From positions 1,550,001 to 1,614,000 of the forward strand of contig NC_017098.1 of NCBI RefSeq assembly GCF_000242595.2: a stretch of 64,000 nucleotides of DNA. The letters run 5' to 3'. Below the pieces are notes generated by a model. The model worked only from the letters and a program-made list of their open reading frames with translations. It searched no databases and was not told where the DNA came from. Source of the DNA: Spirochaeta africana DSM 8902. Lineage in GTDB: Bacteria; Spirochaetota; Spirochaetia; DSM-27196; DSM-8902. This document shows positions 1-64,000 of the stretch, in pieces. The translations under genes and the position numbers were made by a program. Within the stretch, counting starts at the first letter, position 1. Every line of letters begins with the position of its first letter.

Positions 1-2
1 TA

Positions 3-1385
3 TTTACTTCACGACTGTATGGCTATCGTCAGGATGAATCGCAGACTGTTCATATTGTTGAAGAAGAAGCAAAAGTCATTAGATATATTTTTAATTGTTA
101 CGATCGTGGGGAATCAATTTACAAAATAACTAATGATATGAATAGCTATGGTTGGAGAACAAGAACTGGTAAAGAGTTTCATGCCTCTACAGTTCGTAGA
201 TATATTCTAAAGCCAATTTACATGGGTTATTATAAAGAGAAAGGTTCTGGAGGACAAAGAGGGCAAGACTCTGCTCCGTATGAGTTTGATAACTTGGTGA
301 AATCAAAAAAATACCCGCCTATTGTAGATGAAGACTTATGGTATAGAGTATTCGACTCATACAGAGGTGTGAAACGTAAGCATGCTGTTCAGTTACAATA
401 TCGGTACAGTGGTTACACATTAACAGGACTATTAAAGTGTTTTTACTGTTTCAAACTTGGTAAAGCTACAACCTATGTTCATAATATTAGTACAGTTAGT
501 AAAAAACAAGATAAATTGTATGCGAATTATGTCAACCGAACTCATTTGAAGAGTTGTGGTCAGAAATATCACACGTTTCGTGAGATAATATTAGAAGATT
601 TGTTTGAGTTTTGCTTTTATCTTGTTTTTGCTAATTATCGAGAGATAGAACAAATAGCTGAAGAGCATATCAGAAAAATACAGAATGCTATCGGTGATCT
701 AAATAAACAAAAAAATGAAATAGAATCAGATATAAAAAATTTAAAAAAAGACAAGCAAAAACTGATACAGCTCTATTTGAATTTAAATAATGATTCTGAT
801 GTGCAAAATCAAATAGAATCAGTGAATCAAGAAATAAAATCTTTACAGCAAAGCAAGAGTTTGGTTGAGAGTAAAATTACAATGGCCAGTTCTGCCTATG
901 AATCTGTTGGCGAATCATACCAATTCGAAAAATTGAATGATTTTGTTTTACTGCGTGATATTCCATATGACTATGATCCAAATGTCGAACAAGAAAATAT
1001 AGCAGTTCATAAAAAAAAGAAGCGAGACATATACAGGGAATTGATCCAGAATGCGTGGGTGTATAACGAGAAAATTGTAATACGTTATACAAATACCAAA
1101 ACTTTTATAATACAACTTGAGCGTAACCGTGGTCGTGTAGTGCAGACTGAATTTACGATCAAGGTTTGTTTCAATGGAAGATATCAGTATACTGTGAAAT
1201 TTGATCATAAAAATAGAACATTTGAAATTGTCGATGTCGATATGAAAAAAAATGTTGATCTATCACTCAAAGATATTTCACCAGAAAAAGTATATGAAGG
1301 TCATAAACAAACAATAGAGAATGATATTTCAGAAGTATTAGCTTTAGCGAGAGAGATCAAAGCAACAGGAAATCTTGATTATTAA
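3..1385 (+). CDS. Large serine recombinase, C-terminal part (5' end outside window)
   Basis: The reading frame is open from the left edge, so the catalytic N-terminal resolvase domain lies outside the window. The visible part starts with a GYR...EEA.VIRYIF.CYDRGESIYKI stretch, the usual start of the recombinase domain. It continues into a zinc-ribbon-like region (LLKCFYCFKLGK about residues 95-105 counted from the internal Met at 138, and a later SCGQKYH) and then a long Lys/Glu-rich coiled coil (about nt 640-880). This order is typical of large serine integrases from phages and integrative elements, which recombine attP with attB at a short core. Base composition is AT-rich like the rest of the element. 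It is the likely integrase of the element that ends at about 26.45 kb. Confidence 0.88.
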   Translation, partial: FTSRLYGYRQDESQTVHIVEEEAKVIRYIFNCYDRGESIYKITNDMNSYGWRTRTGKEFHASTVRRYILKPIYMGYYKEKGSGGQRGQDSAPYEFDNLVKSKKYPPIVDEDLWYRVFDSYRGVKRKHAVQLQYRYSGYTLTGLLKCFYCFKLGKATTYVHNISTVSKKQDKLYANYVNRTHLKSCGQKYHTFREIILEDLFEFCFYLVFANYREIEQIAEEHIRKIQNAIGDLNKQKNEIESDIKNLKKDKQKLIQLYLNLNNDSDVQNQIESVNQEIKSLQQSKSLVESKITMASSAYESVGESYQFEKLNDFVLLRDIPYDYDPNVEQENIAVHKKKKRDIYRELIQNAWVYNEKIVIRYTNTKTFIIQLERNRGRVVQTEFTIKVCFNGRYQYTVKFDHKNRTFEIVDVDMKKNVDLSLKDISPEKVYEGHKQTIENDISEVLALAREIKATGNLDY

Positions 1386-1389
1386 CTAT

Positions 1390-1572
1390 TCACTCATCGG
1401 CCATACCGTCATCTAACAGCGAAATTTTCAGTTCAATTAAATCGGCGAGTACCTTAGAACAAAGTTCATAAGCAGGATGGTTTTCTTCCAGTGTGTCTCG
1501 TAATCCGTAAATAAAATTCTGCGTGACTCGAACTACATTCAGTCTATCATCAGGCAGTACATCGTCGCTCAT
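1390..1572 (-). CDS. Small acidic hypothetical protein (60 aa)
   Basis: Sixty residues, predicted helical, rich in Leu, Asp and Glu, with no motif I recognise. Its start overlaps the stop of the upstream excisionase-like gene by 4 nt (ATGA type), which supports translational coupling and makes it a genuine two-gene operon. It ends 4 nt from the convergent serine recombinase stop. It could be a recombination directionality partner or a small regulator; there is no direct evidence for either. Confidence 0.6.
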   Translation of the reverse strand: MSDDVLPDDRLNVVRVTQNFIYGLRDTLEENHPAYELCSKVLADLIELKISLLDDGMADE

Positions 1573-1772
1573 TCACTATGCTCTTCGGCTTCTGCTTCTG
1601 CCAGGAAATATTCACGCAAACTCTCCGCTGGTACAAACCATTTTTTACCAAGCTTACGTCCATGCAGTTTACCGTCACGCAGTTTTTCACGAACGGTACC
1701 AATAGCGATATCTAATTTTTGAGCAATTTCTTCAGCGGTATAAACTGTAAGACCTTCGAATTCTGATGGCAT
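1569..1772 (-). CDS. Excisionase-like helix-turn-helix protein (67 aa)
   Basis: The sequence YTAEEIAQKLDIAIGTVREK followed by GRKLGKKWFVP is the winged helix-turn-helix typical of the MerR-like excisionase (HTH_17) family: a short helix-turn-helix, then a wing with a conserved Lys-Trp before the strand. Such proteins bind attachment sites to steer integrases toward excision, or act as small repressors. It sits convergent to the serine recombinase and heads a two-gene operon with the 60-aa protein. The C-terminus is unusually acidic (AEAEAEEHSE). The family call is firm; its role with this recombinase is inferred from position. Confidence 0.78.
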   Translation of the reverse strand: MPSEFEGLTVYTAEEIAQKLDIAIGTVREKLRDGKLHGRKLGKKWFVPAESLREYFLAEAEAEEHSE

Positions 1773-1940
1773 ATTTTTCTGATCACCTTTTGTTGATCTT
1801 ACCTTAGCTCTGAAAATCAGTCAAATAAGCATGTAAAACACGGATAAAGTTCGATAAAAGCTGATTAGCTACTTACGATGTGCAATAGAGTGTGTTAAAG
1901 TGTTTATACGCATTTAATCGTAGGTAAAAGGAGGCGATCA

Positions 1941-2717
1941 ATGTTTACCGTTGTTTTTAGTTCAATAAAAGGCGGAGTCAGTAAAAGCAGTTCGGCGATT
2001 CTGTTATCTAATTTTTTGGCAGCTCTCGGATATCGTATTCTGTGCATCGATGCGGATATCCAGAACAGCCTTTCCTTTTACTATTGCGATAATCCTGATC
2101 TAATGGAGGAAAAGAATCTGGCGTTTGCACTTCATGGCGGTAATATCATTGGCAACATCATAGCATCGAATATAGAAAACATTGATCTGATTCCGTCATC
2201 GTTCAGCCTTGTCGATCTTCGAGCTATAGCGACTAATAAGCTGAAGAACCTGATGACGAAAGCTGAATTGGATTACGACTTCTGCATTATTGATTGTGCT
2301 CCTACATACGATAACATAGTACTGAATGCCTTGAACTGTGCTGATCTTATCATTTCTCCATCACGGCTCAGTCAGTTCGATTTTAAGTCACTGCTATTCC
2401 TGCAAGAGAAGCTATTAACAGAAACGATGAATGATGCTGACTGGCGGATTCTGTTTTCATTCTACCAGGCACCTCGGACAGAAAACCCAGACCTTTTGGC
2501 GAACCAGTACCTTGAGCTCTTCCATTCACAGTTCGACAATATCTTTCCATTTCAAATTCCGCAAAGCACATTGATTCCGAAAATTATTGATGCTGGCGAA
2601 AAGTTGAGTGATGCAAAGAGTAAATCGAAAATCATGGAACCGATAAAAGCATTGGCTGATTATGTAATTCATGCACACGAACAGGAGGCAGAATATGGCA
2701 AAACTCTCGCTGGCTAA
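1941..2717 (+). CDS. ParA-family partition ATPase
   Basis: A 258-aa P-loop ATPase of the ParA/Soj/MinD superfamily. The deviant Walker A box is at residues 10-17 (KGGVSKSS), with Ser where the usual sequence has Gly-Lys-Ser/Thr (KGGVGKST); the signature first Lys is kept. A CIDAD motif follows at about 34-38 and an IIDCAP Walker B at about 115. There is no N-terminal HTH, so it is the short type found on plasmids and integrative elements. A strong Shine-Dalgarno (AAAGGAGG) precedes the ATG. The next gene, parB-like, begins 23 nt before its stop. It probably stabilises the element or an excised circular form by segregating ParB-bound DNA. Confidence 0.9.
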   Translation: MFTVVFSSIKGGVSKSSSAILLSNFLAALGYRILCIDADIQNSLSFYYCDNPDLMEEKNLAFALHGGNIIGNIIASNIENIDLIPSSFSLVDLRAIATNKLKNLMTKAELDYDFCIIDCAPTYDNIVLNALNCADLIISPSRLSQFDFKSLLFLQEKLLTETMNDADWRILFSFYQAPRTENPDLLANQYLELFHSQFDNIFPFQIPQSTLIPKIIDAGEKLSDAKSKSKIMEPIKALADYVIHAHEQEAEYGKTLAG

Positions 2718-3552
2718 CAATCCTAATAAAGCTCAGATGACAAATACAGGCAGTAAGCAGTTCGCCAAAATGAAGATGGTTGATGCTATTGAGACTGCCG
2801 ATTCGTTCAAGACTCTGTTTCCAATTAAGGCTGATCTGCTACACACTATTGTAGAGGATATAAAGGCGAATGGTTTCGATTCTTCTCAGCCGTTGATTAT
2901 CTGGAAAGAACAATGCGTATTACTGGATGGACATACAAGGTTAGCCGCAAGTAAGGAAGCTGGTTTGTTGCAAGTGCCAGTAGTGGAGCATAGTTTTGAA
3001 TCGGAAGAAGATGCTTTGCAGTACGCCATCCATTTGCAACGTGATCGGCGGAATTTAACTGACAGCGAACTCTACTTTTATGTGCTGGCAGTTGATTCAA
3101 AAGACAAGCGTGGCGGAGATCGAAAATCAAAAAGTTCAAATGATCTTTTTGATCCTGATGCAGAACAGAAAAAATCCTCTCGTGAAGTAACAGCAGAAAA
3201 GGCAGGAACATCACCAGTAAAAGTTCAAAAAATCAGAGCCATCGATGAGCAAGCTACACCAGAGGTAAAAGAGAAAGTTGCATCCGGGGAACTGTCTATC
3301 AACCAAGCGTACAATGAAGTCAAAAAAGCAAAAGCGAAACCATCTGGACAGGCAAGGAAAGCCAGGCAGAAAAAGGAAACTGTGAAGCCGATACTGTCAC
3401 TGTCTGATACTCTTGCACAATCTATTGAAACCATTCAGCAGAGCAATTACCAGCGGAAGAAAGCACTGGAACAGATTGTCGCTGATTTGAATTACCGTCA
3501 GCACATCACAGAATCTGAAATGCAGAAGCTGCTTGAAATTGTTAGAAAGTAG
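2695..3552 (+). CDS. ParB-like partition protein (ParB/Spo0J N-terminal domain)
   Basis: A 285-aa protein with the ParB N-terminal fold: an ILxxIxxxG-like stretch (LLHTIVEDIKANGFD), PLIIWKEQCVLLDGHTRLAASKEAG (the DGHTR box is the conserved nucleotide-binding motif, about residues 80-90), then VPVVEHSF. The middle contains an HTH-like region (about 160-215) and the C-terminus is a basic linker plus a helix that may dimerise. The start is set at 2695 because AGGAGG lies 7 nt before this ATG; an ATG 24 nt upstream lacks a ribosome binding site. It overlaps parA by 23 nt. One copy of a 36-bp repeat lies 7 nt after its stop and is a candidate centromere. Confidence 0.85.
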   Translation: MAKLSLANNPNKAQMTNTGSKQFAKMKMVDAIETADSFKTLFPIKADLLHTIVEDIKANGFDSSQPLIIWKEQCVLLDGHTRLAASKEAGLLQVPVVEHSFESEEDALQYAIHLQRDRRNLTDSELYFYVLAVDSKDKRGGDRKSKSSNDLFDPDAEQKKSSREVTAEKAGTSPVKVQKIRAIDEQATPEVKEKVASGELSINQAYNEVKKAKAKPSGQARKARQKKETVKPILSLSDTLAQSIETIQQSNYQRKKALEQIVADLNYRQHITESEMQKLLEIVRK

Positions 3553-3559
3553 AAGCACG

Positions 3560-3595
3560 CGACATTTTGTGTCATTGGCCTTGAAGTATGCTGGA
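3560..3595 (+). repeat. Direct repeat copy 1, candidate parS or operator
   Basis: A 36-nt segment starting CGACATTTTGTGTCATTGGC is nearly the same as the segment at 6373-6408. It contains GACA-N5-TGTC, a small inverted repeat. It lies directly after parB and upstream of the small membrane protein gene. The repeat is seen in the sequence; its role as a ParB-binding centromere or an XRE operator is inference. Confidence 0.55.
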
Positions 3596-3602
3596 GGATG
3601 TG

Positions 3603-3905
3603 ATGGAACGATTTTTTGATTTTGCTCCGTGGCTGGCTTTTGGAATAATCATCTGCATATACCTGATCGTGTTGAAATTCCTTTTATTTGATCAAGACAG
3701 CAATATGGTTCATAGGAAATTTAACGTAGTCATCGCTGTGGTCGGAATCTTGTCGATCGATATTTCCGTCATCGTGGCTGTTTTATCCTGTTTAGGTCTG
3801 ATCGGTTTTGTGACACCGGAGCAATCGGTAGCAGTAGGAACAGGAATAGCTGGAATATTTATTTTGCTGGCAGTTGTTGTTAATCGGTGGCCAGTCAAGA
3901 AATGA
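3603..3905 (+). CDS. Small three-helix membrane protein (100 aa)
   Basis: Three hydrophobic segments are visible (about residues 8-27, 42-65 and 74-93), with short polar loops and a basic tail (NRWPVKK). No family is recognised. The ATG at 3603 is preferred because GGAGG lies 5 nt upstream; an earlier in-frame ATG at 3588 precedes that ribosome binding site. It lies between the partition genes and the uncharacterised operon and could be an accessory membrane protein of the element, such as a holin-like or exclusion protein. Nothing in the sequence decides this. Confidence 0.6.
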   Translation: MERFFDFAPWLAFGIIICIYLIVLKFLLFDQDSNMVHRKFNVVIAVVGILSIDISVIVAVLSCLGLIGFVTPEQSVAVGTGIAGIFILLAVVVNRWPVKK

Positions 3906-3975
3906 AGATGGAATGGTATGGCAGATCATTGGTCATGCTTCTCATGTAAAGTAAAACCAAGGAGTAGAATACTTA

Positions 3976-4911
3976 ATGAAAGGTTACCTGAAAGATCGTA
4001 GCGATAAATTACAAGATTTAATTCCGCAAGAGTGTATACCAGTGATGTATCAGCGATTTCAGAATTTTGATCTTGAGTTACTGAATGTTTTCACTACTGT
4101 GCGCTACGGAGATATTTTTCGAAAGACCGGCGATGTATTGCTGTGTCCAATTGGAAAAGGCTTTGCTTTATCGAATCCGTTGTCAATGCGACTGTTGGCA
4201 TGTGAAAAATCAGAATTAAAAAATTGGTTCGAATATGCCTTGAATAACGACGTTGAGTATCGCTCGGAGAATTGCCTGTTTCTGCCACTGCGAAAATTGA
4301 ACTATCGAGCTGTGTTGTTTGTTGCGGTTGATTTTCATACCGATGACAGAGAAGAAATAAATCTGCGAAACATGGTAGAGGCATTTCAATTGGCAGGAAG
4401 GTATAATTGCTGCCGTCTCACACTTCCGGCAAATCCGCTATATGAGCGCCTGACTGAAAAATATCATGATTTTTCGACCTTGGTACAGCTTGCGCATATA
4501 GTGTTCACGCAAGGAGAAAAAATAGACTTTAATCTCGACCTGGTATTGCAGCAGAAAGGCATTTTAAGCGAAATGGATTTTGTACATCATTGGAAATCTA
4601 TTAGCGAGCGTGAGCCATATAGTTTGAAGCTTCAAAAAACAGCATTGTCGAATTGTCGTGCTTCGCGCATGAATCAATTTAGTGGTCAGGTGAAAAAGAG
4701 AATCTACACAATTCTTACTCGTCATAATCCAGATACAAAGCTGGTCATCTCTACGCTTGATAAAATGATTAAGAAGTTAGGAGATTCATATGAGACAGGT
4801 ATTGGCCGTGGTCATATAGGTTATCGAAAAGAACTGAACCTATTGTTGCGTGAATTGCCATGGAATAAGAAGTGTATTGAAACCTGTTTGTTGGAGATAG
4901 AAAATGGATAA
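3976..4911 (+). CDS. Hypothetical protein (311 aa), first gene of three-gene operon
   Basis: A soluble 311-aa protein with no signal peptide or membrane segment. The first half is predicted alpha/beta with an LPLRKLNYRAVLFVAVDF stretch that could be the core strands of a GAF- or PAS-like sensor fold. The second half is helical and basic. I do not recognise the family. AAGGAG precedes the ATG by about 8 nt. The stop overlaps the next gene by 8 nt, and that gene overlaps a third by 4 nt, so the three form one transcript. Composition matches the AT-rich element. Confidence 0.7.
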   Translation: MKGYLKDRSDKLQDLIPQECIPVMYQRFQNFDLELLNVFTTVRYGDIFRKTGDVLLCPIGKGFALSNPLSMRLLACEKSELKNWFEYALNNDVEYRSENCLFLPLRKLNYRAVLFVAVDFHTDDREEINLRNMVEAFQLAGRYNCCRLTLPANPLYERLTEKYHDFSTLVQLAHIVFTQGEKIDFNLDLVLQQKGILSEMDFVHHWKSISEREPYSLKLQKTALSNCRASRMNQFSGQVKKRIYTILTRHNPDTKLVISTLDKMIKKLGDSYETGIGRGHIGYRKELNLLLRELPWNKKCIETCLLEIENG

Positions 4912-5641
4912 GGTTAATGTATTCCGCAAGCCAAAAAAGTATCATGAAAAATTCTTAGATGCAGCACTGGAAGCGATCCAAGAAAAGTATCCTGAAGAGA
5001 TCAATCGATATTTGGTTCATTTTCGACAGGCTGAAGACAATGACCTCGGACTGCTTGTTGATTACTACTCAATGGATGGAAAAATGTATGGTCGATTATG
5101 TGGCGTGATTGATATTCCTCATATTGATCATAGTCAGCAAGAACCTGAAGGAATGATTGACCAGCAGATTCGAAACGCATTTGAATTGAAGATTCCAGAC
5201 AGGGTACTCAAAGAAACTGATCGTGATGGAATGTATGGCCGTGTTACTGATGAAATGACTGGTCTTGATATCCATCTCTATGAAGGCAAAGTTCATGATT
5301 TGAGTGCGGTCGTAATTGAAGATGAGGTGGATGTCACCAAAGATTTCTCCATCGACCTTGTAGACCGTTTCCGTGACATTTTTCCGAATGAACGAGATCC
5401 AGCACGAATAGACCGGATACTCAAGCTGATTGAAAAATTGTGGGAACAAGATGTAGACCAGCGCTTTTTCCAACTGATTTACAACCTTCAGTATCAGTAC
5501 TCGGAACAGCATAAAGGCAAAGGCAAAATAAAAGATTCAGACGATCCAGGTATGATTGGCTTTGATTTATTTACTGTTGAGGATGATGTCTTGATCCATT
5601 TTTTGGAGAATAAGTTGAAAGAGAGTCGTCTTCTGCAATGA
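4904..5641 (+). CDS. Hypothetical protein with DUF1040-like C-terminus (245 aa)
   Basis: The first 160 residues are an unrecognised acidic domain. From about residue 165 the sequence RDPARIDRILKLIEKLWEQ, then FFQLIYNLQYQY and DLFTVEDDVLIHFLE, matches the pattern I know from short DUF1040/YihD-like proteins (RDP.RIDRIL.LL...W...PDLRL.QLI followed by a D.F..EDD.L...L ending). Those usually stand alone; here the module is fused behind a larger domain. It overlaps the upstream gene by 8 nt and the downstream gene by 4 nt. Function unknown. The domain match is from memory and moderate. Confidence 0.68.
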   Translation: MDKVNVFRKPKKYHEKFLDAALEAIQEKYPEEINRYLVHFRQAEDNDLGLLVDYYSMDGKMYGRLCGVIDIPHIDHSQQEPEGMIDQQIRNAFELKIPDRVLKETDRDGMYGRVTDEMTGLDIHLYEGKVHDLSAVVIEDEVDVTKDFSIDLVDRFRDIFPNERDPARIDRILKLIEKLWEQDVDQRFFQLIYNLQYQYSEQHKGKGKIKDSDDPGMIGFDLFTVEDDVLIHFLENKLKESRLLQ

Positions 5642-5925
5642 AATTTGAAGAGCACTGCCAGGAATCAATTGAACTGTTCGGAGCACCATGGCCTGAAGTT
5701 CACAAGTGGTTGGATGAGTTTGCCGGACAGGAACCGTATGGCATGAGACATCGACATTTACGACATCATGAAGAAGGTATAGCGGAAGCTGGCAGGTTGT
5801 TTGGCAAAGATGCAGAAGCAGTAGCACGGCAGCATATCCTCAGTGATTTGAAACTGGAAGGATGGACAGAGAGCGATCCATTTCCGAAGAACAGTGAGCA
5901 TTATCGGAAGATTGGATTGTGGTGA
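5638..5925 (+). CDS. DUF6915-like small protein (95 aa)
   Basis: Contains an FG..W..VHKWLDEFAG opening, then MRHRHLRHHEEGI and an FGKDAEAVARQHILSDL segment. This is the His-rich pattern (HR...HH..GI....FG..A...A..HI..DL..G) I associate with DUF6915, a small family of unknown function common on phages and mobile elements. It starts at the ATG overlapping the upstream stop (ATGA) and is the last gene of the operon. The clustered His residues could bind metal; this is inference. Confidence 0.68.
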   Translation: MKFEEHCQESIELFGAPWPEVHKWLDEFAGQEPYGMRHRHLRHHEEGIAEAGRLFGKDAEAVARQHILSDLKLEGWTESDPFPKNSEHYRKIGLW

Positions 5926-5937
5926 AATGCGATGGTT

Positions 5938-6282
5938 CTACATTTCAGCCTTTATCTCTTCAAGTGTTGGCCGTTCCATAACCGTGCCATTCACATAGAC
6001 GATTGGAAGTCCTACGCCGCCGTCTTCATACCAATCTGAATCATAAACCTTATTCCACATTTCCTGCTGATTCTCTGTGCTTTCGTCGATATCCTTGAAA
6101 GTGTATGAGAGATTTTCCTCATCAAGCACTGATTTCGTAGATCGACAAAATCCACAAGTCTCTCTGCCATATATAATGATTGAATAGCTTGGAGAATCAG
6201 ATTCGCTATCCTCACCAAAGATATCGCAACCAAAGGTGAATAGAACTAAAGCCAGCAATGAACTCAGAACGATTTTTTTCAT
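5938..6282 (-). CDS. Glutaredoxin-like lipoprotein
   Basis: A 114-aa protein with a lipoprotein signal peptide (MKKIVLSSLLALVLFTFGC, lipobox FTFGC with Cys19). After an acidic linker the mature part has a glutaredoxin fold: SIIIYGRETCGFC (CGFC redox pair about residues 42-45), a helix, FKDIDES and the cis-Pro motif GLPIVYVNG, then a short C-terminal helix. Most glutaredoxins are cytoplasmic; a lipid-anchored one would act outside the inner membrane on thiols. It has its own promoter (6304-6332) with a poly-G/C tract just beyond. CGGAG lies 8 nt before the ATG. Confidence 0.82.
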   Translation of the reverse strand: MKKIVLSSLLALVLFTFGCDIFGEDSESDSPSYSIIIYGRETCGFCRSTKSVLDEENLSYTFKDIDESTENQQEMWNKVYDSDWYEDGGVGLPIVYVNGTVMERPTLEEIKAEM

Positions 6283-6303
6283 ATGAATACTCCGTACTAT
6301 CTA

Positions 6304-6332
6304 ATCGTAAGAGCATTTAAAGCTGAATGCAA
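6304..6332 (-). promoter_or_regulatory. Promoter of the glutaredoxin lipoprotein gene
   Basis: On the minus strand TTGCAT (-35, 6327-6332) and TACGAT (-10, 6304-6309) are separated by exactly 17 nt, 22 nt before the start codon. A run of eight C residues (8 G on the plus strand, 6337-6344) lies 4 nt upstream of the -35 box. Confidence 0.55.
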
Positions 6333-6336
6333 TTTA

Positions 6337-6344
6337 GGGGGGGG
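6337..6344. repeat. Homopolymeric G8 tract
   Basis: Eight consecutive G residues inside an otherwise AT-rich intergenic region, immediately upstream of the predicted -35 box of the lipoprotein gene. Such tracts can change length by slippage and alter promoter strength; whether this one varies is unknown. Confidence 0.6.
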
Positions 6345-6372
6345 TGGCCGAATCCAGAAAATTGGTAGGGTA

Positions 6373-6408
6373 CGACATGTTTTGTCATTGGCACTGAGTA
6401 TAGTTGGA
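6373..6408 (+). repeat. Direct repeat copy 2, candidate parS or operator
   Basis: Starts CGACATGTTTTGTCATTGGC and matches the copy at 3560-3595 over about 36 nt with few differences and one shifted base. It again holds GACA-N5-TGTC and is followed by a GGAGG-like string. It lies between the glutaredoxin lipoprotein gene and the 3' end of the XRE regulator gene. Confidence 0.5.
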
Positions 6409-6419
6409 TACTGAGGAGG

Positions 6420-6767
6420 TTATTCTTGAGCTTCTTTCAACTTAGTCTGGATTACATGCGTGATTTCTTCATTGACTGATTTTTTCAGAATTGCAAGGAG
6501 GTCTGCGAGCTCATGGTATCGGTCGAACTTCTGCCAGTTGTCATTCTCAAAAAAGAGTTGGTACGGCTTTAATGCGAGAGCGTCGGCAATTATCTGAAGT
6601 GATCTTGCTGATGGAAACTTTCGACCGATTTCAATTTCCGCGATGTAGGTGGTAGACAAGTTGCATTGGTCAGCCAGTTTTTGCTGCGAAAGTCCGAGTT
6701 TATTTCGAGCGGCTTTCACATTCTTTCCTAAGATTACTGCAACACGAGGAAGGTTGTCATCGGCCAT
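6420..6767 (-). CDS. XRE-family transcriptional regulator (115 aa)
   Basis: An N-terminal Cro/CI-type helix-turn-helix is clear at about residues 12-68: LGKNVKAARNKLGLSQQKLADQ, TTYIAEIEIGRKFPSARSLQIIADAL. The C-terminal 45 residues (LADLLAILKKSVNEEITHVIQTKL) form a helix suitable for dimerisation. Such proteins usually repress genes of the element that carries them. Possible targets are the divergent lipoprotein gene at 6950 and the repeats containing GACA-N5-TGTC. The DNA-binding call is firm; targets are inference. Confidence 0.88.
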   Translation of the reverse strand: MADDNLPRVAVILGKNVKAARNKLGLSQQKLADQCNLSTTYIAEIEIGRKFPSARSLQIIADALALKPYQLFFENDNWQKFDRYHELADLLAILKKSVNEEITHVIQTKLKEAQE

Positions 6768-6949
6768 AAGGCAGTATGGCTAATAGTTTATTTTTCACCA
6801 ATTATCTTACGGCAATGGTAGACGTGTGCTGATAGTGGGTGCATAATGACGATGTCAGAGTATGTTTTATCAATTAACATTAAAATTTACTTTAAAATAT
6901 GTTATATTAAAAAAATACTCTGTACTTAAATTGATATGGAGGCTTTATT

Positions 6950-8038
6950 ATGCGTAAAGTTATGTGGATTATTTTGGCCGTATTCGTCATGTTCGCAGGA
7001 TGTGATTTAGTACAGCCGACCGAAGACACTGGAGACGATTCTGGTTTTGAAGAACCAGCACCGCCTATCGAACCGGAAGAACCAAAAGAAGAAGAACGAA
7101 CACTGGTAATCATTCCGTTCTTTGGACTCATTCAGAATGAGTTCTCAGAGCAAACCGATTCTTTGATTGATGACGCTTATATTCGTATTTACGATACAGA
7201 CAGAAATGTTCTCTATAACTGGGAAGAAACACAAGAACTGCTGTATATTAATGAGTACAACGAAATCATTATTGAAGACCTATTGCTTCCTGAATCGTTC
7301 TTTGCTGAAATTCAAATACCTACCTATTATGCGCCTTTGGTTGAAGGGGTTGATGAACTTAGTGAAGATGTGTTCTGGCTTGATGGTATTTTTTACTTGT
7401 CTCCAGATCATTATGAGAACAACGTTGTCTACATTAACGTGTCTATTAATTCTACTTTAGGTTTTTCACAAGCATTGTACCGAATTTCACGTGAAGATAT
7501 GCGAGAAGAAATCATAGCTGGCGAAGACGGCCAAGTGTATGATGCACTACTGGATGTGTTAGGGACTGGTCGAGGGCATAATCCTTACGCGGAAGTGCCA
7601 CGATTCCGAAATACACCGATGGTTCCACATGAAGACAACGCAGACTTTGATCGACACGGATTAGCCGGAGATATAGCAAAGACGTGGATTGTAACTGCAA
7701 TGGCGCACACAGCCGAAGATGGAGGGTTGCGAAGTAACGAACAACTGATGGCAATCAGGGAGTACATTTTTCAAAACGTAAACGAGTATCCTCCTATGGA
7801 AACTGTCGCTACTTTCTATATTGCTCATGGACTTTTAGATACGGAATGGTTGTATGATGTAATTGAAGAAAAATATGACAGTGTAGGTTATGATGTGCCA
7901 TTCACTTATGAGACTTTCCGACATACTTATTTGAGGATTCCAGACACTTACAGGCATTTTTATAAGATCAATGATGGCTATACTTATGAAGAGCTTGTTG
8001 AAAACTACTCGGGTTTCTATAATGACATAATTAGCTAA
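6950..8038 (+). CDS. Hypothetical lipoprotein (362 aa)
   Basis: A lipoprotein signal peptide (MRKVMWIILAVFVMFAGC, Cys18) is followed by an acidic Pro/Glu linker (EEPAPPIEPEEPKEEE, about 36-50) that would hold the rest away from the membrane. The mature domain is unrecognised: an N-terminal predicted beta region (to about 190) and a helical C-terminal half. GGAGG precedes the ATG by 9 nt. It stands alone between the XRE gene and the restriction cluster and is a cargo gene of the element. A surface or periplasmic role is inferred from the signal only. Confidence 0.75.
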   Translation: MRKVMWIILAVFVMFAGCDLVQPTEDTGDDSGFEEPAPPIEPEEPKEEERTLVIIPFFGLIQNEFSEQTDSLIDDAYIRIYDTDRNVLYNWEETQELLYINEYNEIIIEDLLLPESFFAEIQIPTYYAPLVEGVDELSEDVFWLDGIFYLSPDHYENNVVYINVSINSTLGFSQALYRISREDMREEIIAGEDGQVYDALLDVLGTGRGHNPYAEVPRFRNTPMVPHEDNADFDRHGLAGDIAKTWIVTAMAHTAEDGGLRSNEQLMAIREYIFQNVNEYPPMETVATFYIAHGLLDTEWLYDVIEEKYDSVGYDVPFTYETFRHTYLRIPDTYRHFYKINDGYTYEELVENYSGFYNDIIS

Positions 8039-8172
8039 CAATTTTATTAATTGAAATAAAAATTTAATAATAATTACACAGATGAAAGTGAATCAATATA
8101 TTAAACGATAAATCAATCGTTATATAGTAATTTATATTTCTTTTTTGCGAGCACTATGCATTGGAGGCAGTT

Positions 8173-11100
8173 ATGGCAATGACGTTTAATCAACTTCTCG
8201 ATAAATATCGCAAAATATCGTTTTCTGAAAGAGATAAAGGCGAACGATTTGAACGTCTGATGCAAGCATATTTAAAAACTGATCCGAAGTATGCAGATCG
8301 ATTCAAAAAAGTATGGATGTGGAATGAATTTCCGTATCGTAAAGACCTTGGTGGTAGTGATACAGGAATCGACCTTGTTGCACAGACCGTAGAAGGCGAC
8401 TACTGGGCAATCCAATGCAAGTGCTATCAAGAATCAGCCGTAATCAATAAACCGGAGGTAGATTCATTTTTATCTTCGTCCAGTCGGCAATTCAAAGATG
8501 AAAACTTCCAGACGACTGGCTTTACAAACAGGTTATGGATTTCTACTACAAATAAATGGAATCGGAATGCAGAACAAGCAATTGCTAATCAGAATCCACC
8601 GGTATCAAGAATCAATCTATTTGTCCTGCGAGATGCACCAGTAGATTGGGAAAAGATCGAGCAAGGTATAAGTGGAGTAGAGGCCAGGACAGAAGCAAAA
8701 ACACTGCGTGATCACCAGGTGAAAGCAGTACAGGCAGCACATGATTATTATCAGGAAGCAGAGCGCGGCAAAATGATCATGGCTTGTGGTACCGGTAAGA
8801 CATACACATCACTTAAGATAGCTGAGAATGAAACTGGTGGTTCTGGTCTTGTGTTGTTTCTTGTTCCTTCAATTGCACTGCTTGGACAGACGTTGAATGA
8901 ATGGACTGCGGATGCTCAAGAACCGATAAAACCAATCTGTATTTGCTCTGATGCTCGGGTAAGCCGTAAGACTAAAAAAGGCGATGATTCAGATGAAATC
9001 AGTGTACTTGATTTAGCATTACCAGCAACAACAGATACCAAGAAGATTGTTAAGCAGTTACGTCAGATGCGATCATCGGATTCTTCAGGACTTACCGTGG
9101 TTTTTTCAACCTACCAGTCGATAGATGTGATTGCAACAGCACAGAAAGTCTACATGTCAGAACTTGGCCAGGATAAGTCTAATGCCATTTTTGATATGGT
9201 GATATGTGACGAAGCGCATAGAACCACCGGTGTTGCTATTACTGCCGATGACCAATCTTCGTTTATCAAAGTTCATGATGATGATTTCTTGAAGGCAAAA
9301 AAACGGTTGTATATGACGGCCACACCACGAATCTATTCCGATGATGCTCAGTCAAAGGCCGCCGAAAGTGATGCAATCCTTTGTTCAATGGATGATGAAT
9401 CGCTGTATGGAAAAGAATTTTATCGTATTGGATTCGGAGAAGCGGTGTCGAATGATCTGCTCACTGATTACAAGGTATTGATTCTTACTCTGACCGAGAA
9501 TGATGTTTCAGCTCCGGTTCAGAACATGGTGGCTGATAAGGATAAGGAGATTAATATTGAAGATGCTGCCAAGCTTATCGGTTGTATCAATGCACTATCC
9601 AAGCAGGTCATTGGTGATGAAGGTACGATAAAAGGCACCGATCCAATGCCTATGAAGCGAGCAGTTGCCTTCTGCCAGAAAATCGCAGATTCAAAGACTA
9701 TTTCACATAACTTCAACGAGACATCAGATATTTACCTTGATTCATTATCTGAGGAAAAGAAAGAAGCTATGGTTAGTCCACGAGCACGGCATGTCGATGG
9801 AACAATGTCTGCACCAGAACGTGATGAATTACTTTCCTGGTTAAAAGGTTCAGAGGACGATAGTTCTGATTGTAGGATTTTGACGAATGTCCGTTGTCTG
9901 AGCGAAGGTGTAGACGTTCCTTCTCTGGATGCAGTTCTTTTTCTCTCTGCTCGTAATTCGCATGTAGATGTTGTTCAGTCCGTCGGTCGAGTTATGCGGA
10001 AAGCTGAGAATAAAAGGTATGGCTACATCATTATTCCGGTTCTTGTTCCAAGTGATGTCGAACCAGATAAAGCACTCGATAACAATGATCGGTATAAAGT
10101 CGTCTGGTCAGTGTTGAATGCACTTCGCTCTCATGATGATAGATTCGATGCTACCATTAATAAGATTGAACTGAATAAGAAACGTCCAGGTGCCATTTCT
10201 GTAGTAGGTGTAGGCGATAAGAGTAGCGATACCGATAGCGATGGCAAAGCAAAGGATACGCCGTCTGGTTTTCAAATGACGTTTCAATTTGAACATCTGC
10301 AACAGGTGGTTTACGCACGATTGGTTCAGAAAGTTGGCAATCGGCGGTTCTGGGAGCAATGGGCGAAAGATGTCGGCCAGGTTGCTGAACGTCAGATTGA
10401 AAGATTGAAAAGGCTCATATCGACGGAAGGAGAACACAAACAGGCTTTTATAGATTTCTTGAAGGGGCTGCAATCAAACATTAATCCATCTGTTACTGAA
10501 TCTGAAGCCTTAGAGATGTTAAGCCAGCATATTATCACCAAACCAGTCTTCGAAGCGTTATTTGAAGGCTATTCATTCGTTGAACAGAATCCGATATCGC
10601 TTTCAATGCAGAGTATGCTTGATCTTCTGGAAAAACAGGCGTTGGAGAAAGAAGCGAAGACTCTTGATAAGTTCTACGAATCTGTTCGTATGCGAGTCAA
10701 AGACATTGATAATGCAGAGGCTCGGCAGAAGATAATCGTTGAGCTGTATGACAAGTTTTTCAAAACAGCATTTCCGAAAATGGTGGAGAAGCTTGGAATA
10801 GTTTATACACCGGTTGAAGTAGTTGATTTCATTATTCATTCGGTTAACGACATCCTGAAACAAGAATTCGGCAGGACATTATCTGATGAGAACGTTCATA
10901 TCCTTGATCCGTTTACTGGAACAGGAACGTTTATTACCAGGCTATTACAGAGTGGTTTGATTGATCAAAAAGACTTGTCTCGGAAATACCATGGTGAAAT
11001 ACATGCAAATGAAATAGTCCTTCTGGCGTATTACATAGCAGCGGTGAATATCGAGAATACTTATCATGATCTAATGAGTGCTGATGATTACGAGACATTT

Positions 11101-13023
11101 GAAGGTATTTGTTTAACTGATACTTTTCAGCTTGGAGAAAACGGCAATGAAGGCAAGTTGATATCAGAAGTGTTTCCACAGAATTCAGAGCGAGTTGAGA
11201 GACAAAGAAAAGCTCCGGTTCGAGTGATAATTGGAAATCCGCCTTATTCAATTGGTCAGAAATCAGCGAATGACAATGCACAGAACCAAAAATACGAAAA
11301 GCTTGATAGTCGACTGGCAGAAACCTATGTTGCCGAATCATCAGCAGTATTAGATAAGGCATTATATGATGCATATATTCGTGCCTTTAGGTGGAGTACA
11401 GACCGACTGGATGAAAATGGTGGCATTATCGCATTTGTAAGTAATGGTTCATGGATCGATGGTAACAGTACATCAGGATTCAGAAAGTCTATCGAGAAAG
11501 AGTTTTCTTCTATCTATGTGTTTAATCTTAGAGGTAATCAGCGAACAAGTGGAGAAGTGTCAAGAAAAGAAGGTGGTAAGATATTCGGTGGTGGATCAAG
11601 AACACCTATCTCTATCACGTTGTTGATCAAAAATCCATCGGCTACTAATGAGAGAGCAAAGATATATTACCGTGATATTGGCGATTACCTTTCGCGTAAA
11701 GAAAAGCTTGAGATTGTATCTGGACTAAAGACTGTTGCTAATCCTGAAATGAGATTGAAACTGCTTGATCCTAATGAACATGGAGACTGGATTAATCAAA
11801 GAAATGATGCGTTCGATAGCTTTATTCCTATGGCTCCTGAAAAGAAGTTTGATTTTAAAAGTGATTCGGTGTTTATTGCACTTTCATTAGGCACAGTAAC
11901 GGCGAGAGATTTTTGGGTTTATAATTATTCCATGAACAATCTTAAGAAAAATATTAATAAAACAATTAATTATTATAACCGTGAAAGAGAGTTGGTAGCT
12001 AAAGGATTTCAAGAATCATATAACGCTGACTCATTATTAGGTAGTTGGTCAAGAGATTGGCAGAATAATTTGAAAAAGAATAAGCCTATAATCGAATTTA
12101 ATGAGGAATATAGGATTACCATTTATAGACCTTATGTCAAAGTAAACTCGTATTTCGATGATGATCTAAATCAAGAGCGCTACCAGCTTTCTAAACTATT
12201 TCCAACTATTGAATCAGAAAACTTAGTGATATGTGTTCACGGTCAGGGGGGAAGTAAAGATTTTTCAACTGTCATTTCTAATATGATTGTTGACTTTAAT
12301 TCACTTGAAGCTGGTGCACAATGCTTTCCTCTCTATTACTATGAAGAACGAAAGCAAGAAGACCTTTCGCTTTTTGATGAAGATAACAGCTCCAAGTATA
12401 TACGGCGCGATGGTGTTTCTGATTTCATCTTAAATAGAGCAAGAAAGCAATATGGCAAGCGTGTAACAAAAGAAGATATTTTCTACTACGTTTACGGCAT
12501 ATTGCATAGTCCTGATTACCGGCAGACCTTTTCAAATGACCTTAAAAAGATGCTACCTCGGATTCCTCTTGTTGATGTGGTTCAAGACTTTTGGCAATTC
12601 AGTAGAGCAGGAAAAGCACTGGCTGAACTACACATCAAGTATGAATCTATTCCACCATACGAAGGCGTTACCGTTTCTGGCGATGAATCTGAAAACTTCT
12701 ATGTACAAAAAATGCGGTTTGCGAAGGCCGGTAAAGAGAAGGATAAGTCAACGATCATCTACAATAGCAGCATCACGATTGCAAATATACCGGAAAAGGC
12801 CTATGAGTACGTGGTGAATGGCAAGTCAGCAATTGAATGGATTATTGATCGGTACCAGGTAAAGGTTGATAAGAAAAGCGGCATTAAGAATGATCCAAAT
12901 GACTGGGCAGAAGAAGTCGGTAATCCACGGTACATTCTTGATCTGATTTTGAGCATCATCAATGTGAGTGTTCAAACAGTAGATATTGTGAATGATCTAC
13001 CGAAGTTGCAGTTTGATACATAG
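8173..13023 (+). CDS. Type ISP restriction-modification enzyme (nuclease-helicase-methyltransferase)
   Basis: A single 1616-aa chain with the complete Type ISP order. An Mrr-like nuclease is at the N-terminus (GGSDTGIDLVAQ about residue 60, IQCKCY about 80). An SF2 translocase follows, with Walker A ACGTGKT at about 203, DEAHR at about 345, a MTATPR motif and QSVGRVMR as motif VI. The gamma N6-adenine methyltransferase has motif I DPFTGTGTF at about 910 and NPPY at about 1021. A C-terminal target recognition region completes it. Known enzymes of this type (LlaGI, LlaBIII) are about 1570-1580 aa. They methylate one strand of an asymmetric site and cut after head-on convergence. ATG at 8173 has GGAGG 5 nt before it. 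It is followed after 64 nt by a DUF262 gene. Confidence 0.93.
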   Translation: MAMTFNQLLDKYRKISFSERDKGERFERLMQAYLKTDPKYADRFKKVWMWNEFPYRKDLGGSDTGIDLVAQTVEGDYWAIQCKCYQESAVINKPEVDSFLSSSSRQFKDENFQTTGFTNRLWISTTNKWNRNAEQAIANQNPPVSRINLFVLRDAPVDWEKIEQGISGVEARTEAKTLRDHQVKAVQAAHDYYQEAERGKMIMACGTGKTYTSLKIAENETGGSGLVLFLVPSIALLGQTLNEWTADAQEPIKPICICSDARVSRKTKKGDDSDEISVLDLALPATTDTKKIVKQLRQMRSSDSSGLTVVFSTYQSIDVIATAQKVYMSELGQDKSNAIFDMVICDEAHRTTGVAITADDQSSFIKVHDDDFLKAKKRLYMTATPRIYSDDAQSKAAESDAILCSMDDESLYGKEFYRIGFGEAVSNDLLTDYKVLILTLTENDVSAPVQNMVADKDKEINIEDAAKLIGCINALSKQVIGDEGTIKGTDPMPMKRAVAFCQKIADSKTISHNFNETSDIYLDSLSEEKKEAMVSPRARHVDGTMSAPERDELLSWLKGSEDDSSDCRILTNVRCLSEGVDVPSLDAVLFLSARNSHVDVVQSVGRVMRKAENKRYGYIIIPVLVPSDVEPDKALDNNDRYKVVWSVLNALRSHDDRFDATINKIELNKKRPGAISVVGVGDKSSDTDSDGKAKDTPSGFQMTFQFEHLQQVVYARLVQKVGNRRFWEQWAKDVGQVAERQIERLKRLISTEGEHKQAFIDFLKGLQSNINPSVTESEALEMLSQHIITKPVFEALFEGYSFVEQNPISLSMQSMLDLLEKQALEKEAKTLDKFYESVRMRVKDIDNAEARQKIIVELYDKFFKTAFPKMVEKLGIVYTPVEVVDFIIHSVNDILKQEFGRTLSDENVHILDPFTGTGTFITRLLQSGLIDQKDLSRKYHGEIHANEIVLLAYYIAAVNIENTYHDLMSADDYETFEGICLTDTFQLGENGNEGKLISEVFPQNSERVERQRKAPVRVIIGNPPYSIGQKSANDNAQNQKYEKLDSRLAETYVAESSAVLDKALYDAYIRAFRWSTDRLDENGGIIAFVSNGSWIDGNSTSGFRKSIEKEFSSIYVFNLRGNQRTSGEVSRKEGGKIFGGGSRTPISITLLIKNPSATNERAKIYYRDIGDYLSRKEKLEIVSGLKTVANPEMRLKLLDPNEHGDWINQRNDAFDSFIPMAPEKKFDFKSDSVFIALSLGTVTARDFWVYNYSMNNLKKNINKTINYYNRERELVAKGFQESYNADSLLGSWSRDWQNNLKKNKPIIEFNEEYRITIYRPYVKVNSYFDDDLNQERYQLSKLFPTIESENLVICVHGQGGSKDFSTVISNMIVDFNSLEAGAQCFPLYYYEERKQEDLSLFDEDNSSKYIRRDGVSDFILNRARKQYGKRVTKEDIFYYVYGILHSPDYRQTFSNDLKKMLPRIPLVDVVQDFWQFSRAGKALAELHIKYESIPPYEGVTVSGDESENFYVQKMRFAKAGKEKDKSTIIYNSSITIANIPEKAYEYVVNGKSAIEWIIDRYQVKVDKKSGIKNDPNDWAEEVGNPRYILDLILSIINVSVQTVDIVNDLPKLQFDT

Positions 13024-13087
13024 GAGCTTACGATGGAGTCTGCAAAGAAGATGCTCCATAGAGATTTTTTGAAGAGGTAGAAAGCTA

Positions 13088-14887
13088 ATGTCAGCAGAAA
13101 AGTATTCAGTCAACTCTCACATGGTAGAAACACTATTAGCTTGGATAAGCAGTGGTGAAATAGCGATACCTGAAATTCAAAGACCATTCGTATGGGATAA
13201 ATCAAAAGTAAGAGACCTTATCGATTCATTATACAAAGGCTTTCCGATCGGCTATATAATCGCATGGAAGAATCCTGATATACGACTTAAAGACGGTACA
13301 AAATCTGAAGGTAAAAAGGTTCTTATTGATGGTCAGCAAAGGATTACAGCACTTTCGGCCTCTTTGATCGGTAATGAAGTATTAGACGATGACTACAAGA
13401 TTACCAGGATCAAAATTGCGTTCCATCCAGTTGAAGAAAGGTTTGAGGTCTTTAACACTGCGATTTCAAAAGATAAAGAGTGGATTCATGATATCTCTGC
13501 TATTATTTCTGGCCAGACAAACTTGTTTACCATGGTACGCGAGTATTGTGAAAAAAATCCAAGTGCAGATGAAACGCTAATCGGTAATGCCATTGAATCA
13601 CTTCGTGGGATTATCAAAAAGCCAATTGGTATGATTGAGTTATCGCCTGATCTTGATATTGAAACGGTCACCGAAATATTTATCAGGATCAATTCAAAAG
13701 GTGTTGTTCTTAGCCAAGCTGATTTCGCTATGTCCAAGATTGCATCAAATGAGCGTAACGGTGGCCACGTATTACGCAAAGCAATTGATTATTTCTGTCA
13801 TCTTGCTGTTGCTCCAGAGTTTTATAACATAATCATGGACAATGATAGTGACTTTACTGAAACTGATTACTTCTCAAAGATGCGCTGGCTTAAAGACGAG
13901 AATGATGACATTTATAATCCTGACTACTCCGACATGTTACGAGTCGCTTTTACATCAGAATTTAATAGAGGAAAATTAGCTGACCTTGTGAGTTTGTTAT
14001 CTGGTCGTAATTTTGAGACTCGAACATACGAAGAAGAAATTGCAAATGAATCTTTTGAAAGACTTGGAAAAGCTATCACAAGGTTTATGAATGAGACTGA
14101 TTTTAAACGATTTGTGATGATAATTACCTCTGCTGGTTTTATATCCTCTGGCCTCATTCGGTCTCAAAACGTATTGAACTTTGCCTATGTGCTGTATCTG
14201 AAAATGAGATCTCAAGGCGAGCATTCTTCCAGAATTGAGCGGTTTGTACGAAAGTGGTTTGTCATGAGCATTTTAACAAGCCGATATACTGGTGGTTCTC
14301 CTGAAGGAAGATTTGATTTTGATATTAAGCAGATTCAGGCTCGTGGAGTTGAGAATTATCTTCTTGATATAGAATCGGCCGAGTTGTCTGAAGCTTTTTG
14401 GAATGCATCTCTGGTGCAGTCTCTAAACACATCAGTGGCAAGTAGTCCATATTTTAATACTTATCTTGCAGCTCAGGTCTATCTTCACGACAAAGGATTT
14501 CTATCGAGAGACATTAGTGTTGCAGACTTGATTCGGTATCGAGGTGATGTTCATCATATTTTTCCGAGAGATCTATTGAAACGAAAAGGGCTGAAGCGTG
14601 GTCAATATAATCAGATTGCGAACTACGTGTACATGCAGTCTGATATTAACATCCACATAGGTAACCAAGCTCCAAAGGATTATTTTGGACAGATCATCCA
14701 TCAGTGTGAAACAGGTACTATGAAATATGGGAACATCTCAGATACGGCAGACCTCTATCAAAACATCGAAGCGCACTGCATACCAAAAGATATTTTTGAT
14801 ATGACGACTGATGATTACCAGAAGTTCCTGGAAATGAGAAGAAAATTGATTGCGAATAAGCTGAGACTGTACTACGAGAGTCTATGA
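13088..14887 (+). CDS. DUF262/HNH protein, fused GmrSD-like (Type IV restriction)
   Basis: The N-terminal 230 residues are a DUF262 (GmrS-type) domain: [33 protein letters not shown], and the signature [14 protein letters not shown] at about 80-93. The C-terminus has a [15 protein letters not shown]...N...[15 protein letters not shown] region at about 485-545, the His-Asn nuclease core seen in DUF1524/GmrD-like proteins. GmrSD enzymes use nucleotide hydrolysis to cut phage DNA with modified cytosines. At 599 aa this is a single-chain form. It lies 64 nt behind the Type ISP gene and overlaps the DUF3006 gene by 4 nt, suggesting one defence transcript. Confidence 0.85.
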
Positions 14888-15135
14888 CGTTCAGCTCCTT
14901 CACCATCGATAGTATCACAGATCAAATCGCTAAACTGGAAACACCTTCTGGCGATTTTATTGAAGTGCCTGTGTCTAATCTGCCGGATAATGCAAAAGAA
15001 GGTGATATATTGCGACAGGTGAAATCTGATAGCAGTTCCAATATGCATTTCATTATCGACCATGAGCAAACTGAAGCTGTAAGAAATCGAGTCCGGTCAA
15101 AATTAGATGCATTACGAGCGAGGTCGAAACAGTGA
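14884..15135 (+). CDS. DUF3006 protein (83 aa)
   Basis: [38 protein letters not shown] followed by a helix ([20 protein letters not shown]) is the DUF3006 layout: a small beta-barrel-like domain with a basic C-terminal helix. This family is commonly found next to ComEC-like metallo-beta-lactamase proteins, which is exactly the next gene here. It overlaps the DUF262 gene by 4 nt upstream and the MBL gene by 4 nt downstream. The biochemical role is unknown; the pairing suggests a partner of the MBL protein. Confidence 0.85.
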
Positions 15136-16166
15136 AAGTTCTCCGCATATCGATTCTGTTATTTTTACTTCCAATCACTTTTCTATTTGCCACTGAACTT
15201 GAGGTGCATTTTGTGGATGTCGGCCAAGGAAGCGGAGTTATACTACAAACTTCTGATGCTGTCGTAGTAGTTGATGCAGGACAGTATGGAGAAATGGCTG
15301 ATTACTTGCGAGGCATTGGTGTTACAGATATTGATCTAATCATCGGTTCACACGCTCACGCAGATCATATCGGTGGCTTTCCTGCAATCTTTGAAAATCA
15401 TGAAATTGCAACTGTGTGGTATAACGGTCAAACTCATACAACACGAACATTCGAGAACTTCATAGATGCGATTCTTAATTCAGATGCAGATTATTATGAA
15501 CCAGGCATAGGTGATTCTGTTTCTTATGGCGATTTAGAAATACACGTGCTACATCCAGAAGGTTCAGCCTCAGATTATTCAGGCCATTTGCATGATAAGA
15601 ATATTGTGATTCATGCTGTGTATGGTGAAGTGTCTTTTCTGCTGACCGGAGACGCAGAGGTAAAATCCGAAGATGAGATCCTTGATAGTGGCCTGGATAT
15701 TCAATCGACTGTTTTGAAGTTAGGTCACCATGGTTCACGGACATCTTCATCAGTCGATTTTCTCAGAGCAGTAGCGCCACAATTTGCAGTGTACCAGGCA
15801 GGAATCGATAACCGCTATGGCCATCCTCATGCCGAAGTTATAGATCGAGTGCAGCAGAATACCAGTGCAGATATTTTTGGTTCTGATATTCATGGAACGA
15901 TAATCTTTCGGACTGATGGCAAAAGCATTACAGTTGAAACGGAACAGAGTGCAACAATTCAACGAGAATCTGTAGTTGATCGTGTGAATATTAATACAGC
16001 AACGGTAGAAGAACTTCAACAGATCGTTCATATCGGTGAAGCGAGGGCAGAAGAAATCATGCGGTTACGGCCATTTAGTTCAGTGAGTCAATTGAGCAGA
16101 GTTTCTGGTATTGGCGCTGGAAGGTTGCAGGATATAATTGATCAAGGATTGGCGAGTGTTGATTGA
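15132..16166 (+). CDS. Secreted ComEC-like metallo-beta-lactamase with helix-hairpin-helix
   Basis: A GTG start overlaps the preceding stop. Residues 1-20 are a signal peptide. The metallo-beta-lactamase domain follows: HFVDVGQGSGVIL, VVDAG, the metal-binding H74-A-H-A-D-H79 motif, a later TGDAE and a GHHGS motif, all as in the C-terminal domain of the competence protein ComEC. Residues about 284-344 are a ComEA-type helix-hairpin-helix (VNINTATVEELQQIVHIGEARAEEIM), a non-specific DNA-binding module. It is therefore a predicted extracytoplasmic, DNA-binding hydrolase, plausibly a nuclease. It is the last gene of the restriction cluster. Confidence 0.88.
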   Translation: MKVLRISILLFLLPITFLFATELEVHFVDVGQGSGVILQTSDAVVVVDAGQYGEMADYLRGIGVTDIDLIIGSHAHADHIGGFPAIFENHEIATVWYNGQTHTTRTFENFIDAILNSDADYYEPGIGDSVSYGDLEIHVLHPEGSASDYSGHLHDKNIVIHAVYGEVSFLLTGDAEVKSEDEILDSGLDIQSTVLKLGHHGSRTSSSVDFLRAVAPQFAVYQAGIDNRYGHPHAEVIDRVQQNTSADIFGSDIHGTIIFRTDGKSITVETEQSATIQRESVVDRVNINTATVEELQQIVHIGEARAEEIMRLRPFSSVSQLSRVSGIGAGRLQDIIDQGLASVD

Positions 16167-16180
16167 TGGCTTATTCCAAA

Positions 16181-16639
16181 TCACACTTCAACAATCGCGA
16201 ACATAAAACGAACCTCACCTTCCTGAGAAAAAAGCGTATAAAAATCCGGCTGCCATTCAAAGGTACGATAATGATTTGGATTATCATCTGCGAACTCTTG
16301 AGCTTCCGCGACCAGATTTTTGAATTCCGATAGTGGCCGTACATGCTCGATTCCAGCAATAGTATCTGATTGATTGTCTGCTTCCGGTCTAATATCAAGG
16401 CAAATTGCGACTTTAAGAGAAGCGGAGAGTAGCAGATATTTACCGAAGGCGTTTGTCCAGGTATCGATTATTCTTTTAGTTCCGATGATAGTTGCTTGGA
16501 TAACCTCTGCTGGAATCGGTGCATCATGGTCGCCTTCAAACCTGCCATCAAAAATGAAAATCTGGCTGTCGTTATAGTAGGCGGTATCGATATGTTCGAA
16601 ATGTGCAGCCAAGTCTGTAAGAGCTGTGGTCATAGACAC
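16181..16639 (-). CDS. Hypothetical protein (152 aa)
   Basis: A soluble acidic protein with a probable alpha/beta fold and no motif I recognise (PLSEFKNLVAEAQEFADDNPNHYRTFEW is characteristic of it). The start is GTG at 16639 or an ATG 6 nt inside; neither has a good Shine-Dalgarno, so the start is uncertain. It converges on the metallo-beta-lactamase gene, leaving 14 nt between the stops. Composition matches the element. Function unknown. Confidence 0.6.
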   Translation of the reverse strand: MSMTTALTDLAAHFEHIDTAYYNDSQIFIFDGRFEGDHDAPIPAEVIQATIIGTKRIIDTWTNAFGKYLLLSASLKVAICLDIRPEADNQSDTIAGIEHVRPLSEFKNLVAEAQEFADDNPNHYRTFEWQPDFYTLFSQEGEVRFMFAIVEV

Positions 16640-16820
16640 AGTATAACACGAGGCCGAATTAGAAATAGCATAATGCTGGATAAAAGTAATTAAACTTGAG
16701 ATTTGTTAATAATCAGGGTAAGATTAACAATCTAAGTACAAACCATATAAGAAATACGCAAGATACAACATTTCTTCGGATAGTGCATGTTTGGCTTAGA
16801 GAAAAAAACGGAGGATCGAG

Positions 16821-17951
16821 GTGAAAAAGAATTTTTCAATTATTGGGGTTAGTGTAGTGGTGGCTCTGCTCTTAGTATCAGGTTGTGGTGGCATAATTGA
16901 TTTAGAAATTGATGGCCTGGATCTTCCTTTTATCATGGAAATCACAACAACTGAAGATAATCAGACTTTTGAATTACGGAATCAAACTCAACCGTTGACT
17001 GTAGACTGGGGCGATGGGACTGTTGAAGAAATCACAGAAATAAATGCCGAACATGAATACGCCACAGCCGGAGTATATGATATTAGAATAGATGCAGAAG
17101 AATTAGCTATTGATCAAGGTGGTTCTTCTGACGGAACACCGGAGCTGATCACAGATGTAAAACAATGGGGAATGGTGAAATGGACTTCAATGGCAGGAAT
17201 GTTTAGAAGAACGACAAATCTTACTGCTTTTTCAGCAACTGACACCCCTGATTTAAGTCAAGTTACAAATATGACCCGTATGTTCTTCGACGCTTCAAAC
17301 TTTAACGGAGACATCGGAAATTGGGATACCTCAAATGTTACAAATATGAATTCTATGTTCCAAAATGCTTCAAGCTTCAACCAAGACATAGGGGGGTGGG
17401 ATGTTTCGAATGTTACGGATATGTCCAATATGTTCAACGGTTCTTCAAGTTTCAACGGTGACATCGGAAATTGGGATACTTCAAGTGTAACGGGTATGCG
17501 TAGTATGTTCCGCAATGCTTCAAATTTCAACCAAGGCATCGGAAATTGGGATGTTTCGAATGTTATGGATATGTACAGTATGTTCCGCGAAGCTTCAAGC
17601 TTCATTCAAAACATCGGAAATTGGAATACAGGAAATGTTACGGATATGGGTGGTATGTTCGCCCATAATTCAAATTTCAACCAAGACATCGGAAATTGGG
17701 ATGTTTCAAATGTTAAAAATATGAGAGGTATGTTCGCTAATGCTTCAAATTTCAATCAAGACATCGGAAATTGGGATGTTTCGAATGTTACGGATATGTT
17801 CATGATGTTCACCAGTGCTTCAAATTTCAATCAAGATATTTCAAATTGGTGCGTAACTAATATCACAAGCAAACCTTTTAGTTTCGACTTCGACTCAGGT
17901 TTCGAAGGACAAGATCATCTTCAGCCACAGTGGGGAACGTGTCCAGACTAA
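16821..17951 (+). CDS. BspA/DUF285 repeat lipoprotein
   Basis: A lipoprotein signal (LLLVSGC, Cys about 22) is followed by a PKD-like strand pair ([11 protein letters not shown]...[13 protein letters not shown], about 55-92). Eight 25-residue repeats of the form NMxxMFxxASxFNxDIGNWDxSNVT then run to about residue 345. These are DUF285 repeats, found in BspA-like surface proteins of anaerobes and in mycoplasmas. Such proteins are displayed on the cell surface and often bind host or neighbour cell components. The gene ends at a strong terminator (17982-18016). Units share long identical codon runs, a sign of recent repeat expansion. Confidence 0.88.
17261..17860 (+). repeat. Eight tandem 75-bp coding repeats
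   Basis: The DUF285 repeats are 75 bp long at the DNA level. The string ATCGGAAATTGGGAT recurs at exact 75-bp steps, with small changes (for example a GGGGGG variant near 17391 and TCAAATTGG in the last unit). The units are prone to unequal recombination. Confidence 0.85.
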
Positions 17952-17981
17952 TTCTTGGCTGACATATAGAGTGAAATGAGC

Positions 17982-18016
17982 AAGCCATGCACAGTTTATT
18001 GCTGCATGGCTTTTTT
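17982..18016 (+). terminator. Rho-independent terminator after the DUF285 lipoprotein gene
   Basis: Perfect 10-bp stem AAGCCATGCA / TGCATGGCTT with an 11-nt loop, followed by TTTTT. It lies 31 nt after the lipoprotein stop and overlaps the 3' end of the small minus-strand gene at 17996. Confidence 0.85.
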
Positions 18017-18181
18017 ATACGAGATACATTGATCATTCTCAACCAATTCCAAGAGATCGTTCATCGTCATCACTCGCCGTTCACTGATTGGCAAAATTCC
18101 TTCATCGGTCTCATCTCTGTTGAAATAAATTCTATTGATTATCTTGCTATATTCCTGTTTTGGTTGAGTTGTGGTTTGCAT
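17996..18181 (-). CDS. Small hypothetical protein (61 aa) behind the tyrosine recombinase
   Basis: Sixty-one residues, hydrophilic (IINRIYFNRDETDEG, then MTMNDLLELVENDQCISYKKA). No family recognised. The start is strongly supported by AAAGGAGG 6 nt before the ATG. It lies 66 nt downstream of the tyrosine recombinase gene on the same strand, so it may be co-transcribed. Its stop lies inside the terminator hairpin of the convergent lipoprotein gene. It could be a recombinase accessory factor; this is inference from position. Confidence 0.6.
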   Translation of the reverse strand: MQTTTQPKQEYSKIINRIYFNRDETDEGILPISERRVMTMNDLLELVENDQCISYKKAMQQ

Positions 18182-18247
18182 TTCGCACCTCCTTTATTCT
18201 CTCTCTTGTTAGTGCGGTTCGTAGGTGGCGAAAATGATCGGCGAATT

Positions 18248-27445: not shown

Positions 27446-27495
27446 ACCTGGTATTACTCGGCCGACTGCGCCACATCATCGCGGGGACCGGATTT

Positions 27496-27524
27496 TTGCA
27501 TAAAATATAGATTCCCACTATAAA
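27496..27524 (+). promoter_or_regulatory. Promoter of the activase/dehydratase fusion gene
   Basis: TTGCAT (27496-27501) and TATAAA (27519-27524) are separated by 17 nt. The start codon is 18 nt beyond the -10 box, which leaves a leader of about 12 nt with no Shine-Dalgarno. Confidence 0.6.
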
Positions 27525-27542
27525 AAACGCTACACTGCCGCC

Positions 27543-30500
27543 ATGCAGCTCATGCTTGGAATAGATGTCGGCTCGACCACGGTAAAGCTGGTGGTGGTGG
27601 AGCCGGAAACACATAAGATTACCCACTCGGCGTATCGCCGACACAACGCGGCCCAGAGCGTAACGGTGCTTCAGTTGTTGCAGGACGCCCTGCCGTTCTG
27701 TGGCGACGCGGAGTGCGAGATTGTGTTGTGCGGCAGCGGCTCTACAACCATTGCTGAACAGCTGCAGATGCAGTATGTGCAGGAGGTGGTCGCAGCATCG
27801 ATTGCAGTGAAGCGCTACTACCGGGACACCCGCTGTGTAATCGAGCTTGGCGGTCAGGATGCCAAGGTGGTATTCCTGCAGCAGGACCCGGAGTCCGGAG
27901 AGCTGGTGACCTCGGATATGCGCATGAACGGCAGCTGCGCTGGTGGCACCGGTGCCTTTATCGACCAGGTTGCCGAGCTGCTGCATGTTCGTCCTGAACA
28001 ATTTCAGCAGCTGGCTGAACAGGGCAGCAACCTGTACGACATCTCGGGGCGCTGCGGGGTTTTTGCCAAAACCGACATCCAGCCGCTGCTGAATCAGGGT
28101 GTCAGCAGCGAGGATATTGCGCTGTCGACCTTTCATGCTATAGCCAAACAGACCATCGGCGGGTTGTCACAGGGAATGCAGATGCAGCCCAAGGTGCTGT
28201 TTATCGGCGGGCCGCTAACCTTTAATCCGAGACTGGTCGAGGTCTTTCGCGAGCGGCTGCAGCTCGCACCGGACCAGACAATCGTTCCCGAGAATCCCGA
28301 GCTGCTGGTGGCCTTCGGGGCCGCGCTCAGCTCCCGCAGCCTGTTTGCTGACCACCGCCTGAGCTGCCAGCTGCCCGTGGCCATACAGCGCCTCGAAGCA
28401 GCCCTGGCTGCCCCGCGTTCCCCCCAGCAGCAGCAGCTCACACCGTTTTTCGCCAGTGCTGCAGAGCACCGCGCATTTCTGCAGCGCCATAGATCCGAAC
28501 CCTGGCAGCCAGCCGTTTATCCAGCCGGCAGCAGGGTTCGAGGCTGGCTGGGGATAGATGCCGGTTCCACCACCACCAAGTTTGTCCTGCTGGATGACAG
28601 CGGCACGGTGATCGATCGGGGCTACAGCGGCAATCAGGGCGACCCGGTTCGGGTGTGTATTGACGAGCTGCAGCGGGTGCAGCAGCGCTTTGCCGATATG
28701 GGGGTAGAGCTGGAGATCGCCGGGCTGGGTACCACCGGGTACGGCGAACGACTGTTCGCCGCCGCATTCTCGGCCGATTACCACACCGTAGAGACGGTTG
28801 CCCATGCACGGGCTGCCCGGGAGTATCTGCCGGAGGCAAGCTTCGTCCTGGATATTGGCGGGCAGGACATGAAAGCCATCCAGCTCAGCGGGGGTATCGT
28901 AACCAACATCGTGCTGAACGAGGCCTGCTCGGCCGGCTGTGGATCATTTGTAGAAACCTACGCCAAGTCGCTCGGGGTACCGCTGCAGGATATCGCCGAG
29001 CGCGCCTTTGCGGCTCAGCATCCCTCGACCCTGGGATCCCGCTGCACGGTGTTCATGAACAGCTCGATCATCACCGAGCAAAAGAACGGCAAGACTACCG
29101 ACGATATCCTGGCCGGGATATGCTACTCGATCATCGAGAATGTGTTTACCAAGGTGGTGCGAGTCTCCAACATGGCCCAGCTGGGGCAGCATGTGGTGGT
29201 GCAGGGGGGGACCTTTCGCAATGATGCAGTGCTGCGCGCCTTTGAACAATACACCGGCTGTGTGCCGGTACGCCCCCCGTTTGCCGGGGAGATGGGCGCG
29301 ATCGGGATCGCTCTGCTGACCATGGAGCACCGACGGGCGGCGGCCTCCGCACCGTCAACGGCACCCGCACCCGCATCGACAACCGCACCGTCAACTGCCT
29401 CCGCACCGTCAACTGCCTCCGCAGCTGTGCCAGAAGCTGCAGCAACCCCGGAGCCGCTGCCACCGTCCCGCTTTATCGGGCTGGATGCCCTGAAGGATTT
29501 TTCCTACCGACAGGAGCCAGGCCTGATCTGTCCCTACTGCTCGAACAACTGCAGTCGGACCGCGGTGCTGTTCTCGACCGGGGAGCAGTTTGTAACCGGC
29601 AATCGCTGCGAGCGCGGCGAGGTGCTGGGCAGCCATACCCCGCCGCACATCCGCGAACAGGTACGGCGCCGCCAGCGTGCTGCCAATGAGGTGGCCAATC
29701 TGTACACCCTGCGGGAAAAGCTGGTGATGCAGGACTATCGCCCGGCACTGGTTGCCGATCCCAAATCGATGCGGATCGGCATCCCGCGGGTGCTGGAGTT
29801 CTGGCACTCCCTGCCGTTCTGGCGTACCTTTTTTACCGCACTGGGATACGAGGTTGTGGTGTCGCCGAAAAGCAGCCGCAGCATGTACGAAAGTGGCCTG
29901 GCATCGGTAGCCTCCGACACGGTCTGCTTCCCGGCCAAACTCAGTCACGGCCATGTCCAGCAGCTGATTGCCGACGAGGTAGACCGGATATTCATGCCGA
30001 TCATGAACCGGATGCCCCCGGAGAACAAGCCGACCGACAGTCATCACGTGTGTGCGGTGGTCAAGGGCTATCCGATGGTCGTAAGGTACAGCGACGAACC
30101 GGAGCAGCGCCACGGGGTTGCGATGGATACCCCGGTGTTCTACTGGCTGGATGACAGTACCAAGCGCCGCCAGATCGTGAACTACTTTCGCGATGCCTAC
30201 GGCCTGGATAAACGCAGCCTGCTGCAGGCCGTACAGGAGGCGGACGAGGCAATGTCGGTGTTTCAGCGCGAGCTTGTCCAGGCCGGGCAGGCCGTACTGG
30301 AACAGCTGCAGCAGAGCGGGGGGCTGGGAGTCGTGCTGGCCGGCCGGCCCTATCACAACGATGGGCTGGTCAATCATTCGGTGGCCGAGTTTTTTACCCG
30401 ACAGGGAATCCCGGTTCTGCCGGTGGATGCCCTGCCCGGGCTGCACACACAGGAGATCCTGCGTTCACGCCCGGAGACCACCATCAATTTTCATGTTCGT

Positions 30501-32018
30501 ATGCTGTCGGCTGCCAGTATTGTTGCCGAGCACCCACAGCTTGAGTTTGTACAGCTGGTAAGCTTTGGCTGTGGTCACGATGCGGTGCTGTCGGACGAGA
30601 TCATCCGGATTCTGAAAGAGCGCTCCAACAAGGACCCGCTCATCCTCAAGATGGACGAGAGCGAGAACCGCGGCCCGCTGCACATCCGGATTACCTCTTT
30701 CATCGAGACCGTGCGTGAGCGTCGCAGCACCCGCCAGACCGCCCGGGTAATGCCGCTGTCGGATCCATTCCGGGTAAAGTTCACCCGGGAGCAACGCCGA
30801 ACCCACACCGTGCTGGTGCCCAACATCACCGAGTCGTTCGCCCATATTGCCTCGGCCGCAATGCGCCGCGAGGGGTACCGGGTGGCACCGCTGCCGCTGG
30901 CAGACCAGCGGGCGCTGTACCTGGGCAAGAAATATGTGCACAACGATATGTGCTTCCCGGCTCAGATCAACATCGGGGAGTTTCTCGGGGCGATGGAGAA
31001 TGGTGGCTGGGATCCGGATCGGGTCGCGCTGGGGCTGGCCAAGGATCACTGCGACTGCCGCCTGGCCCATTATGCCACCGTAGCACGCCGCGCTCTGGAC
31101 GAGGCTGGCTATGAGCAGGTGCCGATTGTCACCACTGGCAAGGATACCAAGAATCAGCATCCGGACTTCAATCTGAGCCCGCTGTTTCAGATCCGTATGC
31201 TGTGGGGACTTACCGTGCTTGATGTGCTGGAATCACTGCGCCGCCGCATCCGCCCCTATGAACACACCCCCGGCACCACCGACCGGGTCTACTGGGAATC
31301 GGTCGATGCCCTGGCGGCGGCCATGGACACCAGCCTGAAAAGCTATATTCAGGAGTTCAAGCGTGCAGTTGACCGCTTCTCGCAGATCGGGTTCGATCAG
31401 TCATCCCGGCGCCCGCGGGTGTTTATCATCGGCGAGTTTTTGCTGAACTTTCACCCTGGCTCCAACAACTGGATCGAACGCTATCTGGAGCAGCACGGGA
31501 TGGAGGTGGTGATGCCCAATGTGGTGTACAACTTTCACCGTGAGTACTTGCGGATGGAGTCCGAGCGCAATGAGTTCGGGGTGCAGTATCCCTGGATGGA
31601 GGCGCTGATCCAGAACATGAGCGAGAAGGTCTTTCGCTCGGTAATCGCCAAGGTCCAGAGCCATGCCGCTGCCTGTCCGGTCTACGAGGCCCCGCGTGAT
31701 TTCCGGGAGCTGGCCGCCAGCGCCGAGCATATTATTCATCGAACCTTTACCTCGGGGGAGGGATGGATGATTGCTGCCGAGATACTGGAACATGCCCGCC
31801 ATGGGGTAGACAGCTTCTTGATCCTGCAGCCGTTCGGCTGTCTTCCCAATCACGTTACCGGGCGGGGGCTGGTGAAACGGATCAAGCAGGAGCGCCCGGG
31901 GATCCAGATCCTGGCACTCGATTACGATCCCGATACCAGTTTTGCCAACATCGAGAATCGCCTGCAGATGCTGATCCTGTCAGCCAAGGAGCGTTCTGCG
32001 GCGGCAATCAGTTCATAG
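27543..32018 (+). CDS. Acyl-CoA dehydratase activase fusion (two ASKHA domains + DUF2229 + dehydratase-like region)
   Basis: A 1491-aa protein. Two BadF/BcrD/HgdC-type ATPase domains lie in tandem (LGIDVGSTTVKLVVV at residue 4, LELGGQDAK-like at about 100; WLGIDAGSTTTKFVLL at about 333, LDIGGQDMKAIQL at about 436, with NEACSAGCGSF). An Ala/Pro/Ser/Thr-rich linker follows at about 596-640, then a DUF2229 domain (IGIPRVLEFWHSLPFWRTFFTALGY at about 740) and a long C-terminal region related to 2-hydroxyacyl-CoA dehydratase subunits. Homologous giant proteins are widespread in anaerobes. They are thought to use ATP for one-electron activation through an Fe-S cluster; the substrate is generally unknown. 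It diverges from the recQ remnant and overlaps yqgE tail to tail by 11 nt. Confidence 0.9.
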   Translation: MQLMLGIDVGSTTVKLVVVEPETHKITHSAYRRHNAAQSVTVLQLLQDALPFCGDAECEIVLCGSGSTTIAEQLQMQYVQEVVAASIAVKRYYRDTRCVIELGGQDAKVVFLQQDPESGELVTSDMRMNGSCAGGTGAFIDQVAELLHVRPEQFQQLAEQGSNLYDISGRCGVFAKTDIQPLLNQGVSSEDIALSTFHAIAKQTIGGLSQGMQMQPKVLFIGGPLTFNPRLVEVFRERLQLAPDQTIVPENPELLVAFGAALSSRSLFADHRLSCQLPVAIQRLEAALAAPRSPQQQQLTPFFASAAEHRAFLQRHRSEPWQPAVYPAGSRVRGWLGIDAGSTTTKFVLLDDSGTVIDRGYSGNQGDPVRVCIDELQRVQQRFADMGVELEIAGLGTTGYGERLFAAAFSADYHTVETVAHARAAREYLPEASFVLDIGGQDMKAIQLSGGIVTNIVLNEACSAGCGSFVETYAKSLGVPLQDIAERAFAAQHPSTLGSRCTVFMNSSIITEQKNGKTTDDILAGICYSIIENVFTKVVRVSNMAQLGQHVVVQGGTFRNDAVLRAFEQYTGCVPVRPPFAGEMGAIGIALLTMEHRRAAASAPSTAPAPASTTAPSTASAPSTASAAVPEAAATPEPLPPSRFIGLDALKDFSYRQEPGLICPYCSNNCSRTAVLFSTGEQFVTGNRCERGEVLGSHTPPHIREQVRRRQRAANEVANLYTLREKLVMQDYRPALVADPKSMRIGIPRVLEFWHSLPFWRTFFTALGYEVVVSPKSSRSMYESGLASVASDTVCFPAKLSHGHVQQLIADEVDRIFMPIMNRMPPENKPTDSHHVCAVVKGYPMVVRYSDEPEQRHGVAMDTPVFYWLDDSTKRRQIVNYFRDAYGLDKRSLLQAVQEADEAMSVFQRELVQAGQAVLEQLQQSGGLGVVLAGRPYHNDGLVNHSVAEFFTRQGIPVLPVDALPGLHTQEILRSRPETTINFHVRMLSAASIVAEHPQLEFVQLVSFGCGHDAVLSDEIIRILKERSNKDPLILKMDESENRGPLHIRITSFIETVRERRSTRQTARVMPLSDPFRVKFTREQRRTHTVLVPNITESFAHIASAAMRREGYRVAPLPLADQRALYLGKKYVHNDMCFPAQINIGEFLGAMENGGWDPDRVALGLAKDHCDCRLAHYATVARRALDEAGYEQVPIVTTGKDTKNQHPDFNLSPLFQIRMLWGLTVLDVLESLRRRIRPYEHTPGTTDRVYWESVDALAAAMDTSLKSYIQEFKRAVDRFSQIGFDQSSRRPRVFIIGEFLLNFHPGSNNWIERYLEQHGMEVVMPNVVYNFHREYLRMESERNEFGVQYPWMEALIQNMSEKVFRSVIAKVQSHAAACPVYEAPRDFRELAASAEHIIHRTFTSGEGWMIAAEILEHARHGVDSFLILQPFGCLPNHVTGRGLVKRIKQERPGIQILALDYDPDTSFANIENRLQMLILSAKERSAAAISS

Positions 32019-32616
32019 ATGGTTTGAACCCGGTCTGGGCAATGATCCGGTAGATGTCGCCCTTGCGCGACATTGCCTCCTGCCAGCCCTGTTCGGGTTT
32101 CTTGTGGAAGATAATCTCGGCGCTGGCCGGATGGGTCATCCAGGCACCCTCGTGCAGCTCGCTTTCAAGCTGACCCGGCCCCCAGCCGGAGTAGCCGGCA
32201 AACACATGGATATGCTGCTGAATCCCCTCCGTATCCCGGGTGATCTTCTCGCGCAGCACCGCCGCTATGGTCTCGGTTAATGGCTGAAACACCAGCCCCG
32301 GCAGGGGTCGGACAGCGGGATCCGGGAGCTCAAGACCATCCAGGCCGTCATGCAGCAGAAACAGGTACTGCTGTTCCACCGGGCCGCCGATATACACCGG
32401 AATTGAACCCGCCGGTACACCGGCAAACTCGGGGACCAGATCCTGAATGTATACCTCTGCACTGCGATTGACCACCAATCCGAACGCCCCTTCGGGGCTG
32501 TGATCGGTTATCAGCACCACGGTGCGATAGAAGTTCGGATCCACCAGGTCTGTTTCCGAAATCAGAAAATGTCCGGCAAGATTCTCCGGCACCTTGCGTG
32601 CATCCATATCGCTCAT
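32008..32616 (-). CDS. YqgE/AlgH family protein (UPF0301)
   Basis: A 202-aa protein matching the YqgE pattern: LAGHFLISETDLVDPNFYRTVVLITDH near the N-terminus, GAFGLVVNR, VYIGGPVEQQYLFLLH, and GYSGWGPGQLESELHEGAW (about 142-160), the most conserved motif. The family is widespread, called AlgH in Pseudomonas, with no settled biochemical role. A TTGGCA-17 nt-TAGTTT promoter ends 6 nt before the ATG, so the mRNA may be leaderless. An in-frame ATG three codons further in is an alternative start. Confidence 0.92.
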   Translation of the reverse strand: MSDMDARKVPENLAGHFLISETDLVDPNFYRTVVLITDHSPEGAFGLVVNRSAEVYIQDLVPEFAGVPAGSIPVYIGGPVEQQYLFLLHDGLDGLELPDPAVRPLPGLVFQPLTETIAAVLREKITRDTEGIQQHIHVFAGYSGWGPGQLESELHEGAWMTHPASAEIIFHKKPEQGWQEAMSRKGDIYRIIAQTGFKPSMN

Positions 32617-32681
32617 ATGATCAAACTACTAGCTTATGAACAAATTGCCAAGTCTGCTGGCGACAAGGTGTACATCCACAG

Positions 32682-32687
32682 TATAAT
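32682..32687 (+). promoter_or_regulatory. -10 box directly before an AraC-type regulator gene
   Basis: A perfect TATAAT ends 8 nt before the ATG at 32696. A GCGACA -35-like hexamer lies 16 nt upstream. Transcription would begin at or next to the start codon. Confidence 0.5.
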
Positions 32688-32695
32688 TCTACTGG

Positions 32696-33844
32696 ATGAA
32701 CCCTGAACTGAACCTGAGTGTGATATCCCTGATCGGCGCCTGCAATGCCCTGTTTTTTGCCCTGGTGTTCTGGCGCAGTCCGGTTCTGCGCAGAGAGGAT
32801 CGACCACAATCGGGCTGGCTGGCATTGCTGTTTCTGGCAGTTTCGATTGGATTTCTGCATACCTGGTATATTGAATCCGGATTGTATCGCCGGTATCCGC
32901 AGTTTATTCTCTTCGGTGCGGGCATCAGCTTTCTGACCGGGCCGCTGTTGTACCTGTATGCCTGTTCGGTACTTGATCGTCCCGTAGCCGTGCTGCGCCG
33001 GGGCATTCTCCATTTCACGCCGTTTTTCCTGCATACCCTTGCAACCGTTCCGATGCTGCTGCAGCCCGGCGAGGTCAGGATTCTCTACTGGGATTCCGGT
33101 CGTGAATGGTTTTATCTCTGGGTCGGGCTGCAGCTGCTGCATACCGGAGTGTATATGCTGGTAATTGCCCGGATGCTGCGCACTACCGATGCCCGACTGG
33201 AGGCCGAGCGCTCAACCCTGGATCACCTGCGGATTGGCTGGCTGAAATCCATAGCTATTGCAGTGGTGGTGATGATCGTGTTCTATGCCATGGCAATGCT
33301 GGGCATGCTGGCAACGGGCATGCAGGGGCGCGAGCTGCATGTGAACCGACTGACCGACGTGGTGCTGTTTATCCTGGTGTATATCATTGCGTTCCAGGCA
33401 ATGCAGCAAAGGATCATCGGGTTTCCCGATCAGCCGGAAACCGGGGCGAACCGCGTGGACCCCCGCAGTATTCGGTATCAGAAATCCTCTCTGTCGGAGG
33501 CTGAGGCCCGGCAGCTGGCGCAGCACGCCGAGGAGCACATGCAGCAAACCCTGGCCTATCTGGATCCCGAACTCAGCCTGCGGGATTTGGCAAGAGAGCT
33601 CGGGACTGCTACTCATCATTTGTCACAGGCCCTGAATCAGATTCGCACGGAGAATTTCTACTGCTTTGTGAATCGCTTTCGGGCTCAGCACGCTGCCGAC
33701 CTGTTACTCGATCCCGGCAGCAATAACCGCAGTATCCTGGAGATTGCCTATGAGTCCGGGTTCCGCAGCAAGTCCACCTTTAATGCGATGTTCAAGCAGT
33801 TTCATGGCACCACACCGACCAGATTTCGCTCACTCCCGGCCTGA
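32696..33844 (+). CDS. Membrane-anchored AraC-family transcriptional regulator
   Basis: The N-terminal 230 residues hold about seven hydrophobic segments (first LSVISLIGACNALFFALVFW, last VVLFILVYIIAFQAMQ). The C-terminal 110 residues are an AraC/XylS HTH pair (LSLRDLARELGTATHHLSQALN, then ILEIAYESGFRSKSTFNAMFKQFHGTTPTRFR). This layout, an integral membrane sensor joined to an AraC DNA-binding domain, is common in Bacteroidetes and spirochaetes. The ligand is unknown. It diverges from yqgE across 79 bp that hold both promoters. Confidence 0.92.
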   Translation: MNPELNLSVISLIGACNALFFALVFWRSPVLRREDRPQSGWLALLFLAVSIGFLHTWYIESGLYRRYPQFILFGAGISFLTGPLLYLYACSVLDRPVAVLRRGILHFTPFFLHTLATVPMLLQPGEVRILYWDSGREWFYLWVGLQLLHTGVYMLVIARMLRTTDARLEAERSTLDHLRIGWLKSIAIAVVVMIVFYAMAMLGMLATGMQGRELHVNRLTDVVLFILVYIIAFQAMQQRIIGFPDQPETGANRVDPRSIRYQKSSLSEAEARQLAQHAEEHMQQTLAYLDPELSLRDLARELGTATHHLSQALNQIRTENFYCFVNRFRAQHAADLLLDPGSNNRSILEIAYESGFRSKSTFNAMFKQFHGTTPTRFRSLPA

Positions 33845-33901
33845 TGTCCGGGGTTATCGGCTCGGACGACACCTGGTGCAGCAAGGGCTATGCTTTGCCG
33901 T

Positions 33902-34903
33902 ATGAAGACAGAAAATAACAACCTGCGGATACTGAGTATCGGCAGCGGGGTAATCGGCACCACCTATCTCTGGCAGTTTGCCATGCTGGGGCATGACGCC
34001 GCCATCCTGGTACGGGATTCCCGGCAGGCAGCAGCATTGTATGGCGGTTTTACCATGAACTGTGTCGATAAACGCGGCAACCGGCGGTTCGAAACCACCC
34101 GCCGGTTCTTTCCGGCTATCCAGACCTGGGAAACCGCTGCCGATGAGTACGACATTGTACTGGTATCGGTGCAGCGGCAGCAGGCAGACGAGGTGCTGCA
34201 GCAGGTAGCGGATACCTTTCCGGCAGCGTTTATTGTGGTGATGCAGAACCACTGGGACTGTCGGGGCGAGGTGACCGATATCCTGGCCGGCTGCCGCTGG
34301 ATATGGGCCTTTCCGCACATGGTCGGCGGTACCCGCGAGGCAGGCAGGATCGATACCATCCTGTTTGGCGACGGGGCTACGCGGGTCGGGCTGGAGAACG
34401 GGCAGCTAAGCGACTCGGTTCGAATCTTTCTCCGACTGCTGCGCGAAGCTGATCTCAAGCCAAAACTCACGCGACGCATCGAGGACTGGATCGCGACCCA
34501 TTATATTCAGCAGTCATCCGGCATAGCGGTATTTAACAAGTACGGTTCACCCGCAGCTGTGGCCGGGGATTCTGCTCGTATAACCGAGATGGTCAGGATT
34601 GCCCGGGAAGGTCTGAAGGTATGTGCCATGCGGGGTATGCGTCCATGGAGCATCAGCCCGATCAACATGCTGTATCTGCCGCTGCCGCTGCTGGCCTGGG
34701 GATTCAAAAAGATGCTGAGTGATCCCGACGAGCTGGCCATGATAACCGGACACTGCCAGCATGGAGCTGACGAGATGGCCTTCGGCTTTCATGAGGTGCT
34801 GCAGACCGGCACGGCAATGGGACTGACAATGGATCGCTGGAAAGAGTACCTGCCGTATGTTGAACGGCAGGAAATCCTGCATGACGTTTCTCTTGACAGA
34901 TGA
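33902..34903 (+). CDS. Ketopantoate reductase-like (ApbA/PanE) oxidoreductase
   Basis: An N-terminal Rossmann motif (ILSIGSGVIGTTYLWQFAMLGHDAAILVRD, about 8-38) and an all-helical C-terminal half. The layout is that of PanE/ApbA proteins, which use NADPH to reduce 2-ketoacids such as ketopantoate. A QNHWDCRGEVTDIL segment takes the place of the conserved QNG.....L region, so the substrate may differ from ketopantoate. An upstream ATG at 33890 is part of a TATGCT -10-like box 7 nt before the ATG at 33902; I prefer the latter. No other pantothenate genes are nearby. Confidence 0.75.
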   Translation: MKTENNNLRILSIGSGVIGTTYLWQFAMLGHDAAILVRDSRQAAALYGGFTMNCVDKRGNRRFETTRRFFPAIQTWETAADEYDIVLVSVQRQQADEVLQQVADTFPAAFIVVMQNHWDCRGEVTDILAGCRWIWAFPHMVGGTREAGRIDTILFGDGATRVGLENGQLSDSVRIFLRLLREADLKPKLTRRIEDWIATHYIQQSSGIAVFNKYGSPAAVAGDSARITEMVRIAREGLKVCAMRGMRPWSISPINMLYLPLPLLAWGFKKMLSDPDELAMITGHCQHGADEMAFGFHEVLQTGTAMGLTMDRWKEYLPYVERQEILHDVSLDR

Positions 34904-34987
34904 TCGGCTCTACCGTGAATATCCTGTATATCGAGAGCAGTATGATACCGGCTGCACTATACGCTGGTTCAGCTGCGGAGGATGGGT

Positions 34988-35161
34988 ATGGATAGATCGG
35001 CCACGCTACACAACACCGGTTTTCAGCAGGTGCTGGATTTACTCCTTGGCATGCGCGATGTTCCGCATGCGATCATGCGGGTGGAACGCGGTGACGGAAC
35101 GCTTTTTTGGGAAGGCGCTGCCATGGCCGGGATAATCAAAGCCTGCGAGGGGGTCAGATGA
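34988..35161 (+). CDS. Short ORF (57 aa) resembling the start of a serine hydrolase; possible remnant
   Basis: GGAGG precedes the ATG by 6 nt and the frame ends in an ATGA overlap with the next gene. The sequence TGFQQVLDLLLGMRDVPHAI, then RVERGDGTLFWEGAA, resembles the N-terminus of beta-lactamase/D-Ala-D-Ala carboxypeptidase-type proteins, which continue for another 300 residues. Here it stops, so it is either a remnant kept in frame by coupling to the hydrolase gene, or a small leader peptide. Confidence 0.5.
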   Translation: MDRSATLHNTGFQQVLDLLLGMRDVPHAIMRVERGDGTLFWEGAAMAGIIKACEGVR

Positions 35162-35994
35162 GGGGGGTGCTGTTTGTGTGTGGCGCCCTGGCGGTGCTGT
35201 ATATCGCGGCCGCACTGCTGCTGGCAGGCTGCCAGACCAGGATACTGTATCAACCGCATATGGGGCGCGGCTGGATCGGAACCCCGGATCAGCTTGGCCT
35301 GGAGTGGGAATCAATCCAGTTGGAAGCCCGGGACGGGGTAGAGCTGGATGCCTGGTGGGTGCGTGCCCCGGTTGCACGCGGGGCGCTAGTGTTCTTTCAT
35401 GGCAATGCCGGGAACATCAGTCATCGCCTGGAATCCATCCGGCAGTTTACCGATCTGGGGCTATCGGTATTTATTATCGACTATCGCGGGTACGGACGCA
35501 GTCAGGGACGCCCATCCGAGGAGGGTACGGCACTGGACGCCCGGGCTGCCTGGGACTGGATGCAGCGCTACAGCGGGTACCCGGCAGAACAAACCGTAAT
35601 CTTCGGACGCTCGCTCGGGGCTGCAGTGGCTGCCGAGCTTGCCCGCGATGTGCAGTCAGCAGCTGTCATCCTGGAGTCATCGTTCCGGTCGGTGCCGGCC
35701 CTGGCACGCAGCCTGTATCCCTGGCTTCCGGTCGGGCTGCTGCTGCGGTATGACTATCCGGTAGAGCAGTACGTTGCAGAGATTGACGCCCCGCTGCTGG
35801 TAATCCACAGCCGCGAGGACGAGATTGTGCCGTTTGCACACGGACGCGCGGTTTACGAGGCTGCCCGTCCGCCGCGCGAGTTCATGCAGATTCAGGGCGG
35901 ACACAATACCGGCTTTCGCGACAGCGAGCCGGAATACTCGCAGGGGATCAATCGCTTCCTTGCCGATGCCGCAGGGCTGGCCGAACGCCGGTGA
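35158..35994 (+). CDS. Alpha/beta hydrolase lipoprotein
   Basis: A 278-aa protein that starts at the ATG overlapping the preceding stop. A lipoprotein signal (VLYIAAALLLAGC) is followed by an alpha/beta hydrolase domain of the ABHD12/13-like type: VFFHGNAGNIS (oxyanion loop), the DYRGYGRSQG motif, GRSLGAAVAAELA (nucleophile elbow, Ser in G-R-S-L-G at about 150), an HSREDEIVP acid loop and GGHN with the catalytic His. Probably a cell-envelope esterase or peptidase; substrate unknown. Confidence 0.85.
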   Translation: MRGVLFVCGALAVLYIAAALLLAGCQTRILYQPHMGRGWIGTPDQLGLEWESIQLEARDGVELDAWWVRAPVARGALVFFHGNAGNISHRLESIRQFTDLGLSVFIIDYRGYGRSQGRPSEEGTALDARAAWDWMQRYSGYPAEQTVIFGRSLGAAVAAELARDVQSAAVILESSFRSVPALARSLYPWLPVGLLLRYDYPVEQYVAEIDAPLLVIHSREDEIVPFAHGRAVYEAARPPREFMQIQGGHNTGFRDSEPEYSQGINRFLADAAGLAERR

Positions 35995-36010
35995 GGTGCG
36001 AGCCTGTCTT

Positions 36011-36160
36011 GAGTGGTAGCAAAACGACACCTGAATTCCTGCTAAGTGATTTTCTGGAAATGAATTAAACTGCGCACTGCCTTTTACGGGATAACCTGAT
36101 TGGTAACTTTACCCGCAGTACGCAGTTACCCGCATGTCGGGTGTCGTTTTGCTACCACTC
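36011..36160. repeat. 150-bp long palindrome (MITE-like or bidirectional terminator)
   Basis: Perfect 21-bp inverted arms (36011-36031, beginning GAGTGGTAGCAAAACG, and 36140-36160) enclose a second, imperfect pair (AACTGCGCACTGC near 36068 and GCAGTACGCAGTT at about 36115-36127). Nearly the whole segment could fold into one hairpin. It lies between the hydrolase lipoprotein and the convergent aldo/keto reductase gene. No transposase gene and no clear target duplication are visible. Confidence 0.8.
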
Positions 36161-36178
36161 CAGAAATAGCCGTTGCTC

Positions 36179-37165
36179 CTACCACAACCCGTGTACCTCC
36201 GGCTTGATGTAGCGCTCGTACACCTGCCTGACCAGGGCAAGCTGATCCGGTGTCAGGTCCGGCAGGCTGGCTGCTGCGACATTGGCCTGCAGCTGTTCGG
36301 GAGAACTGGCGCCGGGAATAACGGTTGAAACCCCTTCCTGCATCAAAAGCCATTTCAGGGCCCAGGCAGACAGGGGATGCGTGCCGGGCAGTCCGGCCTT
36401 CAAGGCCTCGGCCGCCGCGATGCCGGTCTCATAATCAACCCCGGAAAAGGTTTCCCCCTTGTCGAAGGCCTCGCCATTGCGGTTGAAATTACGATGGTCA
36501 TCGGGAGCGAACCGGGTGTCGCGAGAAAACTTGCCGGTAAGCAGACCGGAGGCCAGGGGAACCCGTACAATAACCCCGCAGTTTTTCTGCACCGCAATCG
36601 GGAGGAACTCTTCGACCGGGCGCTGCCGGAACATATTGATAATAATCTGCACGCTCTGGACATTCGGGTATTGCAGTGCCATTTCGGCCTCGGCAATCTT
36701 TTCTACGCTTACCCCGAGATGGGCAATCTTGCCCTCGCGCTGCAGATCATCAAACAGCCCGAAGATCTCGTCACGACGGTAGACATCGGTGGGCGGGCAG
36801 TGCAGCTGGATAAGGTCCAACCGGTCCAGCCCGGTGTTGCGCAGGCTGTCATCTACAAACCCGCGCAGTGCGGCCGGGGTGTACTGCTGCGCGGTATGCG
36901 GGTCCAGGTAGCGACCGCACTTGGTAGCAATATAGACCCGTTCAGAACGGCTTCGAACCAGCCGCCCGACCGCGGCCTCGCTTTTGCCGCCCTCATATAC
37001 ATCTGCTGTATCGATAAAGTTGATTCCGGCATCCACCGCCTGGTTCAGGATCCGGTCGGCCCGGGCATCATCAAAGCCGCTGCCCCATTTCCCGCCAACC
37101 TGCCAGGTGCCCAGGCTGATCTCCGATACCCTCATGCCGGTTTTGCCAAATTCTCTGTATCTCAT
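36179..37165 (-). CDS. Aldo/keto reductase
   Basis: A 328-aa (beta/alpha)8 barrel oxidoreductase. The catalytic tetrad is visible: Asp and Tyr in FIDTADVYEGGKSE (about 50-63), Lys in VYIATKCGRY (about 84), His in LIQLHCPPTDVY (about 122). A C-terminal NADPH-binding segment is VIPGASSPEQLQANVAAA. It lies 18 nt downstream of the GntR/LacI regulator on the same strand and is probably co-transcribed, although a TATACT box 7 nt before its ATG could give its own start. A pentose-related aldehyde or ketose is a plausible substrate given the neighbours; this is inference. Confidence 0.92.
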   Translation of the reverse strand: MRYREFGKTGMRVSEISLGTWQVGGKWGSGFDDARADRILNQAVDAGINFIDTADVYEGGKSEAAVGRLVRSRSERVYIATKCGRYLDPHTAQQYTPAALRGFVDDSLRNTGLDRLDLIQLHCPPTDVYRRDEIFGLFDDLQREGKIAHLGVSVEKIAEAEMALQYPNVQSVQIIINMFRQRPVEEFLPIAVQKNCGVIVRVPLASGLLTGKFSRDTRFAPDDHRNFNRNGEAFDKGETFSGVDYETGIAAAEALKAGLPGTHPLSAWALKWLLMQEGVSTVIPGASSPEQLQANVAAASLPDLTPDQLALVRQVYERYIKPEVHGLW

Positions 37166-37183
37166 ACCCTGCAGTATACACCA

Positions 37184-38341
37184 CTATCCACGTATTGTGT
37201 TCACCGGCCCGGTACTGCTGCGCAGAATCAGACGCGGTTCAAACACCAGTTTCTTGCGCAGATTGTAGCTGGTGCCGCTCAACTCATCCAGCACAATTCG
37301 AGCCGCCCAGCGGCCCAGATCATACTTGGGGTGCTCGAATGTGGTTAGTGGCGGATTCATGAAAGCCGTACTCTGGTAGTTGTCAAAGCCGATTACCGAA
37401 ATATCCTGCGGTATCTGCAGCCCCGCCTCGTAGAGGGCCTGGTATCCCTGCTGTGCAGTCAGATCGTTAAAGTAAAAGATTGCGCTTATCCGGCCCTGGT
37501 TCTGTTCAAGCAGTTGGCGGGTACAGGTATAGCCGGGTTTGTCGCCAGGTTCGTCCTCGGTGTTCGAGAAACCGGCACACATGCGGTCGGGAACCGGATA
37601 TCCGGCATCCGCCATCTCGCGGCGAAACCCTTCCAGCCGATCATGGCCGGACTGTACATCGGTCTTGAAGATGATGGCTGCATCGCGATGTCCCTGCTGC
37701 AGCAGATGTCTGGCCGCCAGCCGGCCGGCAATAACATCATCCACCGAAACGGTTGATACCAGCTGATTGGTGATACCCCAGTGGGTAGCGACGACCGGAA
37801 TCCTGATGTTGCGGATTACCTCACTGATCGGGTGATCCTCGTTGATCTGCAGATTGGTGGAGGGCTCGATAATCAGCCCCTTTACCCCTTGTTCGATCAA
37901 TCGACGAATGGACTGTATCTCCTTGTCCAGATCCCGGTTGCATGGTGCAATTGCCAGGGAGTAGCCCTCGGTAGCCAGAACCTCCTCGGCACCACGCACG
38001 ATCTCGGGATAGATGTAGTCCATATAATTAAAGTTGACCAGACCGATAAATCCCTTGCGCACCCTTGTTACGGACGTCATATCCTGGTGTGTATCGCCTG
38101 GTTTCACATCGAACCCGCGAAAGAAGGTGCCGCTGCCCTGAATCTTCGAGACAACGCCCTCTTCCTTCAGCAGTTCCAGCCCCTGTCGGATCGTGGTGCG
38201 GCTGACATTCAGTTTCCGGGTGAGCTCAAGCTCGGTCGGCAGCTTCTGCCCCGGCTGATACTGTTCATCCTGCAGGCTTCGCACCAGGAGGTCACGCACT
38301 GCGCGGTATTTCAGGTATTTCTTTTCTGACTGTGCGTTCAT
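37184..38341 (-). CDS. AraR-type regulator (GntR DNA-binding + LacI sugar-binding)
   Basis: The start is placed at the ATG giving MNAQSEKKYLKYRAVRDLLV; upstream in-frame sequence is not protein-like. Residues about 10-75 are a GntR winged helix (LPTELELTRKLNVSRTTIRQGLELLKEEGVV). Residues about 100-385 are a LacI/periplasmic-binding-like domain (IGLVNFNYMDYIYPEIVRGAEEVL, a GVKGLIIEPST strand, PPLTTFEHPKYDLGRWAARIVLDEL). This fusion is that of AraR, the arabinose-responsive repressor. The divergent operon encodes a sugar ABC importer and a GH43 xylosidase. Palindromic GTATCATAC sites in between are likely operators. Confidence 0.9.
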   Translation of the reverse strand: MNAQSEKKYLKYRAVRDLLVRSLQDEQYQPGQKLPTELELTRKLNVSRTTIRQGLELLKEEGVVSKIQGSGTFFRGFDVKPGDTHQDMTSVTRVRKGFIGLVNFNYMDYIYPEIVRGAEEVLATEGYSLAIAPCNRDLDKEIQSIRRLIEQGVKGLIIEPSTNLQINEDHPISEVIRNIRIPVVATHWGITNQLVSTVSVDDVIAGRLAARHLLQQGHRDAAIIFKTDVQSGHDRLEGFRREMADAGYPVPDRMCAGFSNTEDEPGDKPGYTCTRQLLEQNQGRISAIFYFNDLTAQQGYQALYEAGLQIPQDISVIGFDNYQSTAFMNPPLTTFEHPKYDLGRWAARIVLDELSGTSYNLRKKLVFEPRLILRSSTGPVNTIRG

Positions 38342-38511
38342 GTTTTTGTCCGTCCTGCCCGTCTGGATGCTTTGGATGTATCGATTTCTGGCAGATATAC
38401 CATGGATCGAAGCCGACATCAACATTCCCACCCTCGAAGATACAAATAAAGTACAAATAAACCGACAAATCCAGCAAAAAAAATCCTTTACGGCTGAATG
38501 GTCTGGTGTTA

Positions 38512-38556
38512 GTATGATACATATCAATGATAAGCGCAAGTTTGTATCATACAAAT
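38512..38556 (+). promoter_or_regulatory. Paired AraR-like operators upstream of the ABC operon
   Basis: TTTGTATCATACAAAT (38541-38556) is a near-perfect palindrome similar in layout to the known AraR operator ATTTGTACGTACAAAT. A second core, GTATGATAC (the reverse complement of GTATCATAC), lies at 38512-38520. Centre spacing is 31 bp, three helical turns, so both would face the same side. Additional ATACAAAT-like half sites lie near 38441-38457. Confidence 0.65.
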
Positions 38557-38579
38557 AAGCGTAAACCAAGGAGGATCCT

Positions 38580-39914
38580 ATGAAAAAACTGCGCATAACG
38601 GCGTTTGTTTTCGTGCTGATGGCATGTGCTGCGGCTGCGGTATTTGCTGCCGGACAAGGGGAGACTCGTCCTGCTTCTACCGCAGACGGGTTGTCGGGGA
38701 AACTGGTGGTATGGTCATTCACCGACGAGCTGGGGGGAATGCTGGATGAGTTCCAGGCCGTACACCCCGGTGTGGACATCGAATTTACCATTTTTCCGAA
38801 TGATGACGAGGTGTATCTGAACCGGATCAACAACACCATGCGTTCGCGCAGTGCCACACCCGATGTATTCACCGGTGAGCGGGCATGGTTCCGTCAGATG
38901 ATCGAGGCCGGCTACTGGCTGCCGGTGTCCGGCGCACCATACAACGCGGAAAACCTGACCGATGCGGTCGCCGAGTATGTTGTCGATCTGGGCCGTAACG
39001 ATGCCGGAGAGATTACCGCGCTGTCATGGCAGGCCACCCCGGGCGGACTTTTCTATCGGCGCAGCATTGCCCGCGAAGTGCTCGGTACCGATGATCCTGC
39101 AGTAGTCAGTGAGTGGACCAGCGACCTGGATAAATTCTACGAGCTGGGCGAAATGATCAAGGAAGCCTATGGCGGCGAACGCTATCTGCTGTCCGGATAT
39201 GGCGACATGTCAGAGTTCGTCTACAATCGCCGAACCCAGCCCTATGTGCAGGGTGACCGGGTGGTGATCCCGAACACCATGGTAGAGTACATGGAGCTTG
39301 CACGGGAAATGCGTGATAACCGCATAGAAGCGGGTGCAACCACCTGGTCGCCAGCCTGGTTCAGTTCCATGACCGATGCCAGCGTTTTTGCCTACATCTT
39401 GCCGACCTGGGGGCTGCACTATGTCCTCAAGCCGAATGCCGAACCGGAAGCCGATGCTGGTCGGGCAGAGTGGAGCGGCGACTGGGCACTGGCAGATCCG
39501 CCGGCACCCTACAGCTGGGGTGGTACCTGGATCGGGGTAAACACCAACAGTCGCCAAAAGGACCTTGCCTGGGAACTGGTCAAGTTCATTGGCAGCAATC
39601 CGGAGTTCCAGGAGGCATGGGCCCGCCAGACCGGAGACTTTGTCTCTAACATGAACGTCGTCGAGCGAATCAAGGACGATTTTTCCGATCCGTTCCTGGG
39701 TGGTCAGAATCACTATGCCTACTTCGCTGAACAGGTTGAGGCAATCGATGTTTCATTTATTGGTCCCTGGGACTTCCAGATCCAGAATGCCTGGGGCGAC
39801 CAGGTTGACCTGTATGCCAATGGCCAGAAGACACTGGATCAGGCAATCAACGACTTCAAGGCTGCGGTTCGTGACATCATCCCGAACATCAGAGAAGTAG
39901 TGGTAGAACGCTGA
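38580..39914 (+). CDS. Sugar ABC transporter substrate-binding protein
   Basis: A 444-aa protein of the MalE/UgpB-type (family 1) solute-binding proteins. A signal peptide ends near AAAAVFAAGQGE (about 24). The mature start is GKLVVWSFTDELGGMLDEFQAVHPG, followed by INNTMRSRSATPDVFTGE, the lid region with AYSW-like PYSWGGTWIGVN, and QKDLAWELVKFIGS. It would capture an oligosaccharide, probably xylo- or arabinoxylo-oligosaccharide given the GH43 gene downstream, and deliver it to the two permeases. AAGGAGG lies 7 nt before the ATG. No ATPase gene is present; a shared MsmX-type ATPase elsewhere is expected. Confidence 0.93.
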   Translation: MKKLRITAFVFVLMACAAAAVFAAGQGETRPASTADGLSGKLVVWSFTDELGGMLDEFQAVHPGVDIEFTIFPNDDEVYLNRINNTMRSRSATPDVFTGERAWFRQMIEAGYWLPVSGAPYNAENLTDAVAEYVVDLGRNDAGEITALSWQATPGGLFYRRSIAREVLGTDDPAVVSEWTSDLDKFYELGEMIKEAYGGERYLLSGYGDMSEFVYNRRTQPYVQGDRVVIPNTMVEYMELAREMRDNRIEAGATTWSPAWFSSMTDASVFAYILPTWGLHYVLKPNAEPEADAGRAEWSGDWALADPPAPYSWGGTWIGVNTNSRQKDLAWELVKFIGSNPEFQEAWARQTGDFVSNMNVVERIKDDFSDPFLGGQNHYAYFAEQVEAIDVSFIGPWDFQIQNAWGDQVDLYANGQKTLDQAINDFKAAVRDIIPNIREVVVER

Positions 39915-39922
39915 TCTGGCAT

Positions 39923-39970
39923 CAGCTGTGCCGACTGCTGCGGGCTGTCCCGCAGCATCGGCACGGCTGT
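39923..39970 (+). promoter_or_regulatory. Intercistronic hairpin between binding protein and permease genes
   Basis: GTGCCGA-C-TGCTGCGGG pairs with CCCGCAGCA-TCGGCAC around a 4-nt loop, and the stem extends outward with CAGC/GGCTG. There is no U tract. Such stems downstream of binding-protein genes commonly protect the 5' transcript and raise the binding protein:permease ratio. Confidence 0.7.
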
Positions 39971-39993
39971 GTATCAAACCCAGGAGATAGATT

Positions 39994-40926
39994 ATGAAAC
40001 TGCACAGCCTGAATCGGAATACCAAGGGCTACCTGTTTATAATGCCATACTTTCTGGCATTCTTTATTTTCCAGCTATATCCAATAATTTCTACCCTGTC
40101 GCTGAGTTTTCAAACACCGATCAATATGTTCGAGAACGAGTTTGCCGGTTGGGCCAACTATCAGCGGCTGTTTACCAACGAGATTTTCTATAAATCGATC
40201 TGGAATACCGGGTACATGTGGACCATGAACTTTGTTCCCCAGATCCTGATTGCACTGCTGCTGGCCGTTATCCTGACCGAGTACGGTATCCGCGGCAAGG
40301 AAATGTTTCGCACCTTTTTCTTTCTGCCGAATCTGGTAACCGCCGCCTCGATCGGGGTTTTGTTTGCGGTTCTGATGGACTGGCGCTTTGGCACCCTGAA
40401 TATGATTTTATTACGCATGCAGATAATCCGTGAGCCGATTAACTGGCTGACCAGGCCGCTTGTTGCCCAGGGGACGGTCTCGTTTATCCAGTGGTGGCAG
40501 TGGTTCGGCTATACCACCATCATCTTTCAGGCCGGGCTGACCGCCATTGATTCCGAGCTGTACCAGGCGGCAGTGATCGACGGGGGGAGCCGCCGGCAGG
40601 TATTCCAGTACATAACCCTGCCGCTGCTGCGCCCTACCATGGCCTACGTAATGGTGACCTCGCTGATCGGTGGTCTGCAGATCTTCGATATCCCGCGGGT
40701 GCTTACCAATGGTCGCGGGGCACCGGACAACGCGCTTACTACCATGGTGCTGTATCTCTATAACCAGGCATTCAGAAACTACAATATCGGCTATGCCGCT
40801 GCGGTGGCATGGGTGCTGTTCTTTATGATCCTGATATTGTCAGTGCTGTTCTTCAAGCTGATCTATCTGGAGAAACGTTCGGTGGTCAAGCAAATCAAGG
40901 CAGTAAAAAAGGAGGCAGCGGTATGA
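39994..40926 (+). CDS. Sugar ABC transporter permease (MalF type)
   Basis: A 310-aa integral membrane protein with six hydrophobic segments. The cytoplasmic EAA loop is visible as DSELYQAAVIDGGSRRQVFQYITLPLLRPT (about 188-217), which docks the ATPase. The N-terminus (GYLFIMPYFLAFFIFQLYPI) is typical of the MalF/UgpA-like subunit of carbohydrate uptake family 1 importers. It overlaps the next permease gene by 4 nt (ATGA). Confidence 0.93.
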   Translation: MKLHSLNRNTKGYLFIMPYFLAFFIFQLYPIISTLSLSFQTPINMFENEFAGWANYQRLFTNEIFYKSIWNTGYMWTMNFVPQILIALLLAVILTEYGIRGKEMFRTFFFLPNLVTAASIGVLFAVLMDWRFGTLNMILLRMQIIREPINWLTRPLVAQGTVSFIQWWQWFGYTTIIFQAGLTAIDSELYQAAVIDGGSRRQVFQYITLPLLRPTMAYVMVTSLIGGLQIFDIPRVLTNGRGAPDNALTTMVLYLYNQAFRNYNIGYAAAVAWVLFFMILILSVLFFKLIYLEKRSVVKQIKAVKKEAAV

Positions 40927-41756
40927 ACCTGTACAAACAACATCCGATCCAGCGGGCTATCCTGTATACCTTTCTGGTGCTGCTGGCGCTGCTTTGCATC
41001 ACCCCGTTTTATATGATGATCATCAACTCGACCCGCAGCAATGTCGAAATCTCCCGCAATGTCTGGCTCACCCCCGGTGATCAGCTCATCAGGAACTACC
41101 AGATAATCCAGTCGCGGGTAAATATATGGCAGGGTTTTTACAACAGTATGGCCATCACCGTACCATCGATTGTGTTGGCAGCTTTCTTCAGTTCGATGAC
41201 CGCCTACGGGTTTGCCAAGTTCAAGTTCAAGGGGCGGGAGCTGCTATTCTGGATCGTGCTTGGCACCATGATGATCCCCCAGCAGCTGGGGCTTATCGGG
41301 TACTACGACCTGGTTGCCAGGATGGGGCTGCTGGATACCTTTGCACCGCTCATCCTGCCAATGATTGCTAATGCCGGGATGGTGTTTTTTATCCGGGCAT
41401 ACATCGAGCAGAGCATAAGTGACTCATTGATCGAGGCCGCGGTTATCGACGGGGCAGGGGAGTTTTACATCTTCTACCGCCTGATTATTCCCCTGGCCAT
41501 GCCGGCTATTGCCACCATGTCGATGTTCACCTTTATCGTCAAGTGGAACGACCTTATCACCCCGATGGTACTGCTGCACTCGATGAACAAATTCCCGATG
41601 CCGCTGGTAATCTCCAACATCCGTGGACTGTACGAGACGAACTATGGCGCCATCTATCTGGGGGTTACTATCTCGATACTGCCGATTCTGCTGGTAGTAA
41701 TCTTCTTCTCAAAGGCAATCATCCGTGGTCTGACCATCGGGGCAGTGAAAGGATAA
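40923..41756 (+). CDS. Sugar ABC transporter permease (MalG type)
   Basis: The start is at the ATG overlapping the upstream stop, with GGAGG 8 nt before. 277 aa, six membrane segments and the EAA motif DSLIEAAVIDGAGEFYIFYRLIIPLAMPA (about 162-190). The N-terminus (ILYTFLVLLALLCITPFYMMIINSTRS) and the C-terminus (FFSKAIIRGLTIGAVKG) are typical of MalG/UgpE-like subunits. It forms the membrane pore with the product of the preceding gene. Confidence 0.93.
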   Translation: MNLYKQHPIQRAILYTFLVLLALLCITPFYMMIINSTRSNVEISRNVWLTPGDQLIRNYQIIQSRVNIWQGFYNSMAITVPSIVLAAFFSSMTAYGFAKFKFKGRELLFWIVLGTMMIPQQLGLIGYYDLVARMGLLDTFAPLILPMIANAGMVFFIRAYIEQSISDSLIEAAVIDGAGEFYIFYRLIIPLAMPAIATMSMFTFIVKWNDLITPMVLLHSMNKFPMPLVISNIRGLYETNYGAIYLGVTISILPILLVVIFFSKAIIRGLTIGAVKG

Positions 41757-41761
41757 TACGT

Positions 41762-43417
41762 ATGAATCAGATACAAAACCCCGTTCTGAAGGGGTTCCAT
41801 GCCGACCCGGCCATCTGCCGGGTGGGTGACACGTTTTATATTGCAGTCAGTACATTTGAATGGTTCCCCGGGGTTCTGATCTACCGCAGCAGCAACCTGC
41901 GCGACTGGGAGCTGGCCGGCCGGCCACTGGAGCGGGTATCCCAATTGAACATGGCTGGAAATCCCTCTTCCGGGGGGATCTGGGCCCCCTGTTTAAGTTA
42001 TGCTGATGGTCGGTTCTGGCTGATCTACACCGATGTCAAGAACTGGGCCGGGGCACCCCCGGAGTACAGCAACGGATTCAAGGATGCCCACAACTACCTG
42101 GTAACCGCAGAAACGGTTGCAGGACCCTGGTCAGACCCCATCTACATGAACTCCAGCGGGTTTGATCCGTCTCTGTTTCACGATGATGATGGCCGCCGGT
42201 GGTTTGTCAACATGATCTGGGACTACCGTCCTCACCGCAACAGCTTTGCCGGTATCGTGCTGCAGGAATATAACCATCGCGAACAAAAGCTGGTTGGCCC
42301 TGTACAGAACATCTTTACCGGCAGCCCGCTCAAACTGACCGAAGCACCCCATCTGTACAAACGGAATGGCTGGTACTACCTGATGACCGCCGAGGGCGGT
42401 ACCAGCTACTCACACGCCGTTACCCTGGCTCGCAGCCCGAACATCGAGGGACCATATGAACTGCACCCCCAAACACCGCTGCTGAGTTCAGTTGCTGACT
42501 GGCAGGCATTTCGTCAGGCCGAAACGAACGGCGGCGATATAATCCCTGCGCTATGCACCGGCATTCAGAAAGCCGGGCACGGCAGCATGGCCCCGGTGAG
42601 TGACACCGTCTGGGTTCTGGCGCACCTCTGCGGGCGCCCCCTGCCGGGAACCCTGCGTTGTCCGCTGGGCCGCGAAACTGCGCTGCAGCGTCTTGTCTGG
42701 AAGGACGACGGCTGGCCATGGCCGGAGGCCGCAGTACCGCAAACCACCGTGAGCTTTCCGGAAATTGGCGGTCTGCCGGCAGCAACGGAGGAGCCTCCCT
42801 ATACCTGGCGGGAGGATTTCGACAACGCACAGCCAGCCGCCGAGCTGCAGTCTCTCAGACTCCCGCTGGGGGAACGGGCCGACCTGAGCATCAACCGCGG
42901 CTGGCTGTGCTTGCGCGGCGCCGAAAGCCCCGAGAGCCGGTTCCGGCAGTCGCTGCTGGCCCGACGGGTACAGCACTTTGCCTGGGCAGCCGAGACCAGA
43001 ATGCGATTTTCACCGGCAGATTTCCAGCAGTTCGCCGGACTGGTAGTACGCTATGATGAACGCACCCAGTACATCCTGCGCATGCATGGCGGCGATAACG
43101 GGCAACCGGAACTCGGGTTGATAGTGTATAACGATGGCAGGATCGAGCTGCCGCTTGGAGAACAGGAACAGCCACTGGATAGCGACGAGGTCTACCTGGG
43201 CGTGGATGTCTGTCACGCTGATCTGCAGTTTCGCTGGAGCCCCGACGGCTCGGTCTGGCATACCATCGGGCCTGTGCTGGATGCATCGAAACTGTCGGAT
43301 GAATATGCCATGCCGATGGGCTTTACCGGAGCCTTTGTTGGTCTGGCCTGTTTTGACACCAGTGGCCGTAAAACACCGGCCTTCTTCGATTATCTCGCCT
43401 ACCACGAGACAGGCTGA
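41762..43417 (+). CDS. Glycoside hydrolase family 43 beta-xylosidase/arabinofuranosidase
   Basis: The ATG at 41762, 5 nt after the permease stop, gives 551 aa, the usual length of XynB-type GH43 enzymes. A five-bladed propeller domain holds the catalytic acids: the general base Asp in FHADPAICRVGDTFYIAVSTFEWFPG (about 14), a pKa-modulating Asp in GFDPSLFHDDDG (about 139) and the general acid Glu in LTEAPHLYKRNGWYYLMTAEGG (about 197). The C-terminal 200 residues are the beta-sandwich (FQQFAGLVVRYD...LGVDV..ADLQFRWSPDGSVW). There is no signal peptide, so it acts in the cytoplasm on imported xylo-oligosaccharides. Confidence 0.93.
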   Translation: MNQIQNPVLKGFHADPAICRVGDTFYIAVSTFEWFPGVLIYRSSNLRDWELAGRPLERVSQLNMAGNPSSGGIWAPCLSYADGRFWLIYTDVKNWAGAPPEYSNGFKDAHNYLVTAETVAGPWSDPIYMNSSGFDPSLFHDDDGRRWFVNMIWDYRPHRNSFAGIVLQEYNHREQKLVGPVQNIFTGSPLKLTEAPHLYKRNGWYYLMTAEGGTSYSHAVTLARSPNIEGPYELHPQTPLLSSVADWQAFRQAETNGGDIIPALCTGIQKAGHGSMAPVSDTVWVLAHLCGRPLPGTLRCPLGRETALQRLVWKDDGWPWPEAAVPQTTVSFPEIGGLPAATEEPPYTWREDFDNAQPAAELQSLRLPLGERADLSINRGWLCLRGAESPESRFRQSLLARRVQHFAWAAETRMRFSPADFQQFAGLVVRYDERTQYILRMHGGDNGQPELGLIVYNDGRIELPLGEQEQPLDSDEVYLGVDVCHADLQFRWSPDGSVWHTIGPVLDASKLSDEYAMPMGFTGAFVGLACFDTSGRKTPAFFDYLAYHETG

Positions 43418-43444
43418 CAGGGGACTGATTCCTCCGGGTACCGT

Positions 43445-44209
43445 TCAGCCGGATCTGCGCGCAATAAAAAACTCGTAGGCATAGTACTCCGAGTAGCGGC
43501 GATGCAGATCCGGCTCCCGGGCCAGCTCGTCCAGAATTGCTATTGCTTCCGGGTCATCGGCATAGTGCTGTCGCAGTTCGTGTATACGCTGCTCCATCGG
43601 GGTATAAAAATCGGTCCACCAGGCCTCGTCCGGCAGGGTAAAGTGCCCCAGTACCTCGAACCCGCTGTCCCGCAGTGCAGCCAGATCGTCGTCCAGGCTG
43701 CCCATTGTCGGATAATCGGAATCGAAACCGGCCTTTACCTCTGGCGGCGGATCCGGCCTTAACCAGATAGCATCACTGAACACCAGCATGCCTCCCGGCC
43801 GCAGCATCCGGTGGCATACCCCGAGTGCCTCTGCCAGACCGATGCTGTACAGCGCCCCCTCTGACCACACCAGATCGAAACCCTCCGGCGCAAGATCCAG
43901 TCGGGCAAAATCGGCAACCAACGGGGTAACCCGTCCGGCAAGCCCTCGTGCCGCCACTGCCGACCGCAGACGATCTATCCCGGGGACATGGCTGTCGACC
44001 GCTACAATCGAGCCTGGCAGCATCTCTGCCAGCTGCAAGGTCTGTGCGCCCGAACCGCATCCAAGATCCAGCACAGTCGGGTTCTCCGGCAGATCCCGAC
44101 AGAATCGAAGTGCCCGCTCGGCACTGTCCCGATTTCCCGGCCCTTGCCGCGGCAGATGTTCAAAAACATCGAAAAACAGCTCAATAAAACGCGGGTTGGG
44201 GTGGGGCAT
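43445..44209 (-). CDS. Class I SAM-dependent methyltransferase
   Basis: A 254-aa protein with the class I motifs: VLDLGCGSGAQTLQLAEMLPGSIVAVDSH (motif I and the acidic residue of motif II, about 45-73), PLVADFARLD, FDLVWSEGALYSIG (motif IV region) and CHRMLRPGGMLVFSDA (post-motif). The C-terminus is helical with TLPDEAWWTDFYTPMEQRI. Substrate unknown; it resembles small-molecule methyltransferases. GGAGGATCC precedes the ATG. It converges on the xylosidase gene. Confidence 0.9.
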   Translation of the reverse strand: MPHPNPRFIELFFDVFEHLPRQGPGNRDSAERALRFCRDLPENPTVLDLGCGSGAQTLQLAEMLPGSIVAVDSHVPGIDRLRSAVAARGLAGRVTPLVADFARLDLAPEGFDLVWSEGALYSIGLAEALGVCHRMLRPGGMLVFSDAIWLRPDPPPEVKAGFDSDYPTMGSLDDDLAALRDSGFEVLGHFTLPDEAWWTDFYTPMEQRIHELRQHYADDPEAIAILDELAREPDLHRRYSEYYAYEFFIARRSG

Positions 44210-44305
44210 CTGGATCCTCCTTTAGTGAGGCGAGTTTCAGAACGACCGAACAACTCGTACCGGAAGACTGAAGTTTGCCTTGTTATTCCGGTGTATATTC
44301 ATCCA

Positions 44306-45181
44306 TCAATCTGTTCTGCATAAAAAATACTGACGAATTCTGGCAAATCGATCGGCTGGCAACTCACTGCTTTGAAAATATGATATATAACCCACCAGGT
44401 TTTCCGGATGCAATACTTTAATATAGGAATCTCCTGGCCTGTTCGGTAAATGGCCGAAAGAAGCAATTACACTGCGAACCCTTGTTTTACCGAATTTGTG
44501 ACGGAGCAAGTCATAACAGAGATAGCTTGCACGACTAACCTGATCAAAAGGACTGAAGAAATTACCAGATGCCACGAAATGTTGACTCCATCGCTTGGTC
44601 TCTATTACGAATACTCCTGCTGGTGTCAGTACGACATGATCAATTTGTGCACTCCGGATTGATACTCCATTGTAACGAATGCGACGGTTTGCCTGCAGTA
44701 GTACATCGTTAAATACAATCGCTGGAGGAGGAAGTGTCCGGAGATAAGATATTAACAAACATTCCGCTTCCGCACCCGCGAATTCACCGGAAGCAAGAAT
44801 TGACTTGATGTGTATGATGTTTTTATTGATTTCGGTAGCGTATCGCTGGTCTTCTTTTCTGAATGTGCTGATCTTCCTACGGTGGTTTACAATAACAAAC
44901 CAATTAATTAGCCGTCGAAAAAATCTGGTCTCTCCTGCCAGATTATCGATCTCTGTCTGTTCATTTTGTACATACTCCCTCGTTTTGTGGCGATGAAGTT
45001 CAATCATTTTCGGTCGTTCAGTTTCCAGCTTACGAAGAAGGATCGGGAGTTCCGATGGTTTAGGTACGGCAAACCCTTTTTTGGTGAGATCATAGACTAT
45101 TTTTTTCCAGGCACCGCTTTCCCCGATTATTTCTGCCATTATTTTATCATATTTTATCCTAGCCCGAAAAAGATTGTCCAC
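44306..45181 (-). CDS. NERD-domain (nuclease-related) protein
   Basis: A 291-aa protein. The C-terminal half has the NERD signature: IRYNGVSIRSAQIDHVVLTPAGVFVIETKRWSQ (about 168-200), where the Asp and the E-x-K of a PD-(D/E)XK nuclease core are visible. The N-terminal half is helical and basic with one hydrophobic stretch (FFRRLINWFVIVNHRRK). Base composition is much more AT-rich than its neighbours, a sign of transfer. The start is uncertain: GTG 45181 or ATG 45139, neither with a good ribosome binding site. Confidence 0.75.
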   Translation of the reverse strand: MDNLFRARIKYDKIMAEIIGESGAWKKIVYDLTKKGFAVPKPSELPILLRKLETERPKMIELHRHKTREYVQNEQTEIDNLAGETRFFRRLINWFVIVNHRRKISTFRKEDQRYATEINKNIIHIKSILASGEFAGAEAECLLISYLRTLPPPAIVFNDVLLQANRRIRYNGVSIRSAQIDHVVLTPAGVFVIETKRWSQHFVASGNFFSPFDQVSRASYLCYDLLRHKFGKTRVRSVIASFGHLPNRPGDSYIKVLHPENLVGYISYFQSSELPADRFARIRQYFLCRTD

Positions 45182-45265
45182 TGTTCATCATTACAAGTGA
45201 AGCAACAGCTGGAATAAAACGGAAAGCAGCTATACTGTAAGCAGGCAGGGAGGAATCGAAAATCC

Positions 45266-45385
45266 ATGAGTAAAGAACGAAATACCCGTAAAGACGAGAA
45301 GAAAAAGCCGCAAAAAACCCAGAAGGAAAAACGTCGGGAGAAGCAGGAAAAAAAGAAAGGACAGAACCCGCTTCACGCCGGATAG
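45266..45385 (+). CDS. Small Lys/Glu-rich protein (39 aa)
   Basis: MSKERNTRKDEKKKPQKTQK and 19 further residues ending in NPLHAG. AGGGAGG lies 12 nt before the ATG. Similar tiny, highly charged proteins starting MSK.R..KK..KKKPAKTLKEKR are known in many bacteria as conserved hypothetical proteins; the match is from memory. It is too short for most gene callers. Function unknown. Confidence 0.6.
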   Translation: MSKERNTRKDEKKKPQKTQKEKRREKQEKKKGQNPLHAG

Positions 45386-45500
45386 ATATGCACCAAGATT
45401 AAAGCTGTCTTGCAGGAGTACATCTCAGACCCGACGGTACAGTCAACTTTTCGGTGATGGTCATGGCAATGAATAATGGCATTACTCCATGATCAGGTGT

Positions 45501-45640
45501 TTATTCATGTAGCCAGGGCGCATAGCTCAGACCAACCAATACACCTTCGGGGCTTATGAACCTTGCCACTGTCTGTCCCCATGGTTCAGTCCGGGCTTCG
45601 TGGACGAAACTGTTGCCAATTACCAAATGCCAGGCTCTAT
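45501..45640 (-). pseudogene. VOC/glyoxalase-family C-terminal remnant
   Basis: The minus-strand frame ends in NSFVHEARTEPWGQTVARF, then SPEGVLVGLSYAPWLHE and a stop at 45501. This is the last strand region of VOC (glyoxalase/bleomycin-resistance) proteins, where E.WGQ..A.F..PDG....S is typical. No N-terminal half exists; the frame runs into the end of the GNAT gene, so the rest was lost by deletion. Confidence 0.6.
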
Positions 45641-46203
45641 AGAGCCAGCCGCATCAAGACCCGCGGAAACCCGTCCAGGACTGATTTGGTTTCTGCAACC
45701 TGGTGAAAGCCGGCTGCCTCAAACAGCGACTTGGTCCCCACGTATGCCATGGTAGTGTTGATCGTCTTGCCCATGTTCTCCAGCGGATAACCCTCCAGGA
45801 TAGATGCGCCCTGGTCGCGCGCAAAATTGACGGCGCCCGCGAGCAGGTGATGGGAGATGCCGTTCCCGCGATGGCCTGGCTTGACCCGAATACACCATAC
45901 AGACCATACATCTGCATCATCAACGCGGGGAATGGTTCTGCTTCGAGCAAACGTGGTTTTGGAGCGCGGCGCGACCGCAGCCCAGCCCACCGGTTCCTCA
46001 CCATCGTACGCCAGGACACCTGGTGGGCCCTCCGCCAACATGGCAGCTACATGCTCGCCTCTCGCCGGGCCAGTGAGCGCCTTGTTCTCTTTCGAAGGGA
46101 GTCTGTATGTCAAACACCAACAGACACTTGCATCAGGGCGCTTGGGACCCAGGACAGTGCTAACATCTGCAAAAACCGTTGCTGGTCTTACCGTGATACT
46201 CAT
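45637..46203 (-). CDS. GNAT-family N-acetyltransferase
   Basis: A 188-aa protein with the GNAT core: VLAYDGEEPVGWAAVAPRSK (beta4-like strand), VWSVWCIRVKPGHRGNGISHHLLAGAVNFARDQGA (motif A, with the acetyl-CoA loop R-G-N-G at about 112-117) and SLFEAAGFHQVAE (motif B). CGGAGG lies 6 nt before the ATG. Substrate unknown. A small C-terminal VOC remnant follows directly, evidence of a local deletion. Confidence 0.9.
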   Translation of the reverse strand: MSITVRPATVFADVSTVLGPKRPDASVCWCLTYRLPSKENKALTGPARGEHVAAMLAEGPPGVLAYDGEEPVGWAAVAPRSKTTFARSRTIPRVDDADVWSVWCIRVKPGHRGNGISHHLLAGAVNFARDQGASILEGYPLENMGKTINTTMAYVGTKSLFEAAGFHQVAETKSVLDGFPRVLMRLAL

Positions 46204-46247
46204 ACGACCTCCGTTTCGTGATTCTCTATGAAACAGGCCAGGGGTGT

Positions 46248-47750
46248 TTATGGATCCGGTTGGAACGGGAAAAGACCCGACGGTGGCGGCATAAAGGCCA
46301 GGTATCCCAGGTCATACCCAATTGGCACTCCTTCCAGAACAATGTCTGCGGTTATATCAATCTCCCCCGGTTGAATATTTGTCATATCGAAGCGGGACAG
46401 AGTTTCTTCCTGAATGTAGCCATCCTCAACCCACAGCAATCCATTATAGTCAAATGCCAGGCTGCTGGGGGCCAACAGCGACTCTGTATCATCAGGGAAG
46501 AGATACATTTCCAGCCTGGTGGTAACTGCGTCCATAACATCATTGATCTCAAAGACGCCAGTGACAGATCCGGGGTCTGCTATGTAATAACCGGATTCTT
46601 CCCAGCCACCAATCCATAATCCACCGAGCGCATCAAATGCCAGTGCATTCGGGTCATCGAATTGAATCCGTGCGGCAAAATCTTCGTCCTCAAGGGTTAC
46701 GGCACCCGTTGCCGACAATATCGCCTGATCGGTAATGCGCAGTACACCGTTCGTATTATCGGCAACCCACATATCACCATTCATATCAAATGCGATCGAG
46801 TAGGATCTTCGGATATGTTCAGAGGAGTATATCGCACTGGCTTCCAGGGAGTCGTCAGTCACTGGATCGTCCGAGGATCCACCGAACATGGCCGCCCCGT
46901 CAATCCGGAGAATATCATCGTTATGTTGACCTACCCATAAATTACCTGAGGCATCAAATGTAATGTCCAATGGGCCAGAAATGTCCTCGCCTCTCAGTCT
47001 GAGGGCTGGTTCTGTAATTACGGCTCCGGGCTGCAGCTGATCTGCATCCAGCCGGATGATTTCGTCGTCACTATAACCGGCCAGCCACAGCGACCCGTTA
47101 TGACCGACGGCGATCCCTTCGGGACTTCTGGCAATTTCTGACATGTCAATCTGTACGTAGGGTTCGGGTTCACCGCTTGACTGGATGTCCTCGGTACGGT
47201 ATCCCGTCAGCAGCTCATCGTTATACGCTGAAAACCAGAGGATCCCATCCTCCGGTGCATCCGGTACGGTCGGGGTATACAGCTCAAGCTGTGTCTGTTC
47301 CACTGCGACGTTTTTTGTAGTACCTGGCAAAACAAGAAACGGTGCTGAAATACCCCCCGATACTACCTCGTCGTCCTGCAGGACCTCTATCATCACCTTG
47401 AAGTCTCGATATGCAGGAACAGATGCCAGCTGGAATTGAGCCTCTTCATCAAGGTTCACCGATATTTCGTGACGGCGACGGCCATCAATCGATTTAGGTG
47501 AGCCGGGATCTCGATACTGCACCAGATCTTCCTGCCTGCGGTGAACGGTCAGCTGATCCTCTGGAAACACACGAACTACTACGGTCATCGTCTGATCAGG
47601 TGCGGCACCCCTGCCTACACTCTGAGCACCAATAGAGGATCCATGAAATGTGAACTGTAACTGTCCGACTGGATCGACCTGCTGAACACTGCATCCAATC
47701 AGTGACAAGGAGAAAACCAGTAATCCGGTAAATGTGTGCAATTTGCTCAT
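46248..47750 (-). CDS. Beta-propeller (NHL/SMP-30-like) lipoprotein
   Basis: A lipoprotein signal (LLVFSLSLIGCS, Cys about 20) is followed by a beta-sandwich-like region to about residue 165 and then by repeats of the form GNLWVGQHNDDILRIDG, GDMWVADNTNGVLRITD, GGLWIGGWEESGYYIAD and GLLWVEDGYIQEETLSRFD. These are blades of a streptogramin lyase/NHL-like six-bladed propeller. It is an envelope protein, probably a binding scaffold rather than an enzyme; no catalytic residues can be named. Confidence 0.8.
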   Translation of the reverse strand: MSKLHTFTGLLVFSLSLIGCSVQQVDPVGQLQFTFHGSSIGAQSVGRGAAPDQTMTVVVRVFPEDQLTVHRRQEDLVQYRDPGSPKSIDGRRRHEISVNLDEEAQFQLASVPAYRDFKVMIEVLQDDEVVSGGISAPFLVLPGTTKNVAVEQTQLELYTPTVPDAPEDGILWFSAYNDELLTGYRTEDIQSSGEPEPYVQIDMSEIARSPEGIAVGHNGSLWLAGYSDDEIIRLDADQLQPGAVITEPALRLRGEDISGPLDITFDASGNLWVGQHNDDILRIDGAAMFGGSSDDPVTDDSLEASAIYSSEHIRRSYSIAFDMNGDMWVADNTNGVLRITDQAILSATGAVTLEDEDFAARIQFDDPNALAFDALGGLWIGGWEESGYYIADPGSVTGVFEINDVMDAVTTRLEMYLFPDDTESLLAPSSLAFDYNGLLWVEDGYIQEETLSRFDMTNIQPGEIDITADIVLEGVPIGYDLGYLAFMPPPSGLFPFQPDP

Positions 47751-47908
47751 AAAAATAGCGTAGCACGCCTATTTCAAGAATTCTTTCCTTGAGCAGATTT
47801 TTCCGAACGGATAGAAGAAAAATCAACTGTCATGTTATGTGTGAGCACGTCCGCTCACCGGGTATCCTTATTCGGGAGTACCAACATCCACGCCACAGCC
47901 TGCCGGCA

Positions 47909-48754
47909 TTAATGGGCGTGTACCCACTCAAGAACTGCCTGGTTTATTTCTTCGGCGTTCCATACAAAGGCCAGGTGACTGCTCGCAATCCATACAAGGT
48001 GTTTCTTGCATGGAAGGCTGTCGTAATACTGTTGTAGATACCCCCGGCTGAAATAACGGTCTTCCGTGGATGCAATCACAAGGGTGGGGCAGCCAAGCTG
48101 ATTTCGCAGAGGGCTTGCGGAACCCAGGATAAGGAAACACAGACTGGCAATCAGCGAAAATGAAAGATCAAAGGTTCCGGGATATTGCTGCATAATGGTC
48201 TTGTACCACTGATCTTCCTCTGCAGCGTGTAGCCCATGGTATTCGGGCAGGCGGAAGGGGAGTCGGGTTCCGGGAGCGATACGCGCGATAAGTTGGATTA
48301 ACGGGTATGCAATTCTGAGCAGTCTGGTATCTGCCAGGGGAGAACTGTCACGATATATTGCCGCGCCGAATTGAGAGAAGCTGCGGATGTGCGGTGCGAT
48401 TCGGCTGTCCATTGCTAAAGCCTGCCCGATTATTCCCCCGGTTCCGGTACCCCCATACAGATGGATGTTAGCGCTGTAGTTTTCCTGTATGTACATGATC
48501 AGGCTCAGCATGCTCCCGGCCATGGTTTCGTAGCGAATCTCCCTGCTGCTGCCTTCGCTTCTGCCGATGCCCGGAAAATCGATGGCGAAAATATTGCAGC
48601 CGCCTTCGGTCAATCCACTCATGAAGCCCTGGCTCAGTTCGTGGGACACCGATACAACAGGCGTCATCAGGTAAATAATATTGGGAGCTGATGGATTGTC
48701 GATCGAAGCCTGTACATGAATCCGGTGGTCGTTGTGTGTCAGTGTGATATTCAT
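47909..48754 (-). CDS. Alpha/beta hydrolase-fold protein with Thr at the nucleophile position
   Basis: A 281-aa protein with an alpha/beta hydrolase layout: FAIDFPGIGRSEGSSREIRYETMAGSM (the strand-4 region), IHLYGGTGTGGIIGQALA at about 101-118, VIASTEDRYFSRGYL (acid loop) and SSHLAFVWNAEEI with a His. The nucleophile elbow reads G-G-T-G-T-G-G, so Ser is replaced by Thr or the site is inactive. Its start is 9 nt behind the AraC regulator gene on the same strand. A TAATAT box ends 6 nt before the ATG. Confidence 0.75.
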   Translation of the reverse strand: MNITLTHNDHRIHVQASIDNPSAPNIIYLMTPVVSVSHELSQGFMSGLTEGGCNIFAIDFPGIGRSEGSSREIRYETMAGSMLSLIMYIQENYSANIHLYGGTGTGGIIGQALAMDSRIAPHIRSFSQFGAAIYRDSSPLADTRLLRIAYPLIQLIARIAPGTRLPFRLPEYHGLHAAEEDQWYKTIMQQYPGTFDLSFSLIASLCFLILGSASPLRNQLGCPTLVIASTEDRYFSRGYLQQYYDSLPCKKHLVWIASSHLAFVWNAEEINQAVLEWVHAH

Positions 48755-48763
48755 ATCCGGATA

Positions 48764-49513
48764 TTACAGCGGAAGATCATAAAAGACTTGAATAAACTGA
48801 CTGTTTTTAAAGACCTCTTTGAGGTTCATCCCGGTGCTGTGGGTGAATGTGCGGGTAAAATGCGCAGAATCGGAAAAGCCGGCGGCAAGAGCTGCTTCGG
48901 TAAAACTTGCTGATCTGTTCAACAGGTGTATTCCCCGGATCAGTTTCTGCATCAACAGATAGTTCCGGTATGGCAGGCCGGTATATTGCTTGAATACTGC
49001 CAGAAAACGGCTCGTAGACAGGCATGCAATCTGCGCGGCCTCGGCTGCAGACAGCCCCCAACCGTCAGGTTCCTGCATGCGTAAGACAACCCGTTGAATG
49101 CGATCGTCTCTCGGTATTTTTGCGGATGCAGGGGCGCATCCGAGCTGCCGCACCAGTTGATCGCTGGCATCCAGTAACACGCTGCTGATGCTGCACTCGA
49201 CAAGCCCGGGCAATGAGAATCCGGGATCAGGAAGAGATATCCTGATGATCGGGCTGTCTGATGACTTGAGATAGTGCTTCCGGAGCAGAAAGCCGATCTC
49301 GGAGGATGGATCGAAAAGAAGGCTGAAATAGGGATCGCCACCCGATTCGAGCCCGTGCAAGCAGTTTGGTGCGATGATCTGTACGTCCAGTGATCCCGGT
49401 TCAGATCCAGTCGAGGTAAAAATCTGCGCAAATGCATGTCGATGTTCCGGATGTGGACGGGTTATCCCACACATCAAGATTCTGTCGGCACGGATGTATA
49501 ATGAGTGTTTCAT
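48764..49513 (-). CDS. AraC-family transcriptional regulator
   Basis: A 249-aa protein. The N-terminal 140 residues are a cupin-like sensory domain (HPEHRHAFAQIFTSTGSE). The C-terminal HTH pair is WGLSAAEAAQIACLSTSRFLAVFKQYTGLPYRNYLLMQKL and SFTEAALAAGFSDSAHFTRTFTHSTGMNLKEVF. It probably regulates the hydrolase-fold gene 9 nt downstream or the divergent SDR gene. TATACT ends 8 nt before the ATG. Confidence 0.92.
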   Translation of the reverse strand: MKHSLYIRADRILMCGITRPHPEHRHAFAQIFTSTGSEPGSLDVQIIAPNCLHGLESGGDPYFSLLFDPSSEIGFLLRKHYLKSSDSPIIRISLPDPGFSLPGLVECSISSVLLDASDQLVRQLGCAPASAKIPRDDRIQRVVLRMQEPDGWGLSAAEAAQIACLSTSRFLAVFKQYTGLPYRNYLLMQKLIRGIHLLNRSASFTEAALAAGFSDSAHFTRTFTHSTGMNLKEVFKNSQFIQVFYDLPL

Positions 49514-49560
49514 GCAGGATCAGTATAGTATTTTTCCAGTACTGATCGCCACGCATGTAG

Positions 49561-49566
49561 TATAAT
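49561..49566 (+). promoter_or_regulatory. -10 box directly before the SDR gene
   Basis: TATAAT ends 6 nt before the ATG at 49573, so transcription would start at the initiation codon. No convincing -35 hexamer at 17 nt is seen; activation by the divergent AraC regulator is possible. Confidence 0.4.
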
Positions 49567-49572
49567 CATCGC

Positions 49573-50397
49573 ATGATATCTCTTGAAGGAAGATGTACCG
49601 TGGTTACCGGAGGTGCGATGGGTGTCGGTCTGGCGGTGGTTCGCAGGCTGTTGCAGCATGGCTGCCGGGTGGCGATTTGGGACTACTCGGAGCAGGCACT
49701 GACAGATGTGCAGAGGGAGCTTGGGGAAAATCCGGCTCTGTTGTATATCAACTGTGATATTTCTGATCCAGCATCTGTTACATCTGCTGTTCAGGCAACC
49801 ATGGCAAGGTTTGGCAGTATTGATATTCTGGTGAATAACGCAGGCACCGTGGTTTCCGGATATCTTCAGGACACCGATATGGCTCGACAACAGCAGGTCA
49901 TTGATGTCAATTTTTCTGGCTTGGTTCATGCAACTACTCTGATACTTCCCAAGATGTACGCGCAGGATTTCGGGGTGATAGTCAACATTTCATCGGCAGC
50001 GGGGACACTGGGGGTTGCCCGTCAGTCGGTCTATTCCGCTGCAAAATGGGCAGTATGGGGTTTTACCGAATCACTGTGGCATGAGGTTCGCAACCAGAAT
50101 AAATCTGTGCATGTTGCAAGTGTGCACCCCGGCTATATTGCTACTGGGCTGTTTGCCGGAGCCAAAATTCGCGGGTTGGGCGGCGTAATTGTGCCATTGG
50201 TAAAAAATCACGATGTGATTGCAAAGGCGATAGTTGAACAGGCAATCCGCCACCGAAAAACTGTGGTGTACCGTCCGCGTTCGGTTCGACTGGCGGTTTT
50301 GCTGCGTGGTATTTTGCCAGACCGCTGGTTTTTCCGGTTGGTTCGCCTACTGGGGATCCACCGCAGCATGGAAGGCTTCACTGGCCAGCGCGCTTGA
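49573..50397 (+). CDS. Short-chain dehydrogenase/reductase
   Basis: A 274-aa classical SDR. TGGAMGVG (nucleotide-binding, about 12-19), NNAG (about 88-91), catalytic Ser in VNISSAAG (about 138), YSAAK (Tyr-x-x-x-Lys, about 155-159) and a HPGYIATGLF segment after the active site. The C-terminal extension has an amphipathic basic helix (RSVRLAVLLRGILPDRWFFRLVRLLG) that may associate with membrane. It diverges from the AraC regulator gene. Substrate unknown. Confidence 0.92.
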   Translation: MISLEGRCTVVTGGAMGVGLAVVRRLLQHGCRVAIWDYSEQALTDVQRELGENPALLYINCDISDPASVTSAVQATMARFGSIDILVNNAGTVVSGYLQDTDMARQQQVIDVNFSGLVHATTLILPKMYAQDFGVIVNISSAAGTLGVARQSVYSAAKWAVWGFTESLWHEVRNQNKSVHVASVHPGYIATGLFAGAKIRGLGGVIVPLVKNHDVIAKAIVEQAIRHRKTVVYRPRSVRLAVLLRGILPDRWFFRLVRLLGIHRSMEGFTGQRA

Positions 50398-50609
50398 ATT
50401 GACACAATAGCCGGGGTAAAAATGTGTGCTTCCTTGAAATGTAACCGTGGCACCGATACAGAAATGCAGCTTTCTGGGCTTTACCTTCACCGCAAAGAAA
50501 ATCTGCTGGACACAACGCGCCTACCAGGAATTCTTGCGAACCGTAAAGCATCTGACCCGCAGATCGTGGGGAGTGTCGATGCAGTACCGATTGTACCGAC
50601 TGAAGGTGT

Positions 50610-51950
50610 GATAACGTATAATATCTTGCGCAATTTCAAGTTTCGATAAAAAGAAAGTCCTCAATCTGACGATTGATTAAGTACGACCCAAACCAAGTCA
50701 GAAGGAGGACCCCATGGGTAAGATTATCGAGATAAACGAGCAGGAAGTCAAAGACCATTTGGGTAATTTTGTCAGGGAGACGGTGGAGGAAACCTTGAAC
50801 GCTATGCTGGAGGCAGAAGCAGAACAGCTGTGTAATGCGCAAAAACATGAGCGCAGCTCTGAGCGAACGGGGTATCGTGCCGGACATTATGATAGGAAAC
50901 TGCTAACGAAAGCAGGCGAAGTGAATCTGCAGGTTCCCAAGCTGAAGAAGGTGACGTTTGAAACTGCCATTATTGAACGGTATAAGCGACGCGAGATCTC
51001 TGTTGAGGAGGCAATGGTAGAGATGTACTTGGCTGGCGTTTCTGTCAGACGTGTCGAGGATATCACCGAAGCCCTTTGGGGTGCCAAGGTCTCACCAGGA
51101 ACTATCAGCAACCTCAATAAGAAAATCTACGAAGAAATTGAAAAATGGCGCAACCTGCCGTTGAAGCAGCGCTACACCTATGTCTACCTTGATGGCATCT
51201 GGATGAAACGATCCTGGGCTGGTGAAGTACGCAATGTATCCGTTCTGGTAGCCATAGGCGTTAATCAGGATGGTTTCAGGGAGATAATCGGGGTTGCCGA
51301 AGGCACCAAGGAAGACAAAGACAGCTGGCAGCGATTTCTCCGCTATTTGAAAGGCCGGGGACTGGAAACAGTGGAGATGTTTATCTCTGACAAGTCTCTG
51401 GGATTGGTAGAAGCGATACCAGAGTTTTTTCCTGATTCCCGGTGGCAGCGGTGCGTAGTGCATTTTTACCGCAATGTATTCAGCTTTGTTCCGCAGGGAA
51501 AAGTCAAAGCTGTTGCAACCATGTTGAAGGCCATTCATGCCCAGGAAAACCTGGAAGAGGCAGTCCGAAAGAAAGACCAGATTGCGAAGAAACTGATTGA
51601 AATGAAATTGTCCAAAGCAGCGGAGATCGTTCGAGAAGGTGCATTAGAAACCTTCTCGTATTATTATTTCCCGGTCGAACACTGGAAACGGATCAGGACC
51701 AATAACGGGCTTGAAAGAATCATGCGAGAAATCAGAAGGAGGACACGTGTAATCGGTTCGTTCCCTGATGGTGAGTCAGCACTGATGCTGGTTGCAGCAC
51801 GACTGCGCCACATCTCGAACTCAACATGGAGTGAACGGAAATATCTGAATATGGATCTGATGATCGAGTACGATCACGATCATCAGGCATCATAACAGCA
51901 GGGTCACAGATTGATGGACGCTGAATTTGCGCAAGATATTTGACACTACC
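50610..51950 (+). mobile_element. IS-A2, second copy of IS-A, 1341 bp
   Basis: Same length and ends as IS-A1 (GATAACG... and ...CACTACC), with its own 8-bp target duplication GAAGGTGT (50602-50609 and 51951-51958). Direct orientation relative to IS-A1, 29.4 kb away. Confidence 0.95.
50714..51895 (+). CDS. IS256-family transposase of IS-A2
   Basis: A 393-aa Mutator-type transposase whose predicted sequence equals that of the 21319-22500 copy, including the YLDGIWMK, FISDKSLG and LERIMREIRRR motifs. Its flanks are intact, so it is probably active. Confidence 0.97.
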   Translation: MGKIIEINEQEVKDHLGNFVRETVEETLNAMLEAEAEQLCNAQKHERSSERTGYRAGHYDRKLLTKAGEVNLQVPKLKKVTFETAIIERYKRREISVEEAMVEMYLAGVSVRRVEDITEALWGAKVSPGTISNLNKKIYEEIEKWRNLPLKQRYTYVYLDGIWMKRSWAGEVRNVSVLVAIGVNQDGFREIIGVAEGTKEDKDSWQRFLRYLKGRGLETVEMFISDKSLGLVEAIPEFFPDSRWQRCVVHFYRNVFSFVPQGKVKAVATMLKAIHAQENLEEAVRKKDQIAKKLIEMKLSKAAEIVREGALETFSYYYFPVEHWKRIRTNNGLERIMREIRRRTRVIGSFPDGESALMLVAARLRHISNSTWSERKYLNMDLMIEYDHDHQAS

Positions 51951-52080
51951 GAAGGTGTACATTCAGGGATGGATGAACTACTACGGGATATCCCGGTTCT
52001 ACCGTCCGGTACAAAGTATCGATGAATGGCTGCGGCGACGGATTCGCATGCGGGGTGGTGTGGGGGCCGGTGATTAGCAG

Positions 52081-52241
52081 TCACCGGCTACCCGATTTAG
52101 AACTCGCTTTCTTCCTACAAATAATCAATCCATGGCTACTACTGGCCAAATTTGTTCTAACTTCGGAAGTAGCAATATGAAAATTCACCAATGCTTCATA
52201 CTGTTCTTCATTCATTTTCTCAATCTCACTAGAGACAAGAT
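52081..52241 (-). pseudogene. C-terminal remnant of a cassette-like gene, cut by IS-B2
   Basis: About 53 codons of AT-rich minus-strand frame ending EKMNEEQYEALVNFHIATSE, then VRTNLASSSHGLIICRKKAS and a stop. The frame enters IS-B2 without a start of its own. Orientation and composition fit the cassette array to the right. No family recognised. Confidence 0.45.
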
Positions 52242-53590
52242 GATAGTGTCCTGAAACGTTCGCAATTTGAAAAGTAAAAGGAGCCATTGGATCCTCCGAA
52301 AGGTGTAGTAGCCAAACCATACCAAAGGAGAACACACAATGGCCCCACTCAAAGCTACCGCAGATTTCGAGAAACTTCTATCCCGTTTCATAGGTGAACA
52401 GGATCCTCTGCTTGAAATGCTCAAATGGATGACCGAACAGCTCATGCGCATTGAAGCTGAAAATAAAGCCGGTGCCGTGAAAGGCGAGCATGTCGCAAAT
52501 CGGACGACTCATTTCAGCGGTTCTCGTGTCAGAAGATTCGATACCCGTCTGGGCACCATGTACCTCGTCGTTCCAAAGCTGCGCAAGGGCGGGTACATTC
52601 CCTTCTTTGTAACCGAGAAGAAACGCTCGGAACAAGCACTCCTACAGGTAGTGCAGGAAGCATTTATCAACGGTGTTTCTACCCGTAAGATCGATCGCCT
52701 CGCCAAGGAGCTGGGGATTGAATCCATATCAGCCAGCCAGGTTTCTGAAATTAATAAGGGGCTGGATGAACAGGTTCAGCAATTTCGCAACCGAGAGCTG
52801 GATTCAGAATATCCAGTTATCTGGATTGATGCACTGTATGAAAAGATACGCCATGGCCAGAGAGTGCAGAATGAAGCAGTGATGGTGGTCTGTGGCCTTA
52901 ATTCTGCTGGAGAGCGCGAAATACTTGCTATAGAGCCCATGGAAACTGAATCAGAGGAAACATACGCCGACCTGTTTCAGCGCTTAAAACAGCGCGGTCT
53001 CAAGCATGTATGGCTTGTGGTATCAGATGCACACCAGGGATTGAAAAATGCAATCCGATCAGAATTTGTCGGCGCATGTTGGCAACGGTGTAAAGTGCAT
53101 TTCATGCGGAATGTCCTCGCCAAAGTACGCAGCAAACACAAGGAACAATTTGCAGAGCGATTAAAGCACATCTGGCTGCAGCCAGATCAAGCTACCGCGC
53201 GAAAATACGCCAAGCAGCTTATGGATGACAGGGAAGACTCTTGCTCTGATGCAGTCGAAATCCTGGATTCCGGACTTGATGACTCACTGCAGTTCTATGC
53301 CTTTGCAAAAATCGATGCACGGAAAATCTCCTCCACCAATATGCTGGAGCGATTGAACAAAGAAATCCGTCGACGATCAAAGGTGGTTGGCGTCTTTCCG
53401 TCCAGGGAGTCATACATCAGAATGGTCACCTGCTATCTGATAGAATACACCGAAGACTGGACAACCGGCAGATCGTACATTAAAAAGGAATCACTGGATG
53501 AACAGAAAGAATTCATCCTGAGAACGGTTGCGTAACCAGCCGGAGGCTGATGGCTCCAGGGTGAAATTGCAAACACGTTTGGACACTATC
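52242..53590 (+). mobile_element. IS-B2, second copy of IS-B, 1349 bp, without target duplication
   Basis: Ends GATAGTGTCC/GGACACTATC as in IS-B1. The flanking octamers differ (GACAAGAT on the left, CAAGAATA on the right), so one flank was probably lost by deletion or recombination after insertion. Confidence 0.92.
52339..53535 (+). CDS. IS256-family transposase of IS-B2
   Basis: A 398-aa Mutator-type transposase, full length with all three motifs (WIDALYEKIRHG, VSDAHQGLKNA, LERLNKEIRRR). It has three substitutions relative to the IS-B1 copy. The W-to-R change in the MDDWEDS region lies away from the catalytic triad. Confidence 0.97.
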   Translation: MAPLKATADFEKLLSRFIGEQDPLLEMLKWMTEQLMRIEAENKAGAVKGEHVANRTTHFSGSRVRRFDTRLGTMYLVVPKLRKGGYIPFFVTEKKRSEQALLQVVQEAFINGVSTRKIDRLAKELGIESISASQVSEINKGLDEQVQQFRNRELDSEYPVIWIDALYEKIRHGQRVQNEAVMVVCGLNSAGEREILAIEPMETESEETYADLFQRLKQRGLKHVWLVVSDAHQGLKNAIRSEFVGACWQRCKVHFMRNVLAKVRSKHKEQFAERLKHIWLQPDQATARKYAKQLMDDREDSCSDAVEILDSGLDDSLQFYAFAKIDARKISSTNMLERLNKEIRRRSKVVGVFPSRESYIRMVTCYLIEYTEDWTTGRSYIKKESLDEQKEFILRTVA

Positions 53591-53622
53591 CAAGAATACG
53601 GGTAAACAGATTGACACACTCC

Positions 53623-53977
53623 TTATCTATTGAAGAAATACATGCTGCTATGGTGGCACATGGGGTGCCGAATCAGAAGCCAAAGCCACATGTTCAAGTA
53701 GAGTAAGGCAGACAAGGCCATTTTTTGCTGCTCTATATTACGTTTGTCCCAGCGAAGGAACTGATAGCAATATGCGACTATGTTCCGGTCGAGATGAGCA
53801 ACGAATTGCGCGCCGAGAAATTCCAGAGTAACCAATGTCAAACATCGAGTACTTCTTCTGCTCATCATCGATTCCCAGAACTACAAAAGGATCATCCGCT
53901 TGTAACTGGAGAATTATCTTCTCGATGTAGTACTTGTCAAAGGGGAATGAAGGCACAAACAAAATATTCTTGTCCAT
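53623..53977 (-). pseudogene. Frameshifted cassette gene (fourth cassette), truncated near IS-B2
   Basis: A minus-strand frame beginning MDKNILFVPSFPFDKYYIEK runs through DPFVVLGIDDEQKKYSMFDIGYSG. The protein-like sequence then appears to continue in another frame as EFLGAQFVAHLDRNIVAYCYQFLR, then WDKRNIEQQKMALSALLYLN. One indel around 53830-53850 would join them. The gene lies just behind the third attC-like site. IS-B2 follows at 53590 with no target duplication, so the end may be missing. No family recognised. Confidence 0.45.
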
Positions 53978-54000
53978 AAAATTCTTCAAGTCTCTCAATC

Positions 54001-54094
54001 AAGCTAACGACTTACACAATATCCGACAAATAAGCGCCGCATCTTGGCTGTCTAGCGAAAAGCTCGCAGGATTGTTTGCTTCGGTGTGCTATGT
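54001..54094 (-). other. attC-like recombination site 3
   Basis: On the minus strand the site would run from ACATAGC, overlapping the stop codon of the preceding cassette gene, to the core GTTAGCT at 54002-54008. Inner ACAATCC and GGATATTGT can pair. The inverted repeats are less regular than in sites 1 and 2, so exact limits are uncertain. Confidence 0.5.
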
Positions 54095-54904
54095 GTTTTC
54101 TTTAAGACGCTGATTAACCCTTTTAACTAGAGCCTGATTAATTTCTGGAAGCTTTTTAGCTGGATTGCCCCATTTAATGCTGCGCTCTATTTCACCTAGC
54201 ATAGGATCAACTCTATCTCTTAGCGTGAAATTCTTAAGCCTAAAGCCTCTCTTTGAATAAAGCTGTATTTCACCATTCTCTACATAGCCCACTTTTAAGA
54301 GAAGTTCTGAGAGATAAGGAATTGCTTCTATGCATTTTTTCTTTAACTCATCTGTTGAGTAGTCAAAGCAGAATTGCTCATAAACTTTAGCCACTCTGAT
54401 GTTTATATGTGAATCAGAGCCGTATAGCTCTTTTGCTCTAGTTTCTGATTCTTGCAAGCTTTTTAACCGATTGCCGGGATATAGGAAAATGCTATATTTA
54501 CCACCACCTTCCCTTACAGCTCGAAATGTAATGTTTTCCGAAGCGTCTATAACTCTCCCATAATTCCATGATTTGAGCATGTTAAAGGCTTCTTTTGCGA
54601 CATCCTTATATTTGTATATGATTACGAAGCCTAACCCCTCCATGGTGGCAGGATCTTCCGTGATCCAGGAACTGCCTAGCACATGAGTATGCATACCTTC
54701 TGAAGGCATAGGCATTACGTGGAACACAACATACGTAAATACAAAACGATTCAAGAGAAAGGAGAGAGCAGTTAATGCAATACTAACTGGAACGGCAACC
54801 TCAAGCGGCAAAGTTACGAACGAAAGTGCGATACTTAGCAATGGCACTAAGACAAGTATTGTTCTTACTAAGGCTTTGAATTTACCGCTTACTTTGAACT
54901 TCAA
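54089..54904 (-). CDS. Cassette gene 3: hypothetical protein with two membrane segments (271 aa)
   Basis: Start set at TTG 54904: AGGAGG lies 6 nt upstream, just inside the cassette after attC site 2, while the longer frame runs through the attC. Two hydrophobic segments (LVRTILVLVPLLSIALSFV and VAVPVSIALTALSFLLNRFVF, about 13-55) are followed by an unrecognised soluble domain of about 210 residues. The gene lies between two attC sites with no promoter of its own visible, as usual for cassettes. Function unknown. Confidence 0.7.
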   Translation of the reverse strand: MKFKVSGKFKALVRTILVLVPLLSIALSFVTLPLEVAVPVSIALTALSFLLNRFVFTYVVFHVMPMPSEGMHTHVLGSSWITEDPATMEGLGFVIIYKYKDVAKEAFNMLKSWNYGRVIDASENITFRAVREGGGKYSIFLYPGNRLKSLQESETRAKELYGSDSHINIRVAKVYEQFCFDYSTDELKKKCIEAIPYLSELLLKVGYVENGEIQLYSKRGFRLKNFTLRDRVDPMLGEIERSIKWGNPAKKLPEINQALVKRVNQRLKENT

Positions 54905-54923
54905 ACATAGCCTCCTGGTGGAC

Positions 54924-54990
54924 ACATAACGCCAAAACGTACCGGCGCACATCAGTGCGACCGAGCGCGAAGTGATGCGAATTGTTAAGC
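54924..54990 (-). other. attC-like recombination site 2
   Basis: Minus strand: R'' core GCTTAAC (54984-54990, overlapping the stop codon of cassette gene 2) to R' core GTTATGT (54924-54930). An inner stem can form from GCATCA and TGATGTGC. GCTTAAC is the exact reverse complement of the GTTAAGC that opens the same cassette at attC site 1, as integron cassette logic requires. Confidence 0.75.
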
Positions 54991-55836
54991 CAGACCATGG
55001 AACTTCAGCTCCCAAAACTCCAATGGCAGTTTGCCTTCAATATATTCAATCTCATTGATCAATTTTAAGATGACATCCCTTTTCGATAGCTTTCCTGCAC
55101 ACCATAAAATGTAGCCAAGCTCATTGATCGAATCTGCAGATCTCGCTGTTGATAATACGAACTCATCCGTCACATTTCTTCCTGCAGCGATGCTGGCAGA
55201 AAGAAATGAAACTGGGCTCTCTTCTTCAATGAAGCTAACCCGACTGAAATCAAAGCACGCTACTTTCTTTAGAGCCTCGTTCTTGATATAGAATTTAATT
55301 TTATCGGAATCCCATATTTCTTTAAAAATATCAACAATTTTCTCGGTTGATCCCACCTTGACCAAGACGGATATAGAACCTTCATCACCAAACTTTTTCC
55401 AAGCTTTGATTAGTAAGCCCTCAACATCATCGTTGTAACATGCTTCTGATATGTGATAGGCCCGCTTTCTATCCGATATGCCTTCTGAAAATATCTGCCA
55501 CCGGAAAAAATCTCTTAGATCTTCTGGAGTGTAGTAGTCACGCAGTACTTTTATGGCTGTTCCAAGGGATATTCGGCGACGCCCCACAGACGAAAAGAAT
55601 TCGTTCAAAAGTTTTTCGAGAAACCAAGAGGGAATAACGCCATCTTTACTCTGAGCTCGATTATTAATATGCCGAAGAAGTTTGTTTCGAACATCTGTAT
55701 TGGATAGATACCTAATGAAATTTCTGCATAGATCTTCGAGATTCATTGCTAAATAGAATGCATACTCAATTCGATCTAGGCTCCTCGCTGAGCAAACATC
55801 AAGCTCTTTGTAAAAATGTTTGATTATGTCTTCCAT
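54985..55836 (-). CDS. Cassette gene 2: hypothetical helical protein (283 aa)
   Basis: An alpha-rich soluble protein (MEDIIKHFYKELDVCSARSL, later SSVGRRRISLGTAIKVLRDY). The middle has repeat-like helices (HISEACYNDDVEGLLIKAWKKFGDEG). No family recognised. It ends exactly in attC site 2 and begins 16 nt from attC site 1, so the gene fills its cassette with almost no spare sequence. No good Shine-Dalgarno is seen before the ATG. Confidence 0.7.
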   Translation of the reverse strand: MEDIIKHFYKELDVCSARSLDRIEYAFYLAMNLEDLCRNFIRYLSNTDVRNKLLRHINNRAQSKDGVIPSWFLEKLLNEFFSSVGRRRISLGTAIKVLRDYYTPEDLRDFFRWQIFSEGISDRKRAYHISEACYNDDVEGLLIKAWKKFGDEGSISVLVKVGSTEKIVDIFKEIWDSDKIKFYIKNEALKKVACFDFSRVSFIEEESPVSFLSASIAAGRNVTDEFVLSTARSADSINELGYILWCAGKLSKRDVILKLINEIEYIEGKLPLEFWELKFHGLA

Positions 55837-55851
55837 GCTTCACTCATTGGG

Positions 55852-55909
55852 GCTTAACGTCATGGCTGTGCGGAAGTGGTAAACTGTACGTACGAGCCAA
55901 TTGTTCAGC
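55852..55909 (-). other. attC-like recombination site 1
   Basis: 58 bp. Minus strand: R'' GCTGAAC (55903-55909), L'' TGGCTCG, L' CAGCCA and R' GTTAAGC (55852-55858). R'' and R' pair at six of seven positions. L'' pairs with L' with one extra unpaired base, the extrahelical base that sets strand polarity in true attC sites. It is short and regular, the best of the three. Confidence 0.82.
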
Positions 55910-55913
55910 CGCG

Positions 55914-56939
55914 CTACTTTCCGAACATCTTCAAGACCGCAATACTAGAAGCAATATTTAGCAGCAGTGCAACGCCGCCATTGAAGATGAACGAACGTAT
56001 CTTCGAGTTGTTCTTTTTTCGATACTTCTCAATCGAGTTGGCATCACCATTTGTCAGTTGAAACGGGGTAAAGATACCATATTCGTTGATGGCTGAGTAG
56101 CATTGGTCAGCTAGATACTTGCTTAATCTAATTCCTAAAATAACCCCAAGTCCGCTGATTAACAGCCACTGGAGTCCCGCGACAAAAGACGCAGGGCTTA
56201 ATTGAGTTTCCGCAGTCGGTACAAATACCGGTGCAAGAAAAAAGGCTGTAGCGGTTAGCATGATCGGAATCGAGTAGTTCACAGCCCTGGCTATCAGTTT
56301 GTCGTACTTATCCAACTCTGAAAACCAAGAACCAGGAATTGTGGGTTCCGGCAACGATTCGTTCCACTTGGCCACAACGTCAATCAATTCATCCGCAAGC
56401 CGGTGAGATATAAAGTCGACACGGGCAACGCACATGCCAAGACGACTTTTCATATCGTCATCGTCAAGGTCTTGTGACATCAGCATATGAAGCACATCGC
56501 GGGGGTTCGGTGCCTTCGATAGTTTCACAACAAGCGTGTGTCTTTGGGCTACTCTATAATCGTCCAAATTAATCATGAAGTCCCAGCGCAGGGTGATTTC
56601 TTGAGTAACATTTGCTATCTTCCAGTTGAAGTCTTGGAACTCAGCCCATGTACCGAACTGGATTATTTCCTTTTTCGCAAACTTAAGAGTAACGCTGGTA
56701 ATGGTTTGATCAATCTGATGAAGTTTTAGCTTCTCGACAACCAGCTCATTCAGGTAGTCGACATCCTCTGGGCCAATACAGATCTTTCGACTGAAAAGCT
56801 TAGTCTTTGAATCAGGGCGACCAGCGAAGAGGTAAAACATTGCCTTGAATGCTTCTTTAGGAACGGCGGCGACGACCTGCTCCGGCCGTTTCATGAGTCC
56901 GGTTTTATCGCGCTTATCACTGTTGAGTTCTTTGCTCAT
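55914..56939 (-). CDS. Cassette gene 1: hypothetical membrane protein (341 aa)
   Basis: Start at ATG 56939 with AGGAGG 7 nt upstream. The N-terminal 215 residues are soluble and unrecognised. Three hydrophobic segments follow (PIMLTATAFFLAPVFVP, GLQWLLISGLGVILGIR, FIFNGGVALLLNIASSIAVL). The gene ends 4 nt before attC site 1. It overlaps the stop of the small upstream frame (TGATG). As the cassette nearest the integrase it should be the best expressed. Function unknown; it could be an exclusion or defence protein. Confidence 0.75.
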   Translation of the reverse strand: MSKELNSDKRDKTGLMKRPEQVVAAVPKEAFKAMFYLFAGRPDSKTKLFSRKICIGPEDVDYLNELVVEKLKLHQIDQTITSVTLKFAKKEIIQFGTWAEFQDFNWKIANVTQEITLRWDFMINLDDYRVAQRHTLVVKLSKAPNPRDVLHMLMSQDLDDDDMKSRLGMCVARVDFISHRLADELIDVVAKWNESLPEPTIPGSWFSELDKYDKLIARAVNYSIPIMLTATAFFLAPVFVPTAETQLSPASFVAGLQWLLISGLGVILGIRLSKYLADQCYSAINEYGIFTPFQLTNGDANSIEKYRKKNNSKIRSFIFNGGVALLLNIASSIAVLKMFGK

Positions 56940-57103
56940 CAATACTCCTCCTTGTGGCGATCGCTGTACACTGGAGCAAACCGAAGCGTGTTATCCGTCA
57001 TTTGTAGTGGCCCTGATAGAAACTTATGCAGGCTTGAAACCCCTAAATCAATCCTATCCTTGACCTGACGAACAAAACTGCCCTCGATAATATCTACAGC
57101 CAA
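56939..57103 (-). CDS. Small ORF (54 aa) translationally coupled to cassette gene 1
   Basis: A TTG start at 57103 with AGGA 8 nt before it. The sequence LAVDIIEGSFVRQVKDRIDL, then SSLHKFLSGPLQMTDNTLRF and a charged end, looks protein-like. The stop TGA overlaps the ATG of the 341-aa gene, and that gene's Shine-Dalgarno lies inside this frame. It could be a small partner (for example an antitoxin) or a remnant. Confidence 0.4.
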   Translation of the reverse strand: MAVDIIEGSFVRQVKDRIDLGVSSLHKFLSGPLQMTDNTLRFAPVYSDRHKEEY

Positions 57104-57363
57104 TGCTGGTATCCTAAATCTGCCTTATTGTTAATCTCGGAAACACATAACATCTTCTCTCTCCGGTTTCCCCCGTTCAATGCATATACCCGCTACGAAC
57201 AATAACCGGTTCCCTGATATCTGTTCCCAGTCAGGCAAAATCCGCCCAATGGCCACATTTGCTCTTGATACCGCAGTATATGCAGTTTTCTCCTGAACGC
57301 AAATTCTCGTTCGTTCTGATGCCCGATGCATATTAACACAGTAGTAATCAGTAGGAGAGCAGG
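57104..57363. other. Integron platform region: likely attI and cassette promoter
   Basis: Lies between the divergent integrase gene and the first cassette. On the minus strand GTTCAGG (57292-57298) matches 6 of 7 positions of GTTCAGC, the partner expected for R'' (GCTGAAC) of cassette 1, so the first cassette may begin there, 66 nt from the integrase start. Another candidate core GTTATGT is at 57145-57151. An open frame of about 55 codons (ending EREDVMCFRD) also crosses the region. The cassette promoter should be here but no strong hexamers stand out. Confidence 0.5.
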
Positions 57364-58641
57364 ATGAAAACAGTCGAGAACCTTGCGGATTTTATGACCT
57401 ATCTGACTACCAACCTGGGCATGGATGCAGGCAGATCCGAATGGAGCTGCTATTGGGTAGAGCGATTCTTGCAGAACAACGATTTGCCGGCACCAGGGCA
57501 ACGTAAAGAGTCATTGCGCACTTTTCTGCACGCAGTGGCACAAACCAAGCCGGATCATGTGGTGCAGTATGCGAATGAGGCACTGCAGCGCTGGTTTTTA
57601 TTCCTCGACGTTTGCGGCGGGAGCACCAACAACGCAGGAGATGACGATTGGCAGCGCTGGCGCGAGTACACCAGTGGCCTTACCCAGCGGGTGCGTGAGG
57701 TGCTTCGGCTGAAACACCGTGCCTACCGTACCGAGCAAACCTATCTGGGTTGGCTGGCACGCTTTTTCTCGTTTCTGGAAGCACATCGCGGGTTTCCTGG
57801 CAAAGATCAGATTGATGTCGATGACCTGCGAGCCTGGCTCAGTTGGCTTGCTGCCGAAAAACAGGTGGCCGCCGGCACCCAGAATCAGGCGCTGAACGCC
57901 TTGCTGCCGTTGTACCGGTCGGTACTCGGGCTGGAGATCCAAGGGCTTGATACCACGCTGCGTGCCAAGCCAACCCGACGGTTGCCGGTCGTGTTCACCC
58001 GCCCGGAGATTGCTGCGGTATTCTCCCGGCTGCCGCTGCCATATCGCCTGATGGTGCAGCTGATCTATGGTGGCGGCCTGCGGCTGGAAGAATGCCTGAG
58101 CCTTCGTGTCAAGGATCTGGATTTCTCCAATGCATTTCTGACCGTTCGCTGCGGCAAGGGAGACAAGGATCGAATCACCCTGTTTCCCGAGATACTGCAC
58201 GAGCCTGTGCGTACCCACCTGCAGGAGCAGCGGATCGTCTGGGAGCGTGATCGCCGTAACGCGGATCCCGGGGTCTCGGTACCGCACGGGCTGCGCCGGA
58301 AATATCCGGGGCTTTCCAGGGAATGGGGATGGTTCTGGTTATTTCCAGCCTCCGGTTTCTGTAACGATCCACGCAGTGGAGAGCGTGTGCGATGGCACAT
58401 CCATCCCTCCGTGCTGCAAAAGCAGGTCAAGATTGCGCTCCGTGCTGCAGGGATTGCCAAACACGCTTCGGTACACACCTTTCGGCACAGTTTTGCGACT
58501 CACCTGGTCGAGGATGGGTATGACATTCGAATCGTTCAGGATCTGTTTGGGCACGCCAATCTGCAAACTACCATGATCTATACCCACGTCGCGGCCAGAA
58601 ACAAGCTGGGGGTACGCAGCCCGTTGCAGGGCTTGTTGTGA
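57364..58641 (+). CDS. intI: Integron integrase with N-terminal extension (425 aa)
   Basis: A tyrosine recombinase with the diagnostic IntI features. Active site: Arg in YGGGLRLEECLSLRVKDLDF (about 237), HTFRHSFATHL (His-x-x-Arg, about 376), GHANLQTTMIYTHV (His and Tyr nucleophile, about 399-409). The integron-specific insert VPHGLRRKYPGLSREWGWFWLFPA...DPRSG.RVRWHIHP is present at about 305-345. The usual IntI start (VREVLRLKHRAYRTEQTYLGWLARFF) comes only at about residue 111. The protein therefore carries about 100 extra N-terminal residues, helical, ending ALQRWFLFLDVCG. AGGAG precedes the ATG. It diverges from the cassette array, the standard layout. Confidence 0.93.
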   Translation: MKTVENLADFMTYLTTNLGMDAGRSEWSCYWVERFLQNNDLPAPGQRKESLRTFLHAVAQTKPDHVVQYANEALQRWFLFLDVCGGSTNNAGDDDWQRWREYTSGLTQRVREVLRLKHRAYRTEQTYLGWLARFFSFLEAHRGFPGKDQIDVDDLRAWLSWLAAEKQVAAGTQNQALNALLPLYRSVLGLEIQGLDTTLRAKPTRRLPVVFTRPEIAAVFSRLPLPYRLMVQLIYGGGLRLEECLSLRVKDLDFSNAFLTVRCGKGDKDRITLFPEILHEPVRTHLQEQRIVWERDRRNADPGVSVPHGLRRKYPGLSREWGWFWLFPASGFCNDPRSGERVRWHIHPSVLQKQVKIALRAAGIAKHASVHTFRHSFATHLVEDGYDIRIVQDLFGHANLQTTMIYTHVAARNKLGVRSPLQGLL

Positions 58642-58899
58642 CTGGTGCCTGTGCTCAATCCGGATGCAGTGATGATGTGGGGTGGTGCGGGATACACCGG
58701 GGTCCGGGCACGCGGGGTGGTGGTGCCGGCTGCAGCGGGATTGAGCAGAGGCATCTGCCCACCCGGCGAACCTGGCGTGGGGGTTTGCGGCTGCATTGTA
58801 CCGTGACAGTCTAACATGATATTGGAGAAATGCAACCGGAAATTGATGGTTGTTTTGGAGATAAAAAGCTGTGCTGTGAGTCAGCTTGCGGGTGTCTCA
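58642..58899. other. Intergenic region
   Basis: About 260 bp between convergent genes (integrase and EamA transporter). GC-rich, GGGGTG/CACCCC-rich sequence with partial self-complementarity. No gene or clear terminator recognised. Confidence 0.35.
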
Positions 58900-59805
58900 C
58901 TACGAAGATCGAGTGAGTTTTCGCTGTGCTGCCGAGGAGGCACTCAGGGCGGTAACGGTAAGCAGGATGATGGCCATGCCCGCGAGCTGCGATATGGTGA
59001 GCTGCTGCTGCAGTACCAGAAAACCGAACAGCGAGGCGGTGACCGGTTCTACCATGGCCACCACGGCGGCGACGGCTGGTGCGGTGGTGTGCAGGCCAGC
59101 GATATACAGCACAAACGATATTCCTGCGCCGACAACCCCGAGGGTAACAAACAGGGGCCATTCGGGGGCGGTGAGTGCGGTTGGCAGCTGGACGGGATCG
59201 CCGAGCCACACCAGGGTCAGGACCAGTACGCTAAAGGCCAGCGCCAGGATGGTGTGCGGGCTGGCATAGGGGGCGGCATATTTGAACCCGAAGATGAAGA
59301 CGGCGTAGGACACCCCGGCCAGCAGTCCGGCGATGATGCCTGTCAGGGTGATGTCGTCGGCATCGGCCTGGTACACCCGGGTCAGCAGGATAATCCCGCA
59401 CAGTACCCCGACTATGGCAAGCCATTTCCGCGGTGAGGGGTGTTCCAGCTTGAGGGCGAAGGATACGAGGTAGACAAACACCGGGGCGCAGTACATAAGG
59501 GTGGCGGCAACCGCGACACTGCCTTCGGCAATACTCACATTGTATAATGCAAAGTTACCGGCGACGCCGAGCCCGGCTATGGCCGACCAGAACCACACTC
59601 GCCGATCCTTGAGCCCGCCGGGCTGCGGGCGGACTGCCTGCCAGATGAGGATGCACAGCAGGCCGATGGCGCCACGGTAGAATGCTACAACAAAGGGATC
59701 CCATCCCCTGGTCATAAGGAGCGCACCGATGCCGCCGGCAAGGCCCCAGCAGAATGCGGCCAGAACCACGGATGCGGTGCTCAGAAACGGGGAGCGCCAA
59801 TACAT
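58900..59805 (-). CDS. EamA/DMT-family transporter
   Basis: The ATG at 59805 gives 301 aa, the family's normal length; the longer frame upstream is not membrane-like. Ten hydrophobic segments form two five-helix EamA repeats (first VVLAAFCWGLAGGIGALLM with the usual WG; second repeat from TGIIAGLLAGVSYAVFIFGF). The end ALSASSAAQRKLTRSS is cytoplasmic and basic. Such carriers export amino acids or other metabolites; the substrate cannot be told from sequence. It is followed on the same strand by nothing and preceded by an SDR gene 80 nt away. Confidence 0.9.
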   Translation of the reverse strand: MYWRSPFLSTASVVLAAFCWGLAGGIGALLMTRGWDPFVVAFYRGAIGLLCILIWQAVRPQPGGLKDRRVWFWSAIAGLGVAGNFALYNVSIAEGSVAVAATLMYCAPVFVYLVSFALKLEHPSPRKWLAIVGVLCGIILLTRVYQADADDITLTGIIAGLLAGVSYAVFIFGFKYAAPYASPHTILALAFSVLVLTLVWLGDPVQLPTALTAPEWPLFVTLGVVGAGISFVLYIAGLHTTAPAVAAVVAMVEPVTASLFGFLVLQQQLTISQLAGMAIILLTVTALSASSAAQRKLTRSS

Positions 59806-59884
59806 ACCCACATCCTCTCGCATGAGGGGGGAACCGATCAACCCCGGCTGGATACGCGGCGATATTTCCTGCGGAGATGCGGGG

Positions 59885-60640
59885 CTACTGCAGTCCGCCG
59901 TCGCTGTACAACAGCTGGGCGTTGATCCAGCCACCTTCTTCTGAACAGAGAAACCGTACCAGATTGGCGCAGTCCTGTGGTTGGCCGACGCGGCCGCCCA
60001 GGGTAATGCGCCGGACCTCTTCCTGGAGTTCGGGGGTCATCCAGCCGGTGTCGGTGGCGCCGGGGTTGATGACGTTGGCGGTAATCCCGAGGTGGCGAAA
60101 CTCGTGGGCGGCGGCCAGGACGATGCGATCCATGGCGCCTTTGCTGGCGCCGTAGGGGAGGTTGCCGGCGGTGTGGTCGCTGGTTATGGATACAATCCTG
60201 CCGCTGCCGGCTTCGGCGCGAAATCGCCGAGCGAACTCGCGTACCAGGAGCCAGGTGGCGCGGGCGTTTACGGCAAAGTGGGTGTCAAAGGCCTCTACGG
60301 TGGTGGAGAGTATGTCGCTGTCTACCGAGTGGCAGTGCGACATGACCAGGGCAGTGATGCTGTCGTGCTGCTGTTCGGCATGGTCAAAGATCTGTTCGGG
60401 GGTCCGGGGCTGCGAGAGGTCGGCTTCTACACAGCTGACGGCGGCTCCTGCCTCTTGCAGCTGGCGGGTGAGTTCTGTCAGTTCGTCGGGGCTGCTGCCC
60501 CAGGGCATGCTCTGGTCGTAGGGGCGCCAGCTGGCCATGGCGAGGTCCCAGCCAGCATCGGCGAGACTCAGGGCGATGGTGGCGCCGATACCGATAGCGC
60601 GGCTGACGCCGGTTATAAGGGCGACGGGGCGGTGTGACAT
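59885..60640 (-). CDS. Short-chain dehydrogenase/reductase (251 aa)
   Basis: The start at 60640 has AAGGAG 8 nt upstream. ALITGVSRAIGIGATIALSLADAGWDLAM gives a modified nucleotide loop (TG-x3-AIGIG) like that of SDRs with an inserted residue. Catalytic residues: Ser in IVSITSDHTAG (about 148), Tyr and Lys in LPYGASKGAMDRI (about 160-164). The end GGRVGQPQDCANLVRFLCSEEGGWINAQLLYSDGGLQ matches the FabG-like C-terminus. In place of NNAG it has MSHCHS, which is unusual. Substrate unknown. It probably shares a transcript with the EamA gene. Confidence 0.9.
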   Translation of the reverse strand: MSHRPVALITGVSRAIGIGATIALSLADAGWDLAMASWRPYDQSMPWGSSPDELTELTRQLQEAGAAVSCVEADLSQPRTPEQIFDHAEQQHDSITALVMSHCHSVDSDILSTTVEAFDTHFAVNARATWLLVREFARRFRAEAGSGRIVSITSDHTAGNLPYGASKGAMDRIVLAAAHEFRHLGITANVINPGATDTGWMTPELQEEVRRITLGGRVGQPQDCANLVRFLCSEEGGWINAQLLYSDGGLQ

Positions 60641-60957
60641 GGCGGGCTCCTTCCTGTGTGCAAGTCTATACAGATACGGCTGCGGTGCAAGGGGTGCGTG
60701 AGCGATTGGAGGGGAGCCGAAGGTTGCCGGGGGCGCCGGATGGCGGGCCCGGCCGGAGGCGGGCCTGCGTAACCCGGTACGGGTGGAGCAGGGGGACCCG
60801 CCGCAGCCCCGCAAAGCGCGACCTGCGCCCTTGGGCGCGGGGCACGCCCGAGGGGTGTGTTGGTGGCTGCAGGGCGGGGAGGCTGCCGGGGGTGCCGGCG
60901 ATGTGCCGGGGTAGCCAAGCTTGACAGCAGGGGTGACAGTTTCTATGATGGCGGTCT
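60641..60957. other. GC-rich intergenic region with the metG promoter
   Basis: About 317 bp. The first 270 nt are very GC-rich with many GGGC/GCCC strings and could form stable stems, but no gene or riboswitch is recognised. The right end holds the metG promoter. No T-box-like anticodon structure is evident. Confidence 0.4.
60921..60949 (+). promoter_or_regulatory. metG promoter
   Basis: A consensus TTGACA (60921-60926), a 17-nt spacer and TATGAT (60944-60949). The ATG lies 8 nt after the -10 box with no Shine-Dalgarno between, so the transcript is predicted to be leaderless or to have a leader of one or two nucleotides. Confidence 0.75.
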
Positions 60958-63252
60958 ATGAAAAAGCGACTGATTACCTCGGCTCTGCCGTATGTGAACA
61001 ACATTCCGCATTTGGGAAACCTGATTCAGGTGTTAAGCGCCGATGTCTTTGCGCGGTTCTGCCGTTCGCGCGGGTACGAGACGCTGTATGTGTGCGGGAG
61101 CGATGAGAACGGGACGGCGACCGAGACGCGGGCGCTGGAGGAGGGGGTTACCCCGCAGGAGTTGTGCGACCGCTACCACAAGATCCATACCGAGATATAC
61201 CAGTGGTTCAATATTTCGTTCGATCGCTACGGTCGTACGGCGACCCCGCAGCAGACCGAGATTACCCAGGATATTTTTCTGAAGGCCTACGAGAATGGCT
61301 ATATTACCGAGCATACCATCCAGCAGCTCTATAGCGAGAAGAGCGATATGTTTCTGGCGGATCGCTATGTGTACGGTGAGTGCCCGCATTGCGGCTACGA
61401 CCGGGCGCGCGGGGATCAGTGCGAGAGCTGCGGCAAGCTCTTGGAGCCGACCGAGCTGATCGGGCCGCGCAGCATGCTGGATGATTCGGTGCCGGTGTTA
61501 AAGGACACGCGGCATCTGTATCTGAATCTGCCGGGGGTGCTGCCGAAGCTGCAGGCCTGGATGGATACGGCGGCGAAGAAGGGGCGCTGGGCGAACAATG
61601 CGGTCAAGATGACCGAGGCCTGGATCCGCGACGGGTTGAAGGAGCGGGCGATTACCCGCGACCTGAAGTGGGGTGTGCCGGTGCCGCTGGAGGGCTTCGA
61701 GAAGAAGGTCTTTTATGTGTGGTTCGATGCCCCGATCGGCTATATCTCGATTACCGCGGGGCTGACCGATGACTGGCAGTCGTGGTGGAAGAATCCGGAC
61801 GAGGTGGAGCTGTTCCAGTTTATCGGCAAGGACAATATTCCTTTCCATACGGTGATCTTTCCCTGTTCGCTTCTGGCCAGCGGCGACAGCTGGACGATGC
61901 TGCACCACATGAGCAGCTCGGAGTACCTGAACTATGAGGCGGGCAAGTTCTCCAAGAGCCAGGGGATCGGGGTGTTTGGTACCGATGCCCAGGATACCGG
62001 GATTCCGTCGGATGTGTGGCGCTTTTACCTCTATTACAACCGCCCGGAGAGCTCGGACTACATGTTTACCTGGGATGATTTCCTGAACAAGGTGAACGGG
62101 GAGCTGATCGGGAACTTTTCCAATCTGGTGAACCGGACAATGACCTTTCTGTACAAGAACTTTGATGCGACGGTTCCTTCCGGTGATGAGCCGAGCGCGG
62201 ATGCCGGCGGCTATACCGCCGAGCGCAGTGCCGAGTTCCAGGTCGAGGTGCGCCGGCTGCAGCAGGAGCTGACCGAGAAGCTGGAGTGGGCCGAGATCCG
62301 CGATGCCTACCGGATGTTCTTCCAGCTGTGCGATCTGGGTAACCGGACCTTTCAGGCCAACGAGCCGTGGAAGAGCCGCAAGGAGGATCCGGCATCGGCC
62401 GAGCGGCTGATGCGCGATCTGGTGATGCTGGTGCGGGATCTGGGGATCCTGGCCGAGCCGTTTACCCCGGATGCCTCGCAGCGGATTGCCGCGATGCTGG
62501 GGCAGTCGGGCCTGAGCTGGGAGAACCTGGGCGATCCGCTGGCCGGTACCCGGATTGCCGAGCCGGAGATCCTGTTCCGCACCCTGGATCCCAAGCTGAT
62601 CGGGGAGCTGCGCGAGCGCTTTTCCGGCAGCCAGAAGGAGCGGGCTGCGGCGGCGGCTGGTGTGGCTGCTGGTGGGGCCGGTGAGGCGGGCGCTACTGGT
62701 AAGGCTGGCGGCGCCGGTGAGGCGGGCGCCGAGCCGGAGCTCCCGGTAGAGCAGCGGTTTGCGCAGCTGGTGGATCTGCGGGTAGCAGAGATTACCAAGG
62801 TCGAGCAGCACCCGGAGGCCGACAAGCTGTACATCGAGGAGCTTGATGACGGCAGCGGCTCGGAGGAGCCGCGGATTATCGTGAGCGGGCTGAAGGGGCA
62901 CTACACCCCCGAGGAGCTGCAGGGACAGAAGATTATCCTGGTGAACAACCTGAAGGCAGCCAAGCTGCGCGGGGTCAAGAGCCACGGGATGCTGCTGGCT
63001 GCCGACGGGCCGAACCCCGACGGCGAGGCGGTGGTGGATGTGGTGGTGTGTCCTGATGCCAGCCCGGGCGACCGGATTCTGGTTGAGGGATTCGAGGATG
63101 CCGCTGTGCCGGAGAAGAAGCTCAAGATCGACCAGTTCTTTGACCTGCCGATCCGGGTCGAGGACGGGGTGCTTATGGTCGGGAATGCCCGGCTTTTAAG
63201 CGGCGGCAACCCGATCACCCCGCGGGTGGTAAAAACCGGCGAGGTGGGATAA
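60958..63252 (+). CDS. metG: Methionyl-tRNA synthetase
   Basis: A 764-aa class I synthetase that charges tRNA-Met. [15 protein letters not shown] carries the HIGH-type motif (HLGN, about 18-21). [18 protein letters not shown] (about 142-159) is the zinc knuckle. KFSKSQG (about 330) is the KMSKS-type loop. The C-terminal 160 residues are the EMAP/Trbp111-like tRNA-binding dimerisation domain ([26 protein letters not shown]). Between catalytic/anticodon domains and this domain lies a Gly/Ala-rich insert (about 560-595, [20 protein letters not shown]) of the same type as in the next gene. Confidence 0.97.
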
Positions 63253-63339
63253 GTCCCGCGCGGCTGTCGGCGGTGATGCCGTGGTTTGCGGTGATGCCGG
63301 TGCGTGCGCGCGGTGGTAAATAGCATCGCGGGAGGATGC

Positions 63340-64000
63340 ATGAAGTGTGAATTTGTCGACGAGACCGCCTATGCAAGGGCGGTCTTGGCATATAAAGAGC
63401 GTTCGCCTCTCAGCCTGCCGCTGCTGCAAAGCAGCTGGTGGGGCCGGTTCAAGACGTTCTTCGGTTGGCAGCCGCTGTACTGTTTGATAGACGGCAATCC
63501 GCTGCTGGTGCTGCGTCGCGAGCTTATGCTGGGGCGCGAGATCTGGTACGTACCGTGGGGTTTCGGATGGCTGGCTGGTGGTGCCGGTGAAGCCGGTGGG
63601 GCTGGTGTGACCGGTGGGGCCGGTGGGGCCGGTGGGGCCGGTGTGGCCGGTGTGGCCGGTGTGGCCGGTGGGGCCGGTGGGGCCGGTGGGGCCGGTGGGG
63701 CCGGTGTGGCCGGTGGAGCCGGGGCGGCGATTCCAGTTGTTGCCAAGCGCCCGCCGGAACTGGCTGGAGCTGGCGAGGCCGCTGGTGCCGGAGTCGCGGT
63801 CGAACTCCAGGGCGAGACCGAGACCGACACCGACGCCGCGACCTCAGATACCGTTGGAGCTGGGGAGACCGGACAAACCGGCGGAGCGGTCGAGACTGCC
63901 GAGGCTGCAGTATCCGCCAGGGACGCTGTTCGTACGCTGCAGCGCGCTGCGCGCGAGGCTGGTATCCGTACCCGCCCGGTGTGTATACGCGTCGAGCTGC
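63340..64000 (+). CDS. FemAB-like peptidoglycan bridge protein, N-terminal part (runs off window)
   Basis: GGAGG lies 4 nt before the ATG and the frame stays open to the right edge. The start [20 protein letters not shown] leads to [24 protein letters not shown] and [25 protein letters not shown]. This is the N-terminal pattern of FemABX/GNAT-like aminoacyltransferases that build peptidoglycan cross-bridges (LQS..W...K...GW......PL.VL.R........YVP.G). Then comes a Gly/Ala/Val repeat of about 50 residues, an [12 protein letters not shown] segment and another Ala/Glu/Thr-rich stretch before [20 protein letters not shown], which resumes the family pattern. Confidence 0.6.
63574..63723 (+). repeat. 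9-bp tandem repeat coding for Gly/Ala/Val
   Basis: About 16 imperfect copies of GGTGGGGCC (variants GGTGTGGCC, GGTGGAGCC) inside the FemAB-like gene. The 9-nt unit keeps the frame, so slippage changes protein length in steps of three residues. Confidence 0.85.

Follow-up and report, generated by a model that had tools for sequence, protein, structure and literature searches.

The window, a 64,000-nucleotide stretch of the Spirochaeta africana DSM 8902 chromosome, carries intI (57364..58641, + strand), which encodes a 425-aa integron integrase with the IntI-specific insert. A first-pass annotation of this DNA had called an IntI-type recombinase here, and both a profile search and a tree agree with the call. 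The protein scored 366.2 bits in a profile search against the integron-integrase model TIGR02249 (cut-off 265) and is the sole match above cut-off in the 3,285,855-bp single-contig genome. When 105 catalytic domains, archaeal IntIs not among them, were placed in a tree, both Xer proteins of the genome fell outside all IntIs with support of 100/100, so the recombinase belongs with IntI and not with XerC or XerD. The tyrosine-recombinase residues R240, H371, R374, H397 and Y406 are intact and lie in invariant or nearly invariant columns. VchIntIA (2A3V) is the best solved relative, with residues 109-422 aligning at E 1.3e-61 and a structural Z of 25.9, and the core shares 44% identity with IntI1. 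A second IntI-like match in the genome (2576119-2576918) was rejected because it is a frameshifted, Xer-like recombinase in which the IntI insert is absent. A consensus scan for a cassette promoter, Pc, performed no better than on shuffled sequence.

IntI1 and VchIntIA can be aligned to the window's IntI only from about residue 108 onward. The first 88 residues (57364..57627, + strand) form an extra domain which, when modelled alone, folds into four helices with a pLDDT of 90.5. In a structural comparison it came closest to the core-binding domains of 4a8e, 2a3v, 5hxy and 1a0p (Z 10.5-11.4); helical bundles may reach such values by chance, yet all four are the same kind of domain. The match to the core-binding domain of 2a3v covers 80 residues with an rmsd of 1.9. 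Profile comparison linked the extra domain to IntI's own core-binding domain (95%, E 2.6e-8) and not to the catalytic domain (0.1%), and of 20 relatives, 13 gave a match to Phage_int_SAM_4 with E no higher than 1 (best 9.5e-6). The structural matches, the profile comparison and the Phage_int_SAM_4 matches show that IntI has two core-binding (SAM-like) domains in tandem, an arrangement termed type A. Type A IntIs are also present in Deltaproteobacteria, Nitrospirota, Omnitrophota and other groups. The IntI of a close relative (L047:14750-16387, - strand) has a long glycine-rich insert inside its core-binding domain.

A single motif is common to the upstream regions of related intI genes, which are otherwise unalignable. 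Its window copy, GGGGAAACCGGAGAGAGAAGATG^TTAT, adjoins intI at 57147..57174 on the minus strand and marks the attI site, with the crossover between G 57151 and TT. Within the order, eight genomes have the motif next to intI. Its core was found in 7 of 46 genomes of the order, once in each and always beside intI, and was absent from the reversed control.

To the left of attI lies a minus-strand array of cassettes, for which three attC-like sites had been proposed. As the Rfam gathering scan of the window gave no match, a covariance model (R1) was built from 20 aligned attCs of other integrons, none from the window, collected with a structural scanner. The hand-made scanner was by itself too permissive, with background scores of up to 25.7 against 26.1 for the first site, and when the array region was shuffled 400 times, 7 of the shuffled sequences gave a structural score as high as that of the first site; folding energies of the candidates were only weakly informative. 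With R1, attC1 (55852..55909, - strand) was found well (19.9 bits, E 0.0015 in 5 kb); it has canonical R''/L''/L'/R' boxes and a bulged base in L''. attC2 (54924..54990, - strand) is degenerate, with L boxes that pair poorly, and was found weakly (11.4 bits, E 0.12 in 5 kb). It gains independent support from its R'' sequence, GCTTAAC, which is exactly complementary to the first letters of cassette 2 (G^TTAAGC, the end of attC1), a match expected of a cassette with a circular past. The third proposed site (54001..54094, - strand) was not matched by R1. Thus one site of the three stands, the second stands weakly and the third is unproven, and the first-pass count of at least three attC-bounded cassettes is reduced to two supported attCs.

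The first cassette gene (55914..56942, - strand) encodes a protein of 342 aa with two membrane stretches predicted by eye and starts 422 nt from intI, in accord with the earlier observation of minus-strand genes within 425 nt of the integrase start. It is followed by cassette 2 (54985..55836, - strand; 283 aa) and cassette 3 (54089..54979, - strand), the latter probably starting with a TTG that follows AGGAGG, at 54979 or close to it. These genes end as described, at 55914 (4 nt before attC1), at 54985 (inside attC2) and at 54089 (inside the third proposed site). A fourth gene (53591..53998, - strand) is a frameshifted remnant, in two overlapping frames (53738-53998 and 53623-53868), that is cut by an insertion sequence. 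The low GC content of the cassettes was also borne out: it is 41-46% within 54000-56999 but 52-66% from 57000 onward and 48-52% within 48000-52999. None of the cassette proteins had a convincing match in Pfam, NCBIfam, PHROGs or PADLOC, in accord with their first description as unrecognized; cassette 3 matched SduA of PADLOC weakly (E 0.0036), and the cassette 2 protein matched nothing convincing in the PDB. Plasmid searches gave no match for the genes of cassettes 1 and 2 and one distant match for that of cassette 3. At attI, cassette 1 starts with TTATGT, which does not fit the R'' of attC1 (GCTGAAC); because of this mismatch, cassette 1 may be a fusion or damaged.

The far end of the array is occupied by an IS256-family element (52242..53590, + strand). 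Eleven near-complete copies of this element are present in the genome, six of them with perfect 8-bp target duplications. The 8-mers flanking the window copy differ (GACAAGAT and CAAGAATA), indicating that this end of the array was rearranged. The window copy (genome position 1602242) and the copies at 1537735 and 2574380 are without target duplication and point to rearrangements there. Beyond the element, a fragment that by eye resembles the C-terminus of a group II intron maturase lies at 50444-50609 and 51950-52101, its two halves held apart by another IS256-type element, the second in the window (50609-51950).

The layout is the standard divergent one that had been called: the attC array lies upstream of intI and on the opposite strand. 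The orientation of attCs around other integron loci was scored with R1, loci with no match not being counted and some single matches being weak (18-22 bits). On this basis, the attCs of all 13 type A loci besides the window lie upstream of intI and on the strand opposite to it, whereas those of all 17 loci of a second class, type B, lie downstream of intI and on its own strand. Where neither N-terminal domain was recognized, 23 loci are standard and 11 reversed (three of the latter are spirochaete loci with a truncated or unrecognized N-terminus). Conflicting orientations were seen at no locus of any class. The 28 reversed loci all lie to the same side of one branch (100/98), implying a single change of layout, and the window lies to the other side, outside the Treponema-type reversed lineage. 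A single clade of spirochaete IntIs is rejected (p = 8e-84), and a single clade of all type A IntIs is not (p 0.06). The IntI of another genome (G236) groups with that of the window. The standard layout in a spirochaete is shared throughout an integrase lineage that is separate from the reversed one.

Type B IntIs are those of other spirochaetes, putatively including a Treponemataceae group, and have a different N-terminal domain with a motif like RxWxPxxxxWxIP and no match in Pfam. This domain marks reversed IntIs of the Treponema type (L039, L040 and L227-L260; for example L227:9294-10601, - strand) and also occurs in two IntIs of Elusimicrobia (L085, L120). The frameshifted Xer-like recombinase of this genome (2576055-2577167; L051:8056-9168, - strand) bears the type B N-terminal motif and adjoins an IS256-family copy without target duplication.

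A second attI is present elsewhere in the chromosome (genome 1178116-1178144, - strand). Its 25-mer (1178116-1178140) occurs exactly twice in the 3.29 Mb genome, the copies being 429 kb apart, and not in the control. No integrase was detected near it by tblastn over 48 kb (1150000-1197999), nor any integrase remnant beside it. A cassette that starts with TTATGG lies exactly at the crossover, and its gene (1177064-1177981) is followed by an R'' of CCATAAC, the exact complement of that start. Other exact pairs of cassette start and R'' in this array are GTTAGAC/GTCTAAC, GTTAAAC/GTTTAAC (twice) and GTTAGCC/GGCTAAC. Its attCs are near-identical and well paired, scoring 33.2, 29.8, 24.6, 16.3 and 12.6 bits with R1, although one is interrupted by another IS256-type copy. 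As exact-complement sites here go down to 16.3 and 12.6 bits, the 11.4 bits of attC2 in the window are near the range of such sites. Overall, the second array (genome 1161500-1178150) is longer and better preserved than the window's, and attCs bounding cassettes are clear in it.

The second array is rich in defence genes. It holds both genes of the anti-phage system DRT3 (Drt3a, E 3.5e-122; Drt3b, E 4e-203), PDC-S54 (E 7.7e-138) and duplicated BrnT/BrnA-like toxin-antitoxin cassettes, with a SIR2-like gene at its far end. The same maturase-like fragment as in the window (genome 1162110-1162697) lies at its far end. An exchange between the two array loci mediated by IS256 elements is unproven, as no crossed target duplications were found among the flanks read.

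The sequence that follows intI in the window (58690..58730, + strand) recurs beside the second attI (genome 1178283-1178327). The local alignment score is 39, against a maximum of 30 in shuffles (0 of 300 reach it) and 27 in controls (0 of 194 windows). Because the flank of the second attI matches post-intI sequence, a deleted intI is suggested there, and the site is read as a duplicated or moved platform that has lost its integrase gene.

Judged by its sequence, the window's integron is a genuine one, with an IntI-family recombinase, an attI and attC-bounded cassettes. The first-pass reading of a chromosomal integron with a divergent integrase is upheld by the identity of IntI, by attC1 and by the conserved attI; additions to it are the attI itself, the second core-binding domain of IntI and the other attI array of the genome. 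The best explanation, with a probability of roughly 0.85, is a sedentary chromosomal integron of the standard-layout lineage, with a second, integrase-less attI array derived from the same platform and an action in trans that we infer. IntI, with its two core-binding domains, would recognize folded attCs and its own attI at 57151, inserting cassettes there and excising them from the leftward minus-strand array. The extra core-binding domain would help IntI to keep its grip on the long attI motif or on the complex formed during recombination. The platform would have been duplicated or moved, one copy then losing intI, and the surviving IntI could act on both attIs in trans. Counting against this explanation are the weakness of attC2, the lack of support for a third attC, the mismatched start of cassette 1 and the shortness of an array that is cut by an insertion sequence.

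A rival reading is that the locus is no integron at all but a Xer-like recombinase beside unrelated genes and chance palindromes; in its favour, one of the three proposed attCs is weak and another is absent. The tree and the attI contradict this, as do the TIGR02249 score and attC1, and it is highly improbable. That the integron is decaying, with intI intact, the window array a frozen relict with worn attCs, and neither array now mobile, is a more serious proposition, though still an unlikely one. It would account for the state of attC2, the unsupported third site, the frameshifted fourth gene, the IS256 copy without target duplication and the interrupted attC of the second array. It sits poorly with an IntI and an attI that are intact and kept across genera, and with the near-identical, well-paired attCs and duplicated BrnT/BrnA-like cassettes of the second array.

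How the two arrays are related is more evenly balanced. A two-locus integron, in which a single tandem-domain IntI would serve both attIs and cassettes would be traded between the sites in trans, is a tentative proposal to which we give somewhat less than even odds. Alternatively, the second array may be a leftover used by nothing: its own intI would have been deleted, the window's IntI would be inactive there, and the two would be independent loci of one origin. This has close to an even chance. The flank matching post-intI sequence, which suggests a deleted intI, is consistent with such a leftover, as is the failure to find an integrase remnant beside the second attI. However, the second attI motif is intact, with a core identical to the window's, and, as mobile integrons show, an attI can be used without an adjacent intI provided that another place in the genome supplies the integrase.

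Spirochaetes have two or more separate integron lineages, between which integrase architecture and layout differ jointly, and therefore a single gain in Treponema can describe just one of these lineages. The tandem core-binding IntI and its conserved attI offer a clean test case for attI recognition, while the integrase-less second attI makes trans-acting chromosomal integrons directly testable. If the two-locus proposal is true, the one IntI also acts in trans on a larger array, with anti-phage and toxin-antitoxin cassettes.

In 2013, spirochaete integrons were known only in Treponema, and all were reversed (PMC3607928). The reversed arrangement that the first-pass annotation gave for Treponema agrees with this. 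Later, a brine from an alkaline lake and a hot spring were reported as the sources of two spirochaete IntIs termed 'atypical', which differ from those of reversed integrons and were placed as sister to archaeal IntIs (Ghaly et al. 2022, PMC9668308). Like the IntI described here, these lie outside the reversed lineage, and the present genome is probably the source of one of them; its standard-type IntI is thus probably already on record. The standard layout, which the first-pass annotation held to be of interest in a spirochaete, is general to its lineage, of which two members had been reported. The main text of PMC9668308 names no organism and describes for these IntIs neither an additional domain nor an attI motif, nor a further attI site. 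Tandem core-binding domains, this attI motif and an attI array lacking an integrase go unmentioned in the literature searched (subscription papers lay outside it).

Compared with Treponema-type integrons (PMC3607928), the window shares a spirochaete host, attC-bounded cassettes and an N-terminally extended IntI, but differs in its opposite layout, its different N-terminal domain and its separate IntI lineage. With standard sedentary chromosomal integrons of the VchIntIA type, and their mobile cousin, the class 1 integron of IntI1, it has in common the IntI core, a divergent intI, an attI and attC-bounded cassettes. It departs from the VchIntIA type in the extra N-terminal core-binding domain, its own attI motif, the second attI without intI and an array that is short and damaged. 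The second array, having at least two attCs and no nearby integrase, resembles a CALIN (cluster of attC sites lacking an integrase); it differs from a CALIN in also having an attI, at which it begins with a cassette exactly at the crossover.
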